From NCBI RefSeq assembly GCF_016756495.1, contig NZ_AP023245.1, positions 186,001 to 250,000 on the forward strand: a stretch of DNA of 64,000 bases, given 5' to 3'. Positions 1 to 64,000 of the stretch are shown piece by piece. The DNA is from Mesorhizobium sp. 113-3-3. GTDB taxonomy: Bacteria > Pseudomonadota > Alphaproteobacteria > Rhizobiales > Rhizobiaceae. Every line of letters starts with the position of its first letter. The first letter of the stretch is position 1. Under the pieces are notes generated by a model that searched no databases, had not been told where the DNA came from, and saw only the letters and a program-made list of their open reading frames with translations. The position numbers and the translations under genes were made by a program.

Positions 1-261
1 ACGGCTGCCTTCACGGCAAGACCGACTGGCACACCGAGCGGTTCCGGTCATGAAGGAGCGTTATGATGTCGAGTGCACAGGCGGCGCCGAGCGTTCGATC
101 CATCCGGCTCGGTTGTCGCGAATGTCGGGATAAGGCCGGAGGCATTCGCACTCGTGCGGGTCGGGGTGGCCGTTTCTACACCTGCAACGGGCAACGACCC
201 GTTATCGGGAAACCGGACGCTACCTAGACACTTCTCGGCCAGCCAAGCCAAAACCTTAGAT

Positions 262-708
262 CTCTGGCCTTCATGGCGGACCGGAAGGACTGCGTCCAGC
301 TTACGACCCGACGCCCACCGCGCCTATCTTAACGCGGTCGAGGAGGCCTTTGGCTGCCATCGATTACGCCATGCTGTGAAGCAGTACGGCGAGCCGAAAA
401 GCAACAAGTCGCCGGAACTCCGCTTCAGGCCCGCCGTCTGCACCAGCGCGACCAAGACGCGGATCGAAGGCAATCCCGATCCCGTGCATGTCAGTTCATC
501 ACATATCGAGCGCGCCAACCTCCATGCGCATGGCGAACCGCCGCTTCTCGCGCTCACCAACCCGCTCGAAGAAGTTCGACAACCACGTCCACATGGTCGG
601 GATCTACACCGTTGGTACCACTTCATTAAGATGCACAAGACGCAGCTGAAAATGACCCCGGCTATCGCGGTGGGGCGTCTCCTCAGCCCGAATTTCGTTT
701 GCTTATGA
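262..708 (+). pseudogene. IS1-family-like transposase relic (C-terminal part)
   Basis: Pieces of a DDE transposase of the IS1-like type common in Rhizobiales can be read in more than one frame: DAHRAYLNAVEEAFG, then DYAML and KQYGE in a shifted frame, then a stretch around TRIEGNPDP and HVSSSHIER, then KKFDNHVHMVGIYTV in yet another frame, and finally FIKMHKTQLKMTPA. At least three frameshifts are needed to join them, and the N-terminal half is not recognisable in the first 260 bases, so it cannot make an active protein. I saw no terminal inverted repeats. The family assignment is from recalled motif similarity. Confidence 0.65.
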
Positions 709-993
709 AGAAAGCGGGACACTAGGTTCGGTTTTGGATAAGCTTTGAAGGCGGCGACTCGCGCCCGACGCCAGAAGTTGGCGTTTAGCCCATCACCGGG
801 GCGATTTTGAGGAGCCGCCGCCACTATCCTCCACGACTGGATGCTGGGCTGACAGCGGCCGCAGAGGCAGGGTGGCTTTGCGACGTAGGCGCACCCGTCC
901 GCCTGGGCACATTGACGCGCGACTCTTTCGCTGCAAAGGTATATTAACGACTTGTTAACCAAGCGTCAGTCGTCGCTGGTAATAGGGGGTAAT

Positions 994-1845
994 TTGGAAC
1001 CGTTTCTGGGTGCAAATCTCCTGAATTGGGATGATCGGGCCGAACTCCATTCGACCGACACGACGGGCAGCTACCAGATTGAAAATGTGCTGGCAGGCGG
1101 ATCCAATCTCTATGAGCTGGAAACGGGCGAGGTCGGCGATATCGTCGGCAAGGATATCGTCCATTTGCAATGTCACATCGGGCTCGACACGATCAGCTTG
1201 AAGAATCTTGGTGCTGGCAGCGTGGTCGGTCTGGACTTTTCACCGACCGCGATCGCAGCTGCGCGGGATTTCGCGGCGAAGGCAGGCACTGATGTGCGAT
1301 TTGTGGAAGCGCCACTATTCGAGGCAGTCGAAGCGCTCGGCCGGACCTTTGACATCGCTTACGTTACCTGGGGTTCGGTAAATTGGCTGGACGATGTGTT
1401 CCGCTGGGCGCGGGTCGTTTTCGATCTCCTGAGACCAGGCGGCCGGCTCTACATGGCCGAGGGCCATCCGTTGATGTTTCAGTGTGATCGTAAGGCCGCG
1501 GCGTTGGAGTTTAAGCACGATTGGCGAACGCCTGTAGCTCGACCGCTCGCATGGAACGAGGAACGGACCTATACCGGCGACGACCGCATTTTGAAGCATC
1601 CTCGGTATTATGAGTGGATCCATCCGATCAGCGACGTGGTGAACGCGCTGATTTCAGCGGGGCTGACGCTCGATTTTCTGAATGAGCATGACACGGTTTC
1701 GTGGCAGCACTTTTCATTTGCAGTGAGGGCAGGCAAGGATATGTACGGCCTGCCAAAGAACTCCCCTAAGATCCCAATGGCTTATTCCATTGGCGCGACG
1801 AAGCGCAGCGTCGGCAAAATACCATATCTTGTTGCTCCAAGGTGA
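994..1845 (+). CDS. Class I SAM-dependent methyltransferase
   Basis: Probable cytoplasmic class I methyltransferase of about 283 residues; the substrate is unknown. The SAM-binding motif I is VHLQCHIGLDT, followed by GLDFSPTAI (motif II region), DIAYVTWGSVNWLDD (motif post-II) and LLRPGGRLYMAEGHP (post-motif III). The sequence before it (NLLNWDDRAELH) fits the N-terminus of this small-molecule methyltransferase group. I chose the TTG at 994 because TAGGGGGT lies just upstream at a normal distance. An in-frame TTG at 952 would add 14 residues that do not look conserved. The gene stands alone between IS relics, so its partners are unknown. Confidence 0.75.
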   Translation: MEPFLGANLLNWDDRAELHSTDTTGSYQIENVLAGGSNLYELETGEVGDIVGKDIVHLQCHIGLDTISLKNLGAGSVVGLDFSPTAIAAARDFAAKAGTDVRFVEAPLFEAVEALGRTFDIAYVTWGSVNWLDDVFRWARVVFDLLRPGGRLYMAEGHPLMFQCDRKAAALEFKHDWRTPVARPLAWNEERTYTGDDRILKHPRYYEWIHPISDVVNALISAGLTLDFLNEHDTVSWQHFSFAVRAGKDMYGLPKNSPKIPMAYSIGATKRSVGKIPYLVAPR

Positions 1846-1944
1846 TCGAGGGGCACTGGAGCGGTTTACGGCTTTATGGATGAATGGGGATTCCCGGTTT
1901 TTGAGTTTTGTGATTCATGTGTGGACGCCCCCCGGTGAGCACGT

Positions 1945-2587
1945 AGCGAGGGGCCGAGCTTCAAAAAAACGCTGTTCGCCCTCGAGCAGGCACGCGCTGA
2001 TATCGCCCGGGAGCGTCAGCGATGGCGTTTCTGACTGGCCGGCCTCGACCCGCGGTGTCTGGTCTTCATCGACGAGACCTGGATAAAGACCAACATGGCT
2101 CCCCTGCGAGGCTGGGGCCCGAGGGGCAAGCGGCTGCGCGGCTTGGATCCACACTGCTACTGGCGCACACTGGCTTCCTCGGCGCGCTGCGCTGGGATCG
2201 GGTCGCGGCACCTTGCGTCTTCGACGGACCAATCATGGCCAATGCTTTCGCGCGTATGTCGAGCAGCAGCTCGTCACCGTTCTGAAGCCCGGCGACATCG
2301 TCGTCATGGATAATCTGGGAAGTCATAAGTCGGCGGCCATCAGGCAGATGATCAAGGCTGCCGGCGCTAGGCTTTGGTACCTGCCGCCCTAATCTGCGGA
2401 CCTCAATTCCATCGAGCAGGCCTTCGCCAAGATCAAACACTGGATGCGCCAAGCCCAGAAACGCACCGTCGAGGACACGTGGCGTCACATCGACCACCTC
2501 GTCGAAACCATCGAGGCAGCCGAATGCAAGAACTACTTCGAAAACGCCGGATACGCTTCCGTCGTGAAGCGCTCTAGTAACAGTTGA
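1945..2587 (+). pseudogene. IS630-family transposase relic
   Basis: A decayed IS630-type transposase. Readable pieces include FKKTLFALEQARADIARERQR, then an in-frame stop, LVFIDETWIKTNMAPLRGWG (first catalytic Asp region), then a frameshift, VLKPGDIVVMDNLGSHKS (second Asp), and LWYLPP followed by a nonsense codon where the family has a Tyr (PYSPDLNPIEQ becomes P-stop-SADLNSIEQ). The last part, AFAKIKHWMRQAQKRT to the terminal GYASVVKR, is intact. The N-terminal helix-turn-helix half is missing. Stops and frameshifts rule out activity. Confidence 0.85.
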
Positions 2588-2800
2588 ATCGGCTCTTTCG
2601 CACTTGGTCAATGCCATGACAAAAGTGCGGCGCCTCGGTTCTCAACCGGGACTCTGCCGGCGCCGGCCCGGCCAGCTCTGGCGAGTGGGCGTTCCAGAAG
2701 CGCCGCACCCCTCCGACGGTTACCCCCGCCGGCGAGTTGACCGGAAATGGCAGGGCTCCTTGAAACCGGTTGCTGCTCTTGCGTTGAGTGCCGACGGCGG

Positions 2801-2836
2801 CACCGTCCATCCTGGCTTGTTCCCGCATGGACGGTG
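2801..2836. repeat. Inverted repeat upstream of the GGDEF-EAL gene
   Basis: A perfect 10-bp inverted repeat (CACCGTCCAT / ATGGACGGTG) separated by 16 bases lies about 130 bp before the next gene, inside a gene-free stretch running from 2588 to 2963. No poly-T follows, so it is not a simple terminator. It could be an operator, a hairpin in the 5' leader, or a remnant of the neighbouring IS. I see no coding sequence in the surrounding 376 bases. Confidence 0.4.
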
Positions 2837-2963
2837 GTGTCGACACACGTCGGGAAATACAAAGTTTTCACGACTGAGGAGGTTCAATATTAATTAATGG
2901 AAGCTAATGTTCTGTCGGCGGGTCGATCCGAGAACCTGATTAACAAAGGGGAGTTCCACCCTA

Positions 2964-5618
2964 TTGGCTCTTTTCGGCGGTAGGTTCAGCGGCATAAAGG
3001 AAGCTGTTTTTTCGTCGGCAAATATTCCGGCCGCAGTGGCGATTTTGGTTATTGCCATTAGCGCGGCTTATGCGGACCATCAGAACAAGATCGTTTCGGA
3101 CCAGGCCGCTCGTGCGGATGTCCTGGCCAAGGTCAATCTGATCCGCGCCAAGCTAGAGGGGAACATCAACGGGAACCTCCAACTCGTGCATGGGCTTGTC
3201 GCGACGGTCGTGACTGAACCCTACATGGGACAGCAGCGTTTCGCTTCGCTCGCGAGCAACCTGTTTGGCGGTGACTTGCAACTGAACAATATTGCTGGCG
3301 CGCCCGATCTGGTCGTTTCCTTGATGTACCCCCTGAAGGGCAACGAGAAAGCGATAGGCCTCGATTACCGAACGGACGATCGGCAGCGTAACGCCGCGCT
3401 GCGGGCGCGAGACGAGCGCAAGTTGATCCTTGCCGGTCCGGTCGACCTGAAGCAGGGCGGCCAAGGCTTCATCGGCCGCTTTCCGGTTTTTGTGCCGAGC
3501 GCGGGCAACACTGAAAGATTCTGGGGCATCATTTCCGCCGTTGTCGACGTGCAGCGTCTTTACAAGGCGAGCGGCCTGCTTGACGATGATCTGGGGATTG
3601 ACGTCGCGCTCATCGGTAAAGACGCCCTCGGCCCAAGCGGAGATCAATTCTTCGGTGATGTGGGCGTCCGCAAAAACAATCCAGTGACGGCCGAAGTTCT
3701 GCTCCCGTCAGGATCGTGGCAGATCGCAGCAATCCCCAAAAACGGCTGGGCTTCAACTCCCAGCAACGCGTGGTTGTTGCGCGCAATCATGGCCGCGGCC
3801 GGGGCGCTGATTGTGATCCCATGCTTGGTCACAGGTCGTCTGATTGGCGAGAGACAGCGTAATTATGCGGAACTGCGTCGATTGTCGAGACGACTAGAAC
3901 TCGCTTTGGAGGCATCTGCCATTGGCGTTTGGGAACACGATCTCGCGACCAATGACCTGTCGTGGGACGATCGGGTCAATGAAATATATGGCAGACCCAG
4001 CGATGGAGGGCGTCGAGGCTACTCGGATTGGGCAGGCGCAATTCACCCCCTGGACTTGGCCGCCGCCCACGCAGATTTCGACCATGCCGTGGCCAGCCGC
4101 GGAACATATTCGTCGGAATACCGAATTGTTCGTCCGGATGGCGAGATTCGTCATGTCCGATCTAAGGCGACCATATACCAAGCCCCAAATGAGACGCCCA
4201 AAATGATTGGTGCGGAATGGGATGTCACAGCCGATGTCCTGCTAAACAGCGATCTGGTTCGCTCGAAACAACTGTCGGAGTCGAGAAATGTCGAACTCGA
4301 GGCGGCCAAGGCCCGCATCGAGCATATCGCGCTTCATGATTCACTGACCGGTTTGCCCAACCGTCGTTACCTCGACCAGGTATTGGAACAGTACGCAGCC
4401 AACTGCAGGCGCGACGGCGGTCAAGCGGCCTTGCTTCACATCGACCTGGATCGGTTCAAGCACATCAACGACACGCTCGGCCACGCTGCGGGCGACGCGA
4501 TGTTGGTTCACGCATCCACCGTCCTTCGATCCAAGGTCGAGGATGGAGGATTCGTCGCTCGGATCGGAGGAGACGAATTCGTCATCCTTTGCCCGGTGCA
4601 TGACGATATCAAGCGACTGGCACTGCTGGCCGACCGCCTCATCAGCCAGATGAGCGAGCCCGTCTACTACCAAGGCCACCGATGCCGGTTTGGTGTTAGC
4701 GTGGGAATTGCGGTCGACAACGGAAAAGACGTCGAAGCTAAGCACCTCCTGGTGAACGCCGACATCGCGCTTTACCGAGCTAAGAACCGTGGGCGCAATC
4801 GGCACGAATTCTTCACTGAAGCGATGCAAAGCGAAATCGTCGACACAAAGCGGATGGCCGACGAAATTCTTGGCGGGCTTGAGCGCAATGAGTTCATAGC
4901 CTTCTACCAACCCCAATTCGGTGCAAAAACTCTCGAAATTGTCGGAGTCGAGGCGCTTGCGCGCTGGAGGCACCCAAGGAAGGGCATCTTAGCACCGGAT
5001 GTCTTTTTAAGGATTGCAGAAGAACTAAACGTCGTTTCGATGATCGATCGAACCATATTGGACCAAGCGCTTTCAGATTTTGAAGACTGGTCTGCCGCGA
5101 ATCTTCATATACCGCGTGTATCAGTCAACGTTTCGGCACGGCGGCTCCAAGATGGAGAACTCATAAAGAGCTTGCGAGATCTGAATATCAAGAAGGGAAC
5201 AGTTTCATTCGAGCTTGTTGAGTCCATTTTCCTTGACGAAAACGACGATTTGGTGACTTGGAATGTTGATCAGATCAAGCAACTGGGCATTGATATAGAG
5301 ATAGATGATTTTGGTACGGGCTACGCCTCCATAGTCAGCCTGATCAAGATACAGCCGCGCCGGCTGAAGATTGACCGGCAGCTGGTCATCCCGATTGTCG
5401 AATCTCCGCAACGAAGGCAGATTGTCTCGTCGATCATCGAGATCGGCAAGACCCTGGGTATCAAAGTCATAGCGGAAGGCGTCGAGACGATGGAGCACGC
5501 ACGCATACTGAAGGAGCTGGGCTGCGATATACTGCAGGGCTATGCCTTCGGGCAGGCGTTGGATTCCGACGGCCTGAAGGCCTTGGTTCGCTCTCAGCGC
5601 CTGCGCGCCGCCAGCTAG
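2964..5618 (+). CDS. Membrane CHASE-PAS-GGDEF-EAL protein (c-di-GMP metabolism)
   Basis: An 884-residue inner-membrane protein that probably makes and/or degrades cyclic di-GMP in response to an external signal. Order: short cytoplasmic N-terminus, TM helix near residues 19-37, periplasmic CHASE-like sensor to about 260, second TM near 266-290, PAS/PAC near 307-425, GGDEF domain near 451-615 with an intact GGDEF (IGGDEFVIL, near 535), and an EAL domain to the end. The EAL domain keeps the catalytic set: EAL in VEALARW, VNVS, FELVES, IDDFGTGYAS, LKIDR, AEGVET and QGYAFG. Both catalytic sites look intact. The inhibitory RxxD site normally five residues before GGDEF is absent. The TTG start at 2964 follows AAGGGGAG by about 10 bases. 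Confidence 0.9.
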   Translation: MALFGGRFSGIKEAVFSSANIPAAVAILVIAISAAYADHQNKIVSDQAARADVLAKVNLIRAKLEGNINGNLQLVHGLVATVVTEPYMGQQRFASLASNLFGGDLQLNNIAGAPDLVVSLMYPLKGNEKAIGLDYRTDDRQRNAALRARDERKLILAGPVDLKQGGQGFIGRFPVFVPSAGNTERFWGIISAVVDVQRLYKASGLLDDDLGIDVALIGKDALGPSGDQFFGDVGVRKNNPVTAEVLLPSGSWQIAAIPKNGWASTPSNAWLLRAIMAAAGALIVIPCLVTGRLIGERQRNYAELRRLSRRLELALEASAIGVWEHDLATNDLSWDDRVNEIYGRPSDGGRRGYSDWAGAIHPLDLAAAHADFDHAVASRGTYSSEYRIVRPDGEIRHVRSKATIYQAPNETPKMIGAEWDVTADVLLNSDLVRSKQLSESRNVELEAAKARIEHIALHDSLTGLPNRRYLDQVLEQYAANCRRDGGQAALLHIDLDRFKHINDTLGHAAGDAMLVHASTVLRSKVEDGGFVARIGGDEFVILCPVHDDIKRLALLADRLISQMSEPVYYQGHRCRFGVSVGIAVDNGKDVEAKHLLVNADIALYRAKNRGRNRHEFFTEAMQSEIVDTKRMADEILGGLERNEFIAFYQPQFGAKTLEIVGVEALARWRHPRKGILAPDVFLRIAEELNVVSMIDRTILDQALSDFEDWSAANLHIPRVSVNVSARRLQDGELIKSLRDLNIKKGTVSFELVESIFLDENDDLVTWNVDQIKQLGIDIEIDDFGTGYASIVSLIKIQPRRLKIDRQLVIPIVESPQRRQIVSSIIEIGKTLGIKVIAEGVETMEHARILKELGCDILQGYAFGQALDSDGLKALVRSQRLRAAS

Positions 5619-5818
5619 AGCGGTTCTCCCGGGGCCTCAACAGCGAATGTTCGCGCTTGTGTATCCTCGATCTTGCGACGAAACCAATTTGGAACCAATC
5701 TTGACGCGCGGCGTTTTCGGGGGCGTTGCTTGGGGGAATCGCGACTTGCGGGTTTGGCGCTGCCCTTCAGCATGTGGGACAGGGGTTCTCGCTCGCCAGT
5801 TGAAGCGTTCCAAAGATG

Positions 5819-6480
5819 TCGAACGTCGAAGACTTTCCCATACAGCGTCAACTTACAGAACTTGATGCACTTGTCGCCGCGGCTCCGACGGCGCTGGAAG
5901 CCCCATCCCTGGCGCTGTATACCTTTGCGACCAAGATGGCTGGCTGATCCGCTACAACTCGGAGGCAGCTGTTCTGTGGGGACGCACTCCGAACGGACGG
6001 ACGAAAAGAGCGCTTCTGCGGATCGCACCGGGTATTCTTGCCTGACGGCACACCGCTTCCAGCGCAGGACTGCCCGATGGCGGATGCGGTACGCATGGGG
6101 ACGACCACCCGCAATGGCGAAGTGATAATGGAGCGCGCCCGGACGGCACGCGTTTCACTGCTTTGGTCAATATCCGCGCCTTGAGGGATCACCAAGGCAA
6201 CATCCAGGGCGCGAACAATTGCTTCCGGGACATCTCGGCGCACAAGGCAATGCAGGAAGAGGTTCAGCGCAGAACCAGCGACGTTGAGGATTTTTTCGAG
6301 AACAGTGCTGTCGGCCTTCATATAGTGAGTGGCGAAGGCATTGCGCGCGAACCAGGCCCGCGGTTTCGGCACTCGGCTGATGGAAAGGTGTATCGAGCGG
6401 GATTTGAGCGGCGAGATCGACCTCGTCTTCGATCCACAAGAATTGCACTGCCGGATTGTTGTTCCGCTGGGGACCGCCGG
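5819..6480 (+). pseudogene. PAS histidine kinase relic with internal deletion (HWE type)
   Basis: Frames joined by frameshifts give a PAS domain (DGWLIRYNSEAAVLWGR, then FLPDGTPLPAQDCPMADAV, LVNIRALRDHQGNIQGANN, CFRDISAHKAMQEEV) and the start of a second PAS (FFENSAVGLHIVSGEGI). The text then jumps directly to a kinase C-terminus (RGFGTRLMERCIERDLSGEI, LVFDPQELHCRIVVPLG) and a stop. The phospho-acceptor region and most of the ATPase domain are therefore deleted near 6345. It sits directly before a receiver gene, the usual layout for HWE kinases, so this was once a kinase/receiver pair. Confidence 0.75.
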
Positions 6481-6483
6481 GGA

Positions 6484-6879
6484 ATGACTGATCTTGCTGG
6501 GCTACGTGTGCTTGTGGTCGAAGACGAGGGCAGCGTAGCGTTGCTCATCGAGGGCATGCTTGAGGATTTGGGATGTGAGGTCGCAGGCGCGGTCGCGACC
6601 TTGGCAAAGGCGTTGAATGCCGCCCGAACCGAGACATTGGATTTCGCGGTGCTCGATGTCAATTTGGCTGGAGAGCTTGTCTTTCCTGTAGCAGAGATTT
6701 TGAAGGGACGGCAGTTGCCCTTCATTTTCAGCACGGGATATGGGCGTGTTGGCGTCCCTAAGACCTTCAAGGATTGCCAAGTTCTGAACAAACCATACAC
6801 CATTGACGTTCTGACTGAGGCGGAAAGCTCTGCCGAGCGCTCACCGCGTCAAGACGGTACTGGTCGAACTTGCCTATAA
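6484..6879 (+). CDS. Single-domain response regulator, C-terminus altered
   Basis: A CheY-like receiver. It has the acidic pair in VLVVEDEG, the phospho-acceptor Asp in FAVLDVNLAGE, the conserved Thr/Ser position in IFSTGYG and the Lys in VLNKPY. No output domain follows. It resembles stand-alone receivers paired with HWE kinases, such as the intact copy at 8738. The ATG at 6484 starts right after the kinase relic. After the KPY motif the normal alpha-5 helix is lost, and the last 25 or so residues are an unrelated frame caused by a deletion that joins this gene to a second receiver fragment. It is translatable but possibly non-functional. Confidence 0.6.
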   Translation: MTDLAGLRVLVVEDEGSVALLIEGMLEDLGCEVAGAVATLAKALNAARTETLDFAVLDVNLAGELVFPVAEILKGRQLPFIFSTGYGRVGVPKTFKDCQVLNKPYTIDVLTEAESSAERSPRQDGTGRTCL

Positions 6880-7202
6880 CGTCCTGGAAGCGGAACACCC
6901 TGATGCTGCGCTGAGCATCCTGTGAACATCGGACGGGATAGACCTGCTGTTCACTGATGTCGTGCTGCCGGGAAAAAGCGGGCGGGAGTTGGCGGAGCTT
7001 GCCAAACAAATGAGACCCGGGTTGAGGGTGCTGTTCACGACAGGATATTCACGAAACCCCCGATGCCGGCGTACAACTCATCAGCAAGCCGTTCACGTTT
7101 GAAGGGTTGGCTACTCGCGTCCGGGATATGCTGGACGCTATACCAAGCGTTGCTGAAGACCTCACCGGCAGCGAGCTGTCAGCCGATAAATGTTTGCCCT
7201 GA
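6852..7202 (+). pseudogene. Receiver-domain relic (from a hybrid kinase)
   Basis: After a frameshift the sequence reads as the rest of a different receiver: VLVELAYNVLEAEHPDAALS, a stop, then DGIDLLFTDVVLPGKSGREL (phospho-acceptor Asp), RPGLRVLFTTGYS, a frameshift, and DAGVQLISKPFTFEGLATRV to the end. The first strand with its acidic pair has been deleted. The form GIDLLFTDVVLPG is typical of receivers at the C-terminus of hybrid histidine kinases. Stops and a frameshift make it non-functional. Confidence 0.65.
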
Positions 7203-7274
7203 TGTCATGCATGCTTGGAGGAATGTGACTGCCGCTCTTCTATCCCATCTTAGGGAGGTGAATTTGGAGATCGA

Positions 7275-8705
7275 GTGGAGCTTGCCGCGATGTTCCATCA
7301 AGAAGGTCATTTAGGCCAGCACATCGGGCTCGGCGTCATCCCGGAATCCAAACGGATGAAGGATCGAATCCTGGAGAGCGAACGCCACATGCGAGAATTG
7401 CTCGAGGCGCTGCCGGCCGCAGTCTACACCACCGACGCCGAGGGACGTATTGCGTTCTTCAACAAGGCCGCGGTCGATTTGGCGGGGCGCACGCCACGAC
7501 CAGGAGACAAATGGTGTGTTACCTGGCGACTGTTCAATCCGGACGGGACGCCGCTGCCCCATGACCAATGTCCCATGGCAATCGCGCTTAGGGAGAACCG
7601 GCCGGTTCGGGGTGTAGAAGCGGTCGCGGAAAGGCCCGACGGCACACGTGTCCCGTTCATCCCCTATCCGACGCCCTTACACGATACCGATGGCAGGTTA
7701 GTGGGTGCAATCAACATGCTGGTTGATGTCACGGAACAAAAAAAGGCGGAAGAGTATGCAGGGCGTCTCGCTGCAATCGTAGAGTTTTCCGAGGACGCGA
7801 TCGTTAGCAAGGACACGAATGGCGCCATTCAAACCTGGAACAAGGGTGCGGAAAGCCTGTTCGGATTTAGCGCAGCTGAGGTCATAGGCAGGCCGATCAA
7901 CATTCTGATTCCGCCGGATCGCCAGGACGAAGAGCCGGCGATCCTTGATCGTATCCGCTGCGGCGATCGTGTTGCTCCCTATGAGACCGTGCGCATGCGC
8001 AAGGACGGAACGCTCGTTGATGTGTCGTTGACAGTTTCACCTCTGAAGGACGGGCGCGGCAACGTGGTCGGCGCATCCAAGATCGCGCGAGATATCACCC
8101 AGAAGCGTCGTCATGAAGAGCGCCGGCAGTTGCTGGTTAACGAGCTGAACCATCGGGTAAAGAATACTCTCGCGACGGTTCAGTCGCTGGCCGCACAAAG
8201 CTTTCGCGGGGAGGGGCCCAGCCCCGCCTTCCGTCAGTTTGAAAGCAGGCTCATCGCGTTGTCGCGCGCCCACGACGTGCTCACACGCGAGGATTGGGAA
8301 GGCATTCAACTCGACGAACTGATTGCTCAGACGATCGCGCCCCTGTGCGTCCGTCTCGATGTGCGGGTCGCCATGTCAGGACCTGCACTACGCCTCAGGC
8401 CAAAACTCGCTCTCTCACTGTCGATGGCCTTTCATGAACTTTGCACCAATGCGGCCAAATACGGTGCTTTGGCCAACGAGGAGCGACGCATCGAGATCCG
8501 ATGGGACGTTCTTGGATCAGATCCCGAGCAACAGCTTGCATTGCATTGGGAAGAGAGCGGCGGACCAGAGATCCGATCGCCGAGTCATAAAGGTTTTGGC
8601 AGCCGTCTTCTCGAGCGTGCATTGGGTAGCGAATTCAATGCAGAGGTAACGCTCTCGTTCCGCCCTCCCGGGGTCGTCTGCGACATCTGCTTGCCGATGG
8701 CATAG
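7275..8705 (+). CDS. PAS-PAS HWE-family sensor histidine kinase
   Basis: A 476-residue soluble sensor kinase. It has two PAS domains (about residues 35-160, including WRLFNPDGTPLPHDQCPMAI, and about 165-285, with the PAC end GASKIARDIT), then the HWE kinase core. The phospho-acceptor His lies in LLVNELNHRVKN (near 293), the N-box is FHELCTNAAKYGAL, and the family name-giving motif is seen literally as LHWEESGGPEI. No transmembrane segment is visible, so it senses an internal signal. The start is uncertain: GTG 7275 is used, but ATG 7290 is also possible, and the strong AGGGAGGTG at 7252 fits a small overlapping ORF better. It is followed at once by a stand-alone receiver gene, its likely phosphorylation partner. 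Confidence 0.88.
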   Translation: MELAAMFHQEGHLGQHIGLGVIPESKRMKDRILESERHMRELLEALPAAVYTTDAEGRIAFFNKAAVDLAGRTPRPGDKWCVTWRLFNPDGTPLPHDQCPMAIALRENRPVRGVEAVAERPDGTRVPFIPYPTPLHDTDGRLVGAINMLVDVTEQKKAEEYAGRLAAIVEFSEDAIVSKDTNGAIQTWNKGAESLFGFSAAEVIGRPINILIPPDRQDEEPAILDRIRCGDRVAPYETVRMRKDGTLVDVSLTVSPLKDGRGNVVGASKIARDITQKRRHEERRQLLVNELNHRVKNTLATVQSLAAQSFRGEGPSPAFRQFESRLIALSRAHDVLTREDWEGIQLDELIAQTIAPLCVRLDVRVAMSGPALRLRPKLALSLSMAFHELCTNAAKYGALANEERRIEIRWDVLGSDPEQQLALHWEESGGPEIRSPSHKGFGSRLLERALGSEFNAEVTLSFRPPGVVCDICLPMA

Positions 8706-8737
8706 TTTTCTTACCGCTTGCAATGAGGATTGAATTC

Positions 8738-9127
8738 ATGGGCCATTTAGCCACGAAACTTCGCGTTCTTGTGATTGAAGATGAGCCGATGGTTGCTTTT
8801 CTGGTCGAAGACATGTTGACAGAAATGGGCCATGAAGTCGCTGCTGTGGCGTCGCGCATGCAGCAGGGTCTCGACCTTGCCCGAATGGGTGCATTTGATC
8901 TTGCTATTGTCGATGTCAACCTGGACGGTCAGCCGAGTTATCCCATCGCTGACGCCCTCAAGGAGCGCGGCATATGTTTCATTTTCGCGACCGGCTACGG
9001 TTCACAAGGACTTGATCCCGCCTACGTTGGCAGTCCTGTTCTCGCCAAGCCGTTCGCGATTTCTGATCTTCAGAATTTGTTGCTGGAACTCCCGGTGAAT
9101 CAGCCAAGATATGAATCGCCAAATTGA
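8738..9127 (+). CDS. Single-domain response regulator
   Basis: A CheY-like receiver of about 129 residues with no output domain. It has the acidic pair in VLVIEDEPMVA, the phospho-acceptor Asp in LAIVDVNLDGQ, the Thr in FIFATGYGS and the Lys in VLAKPFAISDL. I prefer ATG 8738 over 8723 because AGGA stands 8 bases before it. It follows the HWE kinase by 32 bases and is almost certainly its partner. Such receivers commonly act as phosphate sinks or relays in the alphaproteobacterial general stress pathway. That role is an inference here. Confidence 0.88.
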   Translation: MGHLATKLRVLVIEDEPMVAFLVEDMLTEMGHEVAAVASRMQQGLDLARMGAFDLAIVDVNLDGQPSYPIADALKERGICFIFATGYGSQGLDPAYVGSPVLAKPFAISDLQNLLLELPVNQPRYESPN

Positions 9128-9377
9128 CGATCGTAGCGATGCTCGGAGGGTGTATTTTGGTACCGATACCGTCCATGGCCACCCCCGTCCTATGAGTATT
9201 CATCGTCGCCGGCTGGCCTTTTTGGACGTCGGCGCGCTTGGCGAGTTCAGAAAACGCGCGCTGTTGGAAGCTACGATCATGGACCAGAGCCATGAGGACG
9301 GAAGCATTTCGGCCTCCGAGTTTGACATCGCGCGCGAGGCTTTACGAAGGTCGATAGTCGAGACGAAAATTGACTGA
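9111..9377 (+). CDS. Small hypothetical protein, doubtful
   Basis: An 88-residue reading frame overlapping the end of the receiver gene by 17 bases. I recognise no family. The C-terminal half (DQSHEDGSISASEFDIAREA, ending SIVETKID) is hydrophilic and could be a real short helical protein starting at an internal Met. The N-terminal half is Arg-rich and looks like chance coding. Codon usage does not settle it. Confidence 0.3.
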   Translation: MNRQIDDRSDARRVYFGTDTVHGHPRPMSIHRRRLAFLDVGALGEFRKRALLEATIMDQSHEDGSISASEFDIAREALRRSIVETKID

Positions 9378-9421
9378 AGAGCATTGGACCGGTGGCGCCA
9401 AGAGCATTGGGCCGCCGGCGG
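9376..9421 (+). repeat. 23-bp tandem repeat, two copies plus a stub
   Basis: Two adjacent 23-base units begin AAGAGCATTGG and end GGCGCC or GGCGGC, differing at a few positions, followed by a third partial AAGAGCC. They lie between the receiver gene and the EcfG promoter of the next gene. Function unknown. Confidence 0.6.
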
Positions 9422-9560
9422 CAAGAGCCATACCTGACCACCAAACAATCCATGGTTGGCCGGGTCATAGGGCGCTAGACCCCTACCTTTCGCTTGATCT
9501 GCGAAATTGTTGCCCCGTCGGACCTTAGTCCAACTCCTACTAAGACCTTAGCCTCACCGT

Positions 9561-9585
9561 GGAACGCTCGGCATCACTGATCGTT
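9561..9585 (+). promoter_or_regulatory. EcfG (sigma-EcfG) general-stress promoter, perfect match
   Basis: GGAAC at 9561-9565, then exactly 16 bases, then CGTT at 9582-9585. This is the consensus of the alphaproteobacterial general stress sigma factor EcfG. It ends 36 bases before the ATG of the small membrane protein at 9622, a normal leader length. Direct sequence match; activity is inferred. Confidence 0.75.
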
Positions 9586-9621
9586 GTTCACTGGTAAGTT
9601 GTTGAACTAGGAGAGAAAAAG

Positions 9622-9858
9622 ATGGCTGACGGACCAACTGTTGTTAACTCGGGAGGCGGCGGCGGCACTGCGGTCGCCATTGTTCTTGGACTTATTGCGA
9701 TCGTTGTGTTGCTGATTTTCACCGGCGTCATAAACCTCCATGGCGGCGGGAAGGACATCAACGTCAAGGTGGAAGCGCCAAAAGTCGAAGCCCCGGCGCC
9801 TGCGCCTGCGGCTCCTGCGCCCGCACCTGCGGCGCCCGCGCCGGCCAATGGGGGTTGA
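9622..9858 (+). CDS. Small single-pass membrane protein with Pro/Ala tail
   Basis: A 78-residue protein with a Gly-rich N-terminus (SGGGGGTA), one strong TM helix (about residues 16-36, AVAIVLGLIAIVVLLIFTG), a short GGGKDINVKVEAPKVEAP segment and a low-complexity Pro/Ala tail of repeated APAP/APAA. The tail probably extends into the periplasm or along the envelope. AGGAGAG precedes the ATG at good spacing. The perfect EcfG promoter in front marks it as a likely general stress gene. No enzymatic domain is visible. Confidence 0.8.
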   Translation: MADGPTVVNSGGGGGTAVAIVLGLIAIVVLLIFTGVINLHGGGKDINVKVEAPKVEAPAPAPAAPAPAPAAPAPANGG

Positions 9859-9905
9859 TCGGGACACATAATTTGAAACTCATCTCAATGAACAAGGAAT
9901 TTGTG

Positions 9906-10214
9906 ATGAAAAAATATCTGGTCGGCGCCGCAGGCACGCTCGTTCTCATCGCCGGTATTGGGACTTCCTTTGCGGAGGACGTCGTAATTCTCAAGCCCGA
10001 ACAGCAAACCGTCGTTCGGGAATACATCCACAAGCAAAAGCTCGCATCGGTCAGCCTGCTCGGCATCGAACTCAACGTCGGCACCGCACTTCCAGACACC
10101 GTCGAGCTTCACACGATTGACGTTCCCGACGTCAGGTATAAGTACACCGTGGTGGGAGATCATGCCGTGCTCGTGGACCCCGATACTCGCAAGGTGGTTC
10201 AGATCGTCGAGTGA
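9906..10214 (+). CDS. Periplasmic DUF1236 protein
   Basis: A 102-residue secreted protein. It has a clear signal peptide (MKKYLVGAAGTLVLIAGIGTSFA, cleavage near residue 23) and then one DUF1236-type domain with the typical core VGTALPDTVELHTI, YKYTVVGDHAVLVDP and a C-terminal RKVVQIVE. The biochemical role of DUF1236 is unknown; it is frequent in Rhizobiales, often in multi-copy stress or envelope proteins. ATG 9906 is chosen because AAGGA lies 7 bases upstream and the signal peptide starts there. It lies 47 bases after the previous small gene and may be co-transcribed with it, ending at the terminator at 10235. Confidence 0.85.
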   Translation: MKKYLVGAAGTLVLIAGIGTSFAEDVVILKPEQQTVVREYIHKQKLASVSLLGIELNVGTALPDTVELHTIDVPDVRYKYTVVGDHAVLVDPDTRKVVQIVE

Positions 10215-10234
10215 CGCTGACTAGGCTCGGTCCG

Positions 10235-10271
10235 AAGACCCGCCTTCCGCAACTGGATAGGCGGGTCTTTT
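10235..10271 (+). terminator. Rho-independent terminator
   Basis: A 10-bp stem AAGACCCGCC / GGCGGGTCTT with a 15-base loop, running into TTTT, lies 20 bases after the DUF1236 stop codon. It probably ends the EcfG-driven transcript starting near 9590. Confidence 0.8.
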
Positions 10272-10378
10272 GTGTTTGGAAGAGCCGCCCGCCAGTACTG
10301 CCGGTTCCTGCTGCCGATTTGGGAAGCGTGTTCTTGTTGGTCAAGCAGGCTGACGACGGGCGATTCGGACGCCAGCTA

Positions 10379-10440
10379 CTGCGATAGCTTAGTGGTAGAG
10401 CACTCCCTTGGTAAGGGCGGGCTGCGGGTCGCCCCAAATT
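10379..10440 (+). pseudogene. tRNA-Thr(GGT)-like relic
   Basis: GATAGCTTAGTGGTAGAGCA is a normal D-arm, followed by a CCC-stem and the loop TTGGTAA with anticodon GGT at 10410-10412, as in tRNA-Thr. The anticodon stem is only partly paired on the 3' side, the T-arm is not recognisable, and the acceptor ends do not match. It is a decayed or partial tRNA gene, possibly left by an element that inserted in a tRNA. Confidence 0.5.
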
Positions 10441-11088
10441 GCTGCCATCCTGAACGCAGCGCCGCCAGCTCACGATCCGCTGGCAGATACCGCTGTTCAC
10501 GCCTTGCGCCGCCTGCCGCTCGCCAGTCCGCTATGTTCGCCGGGTCCTTTGATCTTTTCATGCCACCGCAGCGAACGTCAGGTTACTCTTCGCGTCCCAT
10601 AGGTTCCGTGCTTGCCTCCATTGCTCTGCAGCTTGGCGGCGATCCAAAGCATCGCTCCGTAGATGCTCTCAGTTCGCGCGGCTTTTCTTCAAGCGTCTTC
10701 AGTTCGCGTCGAAGTCCCGTGAGAGCTGGGTTGCCTAAGCTAGGCGCTGGCCCCAGCTCGGCTGAAAGCTGTGCTGACTTAGGCATCGCGGGCATGATGA
10801 CCAACGGTTTACCCGCCACCGCGATCGCTGCGCGCTACAAGCCCCGGGGCTCACTTAGCTGGAGGCCCTAGTTCTTGAGACTGCTCCCGTTCTTGGCGCC
10901 GGTTCGGATGAGGATCACCAGCGCTGGTTAATAGAGCTGCGCAGGCTTTTGTCACCCCGTCGTGATAGCGATTGCCCGTGGCATCATGGCAGCCATTCAT
11001 ATGTCAATGAGGAGGTTTGCCGATCTCGTTGCGACGTTGCGGGCCGATCATTCGAACATCGCCAATTGGAAGCCGACGAGCGAAGCAT
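10441..11088. other. Gene-free stretch
   Basis: I see no recognisable gene here. Long open frames exist on both strands, as expected at this GC content, but their translations show no domain or sensible composition. A minus-strand frame at 10583-10819 has a short helical piece (GLRRELKTLEEKPRELRAST) that may be a relic. Confidence 0.4.
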
Positions 11089-11220
11089 AAACCTCAGAAC
11101 GTTTGCAGTCCAGCTTAAGGCGGTGAAGCGGTATTTTAGCAAGGGCGAGCAGCGCGTGATCGTGAAGACCGTCAGGGTAAAAGGAAGGCGGCAGGCCATC
11201 GTCGGAAACGTCTCTGGCAG
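11089..11220 (+). pseudogene. Fragment of a rhizobial hypothetical protein
   Basis: The reading LRTFAVQLKAVKRYFSKGEQ continuing to RQAIVGNVSG resembles the C-terminal segment of a family of rhizobial hypothetical proteins (pattern M/L-xALKRYRxxGEQxVxVxHVxVxxGGQAIVGNV). Only this piece is present, with flanking sequence unlike the family, so it is a relic. No function is known. From 11221 to 11665 I see nothing supportable. Confidence 0.4.
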
Positions 11221-11665
11221 GAGGGGTGTCTCAGAAGCGCTAACCCGATGGACAGGGCTCGTGCCGCGCCAAGGCGTCAGGCCCGCAGCAAGCGAAGCGT
11301 GTCGGGTGCAAAGCGCCGATCAAACGCGGATACAGGAATGTGCCGGCTTAAAGGTGCCGGCGGCGGAGCCCCTAGGGGACCTTTGCACTGTCAATCGGCA
11401 CGGCCTTTTCACATGTGAGGCCGTCGCTCCCCGGCGTTCCATTCCCGATATTCTGGCCAACGTAAACGAAACGTTCTTAACATTACCGGGCGGGCTTATG
11501 GATGACGAGCTTCAGCGGCCGATTGCTGCGGAGATCTTCGGCAAGCCCTCAGCGCCGTCTTCGGCGACAGGACATGAAGAAGGAGATCGATGGTCTACGG
11601 CGGAAGCGGCCCCCCAGCTGACAAGTTCATCGGCTGGGAGCTCCCCTGAAGCCTAAATCCGATTT

Positions 11666-12418
11666 TTACTGACCCATCCCGAACTTGTAGGTCAGCCGGG
11701 CCATCACGGCATCGACTTTTGCCTTGGTGCGGTAGGTCTCCGGATTGGCGCCGAGCGTGCCATCATCGAACACGTTGTTACCCGTGCTGGTCCTATGGCC
11801 GAGGTCAACGTGCGTATAGTCAACGCCCAGCGAGAGATTGTTGGTGAGGGCATAGTCGATGCCGGCGCCAAGCGCGTGGCCGTTTTGCGGCTCATTCTTG
11901 TCGTAGGTCACGAGGGCATCGTTGTTTCGGGCGCGGAAATCCACCTTACCGCCAGCATAACCTGCCTTGGCGTAGATCAGCACGCGATCGAAGGCATAGC
12001 CGACGCGGCCAACGACCGTCGCATAATTCGAGATTTTGGCGGTCTCGGTGTCGCTGTCCGGGAAGTAGGGACTGGTAATCGTCTTGCGGATGCGCGTTGC
12101 CGTCCAGGTGGCCTCGCCGCCCAGTACCCATTGGCCCCACTGCCACTGCGCCCCTGCATGGATACCGCCGGCTAAGCCGCCCTTGTTGAAGTCGAAGCCT
12201 TCTGTGCCGGCCGGAACGGCGTCGGTGAAAAACCCACCGTTCGGCTCGGTCATATCCGTCGCCGTGATGTCGCCATTGGCAAAGCCGACATGACCGCCGG
12301 CGTAGAACCCGCTCCAATCATAGGTCGACCCCGCGATTGGCGCCACCATGTCGGCCGCTGAGGCGACGTTGCCTGCCGACGGGGCGGCAACAGCCAGAAG
12401 TGCTACGAATTTGTTCAC
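11666..12418 (-). CDS. Outer-membrane beta-barrel protein (Omp25/RopB type)
   Basis: A 250-residue porin-like protein. The signal peptide is MNKFVALLAVAAPSAGNVASA (cleavage near 21), followed by DMVAPIAGSTYDWSGFYAGG, the typical start of the rhizobial/Brucella Omp25-Omp31 barrel. It continues with alternating strands (FNKGGLAGGIHAGAQWQWGQ, VVGRVGYAFDRVLIYAKAGY, GHALGAGIDYALTNNLSLGV) and ends with a C-terminal aromatic-rich strand (MARLTYKFGMGQ). It lies in the outer membrane. The start is GTG 12418 with GGGAG 7 bases upstream. It is monocistronic. Its exact role (structural or surface exposure) is not evident. Confidence 0.88.
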   Translation of the reverse strand: MNKFVALLAVAAPSAGNVASAADMVAPIAGSTYDWSGFYAGGHVGFANGDITATDMTEPNGGFFTDAVPAGTEGFDFNKGGLAGGIHAGAQWQWGQWVLGGEATWTATRIRKTITSPYFPDSDTETAKISNYATVVGRVGYAFDRVLIYAKAGYAGGKVDFRARNNDALVTYDKNEPQNGHALGAGIDYALTNNLSLGVDYTHVDLGHRTSTGNNVFDDGTLGANPETYRTKAKVDAVMARLTYKFGMGQ

Positions 12419-13033
12419 GTATTTTCTCCCGACCCAGAATTAATCCTCCCAATGCTAATAACCCGGACGCTGGTAAAAGTGACTGTGATGTTTGCGCAAC
12501 TACTTTTAATTTTGCTTGCTCCAACCGCCCGTCCGATGACTGGGCCTACACTGGCCTTCAGCTCCCCTGAAAAGAGCGATCAGGCGGAGCGCCAGTTGCT
12601 CCCGCGCCGGGTGCGAGCCCTCCATGCCGGACTTGTTTGCAATAGTCGTCCGCTAGTAAGCGTGGCCAATTGTTCATCAGTCGTTCGCCAATCATCATCT
12701 CGCATACTCCCCTCGGAGGACGAGAGCGTGATCGAATCTTTCAAGCGCTCGTTGCCTTTGTAAACCGAGCGACGATAGAACAGTGCGCGTGCGACAATCG
12801 GCGAGCGAGTTATTCTGCCTTCGGCGTCATCTCTATCGCCGCTGGCGTCGAACATCACCTACTTTTGGCACGACATTTGGCGCGTGCTACGCGGCGGGTG
12901 ACCCTCGAACAAATGTCAGACTGCTGTAAGAGTACCATTAACTAATCGGACGTTTTTGCTCCCGGTCGGGGTTACCTAAACCCCGCATCAACCATGCCCC
13001 TGTTATCGGCAGGTTGGCCGACAAGGGGGCAGC
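12419..13033. other. 615-base stretch without a convincing gene
   Basis: Between the divergent barrel gene and the Tad-type gene. A minus-strand frame at 12580-12858 (93 codons, starting MMFDASGDRDDAEGR) is open but shows no family. The promoter of the barrel gene must lie at the left edge and that of the vWA gene at the right. GGGGTTACCTAAACCCC at 12969-12985 forms an imperfect inverted repeat. Confidence 0.4.
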
Positions 13034-14602
13034 ATGTTTTTCGGTTTTTGGCGCTCGACGCGTGGAAACTTCGCACTTCTATTGGGTTTGGCGTTACCCG
13101 CGATCCTCGCGGCCGTAGGCTTCGCGACGGACGTCACCACCATCATGCGGGCAAAGGTCAGCCTCCAAGCCTCGCTCGACGCAGCCACGCTTGCCTCATC
13201 GCACCTGTCGGACAGCGAAGGGGACCGTAAGGCTGCTTTTGACCGCTATTTCCAGGTCAATGTAGCCAGCCACCGTGAACTCTCGAACGCCAAGGCGGTT
13301 TTGACCGTCGACAAGGGTCTCAATTCCGTAAAGACCAAGGCGGTCGCTTCGGCTGATGTAACGCTGAACTTTGCTTTCTTGTTCGGTGCAGACCAGCACA
13401 TCGAGGTCGATGCGGGCGCGGTCGAGGCGACCAATAACCTTGAGGTCGTACTGGTCTTGGACAATACCGGTTCGATGGCAGGTGCCAAGATCAAGGCCCT
13501 GCGTGACGCAACCAAAGCGTTGCTTGACAACCTGGAGGGCGCAAAGTCACCGGCCCGAAAGGTGACTGCGGCGCTCGTCCCTTTCGTCACAGCAGTCAAT
13601 GTCAATGGCGACGAGTTTGACCCGTCCTGGATCGACATGGATGGCAGGTCTCCCACCAACGGGGTGAATTTCCCGTTGCTGCCCGATGGTAAGCGCGTCA
13701 ATCACATGGACCTGTTTAGAGACCTGGCCGAGGGTACCGGCTGGAAGGGTACCGGCTGGAAGGGCTGTGTCGAGGCACGTCCAGGGAGTGCTGCCATCTC
13801 TGATGTGGCGCCTGACCAAGCTGATGCCAACACTTTGTTCGTGCCATATTTCGCGCCGGACGACCCCGGCGACGCCACTGATCCGTCCGCCAGCTATGGC
13901 AATGATGCCAAGGTCTATAACAATTCCTATCTCTCGGATGACGTCGAGGACGGCGCGAACAAGGAGGGGAAAGACAAGAAAGTCGCCAAGTACAAAAACC
14001 CAAAGGCTAAAAAGATAAACGATAAGAAAGGGCCGCTGACGGTGGGCCCCAACCGTGCCTGTCCAACACCAGTTGTGCCCTTGACCACGGACCTCGATAA
14101 ACTGCGTACCGCCGCCGCGCAGATGCAGGAGTGGAACGGCTCTGGCACGAATGTGTCCGAGGGGCTTTCCTGGGGCATGCGCGTACTCTCCCCTGATCCG
14201 CCTTATACCGATGGAGCCGCCTGGAAGGCACCGAACACGAGCAAGATTGTCGTCCTACTCACCGACGGCGAAAACGTCGTCTTTGGAGCCAGCAACGAAC
14301 CGGAAAAGTCTGATTATACCTCCTATGGATTTCTCTCGTCCGGCCGCTTCGGCACAAGCAACCAAACGGACGCTGCGCGCATGGTGGATCGCTGGACGCT
14401 AGACGTGTGTCAGAAGCTTAAAGCGCAGCAAGTCCAGATCTATACGATTACCTTGCAATCCGACACCGCGGCCAACCGGACGCTTTACGGCAAATGCGCC
14501 ACTGATCCGAGCAACTATTACGCCGTAAACGACCCTAACAAGCTGCCCAACGTCTTCCAGGAAATCGCCGGGAAATTCACAGCGCTGCAATTGACTAACT
14601 AA
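13034..14602 (+). CDS. TadG-like pilus-assembly/vWA membrane protein
   Basis: A 522-residue protein of the TadE/TadG type found with Flp/Tad pili. The N-terminal hydrophobic segment (STRGNFALLLGLALPAILAAVG) anchors it, followed by an extended helical/beta region. A von Willebrand A domain has the MIDAS-like motif LVLDNTGSM near residues 140-150, and a second conserved part is SKIVVLLTDGENV. It most likely sits in the inner membrane facing the periplasm. A Lys-rich linker (NKEGKDKKVAKYKNPKAKKI) interrupts the middle. AAGGGGG precedes the ATG. No other tad genes are near, so it is an orphan copy. GTGWKGTGWKG reflects a perfect 15-bp tandem duplication. Confidence 0.85.
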   Translation: MFFGFWRSTRGNFALLLGLALPAILAAVGFATDVTTIMRAKVSLQASLDAATLASSHLSDSEGDRKAAFDRYFQVNVASHRELSNAKAVLTVDKGLNSVKTKAVASADVTLNFAFLFGADQHIEVDAGAVEATNNLEVVLVLDNTGSMAGAKIKALRDATKALLDNLEGAKSPARKVTAALVPFVTAVNVNGDEFDPSWIDMDGRSPTNGVNFPLLPDGKRVNHMDLFRDLAEGTGWKGTGWKGCVEARPGSAAISDVAPDQADANTLFVPYFAPDDPGDATDPSASYGNDAKVYNNSYLSDDVEDGANKEGKDKKVAKYKNPKAKKINDKKGPLTVGPNRACPTPVVPLTTDLDKLRTAAAQMQEWNGSGTNVSEGLSWGMRVLSPDPPYTDGAAWKAPNTSKIVVLLTDGENVVFGASNEPEKSDYTSYGFLSSGRFGTSNQTDAARMVDRWTLDVCQKLKAQQVQIYTITLQSDTAANRTLYGKCATDPSNYYAVNDPNKLPNVFQEIAGKFTALQLTN

Positions 14603-14729
14603 CCTTACCTATGGCCGTACCCCTGTTGACCCGGGCTGGTTGATATCAGCTCGTGGACCTGCCCGCTCACCTCGAATGCTCAACGGGCCTTGTTGCCATT
14701 TATGGCGAGAACTAGGTGTTAACTCATAA

Positions 14730-14933
14730 ATGCTGCTACAATGGGCAATGAAAAATGTCCGCCCAGCCTTCGTCGTTTACGCCCCGGCCGTCGTAGGCCT
14801 TCCATTCCTGGCAGTGGTTATAGCCGTGAACGGCAGCGTCACTTCTGTGGCCTTCGACACCTCAGAAGAAGCAGCCGCTTACAACAGGTTGATCGCTCGC
14901 GCAGCAGGGCTCGGCGAGGGTCGACGTCACTAG
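14730..14933 (+). CDS. Small hypothetical protein, doubtful
   Basis: A 67-codon frame (or 61 from ATG 14748) with one hydrophobic stretch (FVVYAPAVVGLPFLAVVIAV) and a polar C-terminus (FDTSEEAAAYNRLIARAA). It could be a one-helix membrane protein. I recognise no family and no strong ribosome-binding site. Confidence 0.3.
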   Translation: MLLQWAMKNVRPAFVVYAPAVVGLPFLAVVIAVNGSVTSVAFDTSEEAAAYNRLIARAAGLGEGRRH

Positions 14934-15070
14934 CTAAGCATTCACCGGATAACGCCCACCCAATGGCTCTGCCCTGACCCGGGGCCGAAGTTGGCGGACT
15001 GTTTTAGCATCAGCTTGACTAAAATTCTCACCACAGGCATTTTCTCGGCCTCCACACCGGAACCAGCGCC

Positions 15071-15469
15071 ATGGCTTCTTATGTCGGACAACGTATGGCG
15101 GAAATTAAGGCCGACCTGACTATACGGCGACCGGCCGAGCCCCTCACCTTTCGAGATCAGGCCGCGGTCGCGGCACGATATCTCACTGTTCTGGGAAATG
15201 CCAAGCGCCTCTTGATCGCGGTTCACCTGATCGACGGTGAGAGAACGGTGGGCGACATAGCTGACCTACTGGGTCTCAGCCATTCGGCCACATGCCAGCA
15301 TCTAAGCCTTCTGGCCGAACAAGGGATCATCGAATGTCGCGCGGTAGGCACGTGGCGCTATTATGCATGCAAGTCGGAAGAGGCCAAAGAGGTTATCAGG
15401 CTCCTTGACGGTCTAGCTGGAAACCAGATGCTTCCTGAACCGCCAGAGGGACCTCGACAGAGACCGTGA
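15071..15469 (+). CDS. ArsR-family transcriptional regulator
   Basis: A 132-residue winged-helix repressor. The ArsR helix-turn-helix spans about residues 36-105: LTVLGNAKRLLIAVHLIDGE, TVGDIADLLGLSHSATCQHL (recognition helix), SLLAEQGIIECRAVGTWRYY (wing). It has no metal-binding CxC in the recognition helix, so it is probably not a metal sensor. It is similar in layout to the rhizobial NolR group. ATG 15071 is used; an in-frame ATG at 15095 is an alternative. A decayed paralogue lies at 37662-37950. The target is unknown; the adjacent degP-type gene is convergent. Confidence 0.82.
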   Translation: MASYVGQRMAEIKADLTIRRPAEPLTFRDQAAVAARYLTVLGNAKRLLIAVHLIDGERTVGDIADLLGLSHSATCQHLSLLAEQGIIECRAVGTWRYYACKSEEAKEVIRLLDGLAGNQMLPEPPEGPRQRP

Positions 15470-15673
15470 GATGGTTGGCGGCTGAGCTGGTGGCCTCCAA
15501 CATGAATGGCTGATCTATGTAGGCCGGCTCGCCCGGCGGATCCTTACCCAGGATAAGGACCTGACGCCTCGCTTGGCTCGGTTACGGCGAGCGCTGCGCC
15601 AGAAAGCTCAGCGCGTTGCGGTGGCACCAATCAATGAATGCTTTTGGATTGCTCTCGCCCAGTCTGGGGTTTC

Positions 15674-17014
15674 CTAGCCAACCACCAGGAACAACTTCGC
15701 CCCATCGCGGAACAGATCCAGCGCGATCGTGCCGCTTGCCTCGTGCAACGCGACATTCAGTGCGGCCACCGTGGCAACCGGTTTGCGGTTGACCGCCACG
15801 ATGACGTCGTCGGCGCGCAAGCCCGCTCGCGCGGCCGCGCTGCCTTCCTTAACCTGGGAGACAACGACGTTGCCGGCGGCGTCCTGGAATTGCGCGCCTT
15901 CCAGACGATCGGGTAGTGCTGGCGCGGAGGCTGCCGCGTTTTCCGGCGCGATACGAATGGTCACCCTCTTGCGGGCGCCATCGCGCAGATATTCGACGGC
16001 CACATCCGACCCGACCGGTGTCAGACCGATGCGGTTTCTCAGATCAGCCGAACTGGAGATCGGGTGGTTGTCGACACTGACGATCACATCGCCGGCCTGC
16101 AACCCCGCATGGGCGGCCGGGGAGCCGTCTTCGACGCTGCCGACGAGGGCGCCCGAATTGTCGGTCAATTTGAGAGCATCCGCTAGGTCTGGCGTGAGGT
16201 CCTGTATGGCGACGCCGATGCGACCGCGGCGCACCTCGCCATGGTCGATCAGTTGTTGCATCACCGATGAAACCATCGCGATCGGGACGGCAAAGCCGAT
16301 GCCGACATTACCGCCGGCCGGCCCTATGATCGCAGTGTTTATGCCGACCAGCTTTCCATCGGCAGTTACAAGGGCGCCGCCGGAATTGCCGGGGTTGATT
16401 GAGGCATCGGTCTGGATAAAATCCTCATAGCCTTCGATGTTGAGGCCGCTGCGGCCGAGGGCGCGGACGATCCCTGACGTCACTGTCTGGCCAAGGCCGA
16501 AGGGATTGCCGATCGCCAGGACGGTGTCACCGACCCGAAGTGTGTCGGAGTTGCCGAAAGGAAGTGCGGTGAGCCTGCTTGCCTTGACCCTGAGCACGGC
16601 GATGTCGGTCGCCTGATCGATGCCGACAAGTTCCGCCTTGAACCGGCGGCGATCCTTGAGCGTCACCGAAATCTCGCTGGCATCGGCGACGACGTGATGA
16701 TTGGTCAGCATAAGACCCTTTTCGGCATCGACGATGACGCCCGAACCGGCGCTCATCCTGGGCTGGGCCTCAGGCATGTTGAAATAGCGCCGGAAGAAGG
16801 GGTCGTTGTAGAGCGGATTGGTCTCTGCAGATGAACCCGAAGTGACGGCGATGTTGACCACCGCAGGCGTCACCTGTTCCAGGTCGTCCGGCAGCGGTCG
16901 CTGCGTAGTGTTGCTGACGACGGACCCGGCTGCAGCGGGGTACGCTGGCATTGGGGTTAGCGAGAGACAGAATGCGGCGAACACGCCGATGTAACTTGAC
17001 GATCGCATAGTCAT
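15674..17014 (-). CDS. Periplasmic DegP/DegQ-type serine protease (Do family)
   Basis: A 446-residue HtrA-family protease/chaperone for misfolded envelope proteins. The signal peptide is near residues 1-28 (ending MPAYPAAAG). The trypsin-like domain has a complete triad: His in LTNHHVVAD, Asp in QATDIAVLRV, Ser in INPGNSGGALV. Two PDZ domains follow (GSPAAHAGLQAGDVIVSVDN and GSAAARAGLRADDVIVAVNR). The start is ATG 17014, or ATG 17008 two codons in. It lies 150 bases from a small gene beside groEL, forming a protein-quality-control neighbourhood. Confidence 0.92.
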   Translation of the reverse strand: MTMRSSSYIGVFAAFCLSLTPMPAYPAAAGSVVSNTTQRPLPDDLEQVTPAVVNIAVTSGSSAETNPLYNDPFFRRYFNMPEAQPRMSAGSGVIVDAEKGLMLTNHHVVADASEISVTLKDRRRFKAELVGIDQATDIAVLRVKASRLTALPFGNSDTLRVGDTVLAIGNPFGLGQTVTSGIVRALGRSGLNIEGYEDFIQTDASINPGNSGGALVTADGKLVGINTAIIGPAGGNVGIGFAVPIAMVSSVMQQLIDHGEVRRGRIGVAIQDLTPDLADALKLTDNSGALVGSVEDGSPAAHAGLQAGDVIVSVDNHPISSSADLRNRIGLTPVGSDVAVEYLRDGARKRVTIRIAPENAAASAPALPDRLEGAQFQDAAGNVVVSQVKEGSAAARAGLRADDVIVAVNRKPVATVAALNVALHEASGTIALDLFRDGAKLFLVVG

Positions 17015-17164
17015 TTTAGGCCCCGAAACGTAGATTGTTCCTCTCGGCGGTTGCCAGCTGGCTATCGGGTCTGCCCTGGCGGACCAGACTCCCTTGTCCG
17101 ATCCGTCAACCGGCGAGCACAGTTCGATTGTCAGAACGCCGGACCCGTCAGGGCGCGGCAGGCA

Positions 17165-17407
17165 TCAACTTCCTGTACGTGCTATTTCTGGGTTCTGTTT
17201 GCTGTCCGTGATGTGGCGCGCAGCCAGAAACATCACCGTGTATGCCGCTTTGCGCCGGTCCCAACCCGCGGCCTCTGCTCTGTCGAGCAACTCGACCAGT
17301 ATCGGGTCAAGCGCAACCTTCAGGTCTGCTTCGTAGTTCAGATCGGTGGCCGCACGCGACGGCGGGGGGATTACGTTCAAGTTCATCACATTCATGGCTC
17401 TACTCAT
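17165..17407 (-). CDS. Small hypothetical protein downstream of groEL
   Basis: An 80-residue soluble protein (LNYEADLKVALDPILVELLD, AEAAGWDRRKAAYTVMFLAA) with a predicted helical core of the kind seen in small rhizobial hypothetical proteins. The start is uncertain (ATG 17407, 17395 or 17386). It lies 45 bases after groEL on the same strand and may be its third cistron. No function can be assigned. Confidence 0.6.
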   Translation of the reverse strand: MSRAMNVMNLNVIPPPSRAATDLNYEADLKVALDPILVELLDRAEAAGWDRRKAAYTVMFLAARHITDSKQNPEIARTGS

Positions 17408-17452
17408 TTGTCAGGGTGTCCGCGCCCACCGGGCGCGGACACAGCCGGACCG

Positions 17453-19093
<1,641 letters not shown>

Positions 19094-19136
19094 TCAATAG
19101 GCAGCTTCATTGACTGGATTGCGGTTGAAGCCTCGG

Positions 19137-19451
19137 TCAGGCGGCCTTCTTGACCGCCGCGATCTGCTCGATCACGCCCATCACGTCGCTTTCCTTCATG
19201 ATCAGCAGGTCCTCGCCGTTGAGCTTGATCTCGGTGCCGGACCATTTGCCGAACAAGATGCGGTCGCCGGCCTTGACATCGAGCGGCGTGAGCTTGCCGC
19301 TCTCGTCGCGCGCACCCGGGCCGACGGCGATGACTTCGCCCTCCTGCGGCTTCTCCTTGGCAGTGTCGGGGATGATGATACCGCCGGCCGTCTTCTCTTC
19401 GGCCTTGATGCGGCGAACCAGGATACGATCGTGCAATGGACGGAACGTCAT
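19137..19451 (-). CDS. groES: Co-chaperonin GroES (Hsp10)
   Basis: A 104-residue heptameric lid for GroEL. Starts [20 protein letters not shown]; mobile loop [17 protein letters not shown]; ends [18 protein letters not shown] 19451 is preceded by AGGAG 7 bases upstream. First gene of the groES-groEL operon; a CIRCE-like operator lies about 160 bases upstream. Confidence 0.96.
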
Positions 19452-19608
19452 GTCGTTCTCCTTCAGGACAAACAGATTTTTGAGGTTCCTCCACACCGGA
19501 CCGGCAATATCGGACCAGTGCAGGGCGTCGCGACCCCTTTCTCAGGCATCGCGCGCATATCGAGCTAGTTTTGGCATTTTCGAGTTTCAAGGGCTCGCCG
19601 GAAAAATT

Positions 19609-19635
19609 TTGGCGCTCTGCATTCGAGATTGCTAG
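19609..19635 (-). promoter_or_regulatory. CIRCE-like HrcA operator
   Basis: On the minus strand the sequence reads CTAGCAATC, exactly 9 bases, GAGCGCCAA. The consensus is TTAGCACTC-N9-GAGTGCTAA, so each half matches at 7 of 9 positions and the spacer is exact. It lies upstream of groES, which is under CIRCE/HrcA control in many rhizobia. The degeneracy leaves room for doubt. Confidence 0.55.
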
Positions 19636-19791
19636 GGGCATGAATTCATGAAGCTATTTTCGCTGGGACGCGCGATTTCAGGTCTTGAAATTCGACCCGA
19701 ACTCATCGAAATTTTCTTGCGGTTGGAGTCCGGAAAGGGATCACTGCAACACCAAAGTGCCAAGGAGATTGTCAGGAAACGGAGACCATCG

Positions 19792-20136
19792 ATGGAACGA
19801 ACCTTGTCGAAAATGCCCTTGATCGCGCCTGAGGCCTCTGATCCTTCGCTTGACCGCCTGCTGTTCCCGGCGCGGCACTTTAATCACCCCGATGAGGTGG
19901 TGGACGACCGCACGCTCGACACTCAGGAAAAGCGCGCCATTCTTGCATCATGGGCATCGGATGCTTGCGCTGTCGAATCAATGCCCGCGCTGCGAAAGCC
20001 ACCGGGTGCTCCTTGCCCGGTGACGTTCGACGCCGTCATGGATGCACTTCGCCGACTGGACGATAGTCGCGCCGAGCTTGCCAGTGACTTCAAGGAACGG
20101 CGGGACCGAGAACGCCCGCAAAACCTTGACGCCTGA
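19792..20136 (+). CDS. Conserved rhizobial hypothetical protein
   Basis: A 114-residue soluble protein of a family I recognise in Rhizobiales without known function. The core is SLDRLLFPARHFNHPDEVVD, LDTQEKRAILASWASDACAV and PVTFDAVMDALRRLDDSR. ATG 19792 is chosen over 19648 because GGAG stands 7 bases before it and the upstream residues are not family-like. It is followed closely by the usg-like gene, so the two may be one operon, divergent from groESL. Confidence 0.75.
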   Translation: MERTLSKMPLIAPEASDPSLDRLLFPARHFNHPDEVVDDRTLDTQEKRAILASWASDACAVESMPALRKPPGAPCPVTFDAVMDALRRLDDSRAELASDFKERRDRERPQNLDA

Positions 20137-20159
20137 ATGCAACAAGGAAGGAGAGACGC

Positions 20160-20429
20160 ATGGTCAGCAGTGAATTCCGGCTGCAGATGGAGGGCTACGG
20201 TCTCACAACTGCGGAAATCCACTATCATCTCCCCGATCATCCAAGCCTTTTGCAGCTCTACGTTTGGCAGGAATACGATCTCGCACCGGAATTCCCAATC
20301 CTGAAAGGGTTTCTGGATTACTGGGAGCGCGAACTCGAAGGCGCGCTGCATTCCGTGCGCGTCGCCCATCACCGCCTGATCCGGCCTTCCGGATGGAAGG
20401 CGGTAGACGGCATTTTTACCATTCAATAG
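20160..20429 (+). CDS. usg: Usg-like protein
   Basis: An 89-residue protein matching the alphaproteobacterial Usg family (named from the trp region; function unknown). Features: SSEFRLQMEGYGLTTAEIHY, LPDHPSLLQLYVWQEYDLAP, GFLDYWERELEGALHSVRVA. A Shine-Dalgarno AAGGAGAG stands before the ATG. Likely co-transcribed with the gene ending at 20136, 23 bases upstream. Confidence 0.82.
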   Translation: MVSSEFRLQMEGYGLTTAEIHYHLPDHPSLLQLYVWQEYDLAPEFPILKGFLDYWERELEGALHSVRVAHHRLIRPSGWKAVDGIFTIQ

Positions 20430-20642
20430 CCGGCGCCCAATCGTGGCGACCAGCCCACCTGTCCGGTTGCCGACACCCCTTGAACCCAAAAGAGGTCTTT
20501 CCAATCTCTTTCTATGTCGAGCGCAGCTTGGCGGATGCCGGGCAGAATTCCGTCTTGTTTGCTATGGCGTCCGACTTGCTGGATCCTTGCCACGCAGAGG
20601 CGAGGCAGGATCGGTTGCCACACTGTTTGAAGGGAGGTCACC

Positions 20643-20957
20643 ATGGAAGATGGAATGTTCAAACAGGCGATCTTCGTACGAGATGATAGCTTTGCTCTCC
20701 GAAGGATCGCTTCTGTCATGGATGCGATAGAGTTTCTTGAGGAATGGCCGCTCGAAAGGCGCGGCCTGCTTCACGCAGCGGCGAGTGACACTTGCTACTC
20801 CGCGTATGATGGTCGAAAGTCCGTCGATGCGGCACACAAGACATTTACGACTTGGGCACGCAGGGTCGGTGTCATTGAGGATGTTCCCGCGGCGCCGCCT
20901 TGGATGACAGGGCCCAAGATTGGCGGTGCAGGGCATCCTACAGAAATTGACCGTTGA
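20643..20957 (+). CDS. DUF982 domain protein
   Basis: A 104-residue protein carrying one DUF982 domain, abundant in Rhizobiales, function unknown. Visible: SVMDAIEFLEEWPLERRGLL, AASDTCYSAYDGRKSVDAAH, FTTWARRVGVI. Its ATG follows GGGAGGTCACC at normal spacing. The C-terminal tail (WMTGPKIGGAGHPTEIDR) lies beyond the domain. Confidence 0.85.
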   Translation: MEDGMFKQAIFVRDDSFALRRIASVMDAIEFLEEWPLERRGLLHAAASDTCYSAYDGRKSVDAAHKTFTTWARRVGVIEDVPAAPPWMTGPKIGGAGHPTEIDR

Positions 20958-21137
20958 TTTCGCAGGACATCGCCAGCTCAGCGAGCTACCCGACGCGTCG
21001 CCGGCTGCCCATGGCCTGTTATACATTGCAGCGATGACGGGACAGATGCAGCGTGGGACGGTTGACGACCAGCGGAGACTGCGCTTGGCACGCGCTGGGC
21101 CTCTGCTTCACGCACGGTCGATCGTCCGATCTGGCGC

Positions 21138-21440
21138 GCAAAGCTCGTGCGTTTCGCGCATCCACGCAAACTGCCCATGGTGCTCAGCAGCGACGAGGTT
21201 GCCCAGCTGCTCAACGCCACCACCTGCCTCAAGCACCAGGCCGCGCTGTCGCTCGCTTATGGCGCGGGCCTGCGCGCGGCGGCGCTGTCGATGCTGAAGA
21301 TCGCCGACGTCGATAGCGAGCGCATGCTGCTGCGTGTCGAGCGCGGCAAAACCGGAACGCCATGCTGTCGCAAGACCTGCTCCTGCGTCAGTGGTGGAAG
21401 CTTGGACGCAGCAAGGGGTGATGCATTGCGACGGCTGGCT
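21138..21440 (+). pseudogene. Tyrosine recombinase relic (IS91-associated type)
   Basis: Reads RFAHPRKLPMVLSSDEVAQL, ALSLAYGAGLRAAALSMLKI, DVDSERMLLRVERGKTG and then breaks into other frames (QDLLLRQWWKLGRSKG). This is the start of a phage-type integrase catalytic domain with the first catalytic Arg (GAGLR). The rest, including the catalytic H-R-H and Tyr, is missing. It has the form of the integrase that accompanies IS91-like transposases, fragments of which follow. Confidence 0.65.
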
Positions 21441-21477
21441 GTTTGCGGGGCGGCATGCGATGAAGATCGAGCGGGCT

Positions 21478-21660
21478 CATGACGGTGCGCACCGTGCGGG
21501 CGTCGGTCTACGACCTGCTGTTCACAGCGTCGGAGACGATGCTGACGATCGCGGCGGATCCGAAGCAGCATCACGGTGCGCGCATCGGCATGACGCAGTG
21601 CTCCACACCTGGGGTTCGGCAATGACCCATCCGCACGTGCACATGATCGCCGCGCGGCGG
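21478..21660 (+). pseudogene. IS91/IS801-type transposase fragment
   Basis: Short pieces typical of the Y2 (rolling-circle) transposase: VYDLLFTASETMLTIAADPK, then GARIGMT and, after a frameshift, VLHTWGSAMTHPHVHMIA, which is the HUH-like histidine motif region. Only about 60 codons remain and there is no catalytic Tyr. It belongs with the integrase relic just upstream. From 21661 to 22020 I see no gene. Confidence 0.6.
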
Positions 21661-22020
21661 CCGCATGATCGTCATCGAGACCTTCGACCGCCGGAGGCAG
21701 CCGCCCGGCCCCTGGACAAATAGACAACAACCCGGGGACCGCCCCATGAGCCGGCATGGTATCATTCAGCCGCAGGCTATCGGCATCCGGCACCGGATCC
21801 ACGCGTGTCCAGGGCCATCATCGACGCCGATAGAGCCGCGCCCAGCCGCCTGATCCCCGGGAGATGTCTCAGGCGCTTGCTGACGCGATGGAAAAATGCA
21901 CGGCTTCAGCATTTTCCCGGCCGCGTCGGCGTGTGAACAAAGAGCGCATGGACCGCGCGACACCGGAAGCAAAAAGCCGTGATCGACGCTCAGGATAAAA
22001 AAACGGACCGTCTCAAGGCG

Positions 22021-22620
22021 CTAAGCTTGTCGACCCAGGCGCCAAAGAGCAAGCATAAGGCGCGAACAACCCCCAATGATCGGTAGCGGTAGCATCTCGC
22101 CGGTGACGTAGCTCGAACATTGCCGTAGGGCTAGGAACACATAGGCCGGCGCGATCTCGTCCGGCTGCGCCGGCCGCTTCATCGGCGTCTTGGCCGAACT
22201 GGGCGACGTCCTCTTTTTGCTGTGACGGGTTGAGCGGCGTCCACACCGGACCAGGCGCGACCGCGTTGAGACGAATGCTGTTGGCGATGAGGTTAGCGGA
22301 CAGCGCCCGGATGTGGATGCCGGCTTGGTCATTGAATAGCCGATAAGTTCCTTCGAGCCGTCGATGCCCGTAATCGAGCCGGGTGTTGACGCTCGCCGAG
22401 CCCGGCTTTTCGCCTGCTGCACTGCCCTGCGGCAGAATGCAGGTTTTCGCCGCGAAGCATGACGCAACGCCTACCTTCCGCCTCGACCGCTTTGGTCACC
22501 TGGGCGTCGCGGCCCTCGAGAGACGATCGCGACATCGGCGCCTTCGCGCGCGAACAGCACGGCGACCGCCGGCCAATGCCGGAATCGCCAGCGGTCATCA
22601 GCGCGGTCCGACGAGCTTCG
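22021..22620 (-). pseudogene. Short-chain dehydrogenase/reductase relic
   Basis: Three reading frames must be joined to give an SDR of the general-stress-protein-39 type: TAGDSGIGRRS (cofactor motif GDSGIGR), DAQVTKAVEAEGRRCVMLRG, then GSITGIDGSKELIGYSMTKP (catalytic Ser/Tyr/Lys region), FVSTRSRLV, WTPLNPS, FGQDADEA or AKTPMKRPAQPDEIAPAYVF, and QCSSYVTGEMLP. The middle (NNA motif and following strand) is deleted. Not functional. Confidence 0.75.
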
Positions 22621-22636
22621 GCTCGTTCAATGAGAG

Positions 22637-22954
22637 CTAATGAGAGCTGTGGTGCTCATGACGGGCTCGCGTTTTTGCCGCCTTCTTCGCTGACGCGGAA
22701 CGTTCGGCTTCAGAACGATTGGCGGACGCCGCGCCGCCCTTCTCGCCACCCTTATGCGCGGCCGGGTGGCCGGTATCTTTGCCCCGACCAGATCCGCCTT
22801 CCTTCTTACCGCCACCATCGTCTTTGTTGACGGTCGCCCAGGCGCGCCGCTCCGCCTCTTTCTCGGAGACGCCTCGCTTCTCATAGCCTTCCGCGATGTG
22901 GTCGGCCTTGCGCTCCTGCTTGTCGGTGTATTTGGATTTGTCGCCGCGTGGCAT
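22637..22954 (-). CDS. Small basic 'plasmid stabilization'-type protein
   Basis: A 105-residue very hydrophilic, Lys/Glu/Gly-rich protein. Its conserved N-terminus (MPRGDKSKYTDKQERKADHI, EGYEKRGVSEKEAERRAWAT) marks a family that databases label plasmid stabilization protein without firm evidence. The rest is low-complexity and likely disordered (KKEGGSGRGK, ASANRSEAERSASAKKAAKT). It lies 10 bases downstream of the PRC-barrel gene on the same strand and so shares its promoter. The family is frequently stress-induced in rhizobia; that link is inference here. Confidence 0.82.
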   Translation of the reverse strand: MPRGDKSKYTDKQERKADHIAEGYEKRGVSEKEAERRAWATVNKDDGGGKKEGGSGRGKDTGHPAAHKGGEKGGAASANRSEAERSASAKKAAKTRARHEHHSSH

Positions 22955-22964
22955 TGCTTCCTCC

Positions 22965-23249
22965 TTAGTCTTGATGCTCGGGCATCTTTTTCAACTCGTC
23001 CTTTGTCCAGGACGTGACGGCATGAACGTCGCCATCTTCGTCGCGCATGAAGTCCAGCTGACTTGCCGGAACTGCGACCGGCTTGGCGCCGATACCCAGA
23101 AAGCCGCCGACATCGATAACGACCTGGCTGCCATGCACATGGTCGACCGAGCCGATCTCTTCATCGTCAGGGCCGTAGATCGTTGCACCCTCCAGAATAT
23201 CGGGAGTGAGTTCTGGGGGCGTCAGGCGCACGTGATTGGTGTGGTCCAT
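22965..23249 (-). CDS. PRC-barrel domain protein
   Basis: A 94-residue soluble protein with a PRC-barrel-like domain (about residues 15-70: ILEGATIYGPDDEEIGSVDH, GSQVVIDVGGFLGIGAKPVA, ASQLDFMRDEDGDVHAVTSW). Such free-standing domains are frequent in rhizobial stress regulons; the ligand is unknown. It is the first gene of a two-gene unit with the plasmid-stabilization-type gene, and a candidate EcfG promoter lies 30 bases upstream. Confidence 0.85.
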   Translation of the reverse strand: MDHTNHVRLTPPELTPDILEGATIYGPDDEEIGSVDHVHGSQVVIDVGGFLGIGAKPVAVPASQLDFMRDEDGDVHAVTSWTKDELKKMPEHQD

Positions 23250-23278
23250 GGTGCAAATCTCCGGTTGGCAGACAAACC

Positions 23279-23303
23279 AACCAGCAAAAACGCGAACAGT
23301 TCC
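23279..23303 (-). promoter_or_regulatory. Candidate EcfG general-stress promoter
   Basis: On the minus strand GGAAC (23303 to 23299) is followed after exactly 16 bases by GGTT (23282 to 23279). This differs from the CGTT consensus by one base. It is 30 bases from the PRC-barrel ATG, a good distance. Confidence 0.5.
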
Positions 23304-24175
23304 AGCGACGGTGCAATAAGGTCGCCGTACGGCTTCAGTCGGCTTGGCCGACCCGGTCGGAGGGTGTGCAGGCTCACCTCATAAGCAATTCCGGACTGTT
23401 CTTCTACCTCCTGGCTGTGATGCCAAGAACTCTAGCATCTGCGGAGAGCCTCTGGGCCGTGTGACCAGCCATGGTTCTGACGAAACCTCCAAGCTGTGGG
23501 GCAGGGACGCAGCGCCTAACGCGCTCGGCATCGACGGAAAGCTTTCATCCCCTTATGAGAGATGTCGCAGCTTGCTCGGCATTCTGCCATCCCTTCAGTT
23601 TTAACATCTTGCTCGTGCCGAGCAATGACGAGAAGAAAAACTGTTCTATCGCCCGATCCAAATGCTCCCGTACCGTCGGACCCTTTTGCTTTATCCGAAG
23701 CGCGCCGAGGAGGTCGCACTTAATTACCACGCCCGTTGCTGTCGCCGCTTGGCAGGGCCCGCGCATATTCAAAAACGGTCGTAGCCGGGTCGTAGGCGGG
23801 CTTTGCGCGAAGGGCGCAAATAGGTTCCAATCGAACGGGGTCGAAGGGAGGCAAAAAATGACGAAGGTCGCACCGCTAACCTTGAAACGGATCGGCTTTC
23901 TCATGTCCCCGTGAGACTAATGCTGCTGGCTATCGTGACCCGGAAAAGCGCGTCGGAAGACCCGCTTCTCGTGGTCTGCCTGCTTGGTGGGGCAGGCACG
24001 TCTAGCGCCGGCATGTGTCTGCGTCCTACGCCATTGAGAAGAGGCAGAAAGGGCGTAGGTTTGCGAAGGCACAACTCGAAGCTGCCTGGCGCCTGCCATG
24101 GTTGATGATGCCAGATCTAAGCCTGCCAGGGGAGACTTGCAACCGGCCAGTTGCAGCGTAAAATCGGCAACCGCC
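23304..24175. other. 870-base stretch without a convincing gene
   Basis: Open frames occur on both strands, the longest on the minus strand at 23545-23904 (119 codons; DLLGALRIKQKGPTVREHLD and IEQFFFSSLLGT look protein-like), but no family is recognised and there is no good ribosome-binding site. It may hold relics of a hypothetical gene. Confidence 0.35.
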
Positions 24176-24394
24176 ATGACCGCCGAATATCTCAATCACA
24201 ATCTTGAGTGCCCTCATTGTCTCACCATCCGGCTGAGAATTCCGGCGGATGCCCAGCCTGATACGAGGATTGTCTGCGATGATTGCGGCGAATTCCTCGG
24301 TACATGGGATGAGCTGCTTACCGATTTCGAGAAGCAGGGCGGCAACACCGGTGTTTTCAGGCTTGATAACGGTCGTATCCGCCGTGTTGACTGA
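24176..24394 (+). CDS. Small zinc-ribbon-like protein
   Basis: A 72-residue protein with two cysteine pairs, CPHC (residues 12-15) and CDDC (34-37), which can bind one zinc. The core is LNHNLECPHCLTIRLRIPAD, RIVCDDCGEFLGTWDELLTD, and it ends NGRIRRVD. I recognise it as a conserved small rhizobial protein of unknown function. ATG 24176 is chosen because the family starts there. Confidence 0.7.
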   Translation: MTAEYLNHNLECPHCLTIRLRIPADAQPDTRIVCDDCGEFLGTWDELLTDFEKQGGNTGVFRLDNGRIRRVD

Positions 24395-24446
24395 GGAGTG
24401 GCTTGGGGTAGCGGGCGCAGATGACTGGGCGGCGTCAGAATCTAAC

Positions 24447-26129
24447 TCATTCACCGCCGGAGGCTTGCACGCTCGCTAACGGCGCTTCCAGGCTCCAGGT
24501 AACCCCGTTGCGGCCGTAGTCGAGGTTTCCCTGTCCATTGATTGCGGCTGGCGCAACCCGTTTCAGGACCACCGTCCCAAACCCGCCATGCCCGATGGCC
24601 TGCACTTCCGGTCCGTCTGTTTCTGCCCAGGTCAGATGAAACAGCCCGGACGCACCGGCACCCGTAATGCCCCATCTCACCGCAATCTTGCCCTTCTCCC
24701 CGGAAAGGACACCGTATTTCGCCGAATTGGTCGCGAGTTCGTGGAAGGCTATTCCGAGGTACTGCACCGCATTGGGAGTGAGAACCAGCGGCGGCCCTGA
24801 CATTTCCACCATTTCGCCCCGCGGGAAAGGCTTGGTCTGGGCTCTTAAGAGATCACCGACGGTCGCTCCCTTCCAATCGGCCGATACCAGCAAGTCGTGG
24901 GAGGCAGACAAAGCCATGATGCGCTCGCGGACCTGGGATTCAAACTGATTCGGGGTTTCCGATCGCTTGTTGGTTTCCCGGATCATAGACAAGATCACCG
25001 AATACTGGTTTTTCACTCGGTGGTTGACCTCCCGCATCAGCATGCGAATCCGCTGCTCGCTTTCCCGTGCCGAAGTGATATCCCGCGCGATCTTCGATGC
25101 GCCCACGATCTGACCCGTGGCATTGCGTACAGGCGATATAGTCAGCGAAACCGGGACCAGGGTGCCGTTCTTGCGCCGACGAACTGTTTCGAGCGTTTCA
25201 ACCCGCTCGCCCCGGCGAATGCGTTCGAGAATGCGGGGTTCCTCGTCATGATGATCATCCGGAATCAGCATCGTCACTGACTTGCCGATCGCTTCTTCGG
25301 CGCTGTAGCCGAACAGACGTTCGGCGCCGTGGTTCCAGCTTTTGATGATGGTGTTGAGATCCTTGCTGACGATCGCGTCAAACGAGGATTCCACGATCGC
25401 CGAAAGGTGCTGTTTAACCTCTTCGGCGCGCTGGCGGTCAGTCAGGTCCAGCAGCATATTCACGGCGCCGATCAGATTGCCGTCTTCATCCCGCAAGGGC
25501 GTCGGAAAGGGCAGAAAGGGAAAAAGCGAACCGTCCGGGCGCTGCGCTATAGCCTCCTGGTCGCGCACCGGCCGGTTTTCCTTGAGCGCGATCGCCATGG
25601 GGCACTCGTCATGCGGCAGTTCTTTGCCGTCCGGGGTGAACAGCTTGAATGTGACGCACCATTTATCCCTGCCGATCTTGGGCTGTCGCCCGGCAAGGTC
25701 GGCCGCAGCACGGTTGTAGTAGGTGATAATCCCATTCCGATCCGTCGTGTAGATTGCTACCGGAAGGCCGTCGAGTATCTGGTGATAGGTGCTATCCTGC
25801 CGCTTCAACTCGGAACGCGTCTGTTCCAGATCGGTCACATCAACCGTGAAGCATCTGGTGTTGACCAGCTTGCCATTACGGAAATGGCCGCTCGAGGTGA
25901 TTTCGACATTCTTGATAGAGCCGTCCTGGGCTCTCAATCGTGCCGGATATCTTGAGATTTTCTCGCCACCGGCGAGCCGACTCAAAATGTCATCGATCGT
26001 GTCGCGGTCGGGATAGAAGTCGGCAATATGTCGACCGATGTAATCCTCGGGGGCATAGCCTAAGAGATCAAGCTCAGCCTTATTGGCATGCAGGATTACA
26101 CCATTCGCGCGATCCCCGTTTCTCCTCAA
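24447..26129 (-). CDS. Truncated multi-PAS HWE-type sensor kinase
   Basis: About 560 codons: the end of a first PAS (VILHANKAELDLLGYAPEDY), two more PAS domains (with FKLFTPDGKELPHDECPMAI, and RLFGYSAEEAIGKSV to GASKIARDIT), then the kinase core with His in MREVNHRVKNQYS, N-box FHELATNSAKYGV, and LTWAETDGPEV in place of a strict HWE. The open frame begins inside the first PAS and its only start is a poor TTG, so the N-terminus is missing and the gene is probably 5'-truncated. No receiver gene follows. It closely resembles the intact kinase at 7275. The missing N-terminal type of sequence is what the relic at 5819-6345 carries. Confidence 0.75.
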   Translation of the reverse strand: MRRNGDRANGVILHANKAELDLLGYAPEDYIGRHIADFYPDRDTIDDILSRLAGGEKISRYPARLRAQDGSIKNVEITSSGHFRNGKLVNTRCFTVDVTDLEQTRSELKRQDSTYHQILDGLPVAIYTTDRNGIITYYNRAAADLAGRQPKIGRDKWCVTFKLFTPDGKELPHDECPMAIALKENRPVRDQEAIAQRPDGSLFPFLPFPTPLRDEDGNLIGAVNMLLDLTDRQRAEEVKQHLSAIVESSFDAIVSKDLNTIIKSWNHGAERLFGYSAEEAIGKSVTMLIPDDHHDEEPRILERIRRGERVETLETVRRRKNGTLVPVSLTISPVRNATGQIVGASKIARDITSARESEQRIRMLMREVNHRVKNQYSVILSMIRETNKRSETPNQFESQVRERIMALSASHDLLVSADWKGATVGDLLRAQTKPFPRGEMVEMSGPPLVLTPNAVQYLGIAFHELATNSAKYGVLSGEKGKIAVRWGITGAGASGLFHLTWAETDGPEVQAIGHGGFGTVVLKRVAPAAINGQGNLDYGRNGVTWSLEAPLASVQASGGE

Positions 26130-26390
26130 CCAAGCTGAACGTCACTGACGTCAATTCGTTCCATCTGTCCTTTAGAACGAGGCCCGTTTGCTTGCATGAT
26201 ACGCATAGTACCCAGCTCTCGCTTGGACACGAGCCGGGGTAAGGATCGACACTCCAAGGCGGCGGGCTCGAGGCGCAAGCCGGTGCCCACTTACACGGAG
26301 ACGTGGACTTATGAACGTTGGAGCATATCGCCACTTTCGAAGAGGCCTTGAATTTCATGGGAAACCTATTGCTTGAGGAGGCTTAATCAG

Positions 26391-26450
26391 GTGCCGGACG
26401 AAGCGATGACGGCGCAAGCAGTCGCCCACTATGAAATGACCCGCTACTGA
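26391..26450 (+). CDS. Possible 19-residue micro-ORF ahead of a terminator
   Basis: GTG 26391 opens MPDEAMTAQAVAHYEMTRY, preceded by GAGGAGG and followed 2 bases later by a strong terminator. A second tiny frame (MGNLLLEEA, ATG 26358) ends just before it. No homologue is recognised. It may be the 3' remnant of a lost gene or part of a small RNA. The stretch 26130-26390 holds nothing else I can support. Confidence 0.25.
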   Translation: MPDEAMTAQAVAHYEMTRY

Positions 26451-26452
26451 AC

Positions 26453-26486
26453 GCGGCGGTAGCTAGTTCTACTGCCGCGCTTTTTT
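26453..26486 (+). terminator. Rho-independent terminator
   Basis: GCGGCGGTAG pairs with CTACTGCCGC across a short loop, and a run of six T follows at 26481-26486. It points along the plus strand although no substantial plus-strand gene precedes it. It may also protect against read-through toward the minus-strand gene ending at 26528. Confidence 0.8.
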
Positions 26487-26527
26487 AGCAGGTCAATGTC
26501 GCCCGCCGCCGACATTGCCAGACCGCA

Positions 26528-28165
26528 TCAGTGCTGACGAGCCACGCCAGCGGCATGTGGTGCCGGGCGTTCGGCGACCCAGTACTGGTTGTCGCGATGT
26601 GCGGCGAGCAACTCGTAAGCCCCCGTGAGTCCGTCGATCACAAGGTCGAGGAACGCGTTGCAGGCCGCAACCCAGTCCGCACCATCGGGCACGGCGAGCG
26701 AGAGGGTCTTGCCCGGGCAGTAGGTGGCAAACAAAATACTTCTTGACCGGCGTCCGGTGCCCCCTACGGTTAACTCAACCCACACATCCGACAATTCTGA
26801 CTGCTTGGGTGCAGCCCTGGCTGTAAGTCGACGGCGACTGCAACACTCTCCCAGGATCGATAGCCGCCGGTCAAATCCTCGGAGCTGGATCGTGGGCGAT
26901 TTTGCCCCCCTCTTACGCGGCGCACGCCACCAGCCCGTCTGTGCCAGCACGGGATGGCCGAACGATTGCTTATCCACTAAGGTCGAAATGGCATCAGCCA
27001 TAATTGTTTTGCGCGGCACATCTGCCCTTACATCGAACACCCCACATTCGTAGTACCCATCCTCGCGCATCATCATGGAATTCCAGTCCACTGCTCCGAA
27101 CAGTGACCAAGCCGTGACGGCACGTACGTCAATGCCCTCAGCCGCGCATTCAAAGGCCGCTTCCCATCCCTCCATGAACCATCGCAGCTGTTCCTCACGC
27201 GTGCAGGCGTTGTGCACTTCTCCGATTACCGCGGGCAGGGCGTAACGGCGCCACACTTCACGCACGCGTGCGGCAAACCCGAGTGTATGGGTGGGCACAC
27301 CCGCGCGGAAAGCGGCGACATCGACATAGGGCTCTGTGCCGTTACCGCCAACGGGTTCTTGAGGATGCCGCTCGACGCGATGATCGAGGAACCTGTCGCT
27401 GGTGAGGTAATAGTCAACGCCGACAAGGTCCGGAGGGCAGGGCGCGGCCTCCAACTCAGCCAAATGTTCAGGATCGATATCAGCGTCGAGGAGGCGCCCA
27501 AGGAACGGATGGCGCGCGTCTACATGCCCACAAAGCAGATCCATGGATAACCATCGCCGCCCATTCTCGTAAGCAGCTTGGTATGCCAGTTTTGGGGTGG
27601 CAAAAATCTTTCCGAAATCCTCCGTCTGCAGCAGGCGGGCATCCGGGATGACCTTGCGGATAGCCGACATAGTCATGGCGATCGCACGGCACTGGGCAAC
27701 AAGGAGCCGCAGGCAAGTTGGTTCATCCGCGCGGTGCGGATGCCAAAACCCATAAAGACCGCTCATGCGGGCGGTTGCCATCGGTTCGTTGATAGGCGTG
27801 AAAGTCTTTACCCACGGGTATCGAAGAGCAAGCCGACCGCCAAATGCCGCGAGACGCGCCGCAAAATCCGGAGCGAGAATGGACGTCCAGGATGGCCCGC
27901 TCCCGTGATGGATTAGGGTTGCGATTGGACTGATACCGAGACGGCGCATCCTTTGAAACCGTTCGTCGAGCCAGCTCCAGTCATCCTGCCCCCCCAAAGC
28001 TTCGACGTGTTCCCATAACGCAGGATATCGAAGTGTTTTGACACCTAGAGAAGCGACGAGATCTAAATCCTCGATCCGTTTGGAATGACCGGTTTCCGCA
28101 AGCTGATCGCGGATCACGCTACCGACCCGAACCACACTGCATTCAATACCGCCCCAAATTTCCAC
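26528..28165 (-). CDS. Glycoside hydrolase family 1-like protein
   Basis: A 545-residue cytosolic protein. The first 370 residues or so follow the GH1 TIM-barrel pattern: RYPALWEHVEALGGQDDWSW, HHGSGPSW, the acid/base motif FTPINEPMATARM, and a nucleophile-like Glu in PAVIGEVHNACTREEQLRW, ending AWSLFGAVDWNSMM. The canonical nucleophile motif (TENG) is altered, so hydrolase activity is uncertain. The C-terminal 150 residues show no clear domain. Related proteins in other bacteria are fused to an RmlD-like domain, but that is not seen here. The gene follows UDP-galactopyranose mutase by 5 bases and is part of the same operon, suggesting work on a galactofuranose-containing or related glycan. 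Confidence 0.75.
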   Translation of the reverse strand: MEIWGGIECSVVRVGSVIRDQLAETGHSKRIEDLDLVASLGVKTLRYPALWEHVEALGGQDDWSWLDERFQRMRRLGISPIATLIHHGSGPSWTSILAPDFAARLAAFGGRLALRYPWVKTFTPINEPMATARMSGLYGFWHPHRADEPTCLRLLVAQCRAIAMTMSAIRKVIPDARLLQTEDFGKIFATPKLAYQAAYENGRRWLSMDLLCGHVDARHPFLGRLLDADIDPEHLAELEAAPCPPDLVGVDYYLTSDRFLDHRVERHPQEPVGGNGTEPYVDVAAFRAGVPTHTLGFAARVREVWRRYALPAVIGEVHNACTREEQLRWFMEGWEAAFECAAEGIDVRAVTAWSLFGAVDWNSMMMREDGYYECGVFDVRADVPRKTIMADAISTLVDKQSFGHPVLAQTGWWRAPRKRGAKSPTIQLRGFDRRLSILGECCSRRRLTARAAPKQSELSDVWVELTVGGTGRRSRSILFATYCPGKTLSLAVPDGADWVAACNAFLDLVIDGLTGAYELLAAHRDNQYWVAERPAPHAAGVARQH

Positions 28166-28170
28166 AATGG

Positions 28171-29301
28171 CTACCCGGCCGCGCCCTTGGCAAGGGATAG
28201 CTGCGGCGCGCCCGCCTTCTGGATGCGATTGAACGCGGCCAGCGCCTGACCAATTACCTGGTCCATATTGTAGTACCGGTAGGTTGCCAGCCGACCGACA
28301 AAGATTGCATCGGTTTGCTGAGCGGCGAGCGCCTCATATCGCTTGTAGAGTTCTTCATTCTCCGCCCTGGGGACGGGATAATAAGGATCGCCGTCATCCG
28401 TTGGATATTCATAGGTCAAGCTTGTCTGAACATGCTGCTGTCCGGTCATATGCTTGTATTCGGTAACCCTGGTGAAGCCCTCGGTCTGCGGGTAGTTGAC
28501 GACGGCGACCGGCTGGAACCGTGGCGTATCGAGTGTGACGTGCTCAAAACGCAAGGATCGGTACGGCAATTTCCCCAGCCTGAAGTTGAAAAATTCATCG
28601 ATTGGACCGGTATAGATGAGGCGGCGATAGGGGATGACCTCTCTAACCTCCCGATAGTCCGTCTGCAGCATCACCTTGATATTGGGATGGGCCAGCATCC
28701 GTTGAAACATGCGTGTGTAGCCGCTCGCCGGCATGCTTTGGAACGTGTCGGCAAAATACCTGTCATCGCGATTGGTTCGTGTCGGAACGCGCGCCGTCAC
28801 TGACTTGCTCAGTTGCGAGGGGTCGACCCCCCACTGTTTTCGCGTGTAGCCTTGAAAGAACTTCTCGTAGAGTTCCCGCCCCACCGTTCCCACGACAACG
28901 TCCTCGGCGGTGCGGATCTCTTCCACGCTCTCTTTACGCTCGGCCAAAAACCGCTCCATCTGGTCGGAGGTCAAGTCGAGGCCATAGAGGCGATTGATCG
29001 TGTCAAGGTTGATGGGGATTGGCAAAAGCTGACCGTCTACCTTGGCCAGCACACGGTGCTCATAGGGACGCCACGCCGTAAACTGGGACAGGTAGGCGAC
29101 AATGGCCTCGGCATTGGTGTGGAAGATGTGCGGCCCATAGCGATGCACAAGAATGCCGGCTTCATCGTACCAATCGAAAGCGTTGCCGCCGATGTGACTG
29201 CGACGGTCGACGACCAGCACTGCCTCCCCGCGCTGACTGGCTAGGCGCTCTGCTAGTACGCTTCCGGCAAAGCCTGCGCCGACGACAAGCCAATCAAACA
29301 T
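28171..29301 (-). CDS. glf: UDP-galactopyranose mutase
   Basis: A 376-residue FAD enzyme that interconverts UDP-galactopyranose and UDP-galactofuranose for surface polysaccharide synthesis. FAD-binding motif at the start (WLVVGAGFAGSVLAERLA), then DRRSHIGGNAFD, YGPHIFHTN, the substrate region FFQGYTRKQWGVDPSQLS and VPTRTNRDDRYF, and C-terminal FVGRLATYRYYNMDQVIGQA. All family landmarks are present at full length. The start overlaps the end of the upstream glycosyltransferase by 8 bases, which implies translational coupling. Confidence 0.95.
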   Translation of the reverse strand: MFDWLVVGAGFAGSVLAERLASQRGEAVLVVDRRSHIGGNAFDWYDEAGILVHRYGPHIFHTNAEAIVAYLSQFTAWRPYEHRVLAKVDGQLLPIPINLDTINRLYGLDLTSDQMERFLAERKESVEEIRTAEDVVVGTVGRELYEKFFQGYTRKQWGVDPSQLSKSVTARVPTRTNRDDRYFADTFQSMPASGYTRMFQRMLAHPNIKVMLQTDYREVREVIPYRRLIYTGPIDEFFNFRLGKLPYRSLRFEHVTLDTPRFQPVAVVNYPQTEGFTRVTEYKHMTGQQHVQTSLTYEYPTDDGDPYYPVPRAENEELYKRYEALAAQQTDAIFVGRLATYRYYNMDQVIGQALAAFNRIQKAGAPQLSLAKGAAG

Positions 29302-30475
29302 GGTGGACCAAGTTCCTGAATCCCTGACGGCGCAAACTCTTCGCGGGCTTGAGTAAATCGTGCATTGCGCTCCAGGTGCTGTCCCAAGACATCCCTGAGA
29401 GGAAGGCGTCGACCTTGGTCATTTCGCGGCGCTTGCGCAGAGCGGCATCGAGGGCGGCTGACATCGAGCCCGCATCAGCAATGTCGACCAATCCGCGACT
29501 GCCGTATGTTTGCACCACATCAACGATTGCGGTCGACACGACGGGCAGTCCGCCGGCCAGGAACTCAGGCGTCTTCGTCGGGCTGATATAACGCGTCGCC
29601 TCGTTCAGGGCGAAAGGCATCCACCCTACGTCCCAACCGGCCATGTATTGGGGCAGTTCGGCGTACCGCTTGGCGCCCAGCCAATGGATGTTCGGGCCGA
29701 CGGGTAGCGCGGCCGGGTCGATCTTGACCACCGGTCCGATCGTGACGAACTGGACCGTAGGCATCGCTGCAGCGGTTCGAGCAGTCAGGTCGATATCGAA
29801 CCGCTCGTCGATGACTCCGAAGAAGCCTACGCGGGGATGCGCAATGCTCTGCTGGTCTGCCGGGTCTGCCTGAGGCCGGCGCGCCTGATGGAAGTGTGCC
29901 GTGTCAATGCTGCTTGGAAACGCGTGAACGCAGGGATGCCGGCGACGCTTGGACTCATAAAGGCTCATTCCACCGGTGAATACGACGTCGGCCTTGCCAA
30001 AGAGCTGCTCTTCCAGTCGCTCGAGTTCACGAGGCGCGTTTTTAAAGGCAGAGAGTTCGTCCATGCAGTCATAGACGCAGACATCCTCCTGCAGCGCTTC
30101 GGTGAACTTCAGGGCCATGGGGGTGTAGTACCAAGTCACCAACTGGTCGTGCTCGATGCCGGCGAGCAGGTTCTCAAGCAGAGTGGCGATGGCCCTGTCG
30201 ACCTCAATTCCGGACTGACACTGCGGTAGTATCGGCGTCATAACTTCCAGGCCTGGCGCAACCGCCTTGCGGCGCAGAAGAGGTAGCGGAACAGGCTCGA
30301 AGACAGGTTCCTCAAAGAACACAACGGTGTAGTCGGCCGCGGCGCGCGTCATCAAATGCTGCGGGCGTTGAAAAACAAAGTCCCACCGCAGGTGAGAAAA
30401 GCAGATCAGGAGCGGGTTATCAAAAGGCACGAGCAAGGGGTTGGATACAGTCTGATCCATGGCAACAATCCGCAT
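29294..30475 (-). CDS. Glycosyltransferase (GT1/GT4-like), glf operon
   Basis: About 393 residues. Recognisable sections: LLICFSHLRWDFVFQRPQHL at the N-terminus (typical of putative glycosyltransferases that act with glf), YYTPMALKFTEAL, VYDCMDELSAFKNAP, and a C-terminal GT-B half with RVGFFGVIDERFD, IGPVVKIDPAALPVGPNIHW and the donor-binding region PTKTPEFLAGGLPVVST. The start is uncertain: ATG 30475 or 30460; a longer frame to 30664 would run into the divergent gene's start and its extra residues do not look conserved. It is the first gene of the minus-strand operon GT-glf-GH1. Confidence 0.85.
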   Translation of the reverse strand: MRIVAMDQTVSNPLLVPFDNPLLICFSHLRWDFVFQRPQHLMTRAAADYTVVFFEEPVFEPVPLPLLRRKAVAPGLEVMTPILPQCQSGIEVDRAIATLLENLLAGIEHDQLVTWYYTPMALKFTEALQEDVCVYDCMDELSAFKNAPRELERLEEQLFGKADVVFTGGMSLYESKRRRHPCVHAFPSSIDTAHFHQARRPQADPADQQSIAHPRVGFFGVIDERFDIDLTARTAAAMPTVQFVTIGPVVKIDPAALPVGPNIHWLGAKRYAELPQYMAGWDVGWMPFALNEATRYISPTKTPEFLAGGLPVVSTAIVDVVQTYGSRGLVDIADAGSMSAALDAALRKRREMTKVDAFLSGMSWDSTWSAMHDLLKPAKSLRRQGFRNLVHHV

Positions 30476-30621
30476 TAGGGTTGGCTTATGGTGGATCAAG
30501 CTCCGTTCGCAAATCGGGTTCCACGGCAACGCAGAATTTTGCCCAACATCAATGGCGCCACGATTTCGCTCTATCGTTGGAACGGGCCTTGCCTCCGTAA
30601 GTTGTCGGCGGGGAGGCGCCA

Positions 30622-31446
30622 ATGATCGTCGATGCACACCTTCATACGTCGGGTCGCGAGACAACGGCGGAAGTACTTATGTCACTTGACGATGCGGGGG
30701 TGGATATGGCGTTCCTGCTGGCTCCGTTCCTGACATCGCCCTATTCGCTTAATGACCGGGAGTCGCTGCGCGCTGGCAACCGGTACCTTTCCGACCTCGT
30801 CAAAGGCCACTCAGATCGGCTCATCGGGTTCGCGGTGGTCAATCCGCTGCATCCCCAATCAGCCGACGATCTTGAGGAGGCAGCCACGCTTCCCGGCATT
30901 CGCGCGCTTAAGATGGTTCCGACCGGATGGTATCCATATGACGAGTGCGCTCATCGCGTGTACGCGGTCGCGGCAAGGCTCGACCTGCCGATATTGTTTC
31001 ATAGCGGAATTTTCATTGACGGCCGATCTGGCCGGTTCTGCCGGCCATCCTTCTACGAGGCGGTTCGCGATCACCCCGGCCTTCGCGTAACTTTGGCTCA
31101 CCTTGGCTGGCCGTGGTGTGACGAAGCCAACGCAGTTGGCGTTATCGATCGGATCAACGGCGTCCAGCCAGCCGACAGCCAGTTTCGCTTCGACCTGTCC
31201 TTTGGACCGCCTCCCATCTACCGCAGCGAGGTGTTCCGCAAGGCGATCGACGTGATCGGCCCACGCTCATTGCAATTCGGGAGCGACCGTTTCTTGCCGT
31301 GCAGCGGGGCCCATATCCGCGCGGCAATAGACGAGGTCACGGCAATTCTGGATCAACTCGACGTCGCAGCCGACGACCGAATTGCAATCATGTCGGGAAC
31401 CGCGACGGATTGGTTGAGGCTGCTCCCGTCGCAAGGAGGAAACTGA
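30622..31446 (+). CDS. Amidohydrolase-2 family metal-dependent hydrolase
   Basis: A 274-residue TIM-barrel hydrolase. The N-terminal metal-binding DxH is seen in MIVDAHLHTSG. It continues with IRALKMVPTGWYPYDE, LDLPILFHSGIF (third metal ligand His), GLRVTLAHLGWPW (fourth His) and LQFGSDRFLP (Asp). It belongs to the amidohydrolase-2 group that acts on small acids, lactones or amides; the substrate is unknown. It diverges from the glf operon and overlaps the next glycosyltransferase by one base (TGATG), so the two are translationally coupled. Confidence 0.85.
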   Translation: MIVDAHLHTSGRETTAEVLMSLDDAGVDMAFLLAPFLTSPYSLNDRESLRAGNRYLSDLVKGHSDRLIGFAVVNPLHPQSADDLEEAATLPGIRALKMVPTGWYPYDECAHRVYAVAARLDLPILFHSGIFIDGRSGRFCRPSFYEAVRDHPGLRVTLAHLGWPWCDEANAVGVIDRINGVQPADSQFRFDLSFGPPPIYRSEVFRKAIDVIGPRSLQFGSDRFLPCSGAHIRAAIDEVTAILDQLDVAADDRIAIMSGTATDWLRLLPSQGGN

Positions 31447-32642
31447 TGGCCCGGACCCCTCGCGTGCTGCCAGGCGGCCAGACTGATGAGCGCATCCATG
31501 TGCTTGAGGTCTTGGGTAACGCCATTGTTGGCGGCATGGAAAATTACGTGCGCAATCTGGCTGCGAACCTGCCCTCGAACGAGTTCAAAGTCTCCTTCCT
31601 GTGCCCGTATGAAAGCCCTTACACCGCATTGCTGCGGGCTGAGGGCAGGGACGTCTACATTGCGCCTCTGCGGGACGATCCACCTTGGAAGACAATCGAA
31701 CTCATCTGTACCCTTGTTCGCGAAACCGGTATCGACCTGCTCCACGCTCACCTGATGAACGCGCATACCGTGGCTGCTATGGCCGGCCGACTGAGCGCGA
31801 CGCCGACAGTTGCCACGCTGCATGGGATGAGCTTGCATCCGCAGGAAATTAGTGTGGCGCGCACAACCGGGAGCCACACCATTGTGGTGTGCCGCGAAGC
31901 CTGGTCGCAAGCACTTGCTGTGGGATTGTCACCTGAGCATGTGAGCCTCGTTCCTAACGGGGTCGACCTGGCAATGTATCATCCGCTGTCGGCTGACCGC
32001 TTGGACTTCCGGCAAACGATCAACGTCGGCCCTGACGATATGTTGGTCGGGTTCGTTGGCAGGCTGGCCTGGGAAAAGGGCCCCGACAAATTCCTCAAAG
32101 CAGCCGAATTCATACTGCAAAGGCGGCCCGAGGTGCACTTCGCAGTGGTTGGCACGGGGTTGATGGAAAAGGACCTGACTGCGACCGTTCGCCGTGCGGG
32201 ACTCGAGTCGCGGATCCACATGGTCGGGCTCACGCGCGAACCGCATCGGATTTATCCGGGCCTAGATTTGTTGTTGCATACTTCGCGCGCTGACGCGATG
32301 CCTCTTACCATTCTGGAGGCCATGGCATCTGGGGTGCCGGTCGTGGCCATCGGCGTCGGCGGCATCCCGGAAATCGTCTCTGGAGGAGAGACCGGGATTC
32401 TTATAGGAACCATCGAATGGCCGGGCATCGTCTCGGAATATCCCGGCGACTGGGAAGGCGTGGCCTTGGCGGCAATCTCGCTGCTATCCAATCCCGCCAG
32501 GCTCAAGTCGATGGCCGACGCGAGCGTGAGGCGGGCGCAGGCCACCTTCGATATCCGCCAGTCGGCCACTATGACGAGCCATATTTTCCGCCAGCTGTTG
32601 AGACCTCGTACCGACAAGGCGCGGCTCCACTCCGTCCCCTGA
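31446..32642 (+). CDS. GT4-family glycosyltransferase
   Basis: A 398-residue GT-B enzyme. The N-terminal acceptor half has VLEVLGNAIVGGMENYVRNL and LLHAHLMNAHTVAAM; the C-terminal half has FVGRLAWEKGPDKFLKAAEF, VVGTGLMEKDL and the nucleotide-sugar motif TSRADAMPLTILEAMASGVP (EX7E type). The start ATG 31446 overlaps the previous stop. Likely works with the glf gene set in a surface polysaccharide, although its acceptor cannot be read. Confidence 0.93.
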   Translation: MARTPRVLPGGQTDERIHVLEVLGNAIVGGMENYVRNLAANLPSNEFKVSFLCPYESPYTALLRAEGRDVYIAPLRDDPPWKTIELICTLVRETGIDLLHAHLMNAHTVAAMAGRLSATPTVATLHGMSLHPQEISVARTTGSHTIVVCREAWSQALAVGLSPEHVSLVPNGVDLAMYHPLSADRLDFRQTINVGPDDMLVGFVGRLAWEKGPDKFLKAAEFILQRRPEVHFAVVGTGLMEKDLTATVRRAGLESRIHMVGLTREPHRIYPGLDLLLHTSRADAMPLTILEAMASGVPVVAIGVGGIPEIVSGGETGILIGTIEWPGIVSEYPGDWEGVALAAISLLSNPARLKSMADASVRRAQATFDIRQSATMTSHIFRQLLRPRTDKARLHSVP

Positions 32643-32654
32643 CTTCAGACTGGA

Positions 32655-33323
32655 TCAAGATTTGATGGCCCTGATCCCGGTAATGACAGGGTAGAGGGGA
32701 TCAACAAGGTCGAGCCTTGCGCGGTCTATCTCCTCGAAAGAGAGGCCCTGCAGAAAGGCGGTGGCGGCGAGCACATTGCCAAATTGCTGTACCTCCACTC
32801 CCGCTGCCCCAAAACTTTCCTCGAACAGGCGTCGTGCGGCACTCTGTGTCATGGCCCAGAACCATTTTTCCGGCCCGTCATGCGCGTCGATGGGAGTAAT
32901 GCCTGGTACTGTCGCCAACACGACGCCACCCGGTGCCAAGGCGCGATGGACCGTGGCGATTGCGCCACGCACATCGTAAATCATGTGCAGCGTCTGAGTC
33001 ACGATGATGCAGTCAAGGCGCCCGGGCTCCACGGCATTCTCGTTCTGGAGATCGATGCAAATCGTGGCTTGAGGATTGGCACTTTCGGGCGAGTCGATAA
33101 TGTCGGAAGTCACAACTCGTGCCAAACCAAAACGGAGCGTGTAAACATTGTCGCCGATTTCCGCGACACGTCCTCGAATGTCTTCAGCATGGCGCTGCAG
33201 GAAACGTTCAATGTAGTAACGGTCAAGTGGCGTGCCGCGATCGCCGCCAAATTTTCGGCTTAGGGGCTCGACCTCGCCAAGGTCCCCAAAAACCACCGTA
33301 CCGGGCGCCGGGATATCTCGCAT
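32655..33323 (-). CDS. SAM-dependent methyltransferase, polysaccharide type
   Basis: A 222-residue class I methyltransferase of the kind encoded with glycosyltransferases. The N-terminus FGDLGEVEPLSRKFGGDRGT then PLDRYYIERFLQRH is the signature of that group, followed by GRVAEIGDNVYT (motif I), DIIDSPE, LDCIIVTQTLHMIYDVRGAI and LAPGGVVLATVPGITPI. Convergent with the GT4 gene, 12 bases apart. Probably modifies the glycan or its intermediate. Confidence 0.85.
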   Translation of the reverse strand: MRDIPAPGTVVFGDLGEVEPLSRKFGGDRGTPLDRYYIERFLQRHAEDIRGRVAEIGDNVYTLRFGLARVVTSDIIDSPESANPQATICIDLQNENAVEPGRLDCIIVTQTLHMIYDVRGAIATVHRALAPGGVVLATVPGITPIDAHDGPEKWFWAMTQSAARRLFEESFGAAGVEVQQFGNVLAATAFLQGLSFEEIDRARLDLVDPLYPVITGIRAIKS

Positions 33324-33721
33324 GTGTGATTAAACCGTAGAGGCGTAGCGCAGCAAGGATCTTGACGGGTGGTGCCAGAGAGGACCGCCCGACCAGGAGG
33401 CAGATCGCTGGCTCACCGGTGAGGCATGTCCCCTTGGATCACCCACGGCTTCTTCCTTGCTGGTATCGCATTTTGACCGCTGGGAGCTGTAGTCTTTTAG
33501 TCCTTTGAGTGAGTTGCCAAAACGGCCGGTCGCCTTATGCATGTCGCCGCCGCGCTTTCCTGGATGATTTTTTGTCCAAGTGGACTGAAAGAAACATACT
33601 TTCCGAAAGCCCCATAATCTCCTCCCGATACAGGCATCTTAGACTTCGGTACATCCGGGACCGTCACGAGGTTTGAGCAACCGTGCGATCAAAGCGTGCC
33701 TTGGCGCCCGCCACCTAAGGC
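33324..33721. other. 400-base stretch without a gene
   Basis: A minus-strand frame at 33330-33542 is open but shows no recognisable protein. The promoter of the methyltransferase should be at the left end. Nothing else is supportable. Confidence 0.4.
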
Positions 33722-34045
33722 TCAATGTGCAGCGGGTTGTGAGGGCTGCACCCCTTGCTGGTCACCGCCCGTGCTGGACTGGGGCGTTGGATTCCTGTCC
33801 ACCTTGGGATTTTGATCGATACTGTCAGACTGAGTTTGACCGGAATCAACCTTGTCCGGGTTTTGGCTGGTGCGCGCAGGCGCCTTACTGTCCTGCTCTG
33901 TCGATGGTCCTTTGATGACTACGCCATAGATTTCGGCGACACCCCAGGCCGCAACGGCCAGTAGCAGCCCGCCCAAGAGCACAACAAGGACGGGCCTGCC
34001 AAGAGGGCCTTGTCGAGCTTGATTTTCGGGAACGTTGTTCGCCAT
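33722..34045 (-). CDS. Small single-pass membrane protein with polar tail
   Basis: A 107-residue protein: short polar N-terminus (MANNVPENQARQGPLGRP), one TM helix (VLVVLLGGLLLAVAAWGVAE), then an Asp/Gln/Ser/Pro-rich, probably disordered tail (DKVDSGQTQSDSIDQNPKVD). ATG 34045 follows GAGG at 6-base spacing. It resembles in design the EcfG-driven membrane protein at 9622, and a candidate EcfG promoter lies upstream. Function unknown. Confidence 0.72.
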   Translation of the reverse strand: MANNVPENQARQGPLGRPVLVVLLGGLLLAVAAWGVAEIYGVVIKGPSTEQDSKAPARTSQNPDKVDSGQTQSDSIDQNPKVDRNPTPQSSTGGDQQGVQPSQPAAH

Positions 34046-34128
34046 AGGACACCTCGGGAAACAGGGCTTGCCTGCGGCTAGGGCCAATGCCGTTGGGCAG
34101 GGGGAACGTCTTGGACGCCTGCTCGCTT

Positions 34129-34153
34129 AACCTTGAACGTTCCCAAAGGTTCC
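34129..34153 (-). promoter_or_regulatory. Candidate EcfG general-stress promoter
   Basis: Minus strand: GGAAC (34153 to 34149), 16 bases, GGTT (34132 to 34129). One mismatch to CGTT, the same variant as at 23279. It lies about 84 bases before the ATG at 34045. Confidence 0.45.
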
Positions 34154-34654
34154 GGCGTGGAGAGAGATTAGATCTCAAACGAGCAACGGAGCATCGATTT
34201 CGGGTTGCCCGAGCGCTGGGAGCAGAGGAGGCAGCGCTCATAAAAGAGCAAGCCCTGGGCCCACGCGAGCCTCAACTGTCATGGTCTTGGCATCACTGCC
34301 TCTTTCATTACAAAATTCATCGGCTTCATGCCCGGCACCGTGCCGCTTCTGGCCAAAGCGGCGTTGATGCCGCTCTGAATGGGGGCTGAACGCTGCTGCG
34401 CTGTGGCCGGCCGGTTGTGAATTTGGGATAATTCCTTTTTCCCACCAGCGATTCGCCTAGCGGCTCAGACCTTGAGCGTAAAAGACGTTAAATGCCGACC
34501 GTTGGCGAATTCGCTGATGCGACAGGCCATGGAACGAAGCGGCGCCTTCTGCCCGAACGGTGGAACAAGGATCGAGCCCGCAAATTGACAGCGATTGAAG
34601 GTCGGCGGGTGCCCTCCAACGGCGCCGGCCATGTGATCTGGGTGGAGGATCAAG

Positions 34655-34888
34655 ATGTCGCACGAAGTAGACGAGCGCCGCCTCAAGATGCTTATCGAGC
34701 AGTACGTCGAGGTGCGGAAGAAGCGGCACGATGTTGTGTCGGTGAGGCAAGCGGCAGCGGCTGTCCTGACGGTCATCAAAGCATGTCCGGTTTCCAGAAG
34801 CGAGCTGGAGCACATGATCGCAGCAAGCGCCGTGGCCCATGGCCTGGGTGTTGCGTTCGATACGCCGCAATCAACCCCACTTTCCTGA
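34655..34888 (+). CDS. Small rhizobial hypothetical protein
   Basis: A 77-residue soluble helical protein (MSHEVDERRLKMLIEQYVEV, KKRHDVVSVRQAAAAVLTVI, CPVSRSELEHMIAASAVAHG). GGAGG stands 6 bases before the ATG. I recognise the general type as a conserved small rhizobial protein, with no function known. From 34889 to 35555 I see no supportable gene. Confidence 0.6.
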   Translation: MSHEVDERRLKMLIEQYVEVRKKRHDVVSVRQAAAAVLTVIKACPVSRSELEHMIAASAVAHGLGVAFDTPQSTPLS

Positions 34889-35555
34889 GCCGATCCAGCG
34901 CCGCGACGATCGATGGACAATCGAATACAAGCGCGCCTTGGGGCTGCTCGGTCCGGTGCGGCGAAGTCAAGACCGATAGCAAGGACTTGCCGAGGATCAG
35001 GAAGGCCAAGCGCCAATAGGCCCGACATGAAGGCGCAAAAATCCCGGCGCGGAACAACGAGGGGTCTTACCGAGCTTTTTGGGGGCCCCGACCGGCGTGA
35101 CGTTCGATTGGAAGGCGGCGCCACAGTCTGAGGCGGACAATGAGCCGGCGCCTTGATGCCTCCGCCGCGATGTAGGCGAGAAACACCCGGTCTGAGATAC
35201 CTCTCGGCAGGATCGGCCTCTCGATCGTGCTGTTCTTCGATCGTCTCGGGTTTCAGGTCCGAATCGCCATCCGTCGCGTCAAGCGGCCCGATCATGTGTT
35301 CAAGCCTCTACCCGGGCGTCGGAACAAGGCGCTCATTCGTCGTCCCATTCGACTACTATTCGGCCGCCGGGGGCTGCACACCCTGGTGAACCCGAGCGGG
35401 AGGGATAGGTTTCCTCTAGCAATTTTGAAGACTTTCTTGTTGCCGAGCGAGCGATCTAGGTCGACGGTCGACATTCGCAGATCAAAGGCGCGGCGTTTGA
35501 TCGCGTCCACTAGAATATCCCCGTTGGTATCGACGGGCGCTTGGCAGCCGGACCA

Positions 35556-35789
35556 CTACTTCACCTTCGGCGTGATCTCCTCGATCCTCACCTTGTCGCC
35601 GATCTCCTTGGCCATATCGAAGGACTTCTGCTTGTCCTTGGTGGTCAGCACAGTGCGCCAGTTCGGCATTTCGAAGACGCTGACGACATAGGTGGTTGCA
35701 GGCGTGTCGGCCAATTGCACCCTTGGAGGTTGAAAGCCCCCGCCCGTGTGGCGTAGGCCTGATATACGGCAGACGATGGAGGATACCAC
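35556..35789 (-). CDS. Small hypothetical protein, start uncertain
   Basis: The convincing part is the last 45 codons (TYVVSVFEMPNWRTVLTTKD then KQKSFDMAKEIGDKVRIEEI), which resemble a conserved small protein. The frame extends upstream, but those residues look random. Starts at a GTG near 35723 or at ATG 35670 are possible. Confidence 0.45.
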   Translation of the reverse strand: MVSSIVCRISGLRHTGGGFQPPRVQLADTPATTYVVSVFEMPNWRTVLTTKDKQKSFDMAKEIGDKVRIEEITPKVK

Positions 35790-35906
35790 CTGCCGCTCGC
35801 ATCAACTTTTAGAGACAGCTAATGTTCCGTCAAAGCTCTAAGCCGAACCGCCACCGAAACCAGCGAATGAATTCGACTCCCTTGCCGGTCACGTCACGCA
35901 CCGTCT

Positions 35907-36170
35907 TCAACAGACCTCATGCAGGACACGGGTTGCCCGGTAGCGCTGGCACGTAGGCCATATCAGCGGACCTACGATCCTATCGTGGAGCGCTTCCGCG
36001 GCCGCCAGGAAGCGCTCGATCTCAGGCTGCGATAAATGCTTGGAAGGTTTGGTTCTGGCAACGGCGTTATCCTGCTTTGAGGGGTTCGCCGCAACGCGAG
36101 TATTTTCCTGCCCTGCCCGCACCTGCCACCAGCCGCAGGTTGTGGAGCGAATTAACGGAATCTTGAGCAC
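35907..36170 (-). pseudogene. Fragment of a small rhizobial hypothetical protein
   Basis: HLSQPEIERFLAAAEALHDR and IVGPLIWPTCQRYRATRVLH match the pattern of a small rhizobial protein of unknown function (DIERFLAAAEALHxxIVGP). After this the expected continuation is lost to another frame. Probably a relic. Confidence 0.4.
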
Positions 36171-36220
36171 GTCGGCGCATCGTAATAAGCGGACAGGCCG
36201 AGTAACTTGTACATGGCTAA

Positions 36221-36256
36221 GGCCCCGGCGATTTCACCCTGCGCCGGGGCCTTTTT
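36221..36256 (+). terminator. Strong terminator with no plus-strand gene before it
   Basis: GGCCCCGGCG and CGCCGGGGCC form a perfect 10-bp stem with an 11-base loop, followed by TTTTT. On the plus strand no gene lies upstream for several hundred bases; on the minus strand it follows the DUF768 gene but lacks a T-run in that direction. It may end an unannotated small RNA or serve the minus gene weakly. Confidence 0.75.
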
Positions 36257-36268
36257 GCACGGCAAGGT

Positions 36269-36490
36269 CTACTCGGGCAGGCCAAGGTCATAATGCACAA
36301 TCGGATCGAGGATTGCCCGGTAGAGGCTCTCGACCTCTTCATCGATCTCTTCCCGCTTGATGCCGAGCGCCTTGGCGTCTGCGATGAGCTTGTGCGTCTG
36401 TTCGTCAACCGAGATGACGTCCGCCTTCGTGGTCTCAGGGACGTTGTTGACCAGCCATCGATCAAGGAAATTAATACCGCGCGTGCTCAT
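36269..36490 (-). CDS. DUF768 protein
   Basis: A 73-residue soluble protein with the DUF768 signature: MSTRGINFLDRWLVNNVPET, ADVISVDEQTHKLIADAKAL, EEIDEEVESLYRAILDPIVH. The family is nearly confined to Mesorhizobium and close relatives, which makes it a useful taxonomic marker. Function unknown. Confidence 0.9.
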   Translation of the reverse strand: MSTRGINFLDRWLVNNVPETTKADVISVDEQTHKLIADAKALGIKREEIDEEVESLYRAILDPIVHYDLGLPE

Positions 36491-36549
36491 GCCGCGATAA
36501 GCTCGGCTTGGCGGTCAGGTTCCGGCGTTTGGTTCGCCGACGGATGGAA

Positions 36550-36768
36550 TTACTCGCCTTCGATAATTTTCAAAGAGGGGTTTTTGGCGAGCGTCCTGCG
36601 CCTTTTGACCCGTGCCGGCCTCTCCGTGAGATGTTCCGCTGACAGGCGAAGCGCCCTCAATCGCGTTGTCCTTACATTTCGGGCCAGGGTCTCCGCCTCG
36701 ATCAACAGCTTCGCCTCTTGATCGGCGCGCTCAATGCGTTCTCTGTCGAACCTTCGTTGGGTCAACAT
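36550..36768 (-). CDS. Small charged helical protein (paralogue of 39506)
   Basis: A 72-residue, strongly charged, probably coiled-coil protein: RFDRERIERADQEAKLLIEA, ETLARNVRTTRLRALRLSAE. Its first 40 residues align with the protein at 39506 (VDREKIERADRESRLVLDAE, RQAREAKTARLREQRLKKAA). Function unknown. Confidence 0.6.
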   Translation of the reverse strand: MLTQRRFDRERIERADQEAKLLIEAETLARNVRTTRLRALRLSAEHLTERPARVKRRRTLAKNPSLKIIEGE

Positions 36769-36872
36769 AGCCTCCCTCGACTAACTGACCCCTGAAATGA
36801 CCGCTAACTGGCATGGTTCCTCTATCAGTCGTCGGCGGCGTTTCGTCGCCTCGCCGACCGCTCTGCTGAGAC

Positions 36873-37627
36873 TTATCGCTTTCTGGCGCCCACTAAGAAA
36901 TTCTGAGCAAAGCGCGCTGGGACACCAGCGCGCCTGCATATCGTCTCAACAGGCCCGACCAACATCTCGCAAAGCCTCGGTAGCAGCCACCCGGGTCGCG
37001 GCAAAAACCCATAGCCGATGACCCGTTCGACGACAAACCCGTTGGAAACGAGCATCTGGCGATATGCGTGGATGCTTAACGTACTGCGCACGACGCGCCC
37101 CTGTAATCGGTTGAGAAAGCGGTAGACCAGACCCATTGGCGAGGTTGCGTTCATGTGGATGTTCGAAACCAGCAACCCACCATCGTTCAAGTGCTCATGA
37201 ATGGCCGACAGTGCGTCCCGCCTAAGAGTGTCTTCAGCGTTCAGGAAGAACCGAAAAGCTGTGACCACGTCGAATCTTCTGGAAAGGGGGGCAACCGTAG
37301 ATCGGCTTCCACCAGTTGGACGTTGCCCGGAACCCGCGCGCAAGCGAGCATGGATTGAGAGACGTCGACGCCGACGACCTCACCAAACAATGGGCCTGCA
37401 ACAGTTGTGACGCGGCCTGTGCGGCAGGCGAAGTCAAGGCAGCTGCGACCCGGCCCGCCAAGAGGCCTAAGAATGTTTTCAACCAGGGAGCGTTCGATAC
37501 GCAACCACAAGGCAGCATAGTAGCCGGAACGGTAGGTTTTCGTGTAGTCGGCGCCGTAGCCTGGAGTCTGATGGCTCGATCGGTAATCGCTATAAGCGCT
37601 CGCCTCGAATGACCGCTCGGTCAATAC
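36873..37627 (-). pseudogene. Frameshifted SAM-dependent methyltransferase
   Basis: Two frames join into one class I methyltransferase. The first half has GYGADYTKTYRSGYYAALWL, RSCLDFACRTGRVTTVAGPL (motif I) and VVGVDVSQSMLACAR. The second half has RFDVVTAFRFFLNAEDTLRR, HLNDGGLLVSNIHMNATSPM and a C-terminal FLVGARKR. A one-base loss near 37275-37290, within LPPFP/RRFDVV, splits them. The rest is intact, so the mutation may be recent, or a sequencing error. Confidence 0.75.
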
Positions 37628-37661
37628 ATCACCACGACGAAGTCCGCCGGGCGTCAGCGTG

Positions 37662-37950
37662 TCAACGTCGGCGCCGGTCGAAGCCGGTGGGAAGCTTCTC
37701 ATCTTTGGCCAGGTCATCGAACAACACCACGACAGCCTTCGCAGCTTCTGATTTGCAGGAATAGAAGCGCCGAACTCCATCTGCCCGCGATTCAACGACC
37801 CCTACCTCTGTTAGAAGCGCGAGATGGTGTGATGAGGCCGAACGTGAAGGGCCCATCAGCGACGCCAACTCCCCAACCGTTTTTTCTCCGTCTATCAAAC
37901 TGGACGACTGCCAAGAAACGATGGCAGTTGCCGAGAACGGCGGGCCACCC
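37662..37950 (-). pseudogene. ArsR-family regulator relic
   Basis: The C-terminal half of an ArsR winged helix is intact: LIDGEKTVGELASLMGPSRS, ASSHHLALLTEVGVVESRAD, RFYSCKSEAAKAVVVLFDDL. Upstream, the expected first helices (NAKRLLI) appear in a shifted frame. It is clearly related to the intact ArsR gene at 15071 (LIDGERTVGDIADLLGLSHS, YYACKSEEAKEVIRLLDGLA). It stands directly before the methyltransferase relic, so both were probably one regulated unit. Confidence 0.6.
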
Positions 37951-38290
37951 AGCGGCTGGCGCGGACATGGAAACGCATTATGACGATGGCCGACATGACG
38001 CTTGCCTTGGCCCGGACAAGTGGCTGAGGTGCAGAGCTTCGAGCGTTTACAGCGCCAGCCACACGAGCTGGCATAATCCCACGGCTTGGCAGGGACCGGC
38101 AGCCGCGCCCACTCACCTCTGTCCGATAGTGCGCGGACTTCCATTTTCGTTAAGGGGTAGGCATGGCCGGGAAGAGGGAGACAACCCACGCCGGCAGCCG
38201 CCTGCGGCGTAGGCCAACAGGCTTAATTGCGACCTGGCTTGTAGAGGGATAAAACAATCAGGCGGGAGGACTCCGAGCCCTCACCGCAAA

Positions 38291-38332
38291 CGGTGCGGGT
38301 GCCCGAAAACCCCGATGGCCCCACCCGCACCG
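38291..38332. repeat. 11-bp inverted repeat
   Basis: CGGTGCGGGTG and CACCCGCACCG are separated by 20 bases, just beyond the 3' end of the minus-strand gene at 38352. No T-run follows on either strand, so it is a weak terminator candidate at best. Confidence 0.4.
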
Positions 38333-38351
38333 GCCGTTCCCTCAAACTTGG

Positions 38352-38543
38352 CTACAGCCGATCGAAATCAGCTAACCCGAGACGTATTCGTTGACCCTCT
38401 GCGAAGGCTAGTGCGAACGATTCCGATTCAAATGATCGTGTTAGTTCTTCGTCGCCATCAACCACACGGACGAACCACTCTCCGCAGGCTTCCATGACTT
38501 CAACGCAAGGATTGACCTTGCCGTCAGGCGTCACGCTATCCAT
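38352..38543 (-). CDS. Small hypothetical protein
   Basis: A 63-residue acidic protein (MDSVTPDGKVNPCVEVMEAC, GEWFVRVVDGDEELTRSFES, FALAFAEGQRIRLGL). AGGGAG is 7 bases before the ATG. It looks like a real small beta-rich rhizobial protein. Function unknown. Confidence 0.65.
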   Translation of the reverse strand: MDSVTPDGKVNPCVEVMEACGEWFVRVVDGDEELTRSFESESFALAFAEGQRIRLGLADFDRL

Positions 38544-38699
38544 CGCTAAGCTCCCTAGAAAGCAATGGGAACATCCATTTTACAAAATGCCCGGCTAGCC
38601 CCTCAAGCTGACGCGGGGGAACTCACCGGCCTTCGCCACCTGTTTGAGGAAGGCGGGCGACGAGCAAATCCTAATCTCCCTCTGCCGCCTTTCAATAGA

Positions 38700-39240
38700 A
38701 TGTACGATTTTTACCAATTTGTAATGCCCGGCTTGTCGCTCCAAGCCCCCATCGCCCTAAAACTGCGTCCCTGCGCGCATCGCTTCGGCGTTGCCGGTCG
38801 AGCCAGGCTTCATAACAGGCCCGATCGGGGATGACCGGTTGTCGATCGTGCAGGTTCTTCATCGGCCCGCCGGCGGACGCGGCGATGATGGTGCAGCCGG
38901 CGACGATTGGAGTTCTACGCCCAGAGTCCGCCAAACCAACCAGACTCCGGCAAACGAAAAAGGGCGCGGGCTCAGGCAGATAGATTTGCCAAGGATCCTT
39001 TTCGCCATCGGCCGGAAATCGCCCATTCGTAGAACCCATCGCCGGAGATGAGGCAGCACTTCGACTTGAAGGCGTCCCTAGAGGGCGGCGCCGTGTCAAT
39101 GCCTTCAATCCTGGCGTTGAACATAGCCACCTTGGGCCTTTCCCGCCCCAGAACGGAACCAGCCACATCAACTGGCGCTGCTTGTGATTGCCATTGACCC
39201 CAGCCGTGAAGAAAGGGCTTCATCAGTAGAGCGTTTTTGC
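38700..39240 (-). pseudogene. SRAP (HMCES/YedK-type) relic
   Basis: Pieces of an SOS response-associated peptidase family protein: MFNARIEGIDTAPPSRDAFK, CCLISGDGFYEW (catalytic Glu region), then in shifted frames KDPWQIYLPEPAPFFV and PMKNLHDRQPVIPDRACYEA (the His-containing region is altered from HxRMPVIL). The start with Cys2 is not found. Two further SRAP-type genes lie at 52.8-54 kb. Confidence 0.75.
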
Positions 39241-39505
39241 GGCGCGGCGCATCATTGTGTTCAATCTCTGCAGGCGCAGTCAGACGGCAGGGAGGATCTT
39301 CGAACATGTCAGCCCGTTGCGAGCGAGATGGATGCCGGATTCGATGATCTGGTAATCGGTGAGTCAGCGCCGAAACAGTCTCTCAGGGCTCAAAGCTCGG
39401 CGCGGCAGCGCTCAACAACAAATGATGCAAGAAGCGGAAAATTTCGTCGGGAACAATTTAAAAAGTCAGCCTTTTTTGGCCCGTCAGGTCGAAGGAGGTT
39501 TGCAG

Positions 39506-39691
39506 ATGAAACGTCGTAAGGTTGATCGCGAAAAAATAGAGAGAGCAGATCGAGAAAGCAGGCTCGTACTTGATGCAGAGCGGCAAGCAAGGGAGGCAAA
39601 GACCGCCCGGTTAAGGGAGCAGCGGCTCAAAAAAGCGGCTGAGATTTTGCTGGCTGAGTTGAAACGGCCCGGTGACGTCGAGTCTCCATGA
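39506..39691 (+). CDS. Small charged helical protein (paralogue of 36550)
   Basis: A 61-residue Lys/Arg/Glu-rich protein, probably one long helix: MKRRKVDREKIERADRESRL, VLDAERQAREAKTARLREQR. GAAGGAGG is 7 bases before ATG 39506, which decides the start. Homologous over 40 residues to the product of 36550-36768. Function unknown. Confidence 0.65.
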   Translation: MKRRKVDREKIERADRESRLVLDAERQAREAKTARLREQRLKKAAEILLAELKRPGDVESP

Positions 39692-39871
39692 TCGTCTGTT
39701 CTCCCTACAAGGCCGCCCACTAGCGGGTTGACCAGGAGCACGAACCTTCTCCGGAGGCTTCTATCATTTTCAGCGCTTACATAACCGGGGTGCTGTCGAA
39801 ACTCAATGTACGAGGAAACTGGTTTTGTTGGGCTTGAAGACCGGCACCGGGCCACGGAGAGGCCCGATCAT

Positions 39872-40063
39872 TTATCGGCGCGCCGCGATACTGGCGAGAC
39901 CGGCATAAATTGCGGTGCGGTGTCCGTCATGCTTTTCGATCAGGGCCAACGTTTCCGCTCTCGTCATTTGCCCAAGCTTCATCAGAAATTTGAACTCGTG
40001 CTTTGGTATCGACGCCGCCAGGCGTTCGAGCTTCATCTTTCTGCTTTCACGTTTAAAAACCAT
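39872..40063 (-). CDS. Small hypothetical protein
   Basis: A frame of 63 codons or 54 from the internal Met (MKLERLAASIPKHEFKFLMK, LGQMTRAETLALIEKHDGHR). Composition is protein-like with a basic N-terminus. No family recognised. Confidence 0.5.
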   Translation of the reverse strand: MVFKRESRKMKLERLAASIPKHEFKFLMKLGQMTRAETLALIEKHDGHRTAIYAGLASIAARR

Positions 40064-40448
40064 TGAATGTCAGCGAATAGGCGGTCGAGGCTGGACAAGG
40101 CCTACGTCAAAATTGGCTGGCAAATCTAAGTATTTCTTCTGCAACGCGGCTGTGTTCAGCGGATTCATCGGCAAGATAATCACCATTCGCGCCATCGGCT
40201 GAGACCAGATTTGGTTTCCGGGAATCAAGAACATTATCGCCAGAAGACCTATTACCAGAATTGTGGCGAAGACATCAGCGATCATCTCTCCAATTTGCAC
40301 ACCGCTCTCCGGCACTGATGACTTGACCGTTTGCCCGCCGGTGAACTTTCAGACAGCGACATGGTTCCTGGTCGCAGACTTCAGTCGCATCCTGATAGGA
40401 CCAAGGTCCCCTGAAGGAACGTCAAGTGCCGCAATTGCTTATTTGTCC

Positions 40449-40793
40449 ATGGGCACACGCGGAGCCGAACTTTTCGCCAAATCGGTCTCACCCGACCATC
40501 CATCCGATGGTCGGGTGGCGGCCATCCGTACCGTAAGCAGGATTCTAACGGCTGAGAAGGCGGAGGCGGCCGCGAAGTCGGAGCGGGCCACAACGCAAGA
40601 TGCAATACCAAAGGCCGTCGACGGCAAAGAGGGCTTATTGGACAATGAGATTCACAATCCTCTAATCCGCGTTATCGTTGTTGCCTATCACAGCGACTTT
40701 TTCCCCGTCCTTCTGCTCCTGTCAGGCTACATACTGTTTGCGTTCGGAGCGGCTCTCATCCTGCTGCTATGGTTGATCGCGCACCCTGCATAG
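40449..40793 (+). CDS. Hypothetical protein with C-terminal membrane helix
   Basis: About 114 residues: a charged helical region (RILTAEKAEAAAKSERATTQ) and a C-terminal hydrophobic helix (FFPVLLLLSGYILFAFGAAL then ILLLWLIAHPA) that would anchor it by the tail. Start at ATG 40449 by composition; a longer frame begins at 40263. No family recognised. An open minus-strand frame at 40070-40315 with a hydrophobic segment is an alternative small gene nearby. From 40794 to 41218 I see no gene. Confidence 0.4.
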   Translation: MGTRGAELFAKSVSPDHPSDGRVAAIRTVSRILTAEKAEAAAKSERATTQDAIPKAVDGKEGLLDNEIHNPLIRVIVVAYHSDFFPVLLLLSGYILFAFGAALILLLWLIAHPA

Positions 40794-41218
40794 AAAAAAG
40801 TTTGTCCTCAAGGGTTTCGGCGCGCATCCAAGCTGAGTTTCGGCGCTACTAAGGGTGCGTGAAAATGAACTGGTGAAGCCGAATGCGGTTGTGGAAACAT
40901 CCGCTCCTGCCGCCGGGGGGACCTGGCGCCCGATACGCTGAAGCCAAGGTTCTCAGGCCACGACATTCAAGCGGCCCCCAAAATGATCTCATCGCTGTAA
41001 TGGAATAGGTTTGAAGAAATAAGGAATTCGTGGATTGCGGCTCAACTCGCTCCAAGCGCGCCGTTGCACGCCCAAGCCGCCCCAGAGGCGGGCATGGAAA
41101 CAGATACCCTGCACCCTGTGTAGCAACCCTTGTCGCCGCCTGTCGGCACGGACGCTGGTTGGCAAAGTCCAACAATTGAGCTCGACGCTCGGGGATGAGG
41201 CGGCTGGCGCGCCCTGCG

Positions 41219-41440
41219 TCACTTGCAATCTGGAAGCTTCTTCAAGGCATCCTTCGCCTCCGCCTCGGTCTTATACGTGGCCTTGCTAAGGGCTATGACC
41301 AAAGTTCCGTCTGGCTTCTTTGTGACGACCTCGCACTGCTTCGAAACGGCATCCTTCGCGACCCAATATTGAGCGGTGTCTCCAAATGCCGAACCTGAAA
41401 ACTGAATCAGCACTACCACAATTACGATTTGGCGTACCAT
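41219..41440 (-). CDS. Small secreted protein under an EcfG promoter
   Basis: A 73-residue protein with a signal peptide (MVRQIVIVVVLIQFSGSAFG, cleavage near 20) and a compact mature part (DTAQYWVAKDAVSKQCEVVT, ALSKATYKTEAEAKDALKKL) with two Cys that may pair. Similar short exported proteins are common in rhizobia. AAGGAG is 7 bases before the ATG. The promoter at 41465-41490 is a perfect EcfG site, so it should be induced in general stress. Confidence 0.8.
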   Translation of the reverse strand: MVRQIVIVVVLIQFSGSAFGDTAQYWVAKDAVSKQCEVVTKKPDGTLVIALSKATYKTEAEAKDALKKLPDCK

Positions 41441-41464
41441 TTCTATGCTCCTTTACGGCATTAG

Positions 41465-41490
41465 AACGTTCGGATTTGAGCTTCTGTTCC
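41465..41490 (-). promoter_or_regulatory. EcfG general-stress promoter, perfect match (N17)
   Basis: Minus strand: GGAAC (41490 to 41486), exactly 17 bases, CGTT (41468 to 41465). Both elements match the EcfG consensus, with a spacer in the allowed range. It lies about 25 bases before the ATG at 41440. Confidence 0.75.
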
Positions 41491-41652
41491 CCTGGACTTG
41501 CCGCACGCCACGGGGACCCCGATCGCGCCGTGGGCTTGCACACACCCGACCCCCTGGCGACGGGCCGGCGCCGCAAAAGAGGTCGTGAAATGAATAGTTG
41601 CTGTGTCGATCGCCAGACGGCAGCGCTTTTTCCACAGATCTATCGCGACGTC

Positions 41653-41853
41653 TTAACGATCCAGCTCAAACCAGGCTGTCGTGCTGTCATCGGGATGCGT
41701 TACCCTGATCCATTCGCCCATGTCAGGCTCATCGCCAAACGGGATTGTCACTGATCCCCATATCTTCGCGGCCTCGACAACGTTCTCAGCCGTTATTGCG
41801 GCGCGCTTCACCGCCTTGCCGTCGCGTACCAACTCGACGGTGAACCTCTGCAT
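41653..41853 (-). CDS. Small hypothetical protein
   Basis: A 66-residue soluble protein (MQRFTVELVRDGKAVKRAAI, TAENVVEAAKIWGSVTIPFG, EWIRVTHPDDSTTAWFEL). AGGAGG is 8 bases before the ATG. It looks like a genuine beta-alpha fold of unknown function. Confidence 0.65.
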   Translation of the reverse strand: MQRFTVELVRDGKAVKRAAITAENVVEAAKIWGSVTIPFGDEPDMGEWIRVTHPDDSTTAWFELDR

Positions 41854-41989
41854 CGATCAGGCCTCCTGGCGCGATCCTATTCCTAATCCAGTCCGCGGGA
41901 AACTCACCGCTGTGATAGCGAGCGTGGCACGTCGCGGCGCTACGCAAGTTCTAAGGCCGCACTTTCACCATGGAGGACAGGCTATGCGT

Positions 41990-42489
41990 CAAGCGTCGAC
42001 AGCAACAGGCAGGAACTGACACCCGCCGAGGCGGCGGACCGCATCTGGAAAGTCGCCGAGGAAATCGACCTGCATGTTGTCACCTGGGACGGCCACTACA
42101 ATCGTGCCCGTCCGCTCGCCGCACGCGTCTCCCGAGAAGAAAACGCCATTCATTTCCTCGTCATGATCACAGCGCAAAGAACAAGCAGCTTTTGACCAAC
42201 CCAAAAGGGACACTAGCCTGGAGTGACAGCAGGCACTGCAAGTACGCCACCATCTCCGGTTCCGCTGCGGTAACCAATGACAGGAAGAAGATTGCCGACC
42301 TCTGGGAGAAAACCGACGCGCTTTGTGGGGCAACGCCAACGATCCCGAGATTCGACTGTTTACAGTCAACCCCGACGAAGGCGAGTGTGGCACAGCCCCG
42401 GATTGGTCGTTGCTACGGCAAAAAATGATGTTGCGGCCGTCACCGGCTCGAAGCCAGACGTGGCCGACAACGCTAAAGTCGATCTGTGA
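41990..42489 (+). pseudogene. Pyridoxamine-phosphate-oxidase-like general stress protein relic
   Basis: Frames joined: QELTPAEAADRIWKVAEEID, LHVVTWDGHYNRARPLAARV, SREENAIHFLV, then (shifted) AKNKQLLTNPKGTLAWSDSR, CKYATISGSAAVTNDRKKIA, then (shifted) NDPEIRLFTVNPDEGE and finally SPGLVVATAKNDVAAVTGSK to NAKVDL. This is the general stress protein 26 group of the PNPOx-like flavin fold. At least three frameshifts are present. From 42490 to 43200 I find no supportable gene; a 31-codon frame (MIVLPVVALAGAPEHKRRNE) overlaps the stop at 42486. Confidence 0.75.
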
Positions 42490-43210
42490 TTGTTCTGCCG
42501 GTTGTCGCTCTTGCTGGAGCCCCGGAACACAAACGCCGCAACGAAATAGACAAGCAGATCGAGCAAGAAGCACCCTTGTGAAAGCTCTCCCGTTGGGCGA
42601 TCTGGCGGCTTATTCAGGAGGTCCCGCCAGTGGCGCGCTTCTCCAACTTCCTAGCTGCGATCAAATGCGCGACTGGAAGCATCCATTTCTAAGATCAGCA
42701 GCGCGGCAAGATCCACCCCTGCGGACTGTCATTATCGGGGGACGCGCGCAGCCGCTTGCGGCGGATCGTCCGCTTTGTAACACCTTTCCCGGGAGCCTGT
42801 CATGGCGCCATTCCTCCATCGCTAACCAGCCGATTGAGGCTGATGGCCTTCAGGGAAGGAAATCCCGAAAGCCGGAAACTCAGCAGGGGGATCATTTACC
42901 GCTCCGACGCCTGCGTCGAGCAGGCAGGGGGCCATGCCAGGCACATATTGGCCGGTGAGGGTGAGCTGGGCCTGGATCGACCATGCGTCATGCGCGGCCG
43001 ATCGCTTCCTGCTCTGCATAGTCTCATATGGCGCCCTTCGCCGGGGCCGGTCGGTCCCGCATCCCGCCTCACGGCGGCGCTATGCTGATGCTCCTTCGGC
43101 CGCCGTGTTGAACCGGTCTCAGGGCCACGAACGTGCTCCAGCACCGAACTGACTTATTCCCGCTGACGGACATTTCGGTGCTTCCGCCTTGTACGCCCTT
43201 TTACACATTG

Positions 43211-43313
43211 GTCGGGAGAGCAGGGGCTCTCCCGACGGAGAGTCAGAGGAGTGAGCGGGTTTTTCGCGACGGGTTGTAAGCGGAAGGAGAGGCCTTCGGC
43301 GCCCGTCGCGGAG
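43211..43313 (+). promoter_or_regulatory. Two-hairpin mRNA leader of the ArdC-like gene
   Basis: Hairpin A (43211-43236) is a perfect 11-bp stem with loop AGGG (GTCGGGAGAGC / GCTCTCCCGAC). Hairpin B has outer arms CGCGACGGG (43265-43273) and CCCGTCGCG (43302-43310), and an inner stem GAAGG/CCTTC (43283-43287 / 43293-43297) with loop AGAGG. The last base of the outer 3' arm is the first base of the Shine-Dalgarno GGAG (43310-43313), seven bases before the ATG. Folding could therefore control ribosome access. A related leader precedes the ParB-like gene. Confidence 0.65.
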
Positions 43314-43320
43314 AACCGCG

Positions 43321-44283
43321 ATGTCTGTCCGGACCAATCAAACCCATGCCGTCGCCGACAGGTCGAACCTCTACGACGAGATCACCGGCAAGATAATTGC
43401 CGAGCTGGAAGCGGGTCGTTTTCCCTGGGTTCAGCCATGGGGCACTTCCGCGGCAAAAGCCCCGCTTTCCCTGCCGCAGAATGCCAGCACGCATCGCGCG
43501 TACAGCGGGATCAACGTGCTAATCCTCTGGGGCGCCGTCGTCGAACGCGGGTTCTCAACACAGAGTTGGATAACCTATCGACAGGCTTTCGCGCTCGGCG
43601 GGAACGTCCGCAGAGGCGAGCACGGGACAACGATCGTCTATGCCGATCGTTTTGTCCCCGATCACGAGAAGAAGCGCGCTCGCGAGACGGGCGAGGAGGC
43701 TCAAGCCGTACCGTTCCTCAAGCGCTTCACCGTTTTCAACATCGAGCAATGTGAAGGGCTACCTGACGAAGTCGCAGCTTCGGCCCCGCTGTCGGTGGCA
43801 AGCCCGATCGAACGGCGGGTCGAGGCGCTGATCAAGGCCACCGGTATCGACTTCCGTGTTGGCGGCGACAGGGCGTTCTATGTGCCTGCCCACGATTATA
43901 TCCAGGTGCCTCCGCCCCAAGCTTACTTCGAGCCAATCAACTGGCATCGGACAGCCTTGCATGAACTCGGTCATGCAACCGGTCACAGTTCACGCCTGGA
44001 TCGTAAATTCTCCGGCTCTACCGCCTCCAGAAAATATGCGTTCGAGGAACTCGTGGCAGAGATCAACGCGGCCTTCTGCTGCGCGGCCTTGGGCATCGTG
44101 CCTACTGTTCGGCATGCGGATTATATCGGCTCATGGCTAGAGGTTCTGAAAGAGGACAATCGTGCCATCGTTCGTGCCGCCAGCCAGGCCAGCAAGGCCG
44201 CGGAGTGGCTTCTTGGCCACCTGCCGGATGAGGTCGGAGCATCCATCGAGTTGGGCGCAGGCAAAGCTAGAAGGGCTGCATAA
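43321..44283 (+). CDS. ArdC-like antirestriction protein (zincin)
   Basis: A 320-residue protein of the ArdC type. The N-terminal ssDNA-binding domain spans about residues 14-130 (DEITGKIIAELEAGRFPWVQ, AYSGINVLILWG, FALGGNVRRGEHGTTIVYAD). The C-terminal zincin-like metallopeptidase domain spans about 165-290 with an intact HExxH in WHRTALHELGHATGHSSRL and the downstream EELVAEINAAF. ArdC proteins bind single-stranded DNA and protect incoming plasmid DNA in the recipient. First gene of a plasmid/ICE-type block, with the structured leader just upstream. Confidence 0.9.
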   Translation: MSVRTNQTHAVADRSNLYDEITGKIIAELEAGRFPWVQPWGTSAAKAPLSLPQNASTHRAYSGINVLILWGAVVERGFSTQSWITYRQAFALGGNVRRGEHGTTIVYADRFVPDHEKKRARETGEEAQAVPFLKRFTVFNIEQCEGLPDEVAASAPLSVASPIERRVEALIKATGIDFRVGGDRAFYVPAHDYIQVPPPQAYFEPINWHRTALHELGHATGHSSRLDRKFSGSTASRKYAFEELVAEINAAFCCAALGIVPTVRHADYIGSWLEVLKEDNRAIVRAASQASKAAEWLLGHLPDEVGASIELGAGKARRAA

Positions 44284-44528
44284 CGTTGACCGGACCAGCG
44301 CAAGCGCGGTCCGTCAATCAGCGGGTTCACAGGGTTCCGCGTCGGGATTGCACGCAGCGGCCCCGCCGACCGTCCTGAGTATAAAGCGCCAGCCGCGCTT
44401 GATCGATCCCTCTCATTGTCGGCTCCTGCAGAAACTGCGTTCACGGCTGTGTGTGCTGTGCCGGCTCGGCTGGCGATCAACTCGTGCCGGATCGTGCTGG
44501 CAGGAGAGGGAGAGGATTGGAGGGATTT

Positions 44529-44577
44529 CGTGACGGGTTCAAGGTCGAGAGAGAGGCTCTCGGCGCCCGTCGCGGAG
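44529..44577 (+). promoter_or_regulatory. Hairpin leader of the ParB-like gene, homologous to the one at 43265
   Basis: Outer arms CGTGACGGG (44529-44537) and CCCGTCGCG (44566-44574, one G-U pair); inner stem CGAGAG/CTCTCG (44546-44551 / 44557-44562) with the same loop AGAGG. TCGGCGCCCGTCGCGGAGAA is identical in both leaders. Inner-stem positions 3 and 4 changed from A-T/G-C to G-C/A-T as whole pairs, which is covariation. The GGAG (44574-44577) again abuts the 3' arm, 9 bases before the ATG. Confidence 0.65.
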
Positions 44578-44586
44578 AAAACCCCG

Positions 44587-46710
44587 ATGGCCAACGCCGT
44601 TCAGAAGATAAGCCTGTCGCCTTCGCGCGACATTCCTTTCAACAAGCTGGTGCTTGCCCAGACCAATGTCAGACGTATCAAGGCCGGCGTCTCGATAGAG
44701 GAACTCGCGGCCTCGATCGCGCGCCGCGGTCTCATCCAAAGCATTCATGTTCGTCCCGTGCTCGATGCCGGGGGCAAGGAGACCGGAATGTTCGAAGTTC
44801 CCGCCGGAGGGCGCCGTTATCGCGCGCTTGAGATGCTTGTGAACCAGAAGCGCCTCGCGAAGACTGCGTCCATTCCCTGTGTCGTCGGCAATTCGTCCGG
44901 GCCGATCGCGGCCGAGGAGATCTCCCTTGCCGAGAACATTGAACACGCCCCGCTTCACCCTCTCGACCAATACCGCGCGTTCAAGAACATGCGCGACAAG
45001 GGCATGTCGGAGGAGGAGATCGCAGCCGCGTTCTTCATCTCGACAAGCGTGGTAAAACAGCGCCTCAAGCTCGCTGAATTGTCGCCGGCGCTTCTTGAGA
45101 TATACGCCGACGATGGCATGACGATCGCCCAACTTGAAGCATTCGCCGTCAGCAACGACCACGCCAGACAGGAGCAGGTCTGGGAGGCGATCAAGAACAG
45201 CTGGTCGAAGGAGCCATACCAGATCCGTCGCATGCTGACCGAGAACACCGTGCGTGCCTCCGACAAGCGGGCCGTGTTCGTCGGTCTGGAGCGCTATGAG
45301 GCGGCGGGCGGCGAAGTGCTGCGCGATCTTTTCCAGTCGGACGATGGCGGGTGGCTGCAGGACGTCCCGCTGCTTGAACGGCTGGTCACCGAGAAGCTGC
45401 AGATGATGGCCGACGAAATCGCCAGCGAAGGCTGGAAGTGGATCGAAATCGCCGTGAGTTTTCCCTATGGCGCGACAAACGGTTTGCGCGAGCTCGAGAG
45501 TACGCCGATCGCCCTCGCCAGCGACGAGCAGGCCACGCTGGCTGCGCTGCGTGACGAGTTCGAGAAGCTTCAGGCGCAGTACGAGGAGGCCAACGAGTTG
45601 CCGGATGAGGTCGACCAGCGGTTTGGCGAGATCGAAACGGCGATCAAATCGATCGAGGCGCGCCCCGTTCGCTTCGATCCCGCGGAAATCGCACGTGCGG
45701 GTGTCCTCGTCAGCATCGATACGGACGGCGCGCCCCTCGTGGAGCGCGGCTATGTGAAGCCGCAGGATGAGGCGCCCGTGACACCGGAGGGCGACAACGA
45801 TCCCGGCATCGACGGATCCGGCGTTTCGGCCACAGGCTCTAATCAGCGGGCCGTCATCACCATCGGTGGCCGGCCGGTCGACCCGGATGATGAGGAGGAG
45901 GATGGCATCAAGCCATTGCCGGATCGGCTCATCATGGAACTGACCGCAGATCGCACGCTGGCTCTGCGAGACAAGCTCGCGAACGACCCGGCAACCGCTT
46001 TTCTAGCCGTGCTTTACAAATTCGTCCGTGACACTTTCTCTCGCTACAGCGCGCAAGGCGCGGCGATGGAAGTCTTTGTCCGCGGCGCGGTCTTTCCGGT
46101 CCAGTCCGAAGGGCTTCGGGATACGATTTATGCGCGCTCGATCAAAGCCCGCCACGATGCCTGGGAAAAGCGTCTTCCAGGTGACGTCGCCGACCTTTGG
46201 AAGACCCTCTCTGCACTGACGGGCGCCGAGCAAAGTGAGCTGTTCGCGCATTGCGCATCCTTTGGCGTCAACGCGCTCTACGAAAGGGCTGATCGCTACG
46301 GAAATGGCGCCATCTCGACGCATGGCGTCCAGCAGCGCCTTGCGGATGCCGATCGCCTGGCGCGGGCAGTTCGGCTCGATATGATCGACGCCGGATGGCG
46401 CCCCACTGTCGGCAACTATCTCGGCCGCGTCACCAAGTCACGTATCCTCGAAGCCGTTCGCGAGGGAGCTGGCGAGGCCGCCTCCCAGCTCATCGATCAC
46501 CTCAAGAAGGGCGACATGGCCAAGGAAGCCGAACGCCTGCTCGCCGATAGTGGCTGGCTGCCCGAGCCTCTGCGGTTTGCCGACGGCGATGTCGGAGCAG
46601 TCGACACCAACGCTGGCGACGAAGATGAAACTCTGCCTGAGTTCCTGGCAGGAGACAATAATGTCGCTTTGGTCGACCAGGAAGAAAAACAGCTAGACGC
46701 CACCGAATAG
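44587..46710 (+). CDS. ParB/RepB-like protein of a mobile element
   Basis: About 707 residues. The N-terminal ParB nuclease-like/CTPase domain covers about residues 10-125: IPFNKLVLAQTNVRRIKAGV, EVPAGGRRYRALEMLV (equivalent of the GERRxR CTP-binding motif) and EEISLAENIEHAPLHPLDQY. A KorB/ParB-like helix-turn-helix follows near 130-170 (MSEEEIAAAFFISTSVVKQR). The long C-terminal part is less conserved, with a helical region (ALRDEFEKLQAQYEEANELP) and an acidic tail. Such long ParB-like proteins are typical of rhizobial plasmids and ICEs beside ArdC; no ParA is near, so a classical partition role is doubtful. ATG 44587 is chosen from the Shine-Dalgarno and the start of the domain. Confidence 0.85.
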   Translation: MANAVQKISLSPSRDIPFNKLVLAQTNVRRIKAGVSIEELAASIARRGLIQSIHVRPVLDAGGKETGMFEVPAGGRRYRALEMLVNQKRLAKTASIPCVVGNSSGPIAAEEISLAENIEHAPLHPLDQYRAFKNMRDKGMSEEEIAAAFFISTSVVKQRLKLAELSPALLEIYADDGMTIAQLEAFAVSNDHARQEQVWEAIKNSWSKEPYQIRRMLTENTVRASDKRAVFVGLERYEAAGGEVLRDLFQSDDGGWLQDVPLLERLVTEKLQMMADEIASEGWKWIEIAVSFPYGATNGLRELESTPIALASDEQATLAALRDEFEKLQAQYEEANELPDEVDQRFGEIETAIKSIEARPVRFDPAEIARAGVLVSIDTDGAPLVERGYVKPQDEAPVTPEGDNDPGIDGSGVSATGSNQRAVITIGGRPVDPDDEEEDGIKPLPDRLIMELTADRTLALRDKLANDPATAFLAVLYKFVRDTFSRYSAQGAAMEVFVRGAVFPVQSEGLRDTIYARSIKARHDAWEKRLPGDVADLWKTLSALTGAEQSELFAHCASFGVNALYERADRYGNGAISTHGVQQRLADADRLARAVRLDMIDAGWRPTVGNYLGRVTKSRILEAVREGAGEAASQLIDHLKKGDMAKEAERLLADSGWLPEPLRFADGDVGAVDTNAGDEDETLPEFLAGDNNVALVDQEEKQLDATE

Positions 46711-46732
46711 GCCTTTTTCTCCCACGGCTTTC

Positions 46733-46765
46733 GCCCGGCTCTCGCAAGGGTGCCGGGCGTTTTTT
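46733..46765 (+). terminator. Rho-independent terminator after the ParB-like gene
   Basis: GCCCGGC and GCCGGGC pair across a 12-base loop and are followed by GTTTTTT. It lies 23 bases after the ParB-like stop codon and separates that transcript from the next gene. Confidence 0.8.
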
Positions 46766-46820
46766 GCGTACTGTGGTGAGAGTGAGTGTCAGGCCGGGAC
46801 GGTTGAGCCCGTTCGGTCAG

Positions 46821-46857
46821 AGAGAGCGCCGATGGGCTTTTCCCGGTCTCGCTCTCT
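46821..46857 (+). promoter_or_regulatory. Hairpin abutting the Shine-Dalgarno of the helicase-like gene
   Basis: AGAGAGCG (46821-46828) pairs with CGCTCTCT (46850-46857), with GGG/CCC able to pair inside the loop. GGAGG (46858-46862) begins at the very next base and the ATG is at 46870. The sequence differs from the two upstream leaders, but the position is the same. Confidence 0.5.
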
Positions 46858-46869
46858 GGAGGATCTCCG

Positions 46870-48753
46870 ATGAACTTCTTGTCTCCGACAATAACCGGGA
46901 ACCCGATCGCTTCCGCCGCTGCCCCTGTCGATCCAGCCGCACCAGTCTACGCGGCAGCCCTGCGTGTGCTTCCCAACCTGCTTGAGGATGCGCAGCGCGA
47001 CTGGGCCGCACTCGGTATGGAGCGTCTGCTCGTCACGCCGCTCTCGCGCTTCGCGCAAGGGCGCACCATCACGCTTCCCGAAGGCATCCTGTTTACAACC
47101 TATGCCACGCTACGCTCCGACGACCGTGGCGAGAAGGTTTCGCGCGTCAGGCAGATCGTCCAATGGTTGGGCTCGGATTTCGACGGAGTGCTCATAGTCG
47201 ACGAGGCGCACGCCATGCAGAATGCCGGCGGCGGCAAGGGAGAGGGTGGTGATGTCGCGCCCTCACAGCAAGGCCGCGCCGGCTTGGGCCTGCAGCATGC
47301 TTTGCCTGGCGCCCGTGTCGTCCATGTCTCCGCCACCGGCGCGACCACCGTCGCCAATCTAGCCTACGCCCAAAGGCTTGGCCTCTGGGGTGGCGATGAC
47401 TTTCCGTTCTCGACCCGAGCGGAGTTCGTCGAGGCGATCGAGGCGGGTGGCGTGGCGGCAATGGAGGTGCTCGCCCGGGACCTTCGTGCGCTTGGCCCTT
47501 ATACGGCACGCTCGCTCTCCTTCGACGGGGTCGAGTACGAACTGGTCGAGCATGAACTGACGCCTGAACAGCGGCGCATCTACGGCGCCTTTGCTGTCAT
47601 TCACAACCATCTCGACGCGGCCATGCAGGCCGCCAACATCACCGGCGACAGCGGCACGTTGAACCGCCAGGCCAAGTCCGCCGCGCGCTCGGCCTTCCAA
47701 AGCGCCAAGCAGCGCTTCTTCGGTCACCTGCTGACATCGATGAAGACGCCGACGCTGACCCGCTCGATCGAGCAGGATCTCCAGTCGGGGCATTCGACCG
47801 TCATTCAGATCGTCTCCACCGGCGAGGCGCTGATGGAACGCAGGCCGACGCAGGAATGGAACGATGTCCGCGTCGACATCACGCCGCGCGAATATGTGCT
47901 CGATTACCTGGAGCATTCCTTCCCGGTTCAACTCTACGAACCCTTCACGGATTCGGAAGGGAACCTGTCGTCGAGGCCGGTGTTTCGCGACGGCCAGCCC
48001 GTTGAAAGCCGCGAGGCGGTAGCGCGCCGCACGGCCCTGATCGAGAAGCTGGCGAGCTTGCCACCGGTCCCTGGCGCACTCGACCAGATCGTCCAGCGCT
48101 TCGGCACGGACATGGTCGCGGAGGTGACGGGCCGGTCCCGACGCATCGTCAGGAAGGGCGAACGCCTGATGGTCGAGGGCCGCGCCACCTCGGCCAATCT
48201 CGCTGAGACGCAGGCCTTCATGGATGACGTCAAGCGCATCCTGGTGTTCAGCGATGCCGGCGGGACGGGCCGCAGCTACCATGCGGAACTTTCGGCGCCG
48301 AACACGCACCTGCGCGTCGCGGGGCTGCTGCTGCCGATCTGGAAGCGACTTCCAAACGAGTCGAGCCGGGTCTACCGACTCCAGACCGACGATGGGGAGC
48401 GCATCATCGGACGCAGGGTTTCGGCCGCACGGGCCGCCGGCGCGCTCGCAACCGGCGTCAGCACGCTGACGGCACAAGATGCCTTCAACGGCCTTGCGGG
48501 CGGACGAACGATGCTCGACCTCCCCGAAGGGCTTCATCTGCGCCGCGTCCGCGTCATGGGCGCCAATCGCATCGAGCTGTCGGGCTTCACCGACACCATG
48601 CGCGTGCGGCTGACGGCCTACGGGCTTTTCCACGAGATCATATCCTGGAAGCTGCGCATGTTCGTCCCCACGGACGCAAGCGGGCCTGCGGTGCTCGCCA
48701 AGATCATCGAGCGTCATCCGATACAGCGCATCAGCGAGAGGGAGGCTAGCTGA
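46870..48753 (+). CDS. Strawberry-notch-type helicase relative with two internal deletions
   Basis: 627 codons, against roughly 1400-1500 residues for members I know of this plasmid-borne methylase/helicase family. The first 35 residues (MNFLSPTITGNPIASAAAPV) match the usual N-terminus. The frame then jumps near 46976-46985 straight into helicase text (EDAQRDWAALGMERL), so the methyltransferase-like part and the Walker A region are missing. Walker B (GVLIVDEAHAMQNAGGGKGE) and motif III (VHVSATGATT) are present. A second jump near 48313-48320 joins SDAGGTGRSYHAELSAPNTH with GLLLPIWKRLPNESSRVYRL, removing most of the second RecA-like domain. Both joins keep the frame. ATPase activity is unlikely. 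It overlaps the primase-like gene by one base. Confidence 0.8.
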   Translation: MNFLSPTITGNPIASAAAPVDPAAPVYAAALRVLPNLLEDAQRDWAALGMERLLVTPLSRFAQGRTITLPEGILFTTYATLRSDDRGEKVSRVRQIVQWLGSDFDGVLIVDEAHAMQNAGGGKGEGGDVAPSQQGRAGLGLQHALPGARVVHVSATGATTVANLAYAQRLGLWGGDDFPFSTRAEFVEAIEAGGVAAMEVLARDLRALGPYTARSLSFDGVEYELVEHELTPEQRRIYGAFAVIHNHLDAAMQAANITGDSGTLNRQAKSAARSAFQSAKQRFFGHLLTSMKTPTLTRSIEQDLQSGHSTVIQIVSTGEALMERRPTQEWNDVRVDITPREYVLDYLEHSFPVQLYEPFTDSEGNLSSRPVFRDGQPVESREAVARRTALIEKLASLPPVPGALDQIVQRFGTDMVAEVTGRSRRIVRKGERLMVEGRATSANLAETQAFMDDVKRILVFSDAGGTGRSYHAELSAPNTHLRVAGLLLPIWKRLPNESSRVYRLQTDDGERIIGRRVSAARAAGALATGVSTLTAQDAFNGLAGGRTMLDLPEGLHLRRVRVMGANRIELSGFTDTMRVRLTAYGLFHEIISWKLRMFVPTDASGPAVLAKIIERHPIQRISEREAS

Positions 48754-49811
48754 TGCCACCTCGCGATGCATCCGAACTGGCAAGCCGTCTCGCCCAGCGG
48801 GCGGAGGCGGTTTGCCGCCGCTACCTTTCCAATGGTCGCCGCCAGGGCCGCTACTGGCTGGTTGGCGACGCCCGCAATGCACCGGGGCGCTCGATGTTTG
48901 TCCGGCTCAAGGGATCGGATTCCGGCAAGGGCGCCGCCGGGAAATGGACCGACGCCGCCACCGGCGAGCATGGCGACCTTCTGGACGTCATTGGGGAATC
49001 GCTTGGCCTTGTCGATTTCAAGGACGTCTGCGACGAGGCGCGCACCTTTCTGTCGATGCCCCTGACGACGAACGAACCAAAGGATCGGCGGGAGCAAGCC
49101 GTTCCCGCTGCGGTCGGCTCTACCGATGCGGCGCGGCGGCTCGTCTCCTTGTCGCAGCCGATACCAGGTACGCTTGTGGAGACGTATCTGCGTGGACGCG
49201 CGATTACAGCTTTGCATGAAACCGGGAGCCTTCGGTTCCATCCGCGCTGCTATTACCGTCCGGAGAGCGGCCCGACCGATACATGGCCGGCAATGATCGC
49301 GACGGTCACCGACCTCGAAGGCAAGCTCACTGGCGCCCACCGCACCTGGCTCGATCCGGGCGGGTTCAGCGAGGCTCATCTCGGCCGCGCTCCGATCGAC
49401 ACGCCAAGACGAGCCATGGGCGGACTGCTCGGTCACGCTGTCCGCTTCGGCTGCTGCCGTGATGTCATGGCCGCCGGAGAAGGCATCGAAACCATGCTGT
49501 CGCTGCGGACCGTCCTGCCCGCCATGCCGGCACTCGCCGCGCTATCGGCGGCGCATCTGTCCGCAATCCTGTTCCCAGACACATTGCGGCGGCTCTACAT
49601 CGCCCGCGACAATGATCCGGCAGGCGACGCAGCAGTGGCAACCCTGATTGAACGCACCAGCGCGGCCGGTATCGACGCGATGGTTCTGACGCCGAAACTT
49701 GGCGACTTCAACGAGGATCTGCGTCTGCTCGGCGCCGATGCGCTGAGGGGGATCCTGCGCGTTCAGATCGCGCCACAGGATGTCGAACGCTTCATGACGC
49801 TGGCGGCCTGA
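48753..49811 (+). CDS. Toprim-domain primase-like protein
   Basis: A 352-residue protein of the Toprim primase/helicase type found on plasmids and ICEs. The N-terminal part (EAVCRRYLSNGRRQGRYWLV, GAAGKWTDAATGEHGDLLDV) corresponds to a DnaG-like zinc-domain position but has no CHC2 cysteines. The Toprim fold near residues 225-320 has the catalytic Glu in MAAGEGIETMLSLR and the DxD in YIARDNDPAGDAA. It may prime lagging-strand synthesis during element transfer or replication. The start overlaps the upstream stop (TGATG), so they are translationally coupled. Confidence 0.85.
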   Translation: MPPRDASELASRLAQRAEAVCRRYLSNGRRQGRYWLVGDARNAPGRSMFVRLKGSDSGKGAAGKWTDAATGEHGDLLDVIGESLGLVDFKDVCDEARTFLSMPLTTNEPKDRREQAVPAAVGSTDAARRLVSLSQPIPGTLVETYLRGRAITALHETGSLRFHPRCYYRPESGPTDTWPAMIATVTDLEGKLTGAHRTWLDPGGFSEAHLGRAPIDTPRRAMGGLLGHAVRFGCCRDVMAAGEGIETMLSLRTVLPAMPALAALSAAHLSAILFPDTLRRLYIARDNDPAGDAAVATLIERTSAAGIDAMVLTPKLGDFNEDLRLLGADALRGILRVQIAPQDVERFMTLAA

Positions 49812-49937
49812 CCGGAAAGGGGAGAAGGGGCCGTGCCAGCGATGCGTGGCTCGCGTGCGCGGGTGGATCTTCGCTCGGCGAGGGCCGGCCCACGGCCTTC
49901 AAGAGGGCGATCGGGCGCCGGCCGGTCCGGACAGGCA

Positions 49938-50048
49938 ATGGCTGCGCCCGGCTATTTTCCGGCGGCCCTTGCCCCCCACGCGGCGGGGCGCGCGGGGCCC
50001 CGTCTTCGGGCCTTTCCATCGCGAGGCAAAATAGCCGGGCTTCGCCAT
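49938..50048 (+). ncRNA. Large structured non-coding element between primase-like and DUF2493 genes
   Basis: A long helix encloses 69 bases: ATGGC (49938-49942) pairs with GCCAT (50044-50048), then a symmetric 3x3 internal loop, then a perfect 13-bp stem GCCCGGCTATTTT (49946-49958) / AAAATAGCCGGGC (50028-50040). The enclosed GC-rich part can form further stems (GGCCC/GGGCC, CCCC/GGGG). The whole gap 49812-50164 has no credible protein; the chance frames are Arg/Pro/Ala-rich. I recall spurious predicted proteins with the same text in other genomes, which would suggest DNA-level conservation. Strand and transcription are inferred from the flanking genes. Confidence 0.5.
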
Positions 50049-50164
50049 CCTCCACTTCCGTTCCGGCCCTGCGCTGACGCTGCGGGTGCAAGTCCAGATC
50101 GTCCATCGCCTTCGTCGCCATGAAGGCCGCGATGGGCGCGGCCGATCCACGAAGGCAAGCCGCC

Positions 50165-51094
50165 ATGAGCACCGAGCACGATACCGACTTCGAGCCACAG
50201 CACGCATCATCACCCATCGACCACGTCCTTCAGGAGCTTCAGCTCTACGGCTACCGTCCCTTCGACGACGAACCCGACCCTCGCCCACTTCCCGAAGGTC
50301 GGGTCGTGGCAGCCAGCATCGCCGACATGTTCGACGCTCTCGTGATGGCGATGGCCGACACACGCCTTGAGCCCGACCTCGACGAGCTGCTTTGGGGTAC
50401 AGTCAATCTGTTCCATCGCGCGACCAAGCGGATCGAACGCGAGCTCGATGAGAACGAGCTTGGCCAGCAACGGCTGCAGCGCGAACAGGATGGGTCCGAG
50501 GTCAAGTCCGTCGAACTCGAACAACTGATCGCCCAAGGTCAGACGCTGCTTGAACGCCGAAACGCTTTCGAATTGATGCGCGATCAGGCCGCCGAGCATT
50601 ACGATCGTCAGACCCACTCGATCTGGCGCCCGCGTTCGGGCTCTGTCGTCAACCATCGCAATCTGACCGCGGCAATGATCGACAGCCGGGACTTCGTTGC
50701 CGCGAGGAAGCATGCAGACGCTCAGGTGCTCTTGCCTCCCGGACCGAAAGTCGCCTTCACGGGCGGGCTCGATTTCAACGATCATCGGCTGATCTGGGCC
50801 AAGCTCGACCAGGTCCATGGCAAGCATCCGGAAATGGTCCTGCTGCACGGCGGATCGCCAAAAGGTGCCGAGCTGATCGCGGCCAAATGGGCTCACAGTC
50901 GCAAGGTGCCACAGATTGCCTTCAAGCCAGACTGGACCAGGCATGCCAAGGCCGCGCCCTTCAAGCGCAACGACGCCATGCTGGACACCTTGCCGATTGG
51001 CGTCATTCATTTTCCCGGCTCCGGCATTCAGGACAACCTCGCCGACAAGGCCCGCAGGCTCGGCATCCCGGTGATGAAGTTCGGCGCCGCGTGA
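50165..51094 (+). CDS. DUF2493 (SLOG-like) protein
   Basis: A 309-residue protein. The N-terminal 190 residues are helical and acidic (VVAASIADMFDALVMAMADT, ERELDENELGQQRLQREQDG). The C-terminal DUF2493 domain is SLOG/Rossmann-like: KVAFTGGLDFNDHRLIWAKL, MVLLHGGSPKGAELIAAKWA, FKPDWTRHAKAAPFKRNDAM and a final LGIPVMKFGAA. SLOG-fold proteins bind nucleotide-derived ligands; the role in mobile elements is unknown. ATG 50165 is preferred to ATG 50120 because the upstream codons read from the non-coding element. Confidence 0.85.
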   Translation: MSTEHDTDFEPQHASSPIDHVLQELQLYGYRPFDDEPDPRPLPEGRVVAASIADMFDALVMAMADTRLEPDLDELLWGTVNLFHRATKRIERELDENELGQQRLQREQDGSEVKSVELEQLIAQGQTLLERRNAFELMRDQAAEHYDRQTHSIWRPRSGSVVNHRNLTAAMIDSRDFVAARKHADAQVLLPPGPKVAFTGGLDFNDHRLIWAKLDQVHGKHPEMVLLHGGSPKGAELIAAKWAHSRKVPQIAFKPDWTRHAKAAPFKRNDAMLDTLPIGVIHFPGSGIQDNLADKARRLGIPVMKFGAA

Positions 51095-51410
51095 CGGCGG
51101 CACAATCCCAATCGTCTCAAGTCATTCGCTCTGCTTTCAGTCGCTCTCGGCGCGTTGATCGGACGGCTGCTCCTGACGATCTGGCGTCGACGAACGCGGG
51201 GCGGCGGATCACAAGGTTCACATCTCATCTCGTCCTGGAATGGAGGACAGGGAACCGATCGCCGCGTTTGTCGGCGCAATTCCTTGGTCCGGTCCGAGGG
51301 CCTGACGTCATCAACCCGTAAAGGGTCGGACTACGCGAAGCGTGCCGCCGTTTCGGCGTTGCCTTCACGGTGATTGCGGCCCTCGGCCGGACACATCGGG
51401 CGCCTGTCAC

Positions 51411-51428
51411 GCGGGGATCGCTCCCCGC
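51411..51428 (+). promoter_or_regulatory. Hairpin in the leader of the small gene at 51451
   Basis: GCGGGGA-TCGC-TCCCCGC is a perfect 7-bp stem with a 4-base loop, 9 bases before the Shine-Dalgarno AGGAG (51438-51442). No T-run, so it is not a terminator. Position and type recall the other hairpins in this gene block. The rest of the gap 51095-51410 holds no gene I can support. Confidence 0.45.
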
Positions 51429-51450
51429 TTCCAGAACAGGAGCCGGAAAA

Positions 51451-51618
51451 ATGTCCCTCGTAGAAGCCAACGCCTTCGCCTTCAGCCTCGCCACCAGCCT
51501 GATGGTCAGCATCGTCATCTTCCGCGCCGGCGACGGAACACTCACGGTCGTGCGGGCCGACGAATATGAAGGAGAGGTCTCCCAGATCGTCCGCGAGATC
51601 GATCCGCACGAGCGATGA
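51451..51618 (+). CDS. Small hypothetical protein at the end of the mobile-element block
   Basis: A 55-residue protein (MSLVEANAFAFSLATSLMVS, IVIFRAGDGTLTVVRADEYE, GEVSQIVREIDPHER). AGGAG is 8 bases before the ATG. The alternating pattern suggests a small alpha/beta protein. I recognise it only as a type often found after DUF2493 genes; no function. It converges with dinB. Confidence 0.65.
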   Translation: MSLVEANAFAFSLATSLMVSIVIFRAGDGTLTVVRADEYEGEVSQIVREIDPHER

Positions 51619-51669
51619 TCCGGACAAGTTGCGGCCGGTGATTCTCTGCGTCCGGCCTGAGAGGCAGCG

Positions 51670-52755
51670 CTACACCTCGAACCGAAGTTGTCGTTGATCC
51701 GACGGCGACACATCGCCTAGCGACGACAGGGTTATGCCCAACAGGCGGATGCCTTTCCGCACGGGGAATACCGACCTCAGGAGATCGGCCGCGAGCTCCT
51801 CGAAATCACGAAGCTCGATCGGCATCGCCACCGTGCGGCTGCGCGTGATCTGCTGGAAGTCGGCGAATTTGACCTTCAGCGTGACGGTTCGGCCGCGGAT
51901 GCCTTTGCCTTCGCAGTATCCCCAGACTTTGGCGATCAACGGCTTAAGTTCGGCGAGCGATGCATCGAGCTCGACGATATCGGCTGCGAAAGTGTCCTCC
52001 GCGCCGATTGATTTGCGCGGCCGATCCGGTTCGACGGCGCGCTCGTCGATGGCGCGCGCGATCTGATAGTACCAGAGCCCGGACTTTCCGAAATGTTGTT
52101 GCAGGAAGACAAGCGACCTTTCCCTGAGATCGGCGCCGGTCTCGATACCGAGCGCTTCCATCTTCGCGGCTGTCGCGGGGCCGACACCGTGAAATTTCTT
52201 GACTGGCAGAGCCTCCACGAAGGCTGGCCCATGGCGTGGCGTGATGACGAACTGGCCATTAGGCTTGTTCTGGTCGGAGGCCATCTTGGCGAGGAATTTA
52301 TTGTAGGAGATGCCGGCGGAAGCAGTCAGCCCGGTTACCTCCAGGATCTTTGCCCGGATCAGCTCTGCGATCGTTGAGGCCGCAGGAATATTGAACCGGT
52401 TCTCCGTGACGTCGAGGTAGGCTTCGTCGAGCGAAAGCGGCTCGATGAGATCGGTGTGCTCGGCGAACACGTCGCGGATCTGGGCCGAAACCGCCCGGTA
52501 TACCTCGAAGCGGGGCGGTACAAAGATCAGTTCGGGGCATTTGCGCTTTGCCGTGACCGAAGGCATGGCGGAGCGAACGCCGAACGCGCGGGCCTCATAG
52601 CTTGCGGCCGCGACCACGCCGCGGGCCGCGGCCCCACCGACGGCAAGCGGCTTGCCGCGCAGTTCCGGATTGTCGCGCTGTTCGACCGAAGCGTAAAACG
52701 CATCCATGTCGACATGGATGATCTTGCGCGGGCCAGCGCCGCGTTCAGGGGCCAT
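51670..52755 (-). CDS. dinB: DNA polymerase IV (Y-family, translesion)
   Basis: A 361-residue error-prone polymerase for damaged templates. Complete palm/finger motifs: KIIHVDMDAFYASVEQRDNP, VVAAASYEARAFGVRSAMP, PLSLDEAYLDVT (catalytic SLDEAYLD), SAGISYNKFLAKMASDQNKP, the HhH region FHGVGPATAAKMEALGIETG, and the little-finger domain to RLLGITLSSLG. The beta-clamp-binding tail is short. It lies 58 bases downstream of an SRAP-like gene on the same strand, so it probably belongs to a LexA-controlled unit starting at 53326. Confidence 0.94.
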   Translation of the reverse strand: MAPERGAGPRKIIHVDMDAFYASVEQRDNPELRGKPLAVGGAAARGVVAAASYEARAFGVRSAMPSVTAKRKCPELIFVPPRFEVYRAVSAQIRDVFAEHTDLIEPLSLDEAYLDVTENRFNIPAASTIAELIRAKILEVTGLTASAGISYNKFLAKMASDQNKPNGQFVITPRHGPAFVEALPVKKFHGVGPATAAKMEALGIETGADLRERSLVFLQQHFGKSGLWYYQIARAIDERAVEPDRPRKSIGAEDTFAADIVELDASLAELKPLIAKVWGYCEGKGIRGRTVTLKVKFADFQQITRSRTVAMPIELRDFEELAADLLRSVFPVRKGIRLLGITLSSLGDVSPSDQRQLRFEV

Positions 52756-52813
52756 TTGCCTGCAATGTCATTTCGCCAGGGTGTAAGGTTCGTGCTTCCG
52801 GATCCTACAATCT

Positions 52814-53326
52814 TCAGATCGCAAATTCAGCCTGTCTGCGACCCTGGCGCAGACGCGAAATCGCAAAGCTTGCACCTGGAAGGGGACGAAGGACCTCGTG
52901 TTCGGGCTGCGTCATGTCGAGCCAAGCCGCGCGTTCGTCCCGGCGCAGCACTACCATCTGGCGCTCATGGTAGGGCGCAATATCGTCGTTGGCCTGGATC
53001 GTCAGGATTGCGTAGGCTTCCGGCCAATCGCGGGTCGCTGGCCGCCAGATGCCGGCGAAATAGAACCAATCACCGTTTGCGAGGCGAAAGCTGTAGTTCT
53101 TTCCCTGGCTGCGATGCCGGAATTCGGACGCCGGCACCAGGCAGCGATGGCTCGGGAACGATCGGTCCTCTGCGCGTACGACCGTGAAAGGTCGCCCGCC
53201 GGGTTCCCTGGGTTGGAGACCCCATGGCAATTCAAGCATCTCAACATCGCCGCCATAGCGTCTTATGATGATGCGGCGTTCGTAGAGCGGTGCGTCGGAA
53301 TCGAAAACTCTTGCACTCATAGCCAA
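52814..53326 (-). CDS. SRAP-family protein lacking the catalytic Cys2
   Basis: A 170-residue member of the SRAP/DUF159 (HMCES/YedK) family by its body: PWGLQPREPGGRPFTVVRAE, RSFPSHRCLVPASEFRHR (catalytic Glu position), YFAGIWRPATRDWPEAYAIL and IAPYHERQMVVLRRDERAAW (conserved His). True SRAP proteins begin MCGR or MCxx and use Cys2 to cross-link abasic sites. This one begins MAMSARVFDSDAPLYERRII, with no Cys2, and its YNARxE position reads VVRAED without the Asn. It may have lost lyase/cross-linking activity or use another chemistry. It is the first gene of the unit with dinB, directly next to a LexA-type box. Confidence 0.85.
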   Translation of the reverse strand: MAMSARVFDSDAPLYERRIIIRRYGGDVEMLELPWGLQPREPGGRPFTVVRAEDRSFPSHRCLVPASEFRHRSQGKNYSFRLANGDWFYFAGIWRPATRDWPEAYAILTIQANDDIAPYHERQMVVLRRDERAAWLDMTQPEHEVLRPLPGASFAISRLRQGRRQAEFAI

Positions 53327-53328
53327 AA

Positions 53329-53343
53329 GAACATAACAGGAAC
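53329..53343. promoter_or_regulatory. LexA box (alphaproteobacterial type)
   Basis: GAAC at 53329-53332, seven bases, GAAC at 53340-53343: the GAAC-N7-GAAC (GTTC-N7-GTTC on the other strand) direct repeat known as the LexA target in alphaproteobacteria. It sits in the 52-base gap between two divergent SRAP-type genes, beside dinB, exactly where an SOS operator is expected. Confidence 0.75.
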
Positions 53344-53378
53344 CCTATTGCCGCGCAACGCCGAGAAACGGGTGAAAC

Positions 53379-53968
53379 ATGTGCAATGACTATCGGCTGA
53401 TGGTGGACGTCGCCTCGATCGTCGGGGACTTCGCCGATCTCAAGATCAAGATATGCTTCAGCGAAGGCGCGCCGAACATTGAGGCGCGCGAGGATATCAA
53501 GATAACGGATCCGGGGCCGATCATCCGCGGGGTCAATGGTGCGAACAGCGAGGCCGACCTGGTTCAGCGCCGGTGGAGTTGGCCCGGACAAAACAAGCGG
53601 CCGGTCTACAACTTCCGCTCGGACGGCCGCGAGTTCGCCTCGAACCGTTGCCTGATCCCTGCCGATGGCTTTTACGAGTTCACCGACCCGGCGCAGAAAG
53701 GCAAAAGCGCAAGGACAAATGGCTCTTCACCAAGCGCGACGAGCCGATCTTCTGCATCGCCGGGATCTGGCGCGAGACCAGTGATGTCGGAGAGGCGTTC
53801 ACCATGCTCACGATGGAACCCGGTCCCGACATTGCCCCGTATCACGACCGGCAGATCGTCATCCTCGAGAGGAAAGACTGGGCTGCCTGGCTCGATCCAT
53901 CGGTCTCCGCCAAATCTCTGATCAAGCCTTTACCGGCAGGGACGCTTTCGGTCGAGCAGGTCGGCTAA
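53379..53968 (+). pseudogene. SRAP-family (HMCES/YedK-type) gene with one frameshift
   Basis: The first half starts MCNDYRLMVDVASIVGDFAD with the catalytic Cys2 and continues RPVYNFRSDGREFASNRCLI (the Asn of YNxRS) and PADGFYEFTDPAQK (catalytic Glu). A one-base shift near 53690-53705, in an A/G-rich run, moves the rest to another frame: RKDKWLFTKRDEPIFCIAGI, MEPGPDIAPYHDRQIVILER (catalytic His) and AAWLDPSVSAKSLIKPLPAG. All catalytic residues would be present if the frame were restored. It could be a fresh mutation, a sequencing error or recoding. It overlaps the convergent CGNR gene by 4 bases. Confidence 0.8.
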
Positions 53969-54624
53969 TTTGCCTTTAGGGCGTGCCCCTTTGCTCGGTG
54001 ATAGTGGCGATGCGCCTTCGCTCGATTTCCACAATCTCCCATCGAGCACCATCGGCGGTTCTGGGCTCTGCTCTCGTCGACAAAAAGCCAGCCGCACCCT
54101 CTATCATCCTGACACTGCCTGACTTTGCCTGAGCGGGTCCCGGTCAGCAGCTCAACAGCCGACAGGGTGATCGGAGTTAGAACGCTCGCCAGGCCCTTTG
54201 TCGCGCGCCAACCGTAGTCGCCTGCGCGCCAAACGAGGCTTGCTCCCGCTCCACCAGCAGCCAGGAAATCATTGAAGGCCTCAAGGTCTTTGGTGCGCGG
54301 CGTCTGGCCACCGATCCGCGCAATCAACAGATTGTAGATCAGTTCGCGCAAAGCGACAGCGCTCTCATAGAAGGAGTGTGCAGCCTCGACGTCGGATTTC
54401 CAGGCCCGCTGCAGCGCCGTTCTTTCGCCGCGGGAAATCAGGTCGTTGGCATGAAACCAGTCCAGCAGAGCTTCCGGGTTGGGTAGCCGCTCTTCAACGT
54501 CCGAACGCAATCTCCAGGCCGCCGTGTTCACGAAACGTATCGCCAGATCCTCGTTCGCCAGGTGGTGCTCCGCGGCGCGCGCGCCATTTGATTTTGGAGA
54601 GGTGGTGGAACCAATCGGGCTCAT
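53965..54624 (-). CDS. ABATE/CGNR zinc-finger transcriptional regulator
   Basis: A 219-residue regulator. The N-terminal ABATE-type domain (NEDLAIRFVNTAAWRLRSDV, LLDWFHANDLISRGERTALQ, LRELIYNLLIARIGGQTP) is a presumed ligand-binding region. The C-terminal CGNR zinc finger has Cys in QCQDDRGCGWLFVDESRAQN and RRWCSMGDCGNRAKAHRHYH. Divergent from the EamA transporter gene with 43 bases between them, so it most likely regulates that gene through the inverted repeat at 54641. Confidence 0.88.
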   Translation of the reverse strand: MSPIGSTTSPKSNGARAAEHHLANEDLAIRFVNTAAWRLRSDVEERLPNPEALLDWFHANDLISRGERTALQRAWKSDVEAAHSFYESAVALRELIYNLLIARIGGQTPRTKDLEAFNDFLAAGGAGASLVWRAGDYGWRATKGLASVLTPITLSAVELLTGTRSGKVRQCQDDRGCGWLFVDESRAQNRRWCSMGDCGNRAKAHRHYHRAKGHALKAN

Positions 54625-54640
54625 GACGCTTAACCTTGTC

Positions 54641-54658
54641 TAACCTGCTAGATGGTTA
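54641..54658. promoter_or_regulatory. Candidate operator for the CGNR regulator
   Basis: TAACC, eight bases, GGTTA: a perfect 5-bp inverted repeat in the 43-base gap between the divergent regulator and transporter genes. Short, so chance cannot be excluded. Confidence 0.35.
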
Positions 54659-54667
54659 TAAAATCCG

Positions 54668-55630
54668 ATGACCGGTTCTTCAAGAGACAAGCTTGCGATC
54701 GTGTGCGGATTTGGCGCCATATATGTCATATGGGGCTCGACATATCTGGCACTCGCGGTCGCCGTCCAAACCATCCCGCCATTTGCGCTGATGGGCACGC
54801 GCTCGATTGTCGGCGGAGCAATCCTGCTGGCGTATTCGAAGGCCAAGGCCGACGACGGCGGTTCCATCCGGTGCTGGATCCGCGCAAGCCTTTGTGGCGT
54901 GTTGTTTTTCGTCGGCTGTCACGGTGTTTTGGCCTATGCCGAGCAACGCATGCCGTCCGGCCTTGCGGCACTTCTCCTGGCGACGATCCCATTCTGGATC
55001 ATCGTCGGCAGAAGCATCCTCGGCAGATCGGACCAGTCTCTTGTCAGGACCATTTTGCTGCTGCTCCCCGGCTTGCTCGGAGTCGCCCTTGTCGCATGGC
55101 GCAGCGTTGCCGGTCCCGCCGCGCTCCAGCTGTCCGACATCCTGCTCCTGCTGATGGCGTCCGCCTCTTGGGCGCTTGGTACACTCATCGCTGAAGGCCA
55201 CAACAACAAGGGTTCGTCGATAGCACTAGCCGGCCGGGAATTGATCGCCGGCGGCGTGGCACTGATGCTGTTGAGCGCGTTGCGCGGCGAACAGATTGGC
55301 GCGCTGATGGGGATTTCCCTGTCATCCTTCCTTGGCTGGAGCTACCTCACGCTCGCCGGCACGGTGGTGGCGTTCGGTTCGTACTCCTGGCTGCTCAAGA
55401 AAATCTCGCCCGCTCTTGTCGCGACCTACACATTCGTCAATCCCGTGATTGCGATGTTCCTCGGCTGGGCATTTCTTGGCGAAGAGGTCACCGCAACCAC
55501 GGTGATCGGAGCCTTTCTAGTTATCGCTTCCGTGGCTTGCCTGCTCGTTGCCAACCGAAATCCCACTCACAAGGAGGCCGGCTCATGGTCGACGCCACGA
55601 AAAACGGCAACGGCGATCGCAAAAGGTTAA
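54668..55630 (+). CDS. EamA/DMT-family permease
   Basis: A 320-residue inner-membrane transporter with about ten TM helices in two EamA repeats. Repeat one starts KLAIVCGFGAIYVIWGSTYL and repeat two DILLLLMASASWALGTLIAE, with FVNPVIAMFLGWAFLGEEVT near the end, as in drug/metabolite exporters. Substrate unknown. Its 3' end overlaps the next gene by 46 bases, indicating co-transcription. Confidence 0.92.
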   Translation: MTGSSRDKLAIVCGFGAIYVIWGSTYLALAVAVQTIPPFALMGTRSIVGGAILLAYSKAKADDGGSIRCWIRASLCGVLFFVGCHGVLAYAEQRMPSGLAALLLATIPFWIIVGRSILGRSDQSLVRTILLLLPGLLGVALVAWRSVAGPAALQLSDILLLLMASASWALGTLIAEGHNNKGSSIALAGRELIAGGVALMLLSALRGEQIGALMGISLSSFLGWSYLTLAGTVVAFGSYSWLLKKISPALVATYTFVNPVIAMFLGWAFLGEEVTATTVIGAFLVIASVACLLVANRNPTHKEAGSWSTPRKTATAIAKG

Positions 55631-56709
55631 GGATCGGGGTCGTCGCCCCGCTCACGGGACGGCCTGCCGATCTCGGGATCGAGATGGCACAGGCAGTTCA
55701 ACTGGCGGTCGAGGATACCAACGGTGTAGCCGACGATATCTTGTTTGAGGCGATCCGGCGCGACGACAAAGGCGACGAGGCCGAGGGCGCCAAGGTCGCG
55801 TCAAGCTTGATCGCCGATGAGAGGGTGCTGGGCATAGTCGGACACTACAACAGCAACGTCACGCTCGCCGTGGCGCAGCGCTATTGCGATGCGTCATTGG
55901 CGCTGATTTCACCCATCGTTTCCAATCCGACGTTGACGGATTCGGTTTGGGACAACGTGTTCCGCTTTACAAACCGAGACGACGTCACCGCGTCCGCCAT
56001 ATCAGACCATCTGGCCGCCGAGATGAGGAAACGGCGCGCTGTCGTGGTCAGAACCAACACCGTTTACGGACACAGCATGACCGACGAATTTGTCCATGCC
56101 TATCGGCGCCGCGGAGGGACTGTCGTGCAGGACATCGCTGTTGAGGAAGGAACCACCGAGTTTGGCGGCTTGGTCGGAAGCTTTCCCAAGAACATCGATC
56201 TGGTGTTCTACGGCGGCACATTCGAGGGCGCGGCGTTGCTGAAGGCAATGCGGGCGGCGAAGCTACGGCATTTGCTCGCGACCGGGGACGGTTGCTGGGA
56301 TGGCTGGAATTTCCTCGAACCCGCCGGGGACGCGGCCGAGCAGGATGAGGGCGTCCTCGTCCTTTCAGCCTGTCCGGAAATCGGTGTCGTTCAAGGGTCG
56401 CGGGATTTCGCTCAACGCTACGCGGATCGCTTCGGTCCGCTGAGGAACTATGCCGTCAACTGCTACGATGCTACGGCACAGTTGATCGAAGCCATAAGGC
56501 TGGCCCAGCGCGGAAACCGGCTTAGCCGAGAGGGCGTGATATCGGCGCTCCGGCAAAGCCAATATCGCGGTATTGCATACCCAGACGTCGTCAAATGGGA
56601 TGCCAGGCAGGACAATGGCGCCGCGATGACGGCCTTGCACGTGGTCGAGAAAGGCCGGTTCAAGCAGATCAGAATGATTGCTCGAGCGTCAGAGACGTCG
56701 GCCCTTTGA
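55585..56709 (+). CDS. Periplasmic-binding-fold protein without signal peptide
   Basis: A 374-residue protein of the Leu/Ile/Val-binding (Peripla_BP_6) type: RIGVVAPLTGRPADLGIEMA, VASSLIADERVLGIVGHYNS, ALISPIVSNPTLTDSVWDNV, RAVVVRTNTVYGHSMTDEFV, and the C-terminal RDFAQRYADRFGPLRNYAVN. AAGGAGG is 7 bases before ATG 55585, and the protein then begins MVDATKNGNGDRKRLRIGVV with no hydrophobic signal, so it should stay in the cytosol. That recalls AmiC-type ligand-sensing regulators rather than an ABC transporter receptor; no permease or ATPase genes are near. It overlaps the EamA gene and ends 38 bases before the gene at 56748. Confidence 0.85.
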   Translation: MVDATKNGNGDRKRLRIGVVAPLTGRPADLGIEMAQAVQLAVEDTNGVADDILFEAIRRDDKGDEAEGAKVASSLIADERVLGIVGHYNSNVTLAVAQRYCDASLALISPIVSNPTLTDSVWDNVFRFTNRDDVTASAISDHLAAEMRKRRAVVVRTNTVYGHSMTDEFVHAYRRRGGTVVQDIAVEEGTTEFGGLVGSFPKNIDLVFYGGTFEGAALLKAMRAAKLRHLLATGDGCWDGWNFLEPAGDAAEQDEGVLVLSACPEIGVVQGSRDFAQRYADRFGPLRNYAVNCYDATAQLIEAIRLAQRGNRLSREGVISALRQSQYRGIAYPDVVKWDARQDNGAAMTALHVVEKGRFKQIRMIARASETSAL

Positions 56710-56747
56710 TTGATCAACGCGGACGCGACGCCTCTGGTTTGAGGATT

Positions 56748-57059
56748 TCACGAGATGCCCAAGGCATTCTCCAGTTGCTGCTTCGTCATCTTTGACCGGC
56801 CAGCGATCTTTCGACGTTGCGCCTGTGCGTAGAGCTCGTCACGCAACTGGCGTTTCTCGGCGACGCGCAGCCAGGCGAACCGATGGCTGCTGCGATCCCA
56901 CGCGACGAAATGGCGCTTGACCGGCTCCAGGCAATCGAACGGTTCATCCGCTCGATCCACACGCCCAACCTTCCCGATGCCAGGTTGACCGCTGTCCAGC
57001 GTCGGCGCCTTGGTCACATGCTGCGATGCTTGGACGGTCGCGAGGAACAGGCATCCCAT
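56748..57059 (-). CDS. Small protein with Rho_N-like C-terminus, possibly partial
   Basis: The last 40 codons look real: KRQLRDELYAQAQRRKIAGR then SKMTKQQLENALGIS, the pattern of SAP/Rho_N-like motifs in small rhizobial proteins. The upstream half overlaps the DUF2285 relic on the other strand and shows no family, so the start is unknown and the gene may be truncated. Confidence 0.4.
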   Translation of the reverse strand: MGCLFLATVQASQHVTKAPTLDSGQPGIGKVGRVDRADEPFDCLEPVKRHFVAWDRSSHRFAWLRVAEKRQLRDELYAQAQRRKIAGRSKMTKQQLENALGIS

Positions 57060-57216
57060 TTAGAAGTCGCAACCGCCTTGTTCGGCCGTCGGCTGGTCAA
57101 CGCCGCCGACTGGCACGACCCGGCGTTTTACCAGACGCAGCCTCGTGCGCGACGGGCTGAAGATGGTCGAGCGCGGCTCTCGCCAATTGCTGCACGCGCG
57201 AAGGCGCCATCACTGA
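56880..57216 (+). pseudogene. DUF2285 protein relic
   Basis: LDRLQAIERFIRSIHTPNLP, LTAVQRRRLGHMLRCLDGRE, QASHLEVATALFGRRLVNAA and DW match the DUF2285 pattern (RRRLxLMLRALDGRxxGASYREIAxxLFG). A frameshift near 57130 moves the ending LVRDGLKMVERGSRQLL into another frame. DUF2285 genes are standard cargo of rhizobial ICEs near the excision module, so this is an ICE remnant. From 57217 to 57382 nothing else is seen. Confidence 0.65.
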
Positions 57217-57382
57217 CAAGTCCCGCCGGCCGCGCTGCCCAATTTCTTACGCTGTTTTCAAGCCGACGGTTACGGTCAATCATGAAGCGAATGGCTGTTT
57301 GCGCCTCATGTCCGCCGTTTAACAGCCGCGCCAATCGCGAACTTGACATCATCAACGACCGAGCAGGAATGCCGCGCAACCA

Positions 57383-57964
57383 TCACATCGCTGCTTCCTG
57401 CTCCATCTCCTTCATGTCCTGAAAACGATCCGCGATCCGCGGATGGAGGCGGCCGCCATCCGCCGCGCCTATGGCTACGACGATTTCGTCGGCGGCCGGT
57501 CCATCGGCGATCTGGAAGTTGGCTGTGATGAAATGCGAGCGGCGGCCGTTCTCGCTCTTGTGCATCATCGGCAATGACAGAAGCGCGCCCGGCGCGTTGC
57601 GCGTGTTGCAGAATTCGAGATAGGTCGTGCCGCCGACGGCATCGCGAAACACATTGCCGAAGCGCAGCGTGTGGATCATGGCGGAAGCGTGTTCGATCTC
57701 GCCAGCGACCCCAACGGCGGCGGCCTTGCCGTAGCTCTCGATGCGCTCGGCAGGCATGAGTTCGAGCACGCGTTGCGTGAGCTCATGTCCCAAACGGGGT
57801 GCGATAGCGACAATCTCCGGCCGCAGGTTCTCGACGAAACCGCGCCCCGCCCATGGATTGCGCAGGACAGCGGCGACGACGATCGATCTTACCGGCCTGG
57901 CGCCGGCCTTGCCGCCTTCGATGTGCACTTCTTCGATGAAGGTGCAGACTTTTCGCAATTCCAT
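57383..57964 (-). CDS. AA_synth (DUF1185-type) family protein
   Basis: A 193-residue protein of the family labelled amino acid synthesis (PF06684): MELRKVCTFIEEVHIEGGKA, RSIVVAAVLRNPWAGRGFVE, HASAMIHTLRFGNVFRDAVG, PMMHKSENGRRSHFITANFQ and DGPAADEIVVAIGAADGGRL. The true activity is not established; the family often accompanies catabolic genes with flavin monooxygenases. Divergent from the PucR-type regulator by 162 bases, so it is a likely member of the same regulon. Confidence 0.85.
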   Translation of the reverse strand: MELRKVCTFIEEVHIEGGKAGARPVRSIVVAAVLRNPWAGRGFVENLRPEIVAIAPRLGHELTQRVLELMPAERIESYGKAAAVGVAGEIEHASAMIHTLRFGNVFRDAVGGTTYLEFCNTRNAPGALLSLPMMHKSENGRRSHFITANFQIADGPAADEIVVAIGAADGGRLHPRIADRFQDMKEMEQEAAM

Positions 57965-58126
57965 GATTTTGGGCCCTGTTGATGGAAGCCAAGCCTAATC
58001 GGATCTAGCGGACGGGTATTCCTCCGGTTCGTAGGAAAAATCGACGTGCACCCCGCTTGGAAGCGGTGTAGCGTTCATATATCCGCGACGGCTTAAATTG
58101 GCCCTTCGCGAGGCGGAAGACCGGGC

Positions 58127-59923
58127 GTGGACCACGAGTCTCAAATTCTCTCTTTGCGGGACGCCGCCAGCCTCATCAACTCGGGTGGCGATCTCCAGTC
58201 CGTGTTGCGAGACCTCGTGCTGGCAGCCTGCCGCCATGCCAAATGGACGCTGGGCTCGATCATGAGCATCGATGCGCCGCATGGCCACGCCTATGTCATC
58301 GTGCGCCATGACCCCACGCTCATTCAACGCAGTTTGCCTGACCGCTGGGAATTGGCGACCAGTCCGTCGATTGTCGCGCTCAACCGGAACGAGCCGGTCT
58401 ATATCAGGGATGCGCGTGTGTCCGAGGAGTTTCCTGGCTATCGCCGGGAGGCGTTCGAGCGCGACTATCGCAGCGTGCTCGTCATGCCGATGAACTGCGT
58501 CGACGACGACGGCCGGCCAATGGTGCTGACCGTGGTCTCGCGCGAAATCACCGAAGTGAGTGCCGAGGATATCGCGTTCATTGGCATGATCGTGCATTTG
58601 GGCGAGATAGCGGTGGAGAAGCAGCATCGCCTGCGCCAGGAAAAGCAAGCAGGCGAGCGTCTGCAGCGCGCCTTGTTGGCGCACACCTCGCTTCTGCAGC
58701 AGGCTCTGTCGGAAGGATCGGTGGTCTCACTCGCCGACAAGGTCGGCGAGCTGTTACCCAATGCGGTCGTGGTCATTGATTTCCACGCCAACCTGGTCGT
58801 GGCTGGCCGCTCGCCGAGCGAAGCGCATTTTGATGCCGCGGCCTGGCGCCAGGCCGTTGGCGGCGCGCTCAACCGGCAGATCGTCAAGGTCGCGCGCGGC
58901 GCGTCGGAAGCGCGCCAGGAGGAGACTTTGTTCGTTGATGACGGCAAGCATCGGCTCAAGCTTTCGGTGCGCGTAGAGCCGCTCACAATCGATGACGAAG
59001 TGGTTGGCGCGCTCATGATTTTTCCGACGCCGCAGCAATCGGGCCAACTCGACCAGATGCTGCTCGACAGCGCCAAATTCGCGCTCAGCGTGCAGATGAT
59101 GCGCAGCTTCGTCCGCTTCCGCTTCGAGACCAGATCGCTGACCGAGCTTTTCCTGGAAGTCGTAGAACGACGCTGGCGTGACGAGGCGGATATCGTCAAC
59201 CGGGCACGGCGGCTGGGGCTTGACCTGACCGTACCGCAAAGGCTGATTGTCGTCGACTACGCCGACGCGGCCAAGCACGGCGGCGGTGGTCTGGCCGACC
59301 CCCATCATACCCTTGTCCGGCTGTTGGACCAGGCGGGCGTGGCGGGCACCCTCATCGCCCTAGAAGGCGGTCTTGTCTGTCTCGTGGTGGGCGATAACCG
59401 GGAGAGCATTCGCCTGACGAAATTGCCCAACACAATCGCTGCGGAGTTTGGCCGCCATTTCGGACGTGAGCCGGCGGTGCTGGTTTCCGAAATCTGCGCC
59501 TTGCTGGCCGATTATTCCACCGCCTGGGAGCGTTGCCGCCGCGTGATCCGCATCGGCCGATCTTTCGGACGCACCGGCGTTTTCGCCGGCCAGGATTTTG
59601 GCCCGCTGCCGATGCTGGTCGCTGCCGCCGATGTGCCTGATGTGCGCAACTTCGTTGACAAGAGCGTCGGCGCCTTGATTGCGCATGATCGCGAGCACCA
59701 CACCCCCTATCTGGACACGTTGTTTGCCTATCTGCGCGAAGGTTGCCGCAGCCAGGCTTGCGCCGATGCGATGGGGCTGCATGTCACCACCTTGCGCTAT
59801 CGCCTGTCGCGCATGGAAGAGCTGTTCGGGATCAAGCTCGACACGCCCGAACAACGCTTCGCGGCCGAACTGGCGATCCGCCTCAGCGGCATCATCGACA
59901 GCCGGTTGCCTGAAACCCGCTAG
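58127..59923 (+). CDS. GAF-PucR-type transcriptional activator
   Basis: A 598-residue regulator. A GAF-like sensor domain covers about residues 1-165 (QSVLRDLVLAACRHAKWTLG, VYIRDARVSEEFPGYRREAF, YRSVLVMPMNCVDDDGRPMV). The central region is of PucR/CdaR type (RRLGLDLTVPQRLIVVDYAD, LVSEICALLADYSTAWERCR). The C-terminal helix-turn-helix reads YLREGCRSQACADAMGLHVT then TLRYRLSRMEELFGI. PucR-type proteins activate catabolic operons on binding a pathway compound. Starts at GTG 58127 with GGAAG upstream. It precedes the catabolic genes and probably controls them and the divergent AA_synth gene. Confidence 0.9.
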   Translation: MDHESQILSLRDAASLINSGGDLQSVLRDLVLAACRHAKWTLGSIMSIDAPHGHAYVIVRHDPTLIQRSLPDRWELATSPSIVALNRNEPVYIRDARVSEEFPGYRREAFERDYRSVLVMPMNCVDDDGRPMVLTVVSREITEVSAEDIAFIGMIVHLGEIAVEKQHRLRQEKQAGERLQRALLAHTSLLQQALSEGSVVSLADKVGELLPNAVVVIDFHANLVVAGRSPSEAHFDAAAWRQAVGGALNRQIVKVARGASEARQEETLFVDDGKHRLKLSVRVEPLTIDDEVVGALMIFPTPQQSGQLDQMLLDSAKFALSVQMMRSFVRFRFETRSLTELFLEVVERRWRDEADIVNRARRLGLDLTVPQRLIVVDYADAAKHGGGGLADPHHTLVRLLDQAGVAGTLIALEGGLVCLVVGDNRESIRLTKLPNTIAAEFGRHFGREPAVLVSEICALLADYSTAWERCRRVIRIGRSFGRTGVFAGQDFGPLPMLVAAADVPDVRNFVDKSVGALIAHDREHHTPYLDTLFAYLREGCRSQACADAMGLHVTTLRYRLSRMEELFGIKLDTPEQRFAAELAIRLSGIIDSRLPETR

Positions 59924-60097
59924 AGCCATTTCATCGCGTCATTGCCGTCGCTGGGGCGGTCCCGCCAGGCGCGGACCTGCCGTGCATCTGCTTACTCGGG
60001 ATGGCAGCAGCCGGTTGCCAACTCCTTCCTATAGATCTGAGGAAGAACCGCTGCCGGCCCCTGCCTAGCCTCCGTCCCAGAAATGTGGAGGAAGGCA

Positions 60098-61075
60098 ATG
60101 GCGGACGCTGTAGCACAAAGGACGATCGACCCGATCGCCTTGCGTCGTGCCTTCGGAACTTTCGTCACGGGGGTCACAGTCATCACGACGCGCGACAGCG
60201 ACGGCAAGCCGCGCGGCATGACCGCCAACTCCTTCACCTCCGTCTCGCTCGACCCGCCGTTGCTTCTGGTCTGTGTCGGCAAGTCGGCGGCAAGCTTTCC
60301 GGCATTCAATGAAACGAGCGCTTTCGCGGTTAATTTCCTGCATGAGGGGCAGGTCGATGTTTCATCGGTCTTCGCCTCCAAGGCGGCGAACAAATTCCAG
60401 TCGGTCAATCATGACAGCGCCCACACCGGCGCGCCGGTCCTCACCGACAGCCTGACATGGTTCGACTGCACCGTTCACAACCGCATCGAGGCCGGCGACC
60501 ACATCATCCTGATCGGTCAGGTCCAGGCCTTTGGGACGAGCCCGTCGGCGCCGCTCGGATTTTGCCGCGGCCGCTACGCCAGCGTGAAGGATCCGCTGCC
60601 GGCCGGCTGGCTCGCCTCGCAGGATATGATCATCGGCTATCTCGTCGAAGCGGGGGACCGCATCCTCCTGTGCGCCGACGGCAAGGGCAGCTGGGTGCTG
60701 CCGACGGCGCGGCGCCGCAAGGCCGACAGCCAGCTTGTGCTGGACGGCGGCGAGGCGCTGAGCCTCGTTCCTGAAAATACCTTCCTCTATTCGGTGTTCG
60801 ACGTCGCCGACAGCGACCCCGGCTATCTGATCTACCGCGCCGAACTGAGCCGCGAGAGTGCCGAAGCCGCGCTTGCCGACGGCCATGCCTTCTTTTCCGT
60901 CGACGCGCTGCCCTATGAGCGGATCGCCACGCATGAATTACGCGCCATGCTGCGCCGCTATGCGCGCGAGCGGCAGGACAAGCGCTTCGGCATCTACATC
61001 GACACCGGTGACGGCGGTCGCGTCGCCATGATCGACGGCCAGTCGCAATCGTGGACGCAGGCCGCGTCCGAATAA
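60098..61075 (+). CDS. Flavin reductase with extra C-terminal domain
   Basis: A 325-residue protein. The N-terminal 160 residues are a flavin-reductase/HpaC-like domain (AFGTFVTGVTVITTRDSDGK, PRGMTANSFTSVSLDPPLLL, SAFAVNFLHEGQ, GDHIILIGQVQAFG) that supplies reduced flavin to a partner monooxygenase, here surely the LLM enzyme at 62637. The remaining 160 residues (DMIIGYLVEAGDRILLCADG, GSWVLPTARRRKADSQLVLD, ELRAMLRRYARERQDKRFGI) form a second domain with a Nudix-like order but no visible Nudix box; it may bind a nucleotide or effector. ATG 60098 is chosen for the GGAGG 6 bases upstream. Confidence 0.88.
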   Translation: MADAVAQRTIDPIALRRAFGTFVTGVTVITTRDSDGKPRGMTANSFTSVSLDPPLLLVCVGKSAASFPAFNETSAFAVNFLHEGQVDVSSVFASKAANKFQSVNHDSAHTGAPVLTDSLTWFDCTVHNRIEAGDHIILIGQVQAFGTSPSAPLGFCRGRYASVKDPLPAGWLASQDMIIGYLVEAGDRILLCADGKGSWVLPTARRRKADSQLVLDGGEALSLVPENTFLYSVFDVADSDPGYLIYRAELSRESAEAALADGHAFFSVDALPYERIATHELRAMLRRYARERQDKRFGIYIDTGDGGRVAMIDGQSQSWTQAASE

Positions 61076-61097
61076 TGAATCTCCCAGGACAGACAGC

Positions 61098-62609
61098 ATG
61101 AAAACGACGATTGCATCGCTCGAAGGCTCGCGCCAGAACCTGTTCATCAACGGCGCGTTCGTGGCGCCGAACGGCGGGCAGTATATCGACAGCTTCGACC
61201 CGACCACCGGCAAGCCCTGGTACCAGTTTGCCGAGGCCGGCGCCGAGGATGTCGGCGCGGCTGTCGAGGCCGCGCGCGCCGCTTTCGCCGCTCCAGCCTG
61301 GCGGCGCATGACCCAGACCGATCGCGGCAAGCTCGTGCGTCGGCTGGCGGAAATGGTGATGGAGCACGCCGATGAGCTGGCGCTGATCGAGACACGCGAC
61401 AATGGCAAGCTGCTCAAGGAAATGCGGGCGCAGATGCGCGCCATGCCCGACAGCTACACCTATTTCGCCGGCATGGCCGACAAGCTGCTTGGCGACACCA
61501 TTCCAGTCAACAAGCTCGACATGCTGAACTTCAACCTGCGCGAGCCGATCGGCGTCGTCGGCATGATCACGCCGTGGAACTCGCCGCTGATGCTGCTCGC
61601 CGGCACGCTGGCGCCATGCCTGGCGCTCGGCAACACGGTGGTCGTCAAGCCGTCCGAGCATGCCAGTGCTTCCACACTCGCTCTGGCCGAGCTGATCATG
61701 GAAGCCGGCTTCCCGGCCGGCGTCGTCAATGTCGTCACCGGCACGGGTGCTGTGGCCGGCGACCCGCTGACCCGGCATCCGGGCATCGCCAAATTGGTCT
61801 TCACCGGGTCGACCGTGACCGGCCGGCGGATTGCCACCAACGCGGCGCAGAATCTCGTTCCCTGCTCGATGGAACTCGGCGGCAAGTCGCCGCATGTCGT
61901 CTTCGGTGATGTCGACATCGACCATGCCGTCAACGGCGTCGTATCCGGTGTCTTTGCGGCGGCGGGACAGACCTGCGTCGCCGGTTCGCGCTGTTTCGTC
62001 GAGGCCAGCGTCTACGATCGCTTCGTCGAGGCGCTGGTCGAGCGCACGAGGCGCGTGCGGGTCGGGCTGCCGACGCTGGAAGAAACCGACATCGGTCCGC
62101 TGGCGCTGTCGGCGCAGCTTGCCAAGGTGGAAGGATATGTCGCCTCGGGTGTGCGCCAGGGCGCCAGCATCGCGGCCGGCGGCAGGCGGCCGCAAGCGGC
62201 CGAGCTTGCCGGCGGCTGGTATTTCGAGCCGACCGTGATGGCCGATACCGACAACAGCATGGACTTCATGCAGGAAGAGCTGTTCGGTCCGGTCGTCGGC
62301 GTCATGCCGTTCTCGTCGGAAGACGAGATGATCCGGCTCGCCAACGACACGCGCTATGGGCTCGCCTCCGGCATCTGGACGCGCGACATCAACCGCGCGC
62401 TGCGCTTTGCCAGGAATGTCGAGGCAGGCACGGTCTGGATCAACACCTATCGCGCTTCCTCCTTCATGTCCGCCAATGGCGGTTTCAAGGAGAGCGGCTA
62501 CGGCCGGCGCGGCGGCTTCGACGCCATGGAGGAGTTCTCGCGCCTGAAGAACGTCGTCATCGACTACTCCGGCGCCATGCAGGACCCCTTCATTATCCGC
62601 CTTCGCTGA
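61098..62609 (+). CDS. NAD(P)-dependent aldehyde dehydrogenase
   Basis: A 503-residue ALDH. Cofactor region VGMITPWNSPLMLLAGTLAP and VVVKPSEHASASTLALAELI, KLVFTGSTVTGRRI, catalytic Glu in SMELGGKSPHVVFG, catalytic Cys in AAGQTCVAGSRCFV, and C-terminal QEELFGPVVGVMPF and NGGFKESGYGRRGG. Full length. Oxidises an aldehyde, probably the semialdehyde released after ring opening by the monooxygenase; the substrate is inferred only. 22 bases after the flavin reductase gene, same operon. Confidence 0.94.
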   Translation: MKTTIASLEGSRQNLFINGAFVAPNGGQYIDSFDPTTGKPWYQFAEAGAEDVGAAVEAARAAFAAPAWRRMTQTDRGKLVRRLAEMVMEHADELALIETRDNGKLLKEMRAQMRAMPDSYTYFAGMADKLLGDTIPVNKLDMLNFNLREPIGVVGMITPWNSPLMLLAGTLAPCLALGNTVVVKPSEHASASTLALAELIMEAGFPAGVVNVVTGTGAVAGDPLTRHPGIAKLVFTGSTVTGRRIATNAAQNLVPCSMELGGKSPHVVFGDVDIDHAVNGVVSGVFAAAGQTCVAGSRCFVEASVYDRFVEALVERTRRVRVGLPTLEETDIGPLALSAQLAKVEGYVASGVRQGASIAAGGRRPQAAELAGGWYFEPTVMADTDNSMDFMQEELFGPVVGVMPFSSEDEMIRLANDTRYGLASGIWTRDINRALRFARNVEAGTVWINTYRASSFMSANGGFKESGYGRRGGFDAMEEFSRLKNVVIDYSGAMQDPFIIRLR

Positions 62610-62636
62610 CCAACCCGACACACTGGGGAGACCGAC

Positions 62637-63713
62637 ATGAAATTCGCCGTTTCGCTGACCATGGAGCGCTTCTCGCCCGACATCCCGATGTCGAAGGTCA
62701 AGAGCAATCTGCTCGAACTGGCACGCATGGCCGACGAGGGCGGCTTCGAGACGCTGTGGACGGCCGAACACCACACGATCGAATGCACGATCTCGCCAAA
62801 TCCGCTGATGACGCTGACTTGGCTTGCCCAGCATACCGAGGAAATAAGGCTCGGCACCTCGACACTGGTCGCGCCCTATTGGAGCCCGATCCGGTTGGCC
62901 GGCGAGGCAGCGCTTTGCGATCACTTGACCGGCGGACGTCTGGAGTTCGGCATCGCGCGGGGCTCGTACCAATACGAGTTCGACCGCATGGCCGGCGGCA
63001 TGCCCCAGCAGGAGGGCGTCACCTATCTGAAGGAGCTGGTTCCGGCGGTTAAGAAGCTCTGGGCGGAAGACTATGCCCATGACGGCCATTACTGGAAGTT
63101 CCCTGTGGCAGCCGGCGTGCCGAAGCCGCTGCAGAGGCCGCATCCGCCGATCTGGGTGGCCGCGCGAGACCCGGGCACTTTCGACTGGGCAGTGAGCATC
63201 GGCGCGTCGATCCTGTCGACGCCCTTGTCGGCGCCGGCGGCCGAGATCGCTGTGCTTGGCGAGAAGTTCCGCAAGGCCGTCGCCGATCATCCCGAGGTCC
63301 CGCGCCCGCGCCTGATGATGCAGCGGCGCACCTGCGTCTACGAACGGGCGCAGGACTGGGAGATCGCCGTCGGTCATGCCATCGACTATGGCCGCGCCTT
63401 CGAGAACTTGTTCCAGAACATCGGCACCGTGCAGAACGGCTTTCCCGAAGCCGTCCCCTACGAGAGCGTCAAGGGCAAGGACAACTACGATCCGGAAAAC
63501 ATCCGCCGCAACCTGATGTTCGGCACGCCGGACGAAGTGATCGAGAAGCTGCTCGACTATGAAGCGGCGGGCGTCGACCAGTACTGCCTCGGCCTTACCT
63601 TCAACCTGCCGTTCGAGCTGCAGAAGAAGACGATCAAGCTGTGGGTCGACGAGGTGATGCCGGTCTTCGCCGCGCGCGAGCGTGACAGGGCGCGCCAGGC
63701 GGCGAGGGCGTGA
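62637..63713 (+). CDS. LLM-class flavin-dependent monooxygenase
   Basis: A 358-residue luciferase-like TIM-barrel enzyme using reduced FMN and oxygen. Visible: LARMADEGGFETLWTAEHHT, RLGTSTLVAPYWSPIRLAGE, LTGGRLEFGIARGSYQYEFD, YWKFPVAAGVPKPLQRPHPP and IWVAARDPGTFDWAVSIGAS. The pairing with a flavin reductase and an ALDH in one operon fits two-component oxygenases that open or hydroxylate heterocycles. 27 bases after the ALDH gene. Confidence 0.93.
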   Translation: MKFAVSLTMERFSPDIPMSKVKSNLLELARMADEGGFETLWTAEHHTIECTISPNPLMTLTWLAQHTEEIRLGTSTLVAPYWSPIRLAGEAALCDHLTGGRLEFGIARGSYQYEFDRMAGGMPQQEGVTYLKELVPAVKKLWAEDYAHDGHYWKFPVAAGVPKPLQRPHPPIWVAARDPGTFDWAVSIGASILSTPLSAPAAEIAVLGEKFRKAVADHPEVPRPRLMMQRRTCVYERAQDWEIAVGHAIDYGRAFENLFQNIGTVQNGFPEAVPYESVKGKDNYDPENIRRNLMFGTPDEVIEKLLDYEAAGVDQYCLGLTFNLPFELQKKTIKLWVDEVMPVFAARERDRARQAARA

Positions 63714-63715
63714 CC

Positions 63716-64000
63716 ATGGCGTGCTCCGGCCATCTCGATGTCGAAGGCGTGCTGATCAACTGGCGCCTCGAGGGCAAGGGCGACGTGCCGCTCGTCTGCA
63801 TTCATGGCGTCGGCTCCTATCTCGAAGCCTGGAGTGGCGTGGCCGGGCGGCTGAAGGATCGTTTCGCGGTCCTCACCTTCGACCTGCGTGGCCATGGCCG
63901 CTCCAGCCGGGTCAAAGGCCGCTACGAGATCGACGATTTCGTCAAGGAGACGCTGGCGCTGGCCGATCATATCGGGCTTGCCACCTTCCATCTGGCAGGG
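63716..64000 (+). CDS. Alpha/beta-hydrolase, partial (runs off the window)
   Basis: The first 95 codons of an alpha/beta-fold hydrolase: DVEGVLINWRLEGKGDVPLV, CIHGVGSYLEAWSGVAGRLK (oxyanion HG motif), VLTFDLRGHGRSSRVKGRYE. The nucleophile elbow lies beyond the window end. It starts 2 bases after the LLM gene stop, so it is in the same operon and probably hydrolyses an amide, ester or C-C bond of a pathway intermediate. Confidence 0.88.
   Translation, partial: MACSGHLDVEGVLINWRLEGKGDVPLVCIHGVGSYLEAWSGVAGRLKDRFAVLTFDLRGHGRSSRVKGRYEIDDFVKETLALADHIGLATFHLAG

What the first reader, a model, noticed from the sequence alone, without database searches (positions are those of the whole stretch)
43265..44586. 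Two homologous, covarying hairpin leaders against the Shine-Dalgarno of ardC-like and parB-like genes
The leaders at 43265-43313 and 44529-44577 share a 20-nt identical 3' core (TCGGCGCCCGTCGCGGAGAA) and the same nested hairpin with loop AGAGG. The inner stem changed GAAGG/CCTTC to GAGAG/CTCTC through two compensatory pair changes, and one outer C-G pair became a G-U. In both, the outer 3' arm ends on the first base of the GGAG. The genes behind them are unrelated, so the leaders were kept or copied independently of coding sequence. This looks like a shared translational switch or protein-binding site that coordinates early genes of a mobile element.
Basis: partly seen in the sequence, partly recalled or inferred. 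Interest (0 to 1): 0.82.

Follow-up and report, generated by a model that had tools for sequence, protein, structure and literature searches.

The report
RNA hairpin leaders on plasmid establishment genes
A conserved RNA hairpin predicted to hide the ribosome-binding site sits directly in front of several unrelated plasmid genes thought to help a plasmid settle in a new cell, and it looks like a widespread RNA family of alphaproteobacterial mobile elements that the Rfam catalogue did not match.

Summary
The leaders before ardC (43237-43323) and the parB-like gene (44503-44589) belong to a structured RNA family found in 90 of 397 genomes of the order and 29 of 385 of the class. In 398 genomes of the phylum, 34 matched, all of the same class. 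No Rfam 15 family reached its threshold on it.

Of 255 hits, 245 end at an ATG. The 5' arm can pair with the Shine-Dalgarno. All 8 inner-stem pairs covary, and wobble pairs point to the coding strand. It precedes ArdC, ParB-like, DUF932, RadC and unknown genes. A sister class (window 46767-46872) precedes helicase, DUF6878 and KlcA/ArdB-type genes.

Best reading: a cis-acting translational leader defining an establishment regulon of conjugative elements. Translational control is inferred; trigger and transcript start are unknown.

Against: tree-aware covariation tests were weak (none significant; one pair), no sigma-70-like promoter was found nearby, and there are no experimental data.

The parts
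43237..43323 (+). class I leader of ardC, from just before the AGAG repeat to the start codon
   Evidence: R1 90.2 bits, E 1.8e-24; R2 83.3 bits. The leader was among the sequences both models were built from.
43239..43248 (+). AGAG-NN-AGAG purine repeat of leader 1
   Evidence: strict AGAGNNAGAG in 124 of 150 class I leaders; conservation starts here in the de novo alignment as far as printed
43262..43273 (+). P1 5' arm (UUU + CGCGACGGG); the U run faces the Shine-Dalgarno
   Evidence: folds; pair counts
43280..43300 (+). P2 inner stem with AGAGG loop (43288-43292)
   Evidence: all 8 P2 pairs show changes on both sides in A6
43302..43313 (+). P1 3' arm CCCGUCGCG running into the Shine-Dalgarno GGAG (43310-43313)
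   Evidence: GGAG in 145 of 150; at least 3 of 4 SD bases pairable in 134 of 150
43321..44283 (+). ArdC antirestriction protein gene (ArdcN + zincin MPTase-PolyVal)
   Evidence: Pfam PF08401 and PF18818
44503..44589 (+). class I leader of the parB-like gene
   Evidence: R1 84.9 bits, E 6.9e-23; also among the sequences R1 was built from
44505..44514 (+). AGAG-NN-AGAG purine repeat of leader 2
   Evidence: sequence; alignment
44529..44537 (+). P1 5' arm CGUGACGGG of leader 2
   Evidence: fold; pair table
44544..44564 (+). P2 inner stem GUCGAGAG/CUCUCGGC with AGAGG loop of leader 2
44566..44577 (+). P1 3' arm CCCGUCGCG running into the Shine-Dalgarno GGAG (44574-44577)
44587..46710 (+). ParB-like gene (ParB_N + HTH_ParB)
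   Evidence: Pfam; annotated relative in L256
46767..46872 (+). class II (sister) leader before the strawberry-notch helicase gene
   Evidence: R3 75.9 bits, E 1.2e-17 (the window copy is one of the 15 sequences R3 was built from); first seen as a 14.8-bit hit of R1, E 0.035
46870..48753 (+). AAA_34/Helicase_C_4 (strawberry notch) helicase gene, internally shortened against a relative
   Evidence: Pfam; blastp to the L256 gene

Best explanation
This is a family of cis-acting structured mRNA leaders (about 87 nt in class I, about 110 nt in class II) that control translation of the gene directly downstream. Anatomy: a 5' AGAG-NN-AGAG repeat, an outer stem whose upper part (GACGGG/CCCGUC) is nearly invariant, a 5' bulge (UUGARG), a sequence-variable but pairing-conserved inner stem, a GA-rich terminal loop, and a 3' arm that merges with the Shine-Dalgarno 7-9 nt before the start codon. 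Shown here by sequence analysis: a conserved fold on the coding strand, placed at start codons, and able to cover the Shine-Dalgarno. Inferred: that it is transcribed, that the resting leader lowers ribosome entry, and that a diffusible factor recognises the invariant parts (GA loop and repeat, bulge beside GACGGG), so that all genes carrying it are switched together. The regulon (ArdC, KlcA/ArdB-type antirestriction, ParB-like, RadC, DUF932, DUF6878, strawberry-notch methylase/helicase) looks like an establishment and anti-restriction set of conjugative plasmids and, from copies on chromosome-sized contigs, probably integrated elements. ArdC of R388 is needed in the recipient (PMC7213743), so the likely use is a brief shared burst of translation on entry or under a particular cell state. 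Factor and timing are unknown.
For: Breadth: 90 of 397 order genomes at E<=0.001 and 29 of 385 class genomes at E<=0.01, two of the 29 only at E about 0.005, own genome counted in both; 34 of 398 phylum-sample genomes, all of the same class, though how many of the 398 belong to other classes is not shown; 85 and 97 plasmid records by blastn, 38 and 37 typed conjugative. Position: of 255 distinct hits, 245 end in ATG and 3 in GTG (the model includes the ATG, so this partly follows from construction). Structure: 150 leaders aligned de novo give 93.4% of cells paired against 89.2% shuffled, 13 pairs changed on both sides (0 of 500 shuffles reach it), covariation score 0.291 against 0.206 shuffled and 0.046-0.100 when slid. 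Strand: 367 G-U against 64 A-C/C-A of 2684 cells. Shine-Dalgarno: unpaired probability 0.16 against 0.44 with shuffled leaders, 60 leaders sampled; at least 3 of 4 SD bases pairable in 134 of 150. Regulon: ParB 96, ArdC 83, DUF932 23, unknown 185-aa 16, RadC 5, unknown ~130-aa 5, others 10, of 238 with a reading frame. In 73 of 73 loci with two or more class I leaders all lie on one strand. Class II: 56 distinct leaders before three named families plus one unknown gene; 35 of 249 genomes at E<=0.01, three of them only at E 0.002-0.005. Mobile context: relaxase and VirB4-type hits on the window's own contig.
Against: No expression, probing or transfer data. A phylogeny-simulating null gave no significant pair (best E 0.7), although 5 of the top 7 column pairs were structural; a branch-event test gave one pair after Bonferroni (0.016), with the next two ranks also structural. 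50 of 150 leaders break one SD pair (cols 32-89). The start codon is no less accessible than with shuffled leaders (0.50 against 0.46). No sigma-70-like promoter was found in 42900-46900 (0 found, shuffles 0.5), so it is not shown that the leaders are transcribed. No regulator was identified. The ArdC and ParB leaders of one element do not co-evolve measurably, which gives no support to an element-specific regulator. MOB typing of 85 and 51 of 97 plasmid records non-mobilizable.
Confidence: 0.7

Rival explanations
1. mRNA stability or processing element: the hairpin protects the 5' end or directs RNase III/E cutting, and the SD overlap is incidental.
For: A very stable stem in both window copies. 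Fixed sequence in upper P1 would fit a nuclease or protein site. The start codon itself is not more occluded than in shuffled leaders.
Against: The 5' arm keeps complementarity to the SD (C-G to U-G at cols 33-88 in 60 of 150 without losing the pair), and the spacing from the last SD-like tetramer to ATG is 7-9 nt in 144 of 150. A pure stability hairpin need not end on the SD.
Confidence: 0.13
2. Double-stranded DNA operator: P1 is an inverted repeat bound by a transcriptional repressor, for instance the ParB-like protein acting like KorB (KorB recalled, not tested).
For: P1 is an interrupted palindrome, and a ParB/HTH_ParB protein is encoded in the module. Shared operators before several establishment operons are known, e.g. 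Reg of p576 (PMC8708921, passages).
Against: The half-sites are asymmetric in most copies (U-G at cols 36-84 in 97 of 150, G-U at cols 35-85 in 36 of 150). P2 keeps pairing while its sequence changes. 367 G-U against 64 A-C cells point to selection on one strand as single-stranded nucleic acid. The element is placed at the start codon; no conserved block further upstream was seen in the part of the 60-nt upstream alignment that was printed, and no sigma-70-like promoter was found near the window copies.
Confidence: 0.08
3. Single-stranded-DNA promoter of the Frpo type on the transferred strand.
For: The gene set resembles leading-region/anti-defence genes, the copies are co-directional (73 of 73 loci), and ssDNA promoters are described in anti-defence islands whose genes share one orientation (PMC11541004, passages).
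Against: Wobble pairs fit the coding strand, not the template strand that would have to fold (367 against 64). The hairpin ends on the SD and abuts the ATG, leaving no room for a transcribed leader. The sigma-70 pattern scan of the double strand found nothing; hexamers formed within the folded stem were not modelled.
Confidence: 0.05
4. Passive repeat: the leaders are inherited or copied cassettes without present function.
For: Leaders follow gene lineages.
Against: Kept across ParB genes down to 48% amino-acid identity, compensated changes, occurrence before several unrelated families, and a conservation boundary at the AGAG repeat.
Confidence: 0.04

Closest known systems
EGeRS1 sequences of pLS20-family plasmids (PMC8708921: abstract and passages read)
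   Same: A conserved, inverted-repeat-rich sequence repeated immediately upstream of the RBS of several establishment operons including that of ardC; mechanism unknown.
   Different: 400-750 bp, Bacillus plasmids, placed before operons; here an 87-110 nt fold ending on the SD of individual genes in Alphaproteobacteria.
Frpo / ssDNA promoters of leading regions (PMC11541004 and PMC8708921: passages read)
   Same: Inverted-repeat elements before anti-defence genes that share one orientation.
   Different: Those act in transcription from single-stranded transferred DNA; here the coding strand is under selection and the fold overlaps the SD.
radC RNA motif, Rfam RF01754 (PMC2864571: table entry seen in a passage; its association with 5' UTRs of DNA-handling genes is recalled)
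   Same: Proteobacterial RNA candidate; by recall a cis-element before DNA-handling genes.
   Different: 0 of 17 leader-bearing genomes have an RF01754 match over its cut-off, and the listed weak matches do not lie at our leaders (list cut).
STAXI motif, RF01728 (PMC2864571: passage read)
   Same: Near antirestriction, Ssb and integrase genes.
   Different: Tandem pseudoknots in Enterobacteriales; not among the Rfam matches of our leaders.
SD-sequestering leaders in general (ribosomal-protein leaders, ROSE thermometers; recalled)
   Same: A hairpin that covers the Shine-Dalgarno.
   Different: No Rfam match over threshold; different gene set; trigger unknown.

Membership tests
radC RNA motif (RF01754) | score over the curated cut-off (40 bits) of the covariance model | tested here: not met
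   0 of 17 genomes over cut-off; listed sub-threshold matches lie elsewhere; the list was cut. Also absent at E<=10 on leader 1.
STAXI (RF01728) | match to the Rfam model (tandem pseudoknots) | tested here: not met
   Not among matches at E<=1 in the window stretch, at E<=10 on leader 1, or at E<=1 in 20 leader loci
any Rfam 15 family | match at gathering score | tested here: not met
   0 matches in the whole window; in 20 loci at E<=1 no match overlaps a leader; on leader 1 alone at E<=10 only sub-threshold hits, best mir-4850, 18.1 of 93 bits, E 0.23
EGeRS1 | 400-750 bp conserved region with multiple inverted repeats immediately upstream of the RBS of establishment operons | tested here: not met
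   Conservation here spans about 87-110 nt with a 5' boundary at the AGAG repeat; no direct sequence comparison was made
ssDNA promoter (Frpo type) | folding of the transferred template strand | tested here: not met
   G-U 367 against A-C 64 on the coding strand
ssDNA promoter (Frpo type) | location in the leading region next to oriT | not tested
   Relaxase hit at C3:3769 and VirB4-type hit at C3:27357 on the same contig, but oriT was not located
cis-regulatory translational leader RNA | conserved structure directly 5' of genes, with covariation | tested here: met
   tree-aware tests weaker
cis-regulatory translational leader RNA | the element is part of the mRNA | not testable with these tools
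   no transcript data; no sigma-70-like promoter found upstream
cis-regulatory translational leader RNA | structure sequesters the SD | tested here: met
   predicted SD unpaired probability 0.16 against 0.44; prediction only
cis-regulatory translational leader RNA | ligand- or protein-dependent change of translation | not testable with these tools
   needs reporter and binding experiments

The most novel reading that the evidence does not exclude
An RNA-level entry switch: one diffusible factor, host- or element-encoded, reads the same hairpin family before every gene of a plasmid's anti-restriction/establishment set, so that their translation goes on and off together around DNA entry. This would be a post-transcriptional counterpart of ssDNA promoters and repressor-based zygotic induction, built gene by gene and conserved across the Alphaproteobacteria in two structural classes.
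Probability: 0.35. Interest if true: 0.88.

Novelty: new variant of a known kind. Interest (0 to 1): 0.73.

Why it matters
How conjugative elements of Alphaproteobacteria time their anti-restriction and establishment genes seems open; in the plasmids read about here the answers are transcriptional or of unknown mechanism. A short, searchable RNA tag before each such gene makes the question testable, gives a handle to find a regulator by RNA pull-down, and marks unknown genes (185-aa and ~130-aa families, DUF932, DUF6878) as likely members of the same programme. It is also a large structured RNA family on which no Rfam 15 family reached its threshold.

Tried and rejected
radC motif: my first suspicion from memory; rejected by the Rfam scans and by searching RF01754 in 17 leader-bearing genomes.

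Coding leader peptide: the parB frame is open through leader 2 and a similar peptide can be read in leader 1, but across 150 leaders no frame is kept.

Upstream hairpin P0 (sequence 5' of the AGAG repeat with the spacer after it) and an alternative pairing of that spacer with the SD-ATG stretch: permutation gave 0 and 5 of 2000 in the ParB class but 1014 and 133 of 2000 in the ArdC class, and nothing clear in the DUF932 (682, 282) or 185-aa (186, 1105) classes. Kept only as a possibility for ParB leaders; relatedness is not controlled.

Own R-scape-like test: simulated null heavy-tailed, nothing significant. Branch-event test: one pair significant. Both are reported as weak.

Promoters and terminators: the pattern scan of 42900-46900 found no sigma-70-like site and no more terminator-like sites than shuffles (3 against 3.6).

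Phages: no match to leader 2. The Paracoccus pBEN record had no annotated features in the stretch.

Literature: nine searches of the held open-access library listed no paper whose title or printed abstract start describes this element; listings were capped. I saw passages of five papers only (PMC2864571, PMC8708921, PMC7213743, PMC5512222, PMC11541004; of PMC8708921 also the abstract). The 2017 survey of 224 candidate structured RNAs (recalled) is not held, so absence from print is not established.

Among those 13 are RadC-type and ~130-aa-type leaders, so the pair statistics do not cover them. The 255 hits include leaders cut short at locus ends, a few of them second copies of the same leader, and a few chance hits. 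Loci were not de-duplicated by organism. E-values of R1-R3 are rough by the tool's own statement. The alignment print was cut.

Full report
Observation. The 20-nt core is exact at 43296-43315 and 44560-44579, with chance expectation 0.01 even at 3 mismatches. Both fold as described, below all 200 shuffles each (z -5.0 and -3.7). Two inner pairs are compensated and one outer pair is a wobble. Two details change: similarity begins further 5', at an AGAG-NN-AGAG repeat (43239, 44505), and in both predicted folds the outer stem runs through the Shine-Dalgarno rather than stopping at its first base.

A family. An exact 16-nt piece of the core was sought in genome contigs. The scan stopped at 120 stretches; 44 of them hold the complete leader before an ATG, at 46 places, besides the two in the window. 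A covariance model of 47 distinct copies, the window's two among them (R1), scored the window leaders at E about 1e-23, found seven clear copies in the window's own genome on all three contigs, and gave hits in 29 of 385 class genomes (E<=0.01, two of them only about 0.005) and 90 of 397 order genomes (E<=0.001), with up to 11 matches in one genome; the own genome is counted in each. A broader model (R2) over 398 genomes of the phylum found 34 with hits, all of the same class; how many of the 398 are of other classes is not shown. The plasmid collection has 85 and 97 records with matches to leaders 1 and 2; the organisms named in the listings are, to my knowledge, alphaproteobacteria. The phage collection has none for leader 2. 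Rfam 15 gave no match over threshold in the window, none at E<=1 in the region, only sub-threshold miRNA, sRNA and lncRNA models at E<=10 on leader 1 alone (best E 0.23), and none overlapping a leader in 20 loci.

What follows the leader. Of 255 distinct hits, 245 end in ATG and 3 in GTG (the model includes the ATG, so this is partly by construction), and 238 open a reading frame of at least 40 residues. Clusters: ParB-like 96, ArdC 83, a 398-aa family 23, a 185-aa family 16, RadC 5, a ~130-aa family 5, ten others that include chance hits. The 398-aa family is DUF932 by homology to two RefSeq-annotated genes (23 of 23 members), although its representative gave no Pfam match. The 185-aa family has no Pfam or NCBIfam match; its relative in L258 is annotated as RadC (15 of 16 members match it), which I could not confirm. 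The representative of the five RadC proteins matches TIGR00608 and PF04002. In 73 of 73 loci with two or more class I leaders all point the same way, most often ArdC > ParB (34) or DUF932 > ParB (11).

A second class. Weak R2 hits of about 100 nt recurred further along the module. Aligned, they form a sister class (A7) with the same order of parts: AGAG repeat, GGGACGGGUUUGAG, GA-rich loop, CCCGUCCC-like 3' arm, CUCUCC, Shine-Dalgarno, ATG. In the first 15, 14 precede a strawberry-notch helicase gene and one a KlcA/ArdB-like gene. RNAalifold gave this class little covariation support. Its model R3 matches 35 of 249 order genomes at E<=0.01, three of them only at 0.002-0.005, one of these at a class I leader, and over the fetched loci it finds class I leaders weakly. 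The 56 distinct copies precede the helicase (named in most by the printed N-terminus), DUF6878 (four of them homologous to the RefSeq-annotated L258 gene, the fifth being that gene), KlcA/ArdB-type antirestriction genes (three, one confirmed as PF03230) and one unknown gene. In Thioclava p5 the consecutive genes annotated DUF932, RadC and DUF6878 each carry a leader. The window has this class at 46767-46872 (75.9 bits, but it is one of the sequences R3 was built from).

Is it RNA, and does it fold? In a de novo alignment of 150 of the 163 non-redundant class I leaders (A6) the named structure has 93.4% of cells paired (shuffled 89.2), 13 of 20 pairs with changes on both sides (shuffled 7.6), covariation score 0.291 (shuffled 0.206 +/- 0.004; slid 0.046-0.100), each with 0 of 500 shuffles as high; all 8 P2 pairs show such changes, while upper P1 is nearly invariant. 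The wobble count (367 G-U against 64 A-C/C-A of 2684 cells) points to the coding strand as the one that folds. Against this: my tree-simulated null gave a best E of 0.7, and a branch-event test gave one pair at 0.016 after Bonferroni, with ranks 1-3 of 2303 all structural. The invariance of GACGGG/CCCGUC exceeds what pairing alone asks for; I read it as recognition of sequence (inference).

Shine-Dalgarno. GGAG is present in 145 of 150. At least three of its four bases can pair with the 5' arm in 134. Its predicted unpaired probability is 0.16 against 0.44 when the leader is shuffled (60 sampled). The start codon shows no such effect (0.50 against 0.46). Spacing to ATG is 7-9 nt in 144 of 150. 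No sigma-70-like promoter was found in 42900-46900, so transcription of the leaders is assumed, not shown.

Inheritance. In 121 order genomes, of 30 ArdC loci fetched, the 14 at least 72% identical to the window's have the leader and the 16 at 58% or less do not. Of 30 ParB loci fetched, the 20 at least 48% identical have it; the 10 at 45% or less have no strong one, two showing weak hits of 20-24 bits. ArdC and ParB leaders within an element are not more alike than between elements (0.686 against 0.662, 26 loci; 418 of 2000 permutations as high). So the leaders look like old parts of each gene, and there is no sign of an element-specific lock and key; a factor shared across the class is easier to reconcile (inference).

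Mobile setting. The window's contig carries a relaxase hit (C3:3769) and a VirB4-type hit (C3:27357). The related M. jarvisii plasmid has ArdC, ParB, methyltransferase/helicase, toprim and DUF2493 genes in a row. ArdC of R388 is needed in the recipient and is a ssDNA-binding antirestriction protein (PMC7213743, passages). ArdC-N proteins are tied to conjugative elements, and DdrB-like ParB domains of polyvalent proteins are proposed to be DNases unrelated to partition (PMC5512222, passages); whether the window's ParB-like protein is of that kind was not tested. MOB typing calls about half of the matching plasmid records non-mobilizable (43 of 85, 51 of 97).

Mechanism and rivals. I commit to translational control by a Shine-Dalgarno-covering RNA leader shared by an establishment regulon (0.7). 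Transcription of the leader, the step from structure to control of translation, the existence of a trans factor and the timing on entry are inferred. Stability element (0.13), DNA operator (0.08), ssDNA promoter (0.05) and passive repeat (0.04) are less likely for the reasons in their sections. What it works like: an SD-sequestering leader, placed as EGeRS1 or Frpo elements are placed. What it is a member of: no Rfam 15 family over threshold, not radC, not STAXI.

Noticed in passing
window 46870-48753: The strawberry-notch helicase gene is internally shortened: it aligns to the 1439-aa relative in L256 only at 534-998 and 1295-1439, so the methyltransferase half and a later stretch are missing, while its class II leader is kept.
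   Followed up: partly
G000 C1:5968763-5970516: A second ArdC/ParB leader pair on the chromosome-sized contig: ArdC 93% identical to the window's, ParB match of only 123 residues, both leaders strong.
   Followed up: no
window 43211-43236: A perfect 11-bp inverted repeat with a 4-nt loop lies just 5' of the AGAG repeat of leader 1; a GC-rich inverted repeat of another sequence is seen upstream of several printed ArdC and DUF932 leaders elsewhere.
   Followed up: partly
L065:3501-3579, L191:6835-6912, L240:2718-2803, L244:5640-5725, L245:5137-5222: Divergent leaders before a ~130-aa unknown family seem to have a small upstream hairpin in place of the AGAG repeat and a different apical stem (by eye), perhaps a third class.
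   Followed up: no
L192:5048-5605 and relatives: A 185-aa family without Pfam or NCBIfam match, repeatedly under a class I leader after ParB; a relative is annotated RadC in one RefSeq record, unconfirmed.
   Followed up: partly
window 46732-46765: An 8-bp GC-rich hairpin with a 12-nt loop and a run of six T follows the parB-like stop codon, perhaps an intrinsic terminator; the pattern scan does not list it (its loop limit is 8), and the stretch gives sub-threshold hits to unrelated sRNA families. If it terminates, the helicase leader belongs to its own transcript.
   Followed up: partly
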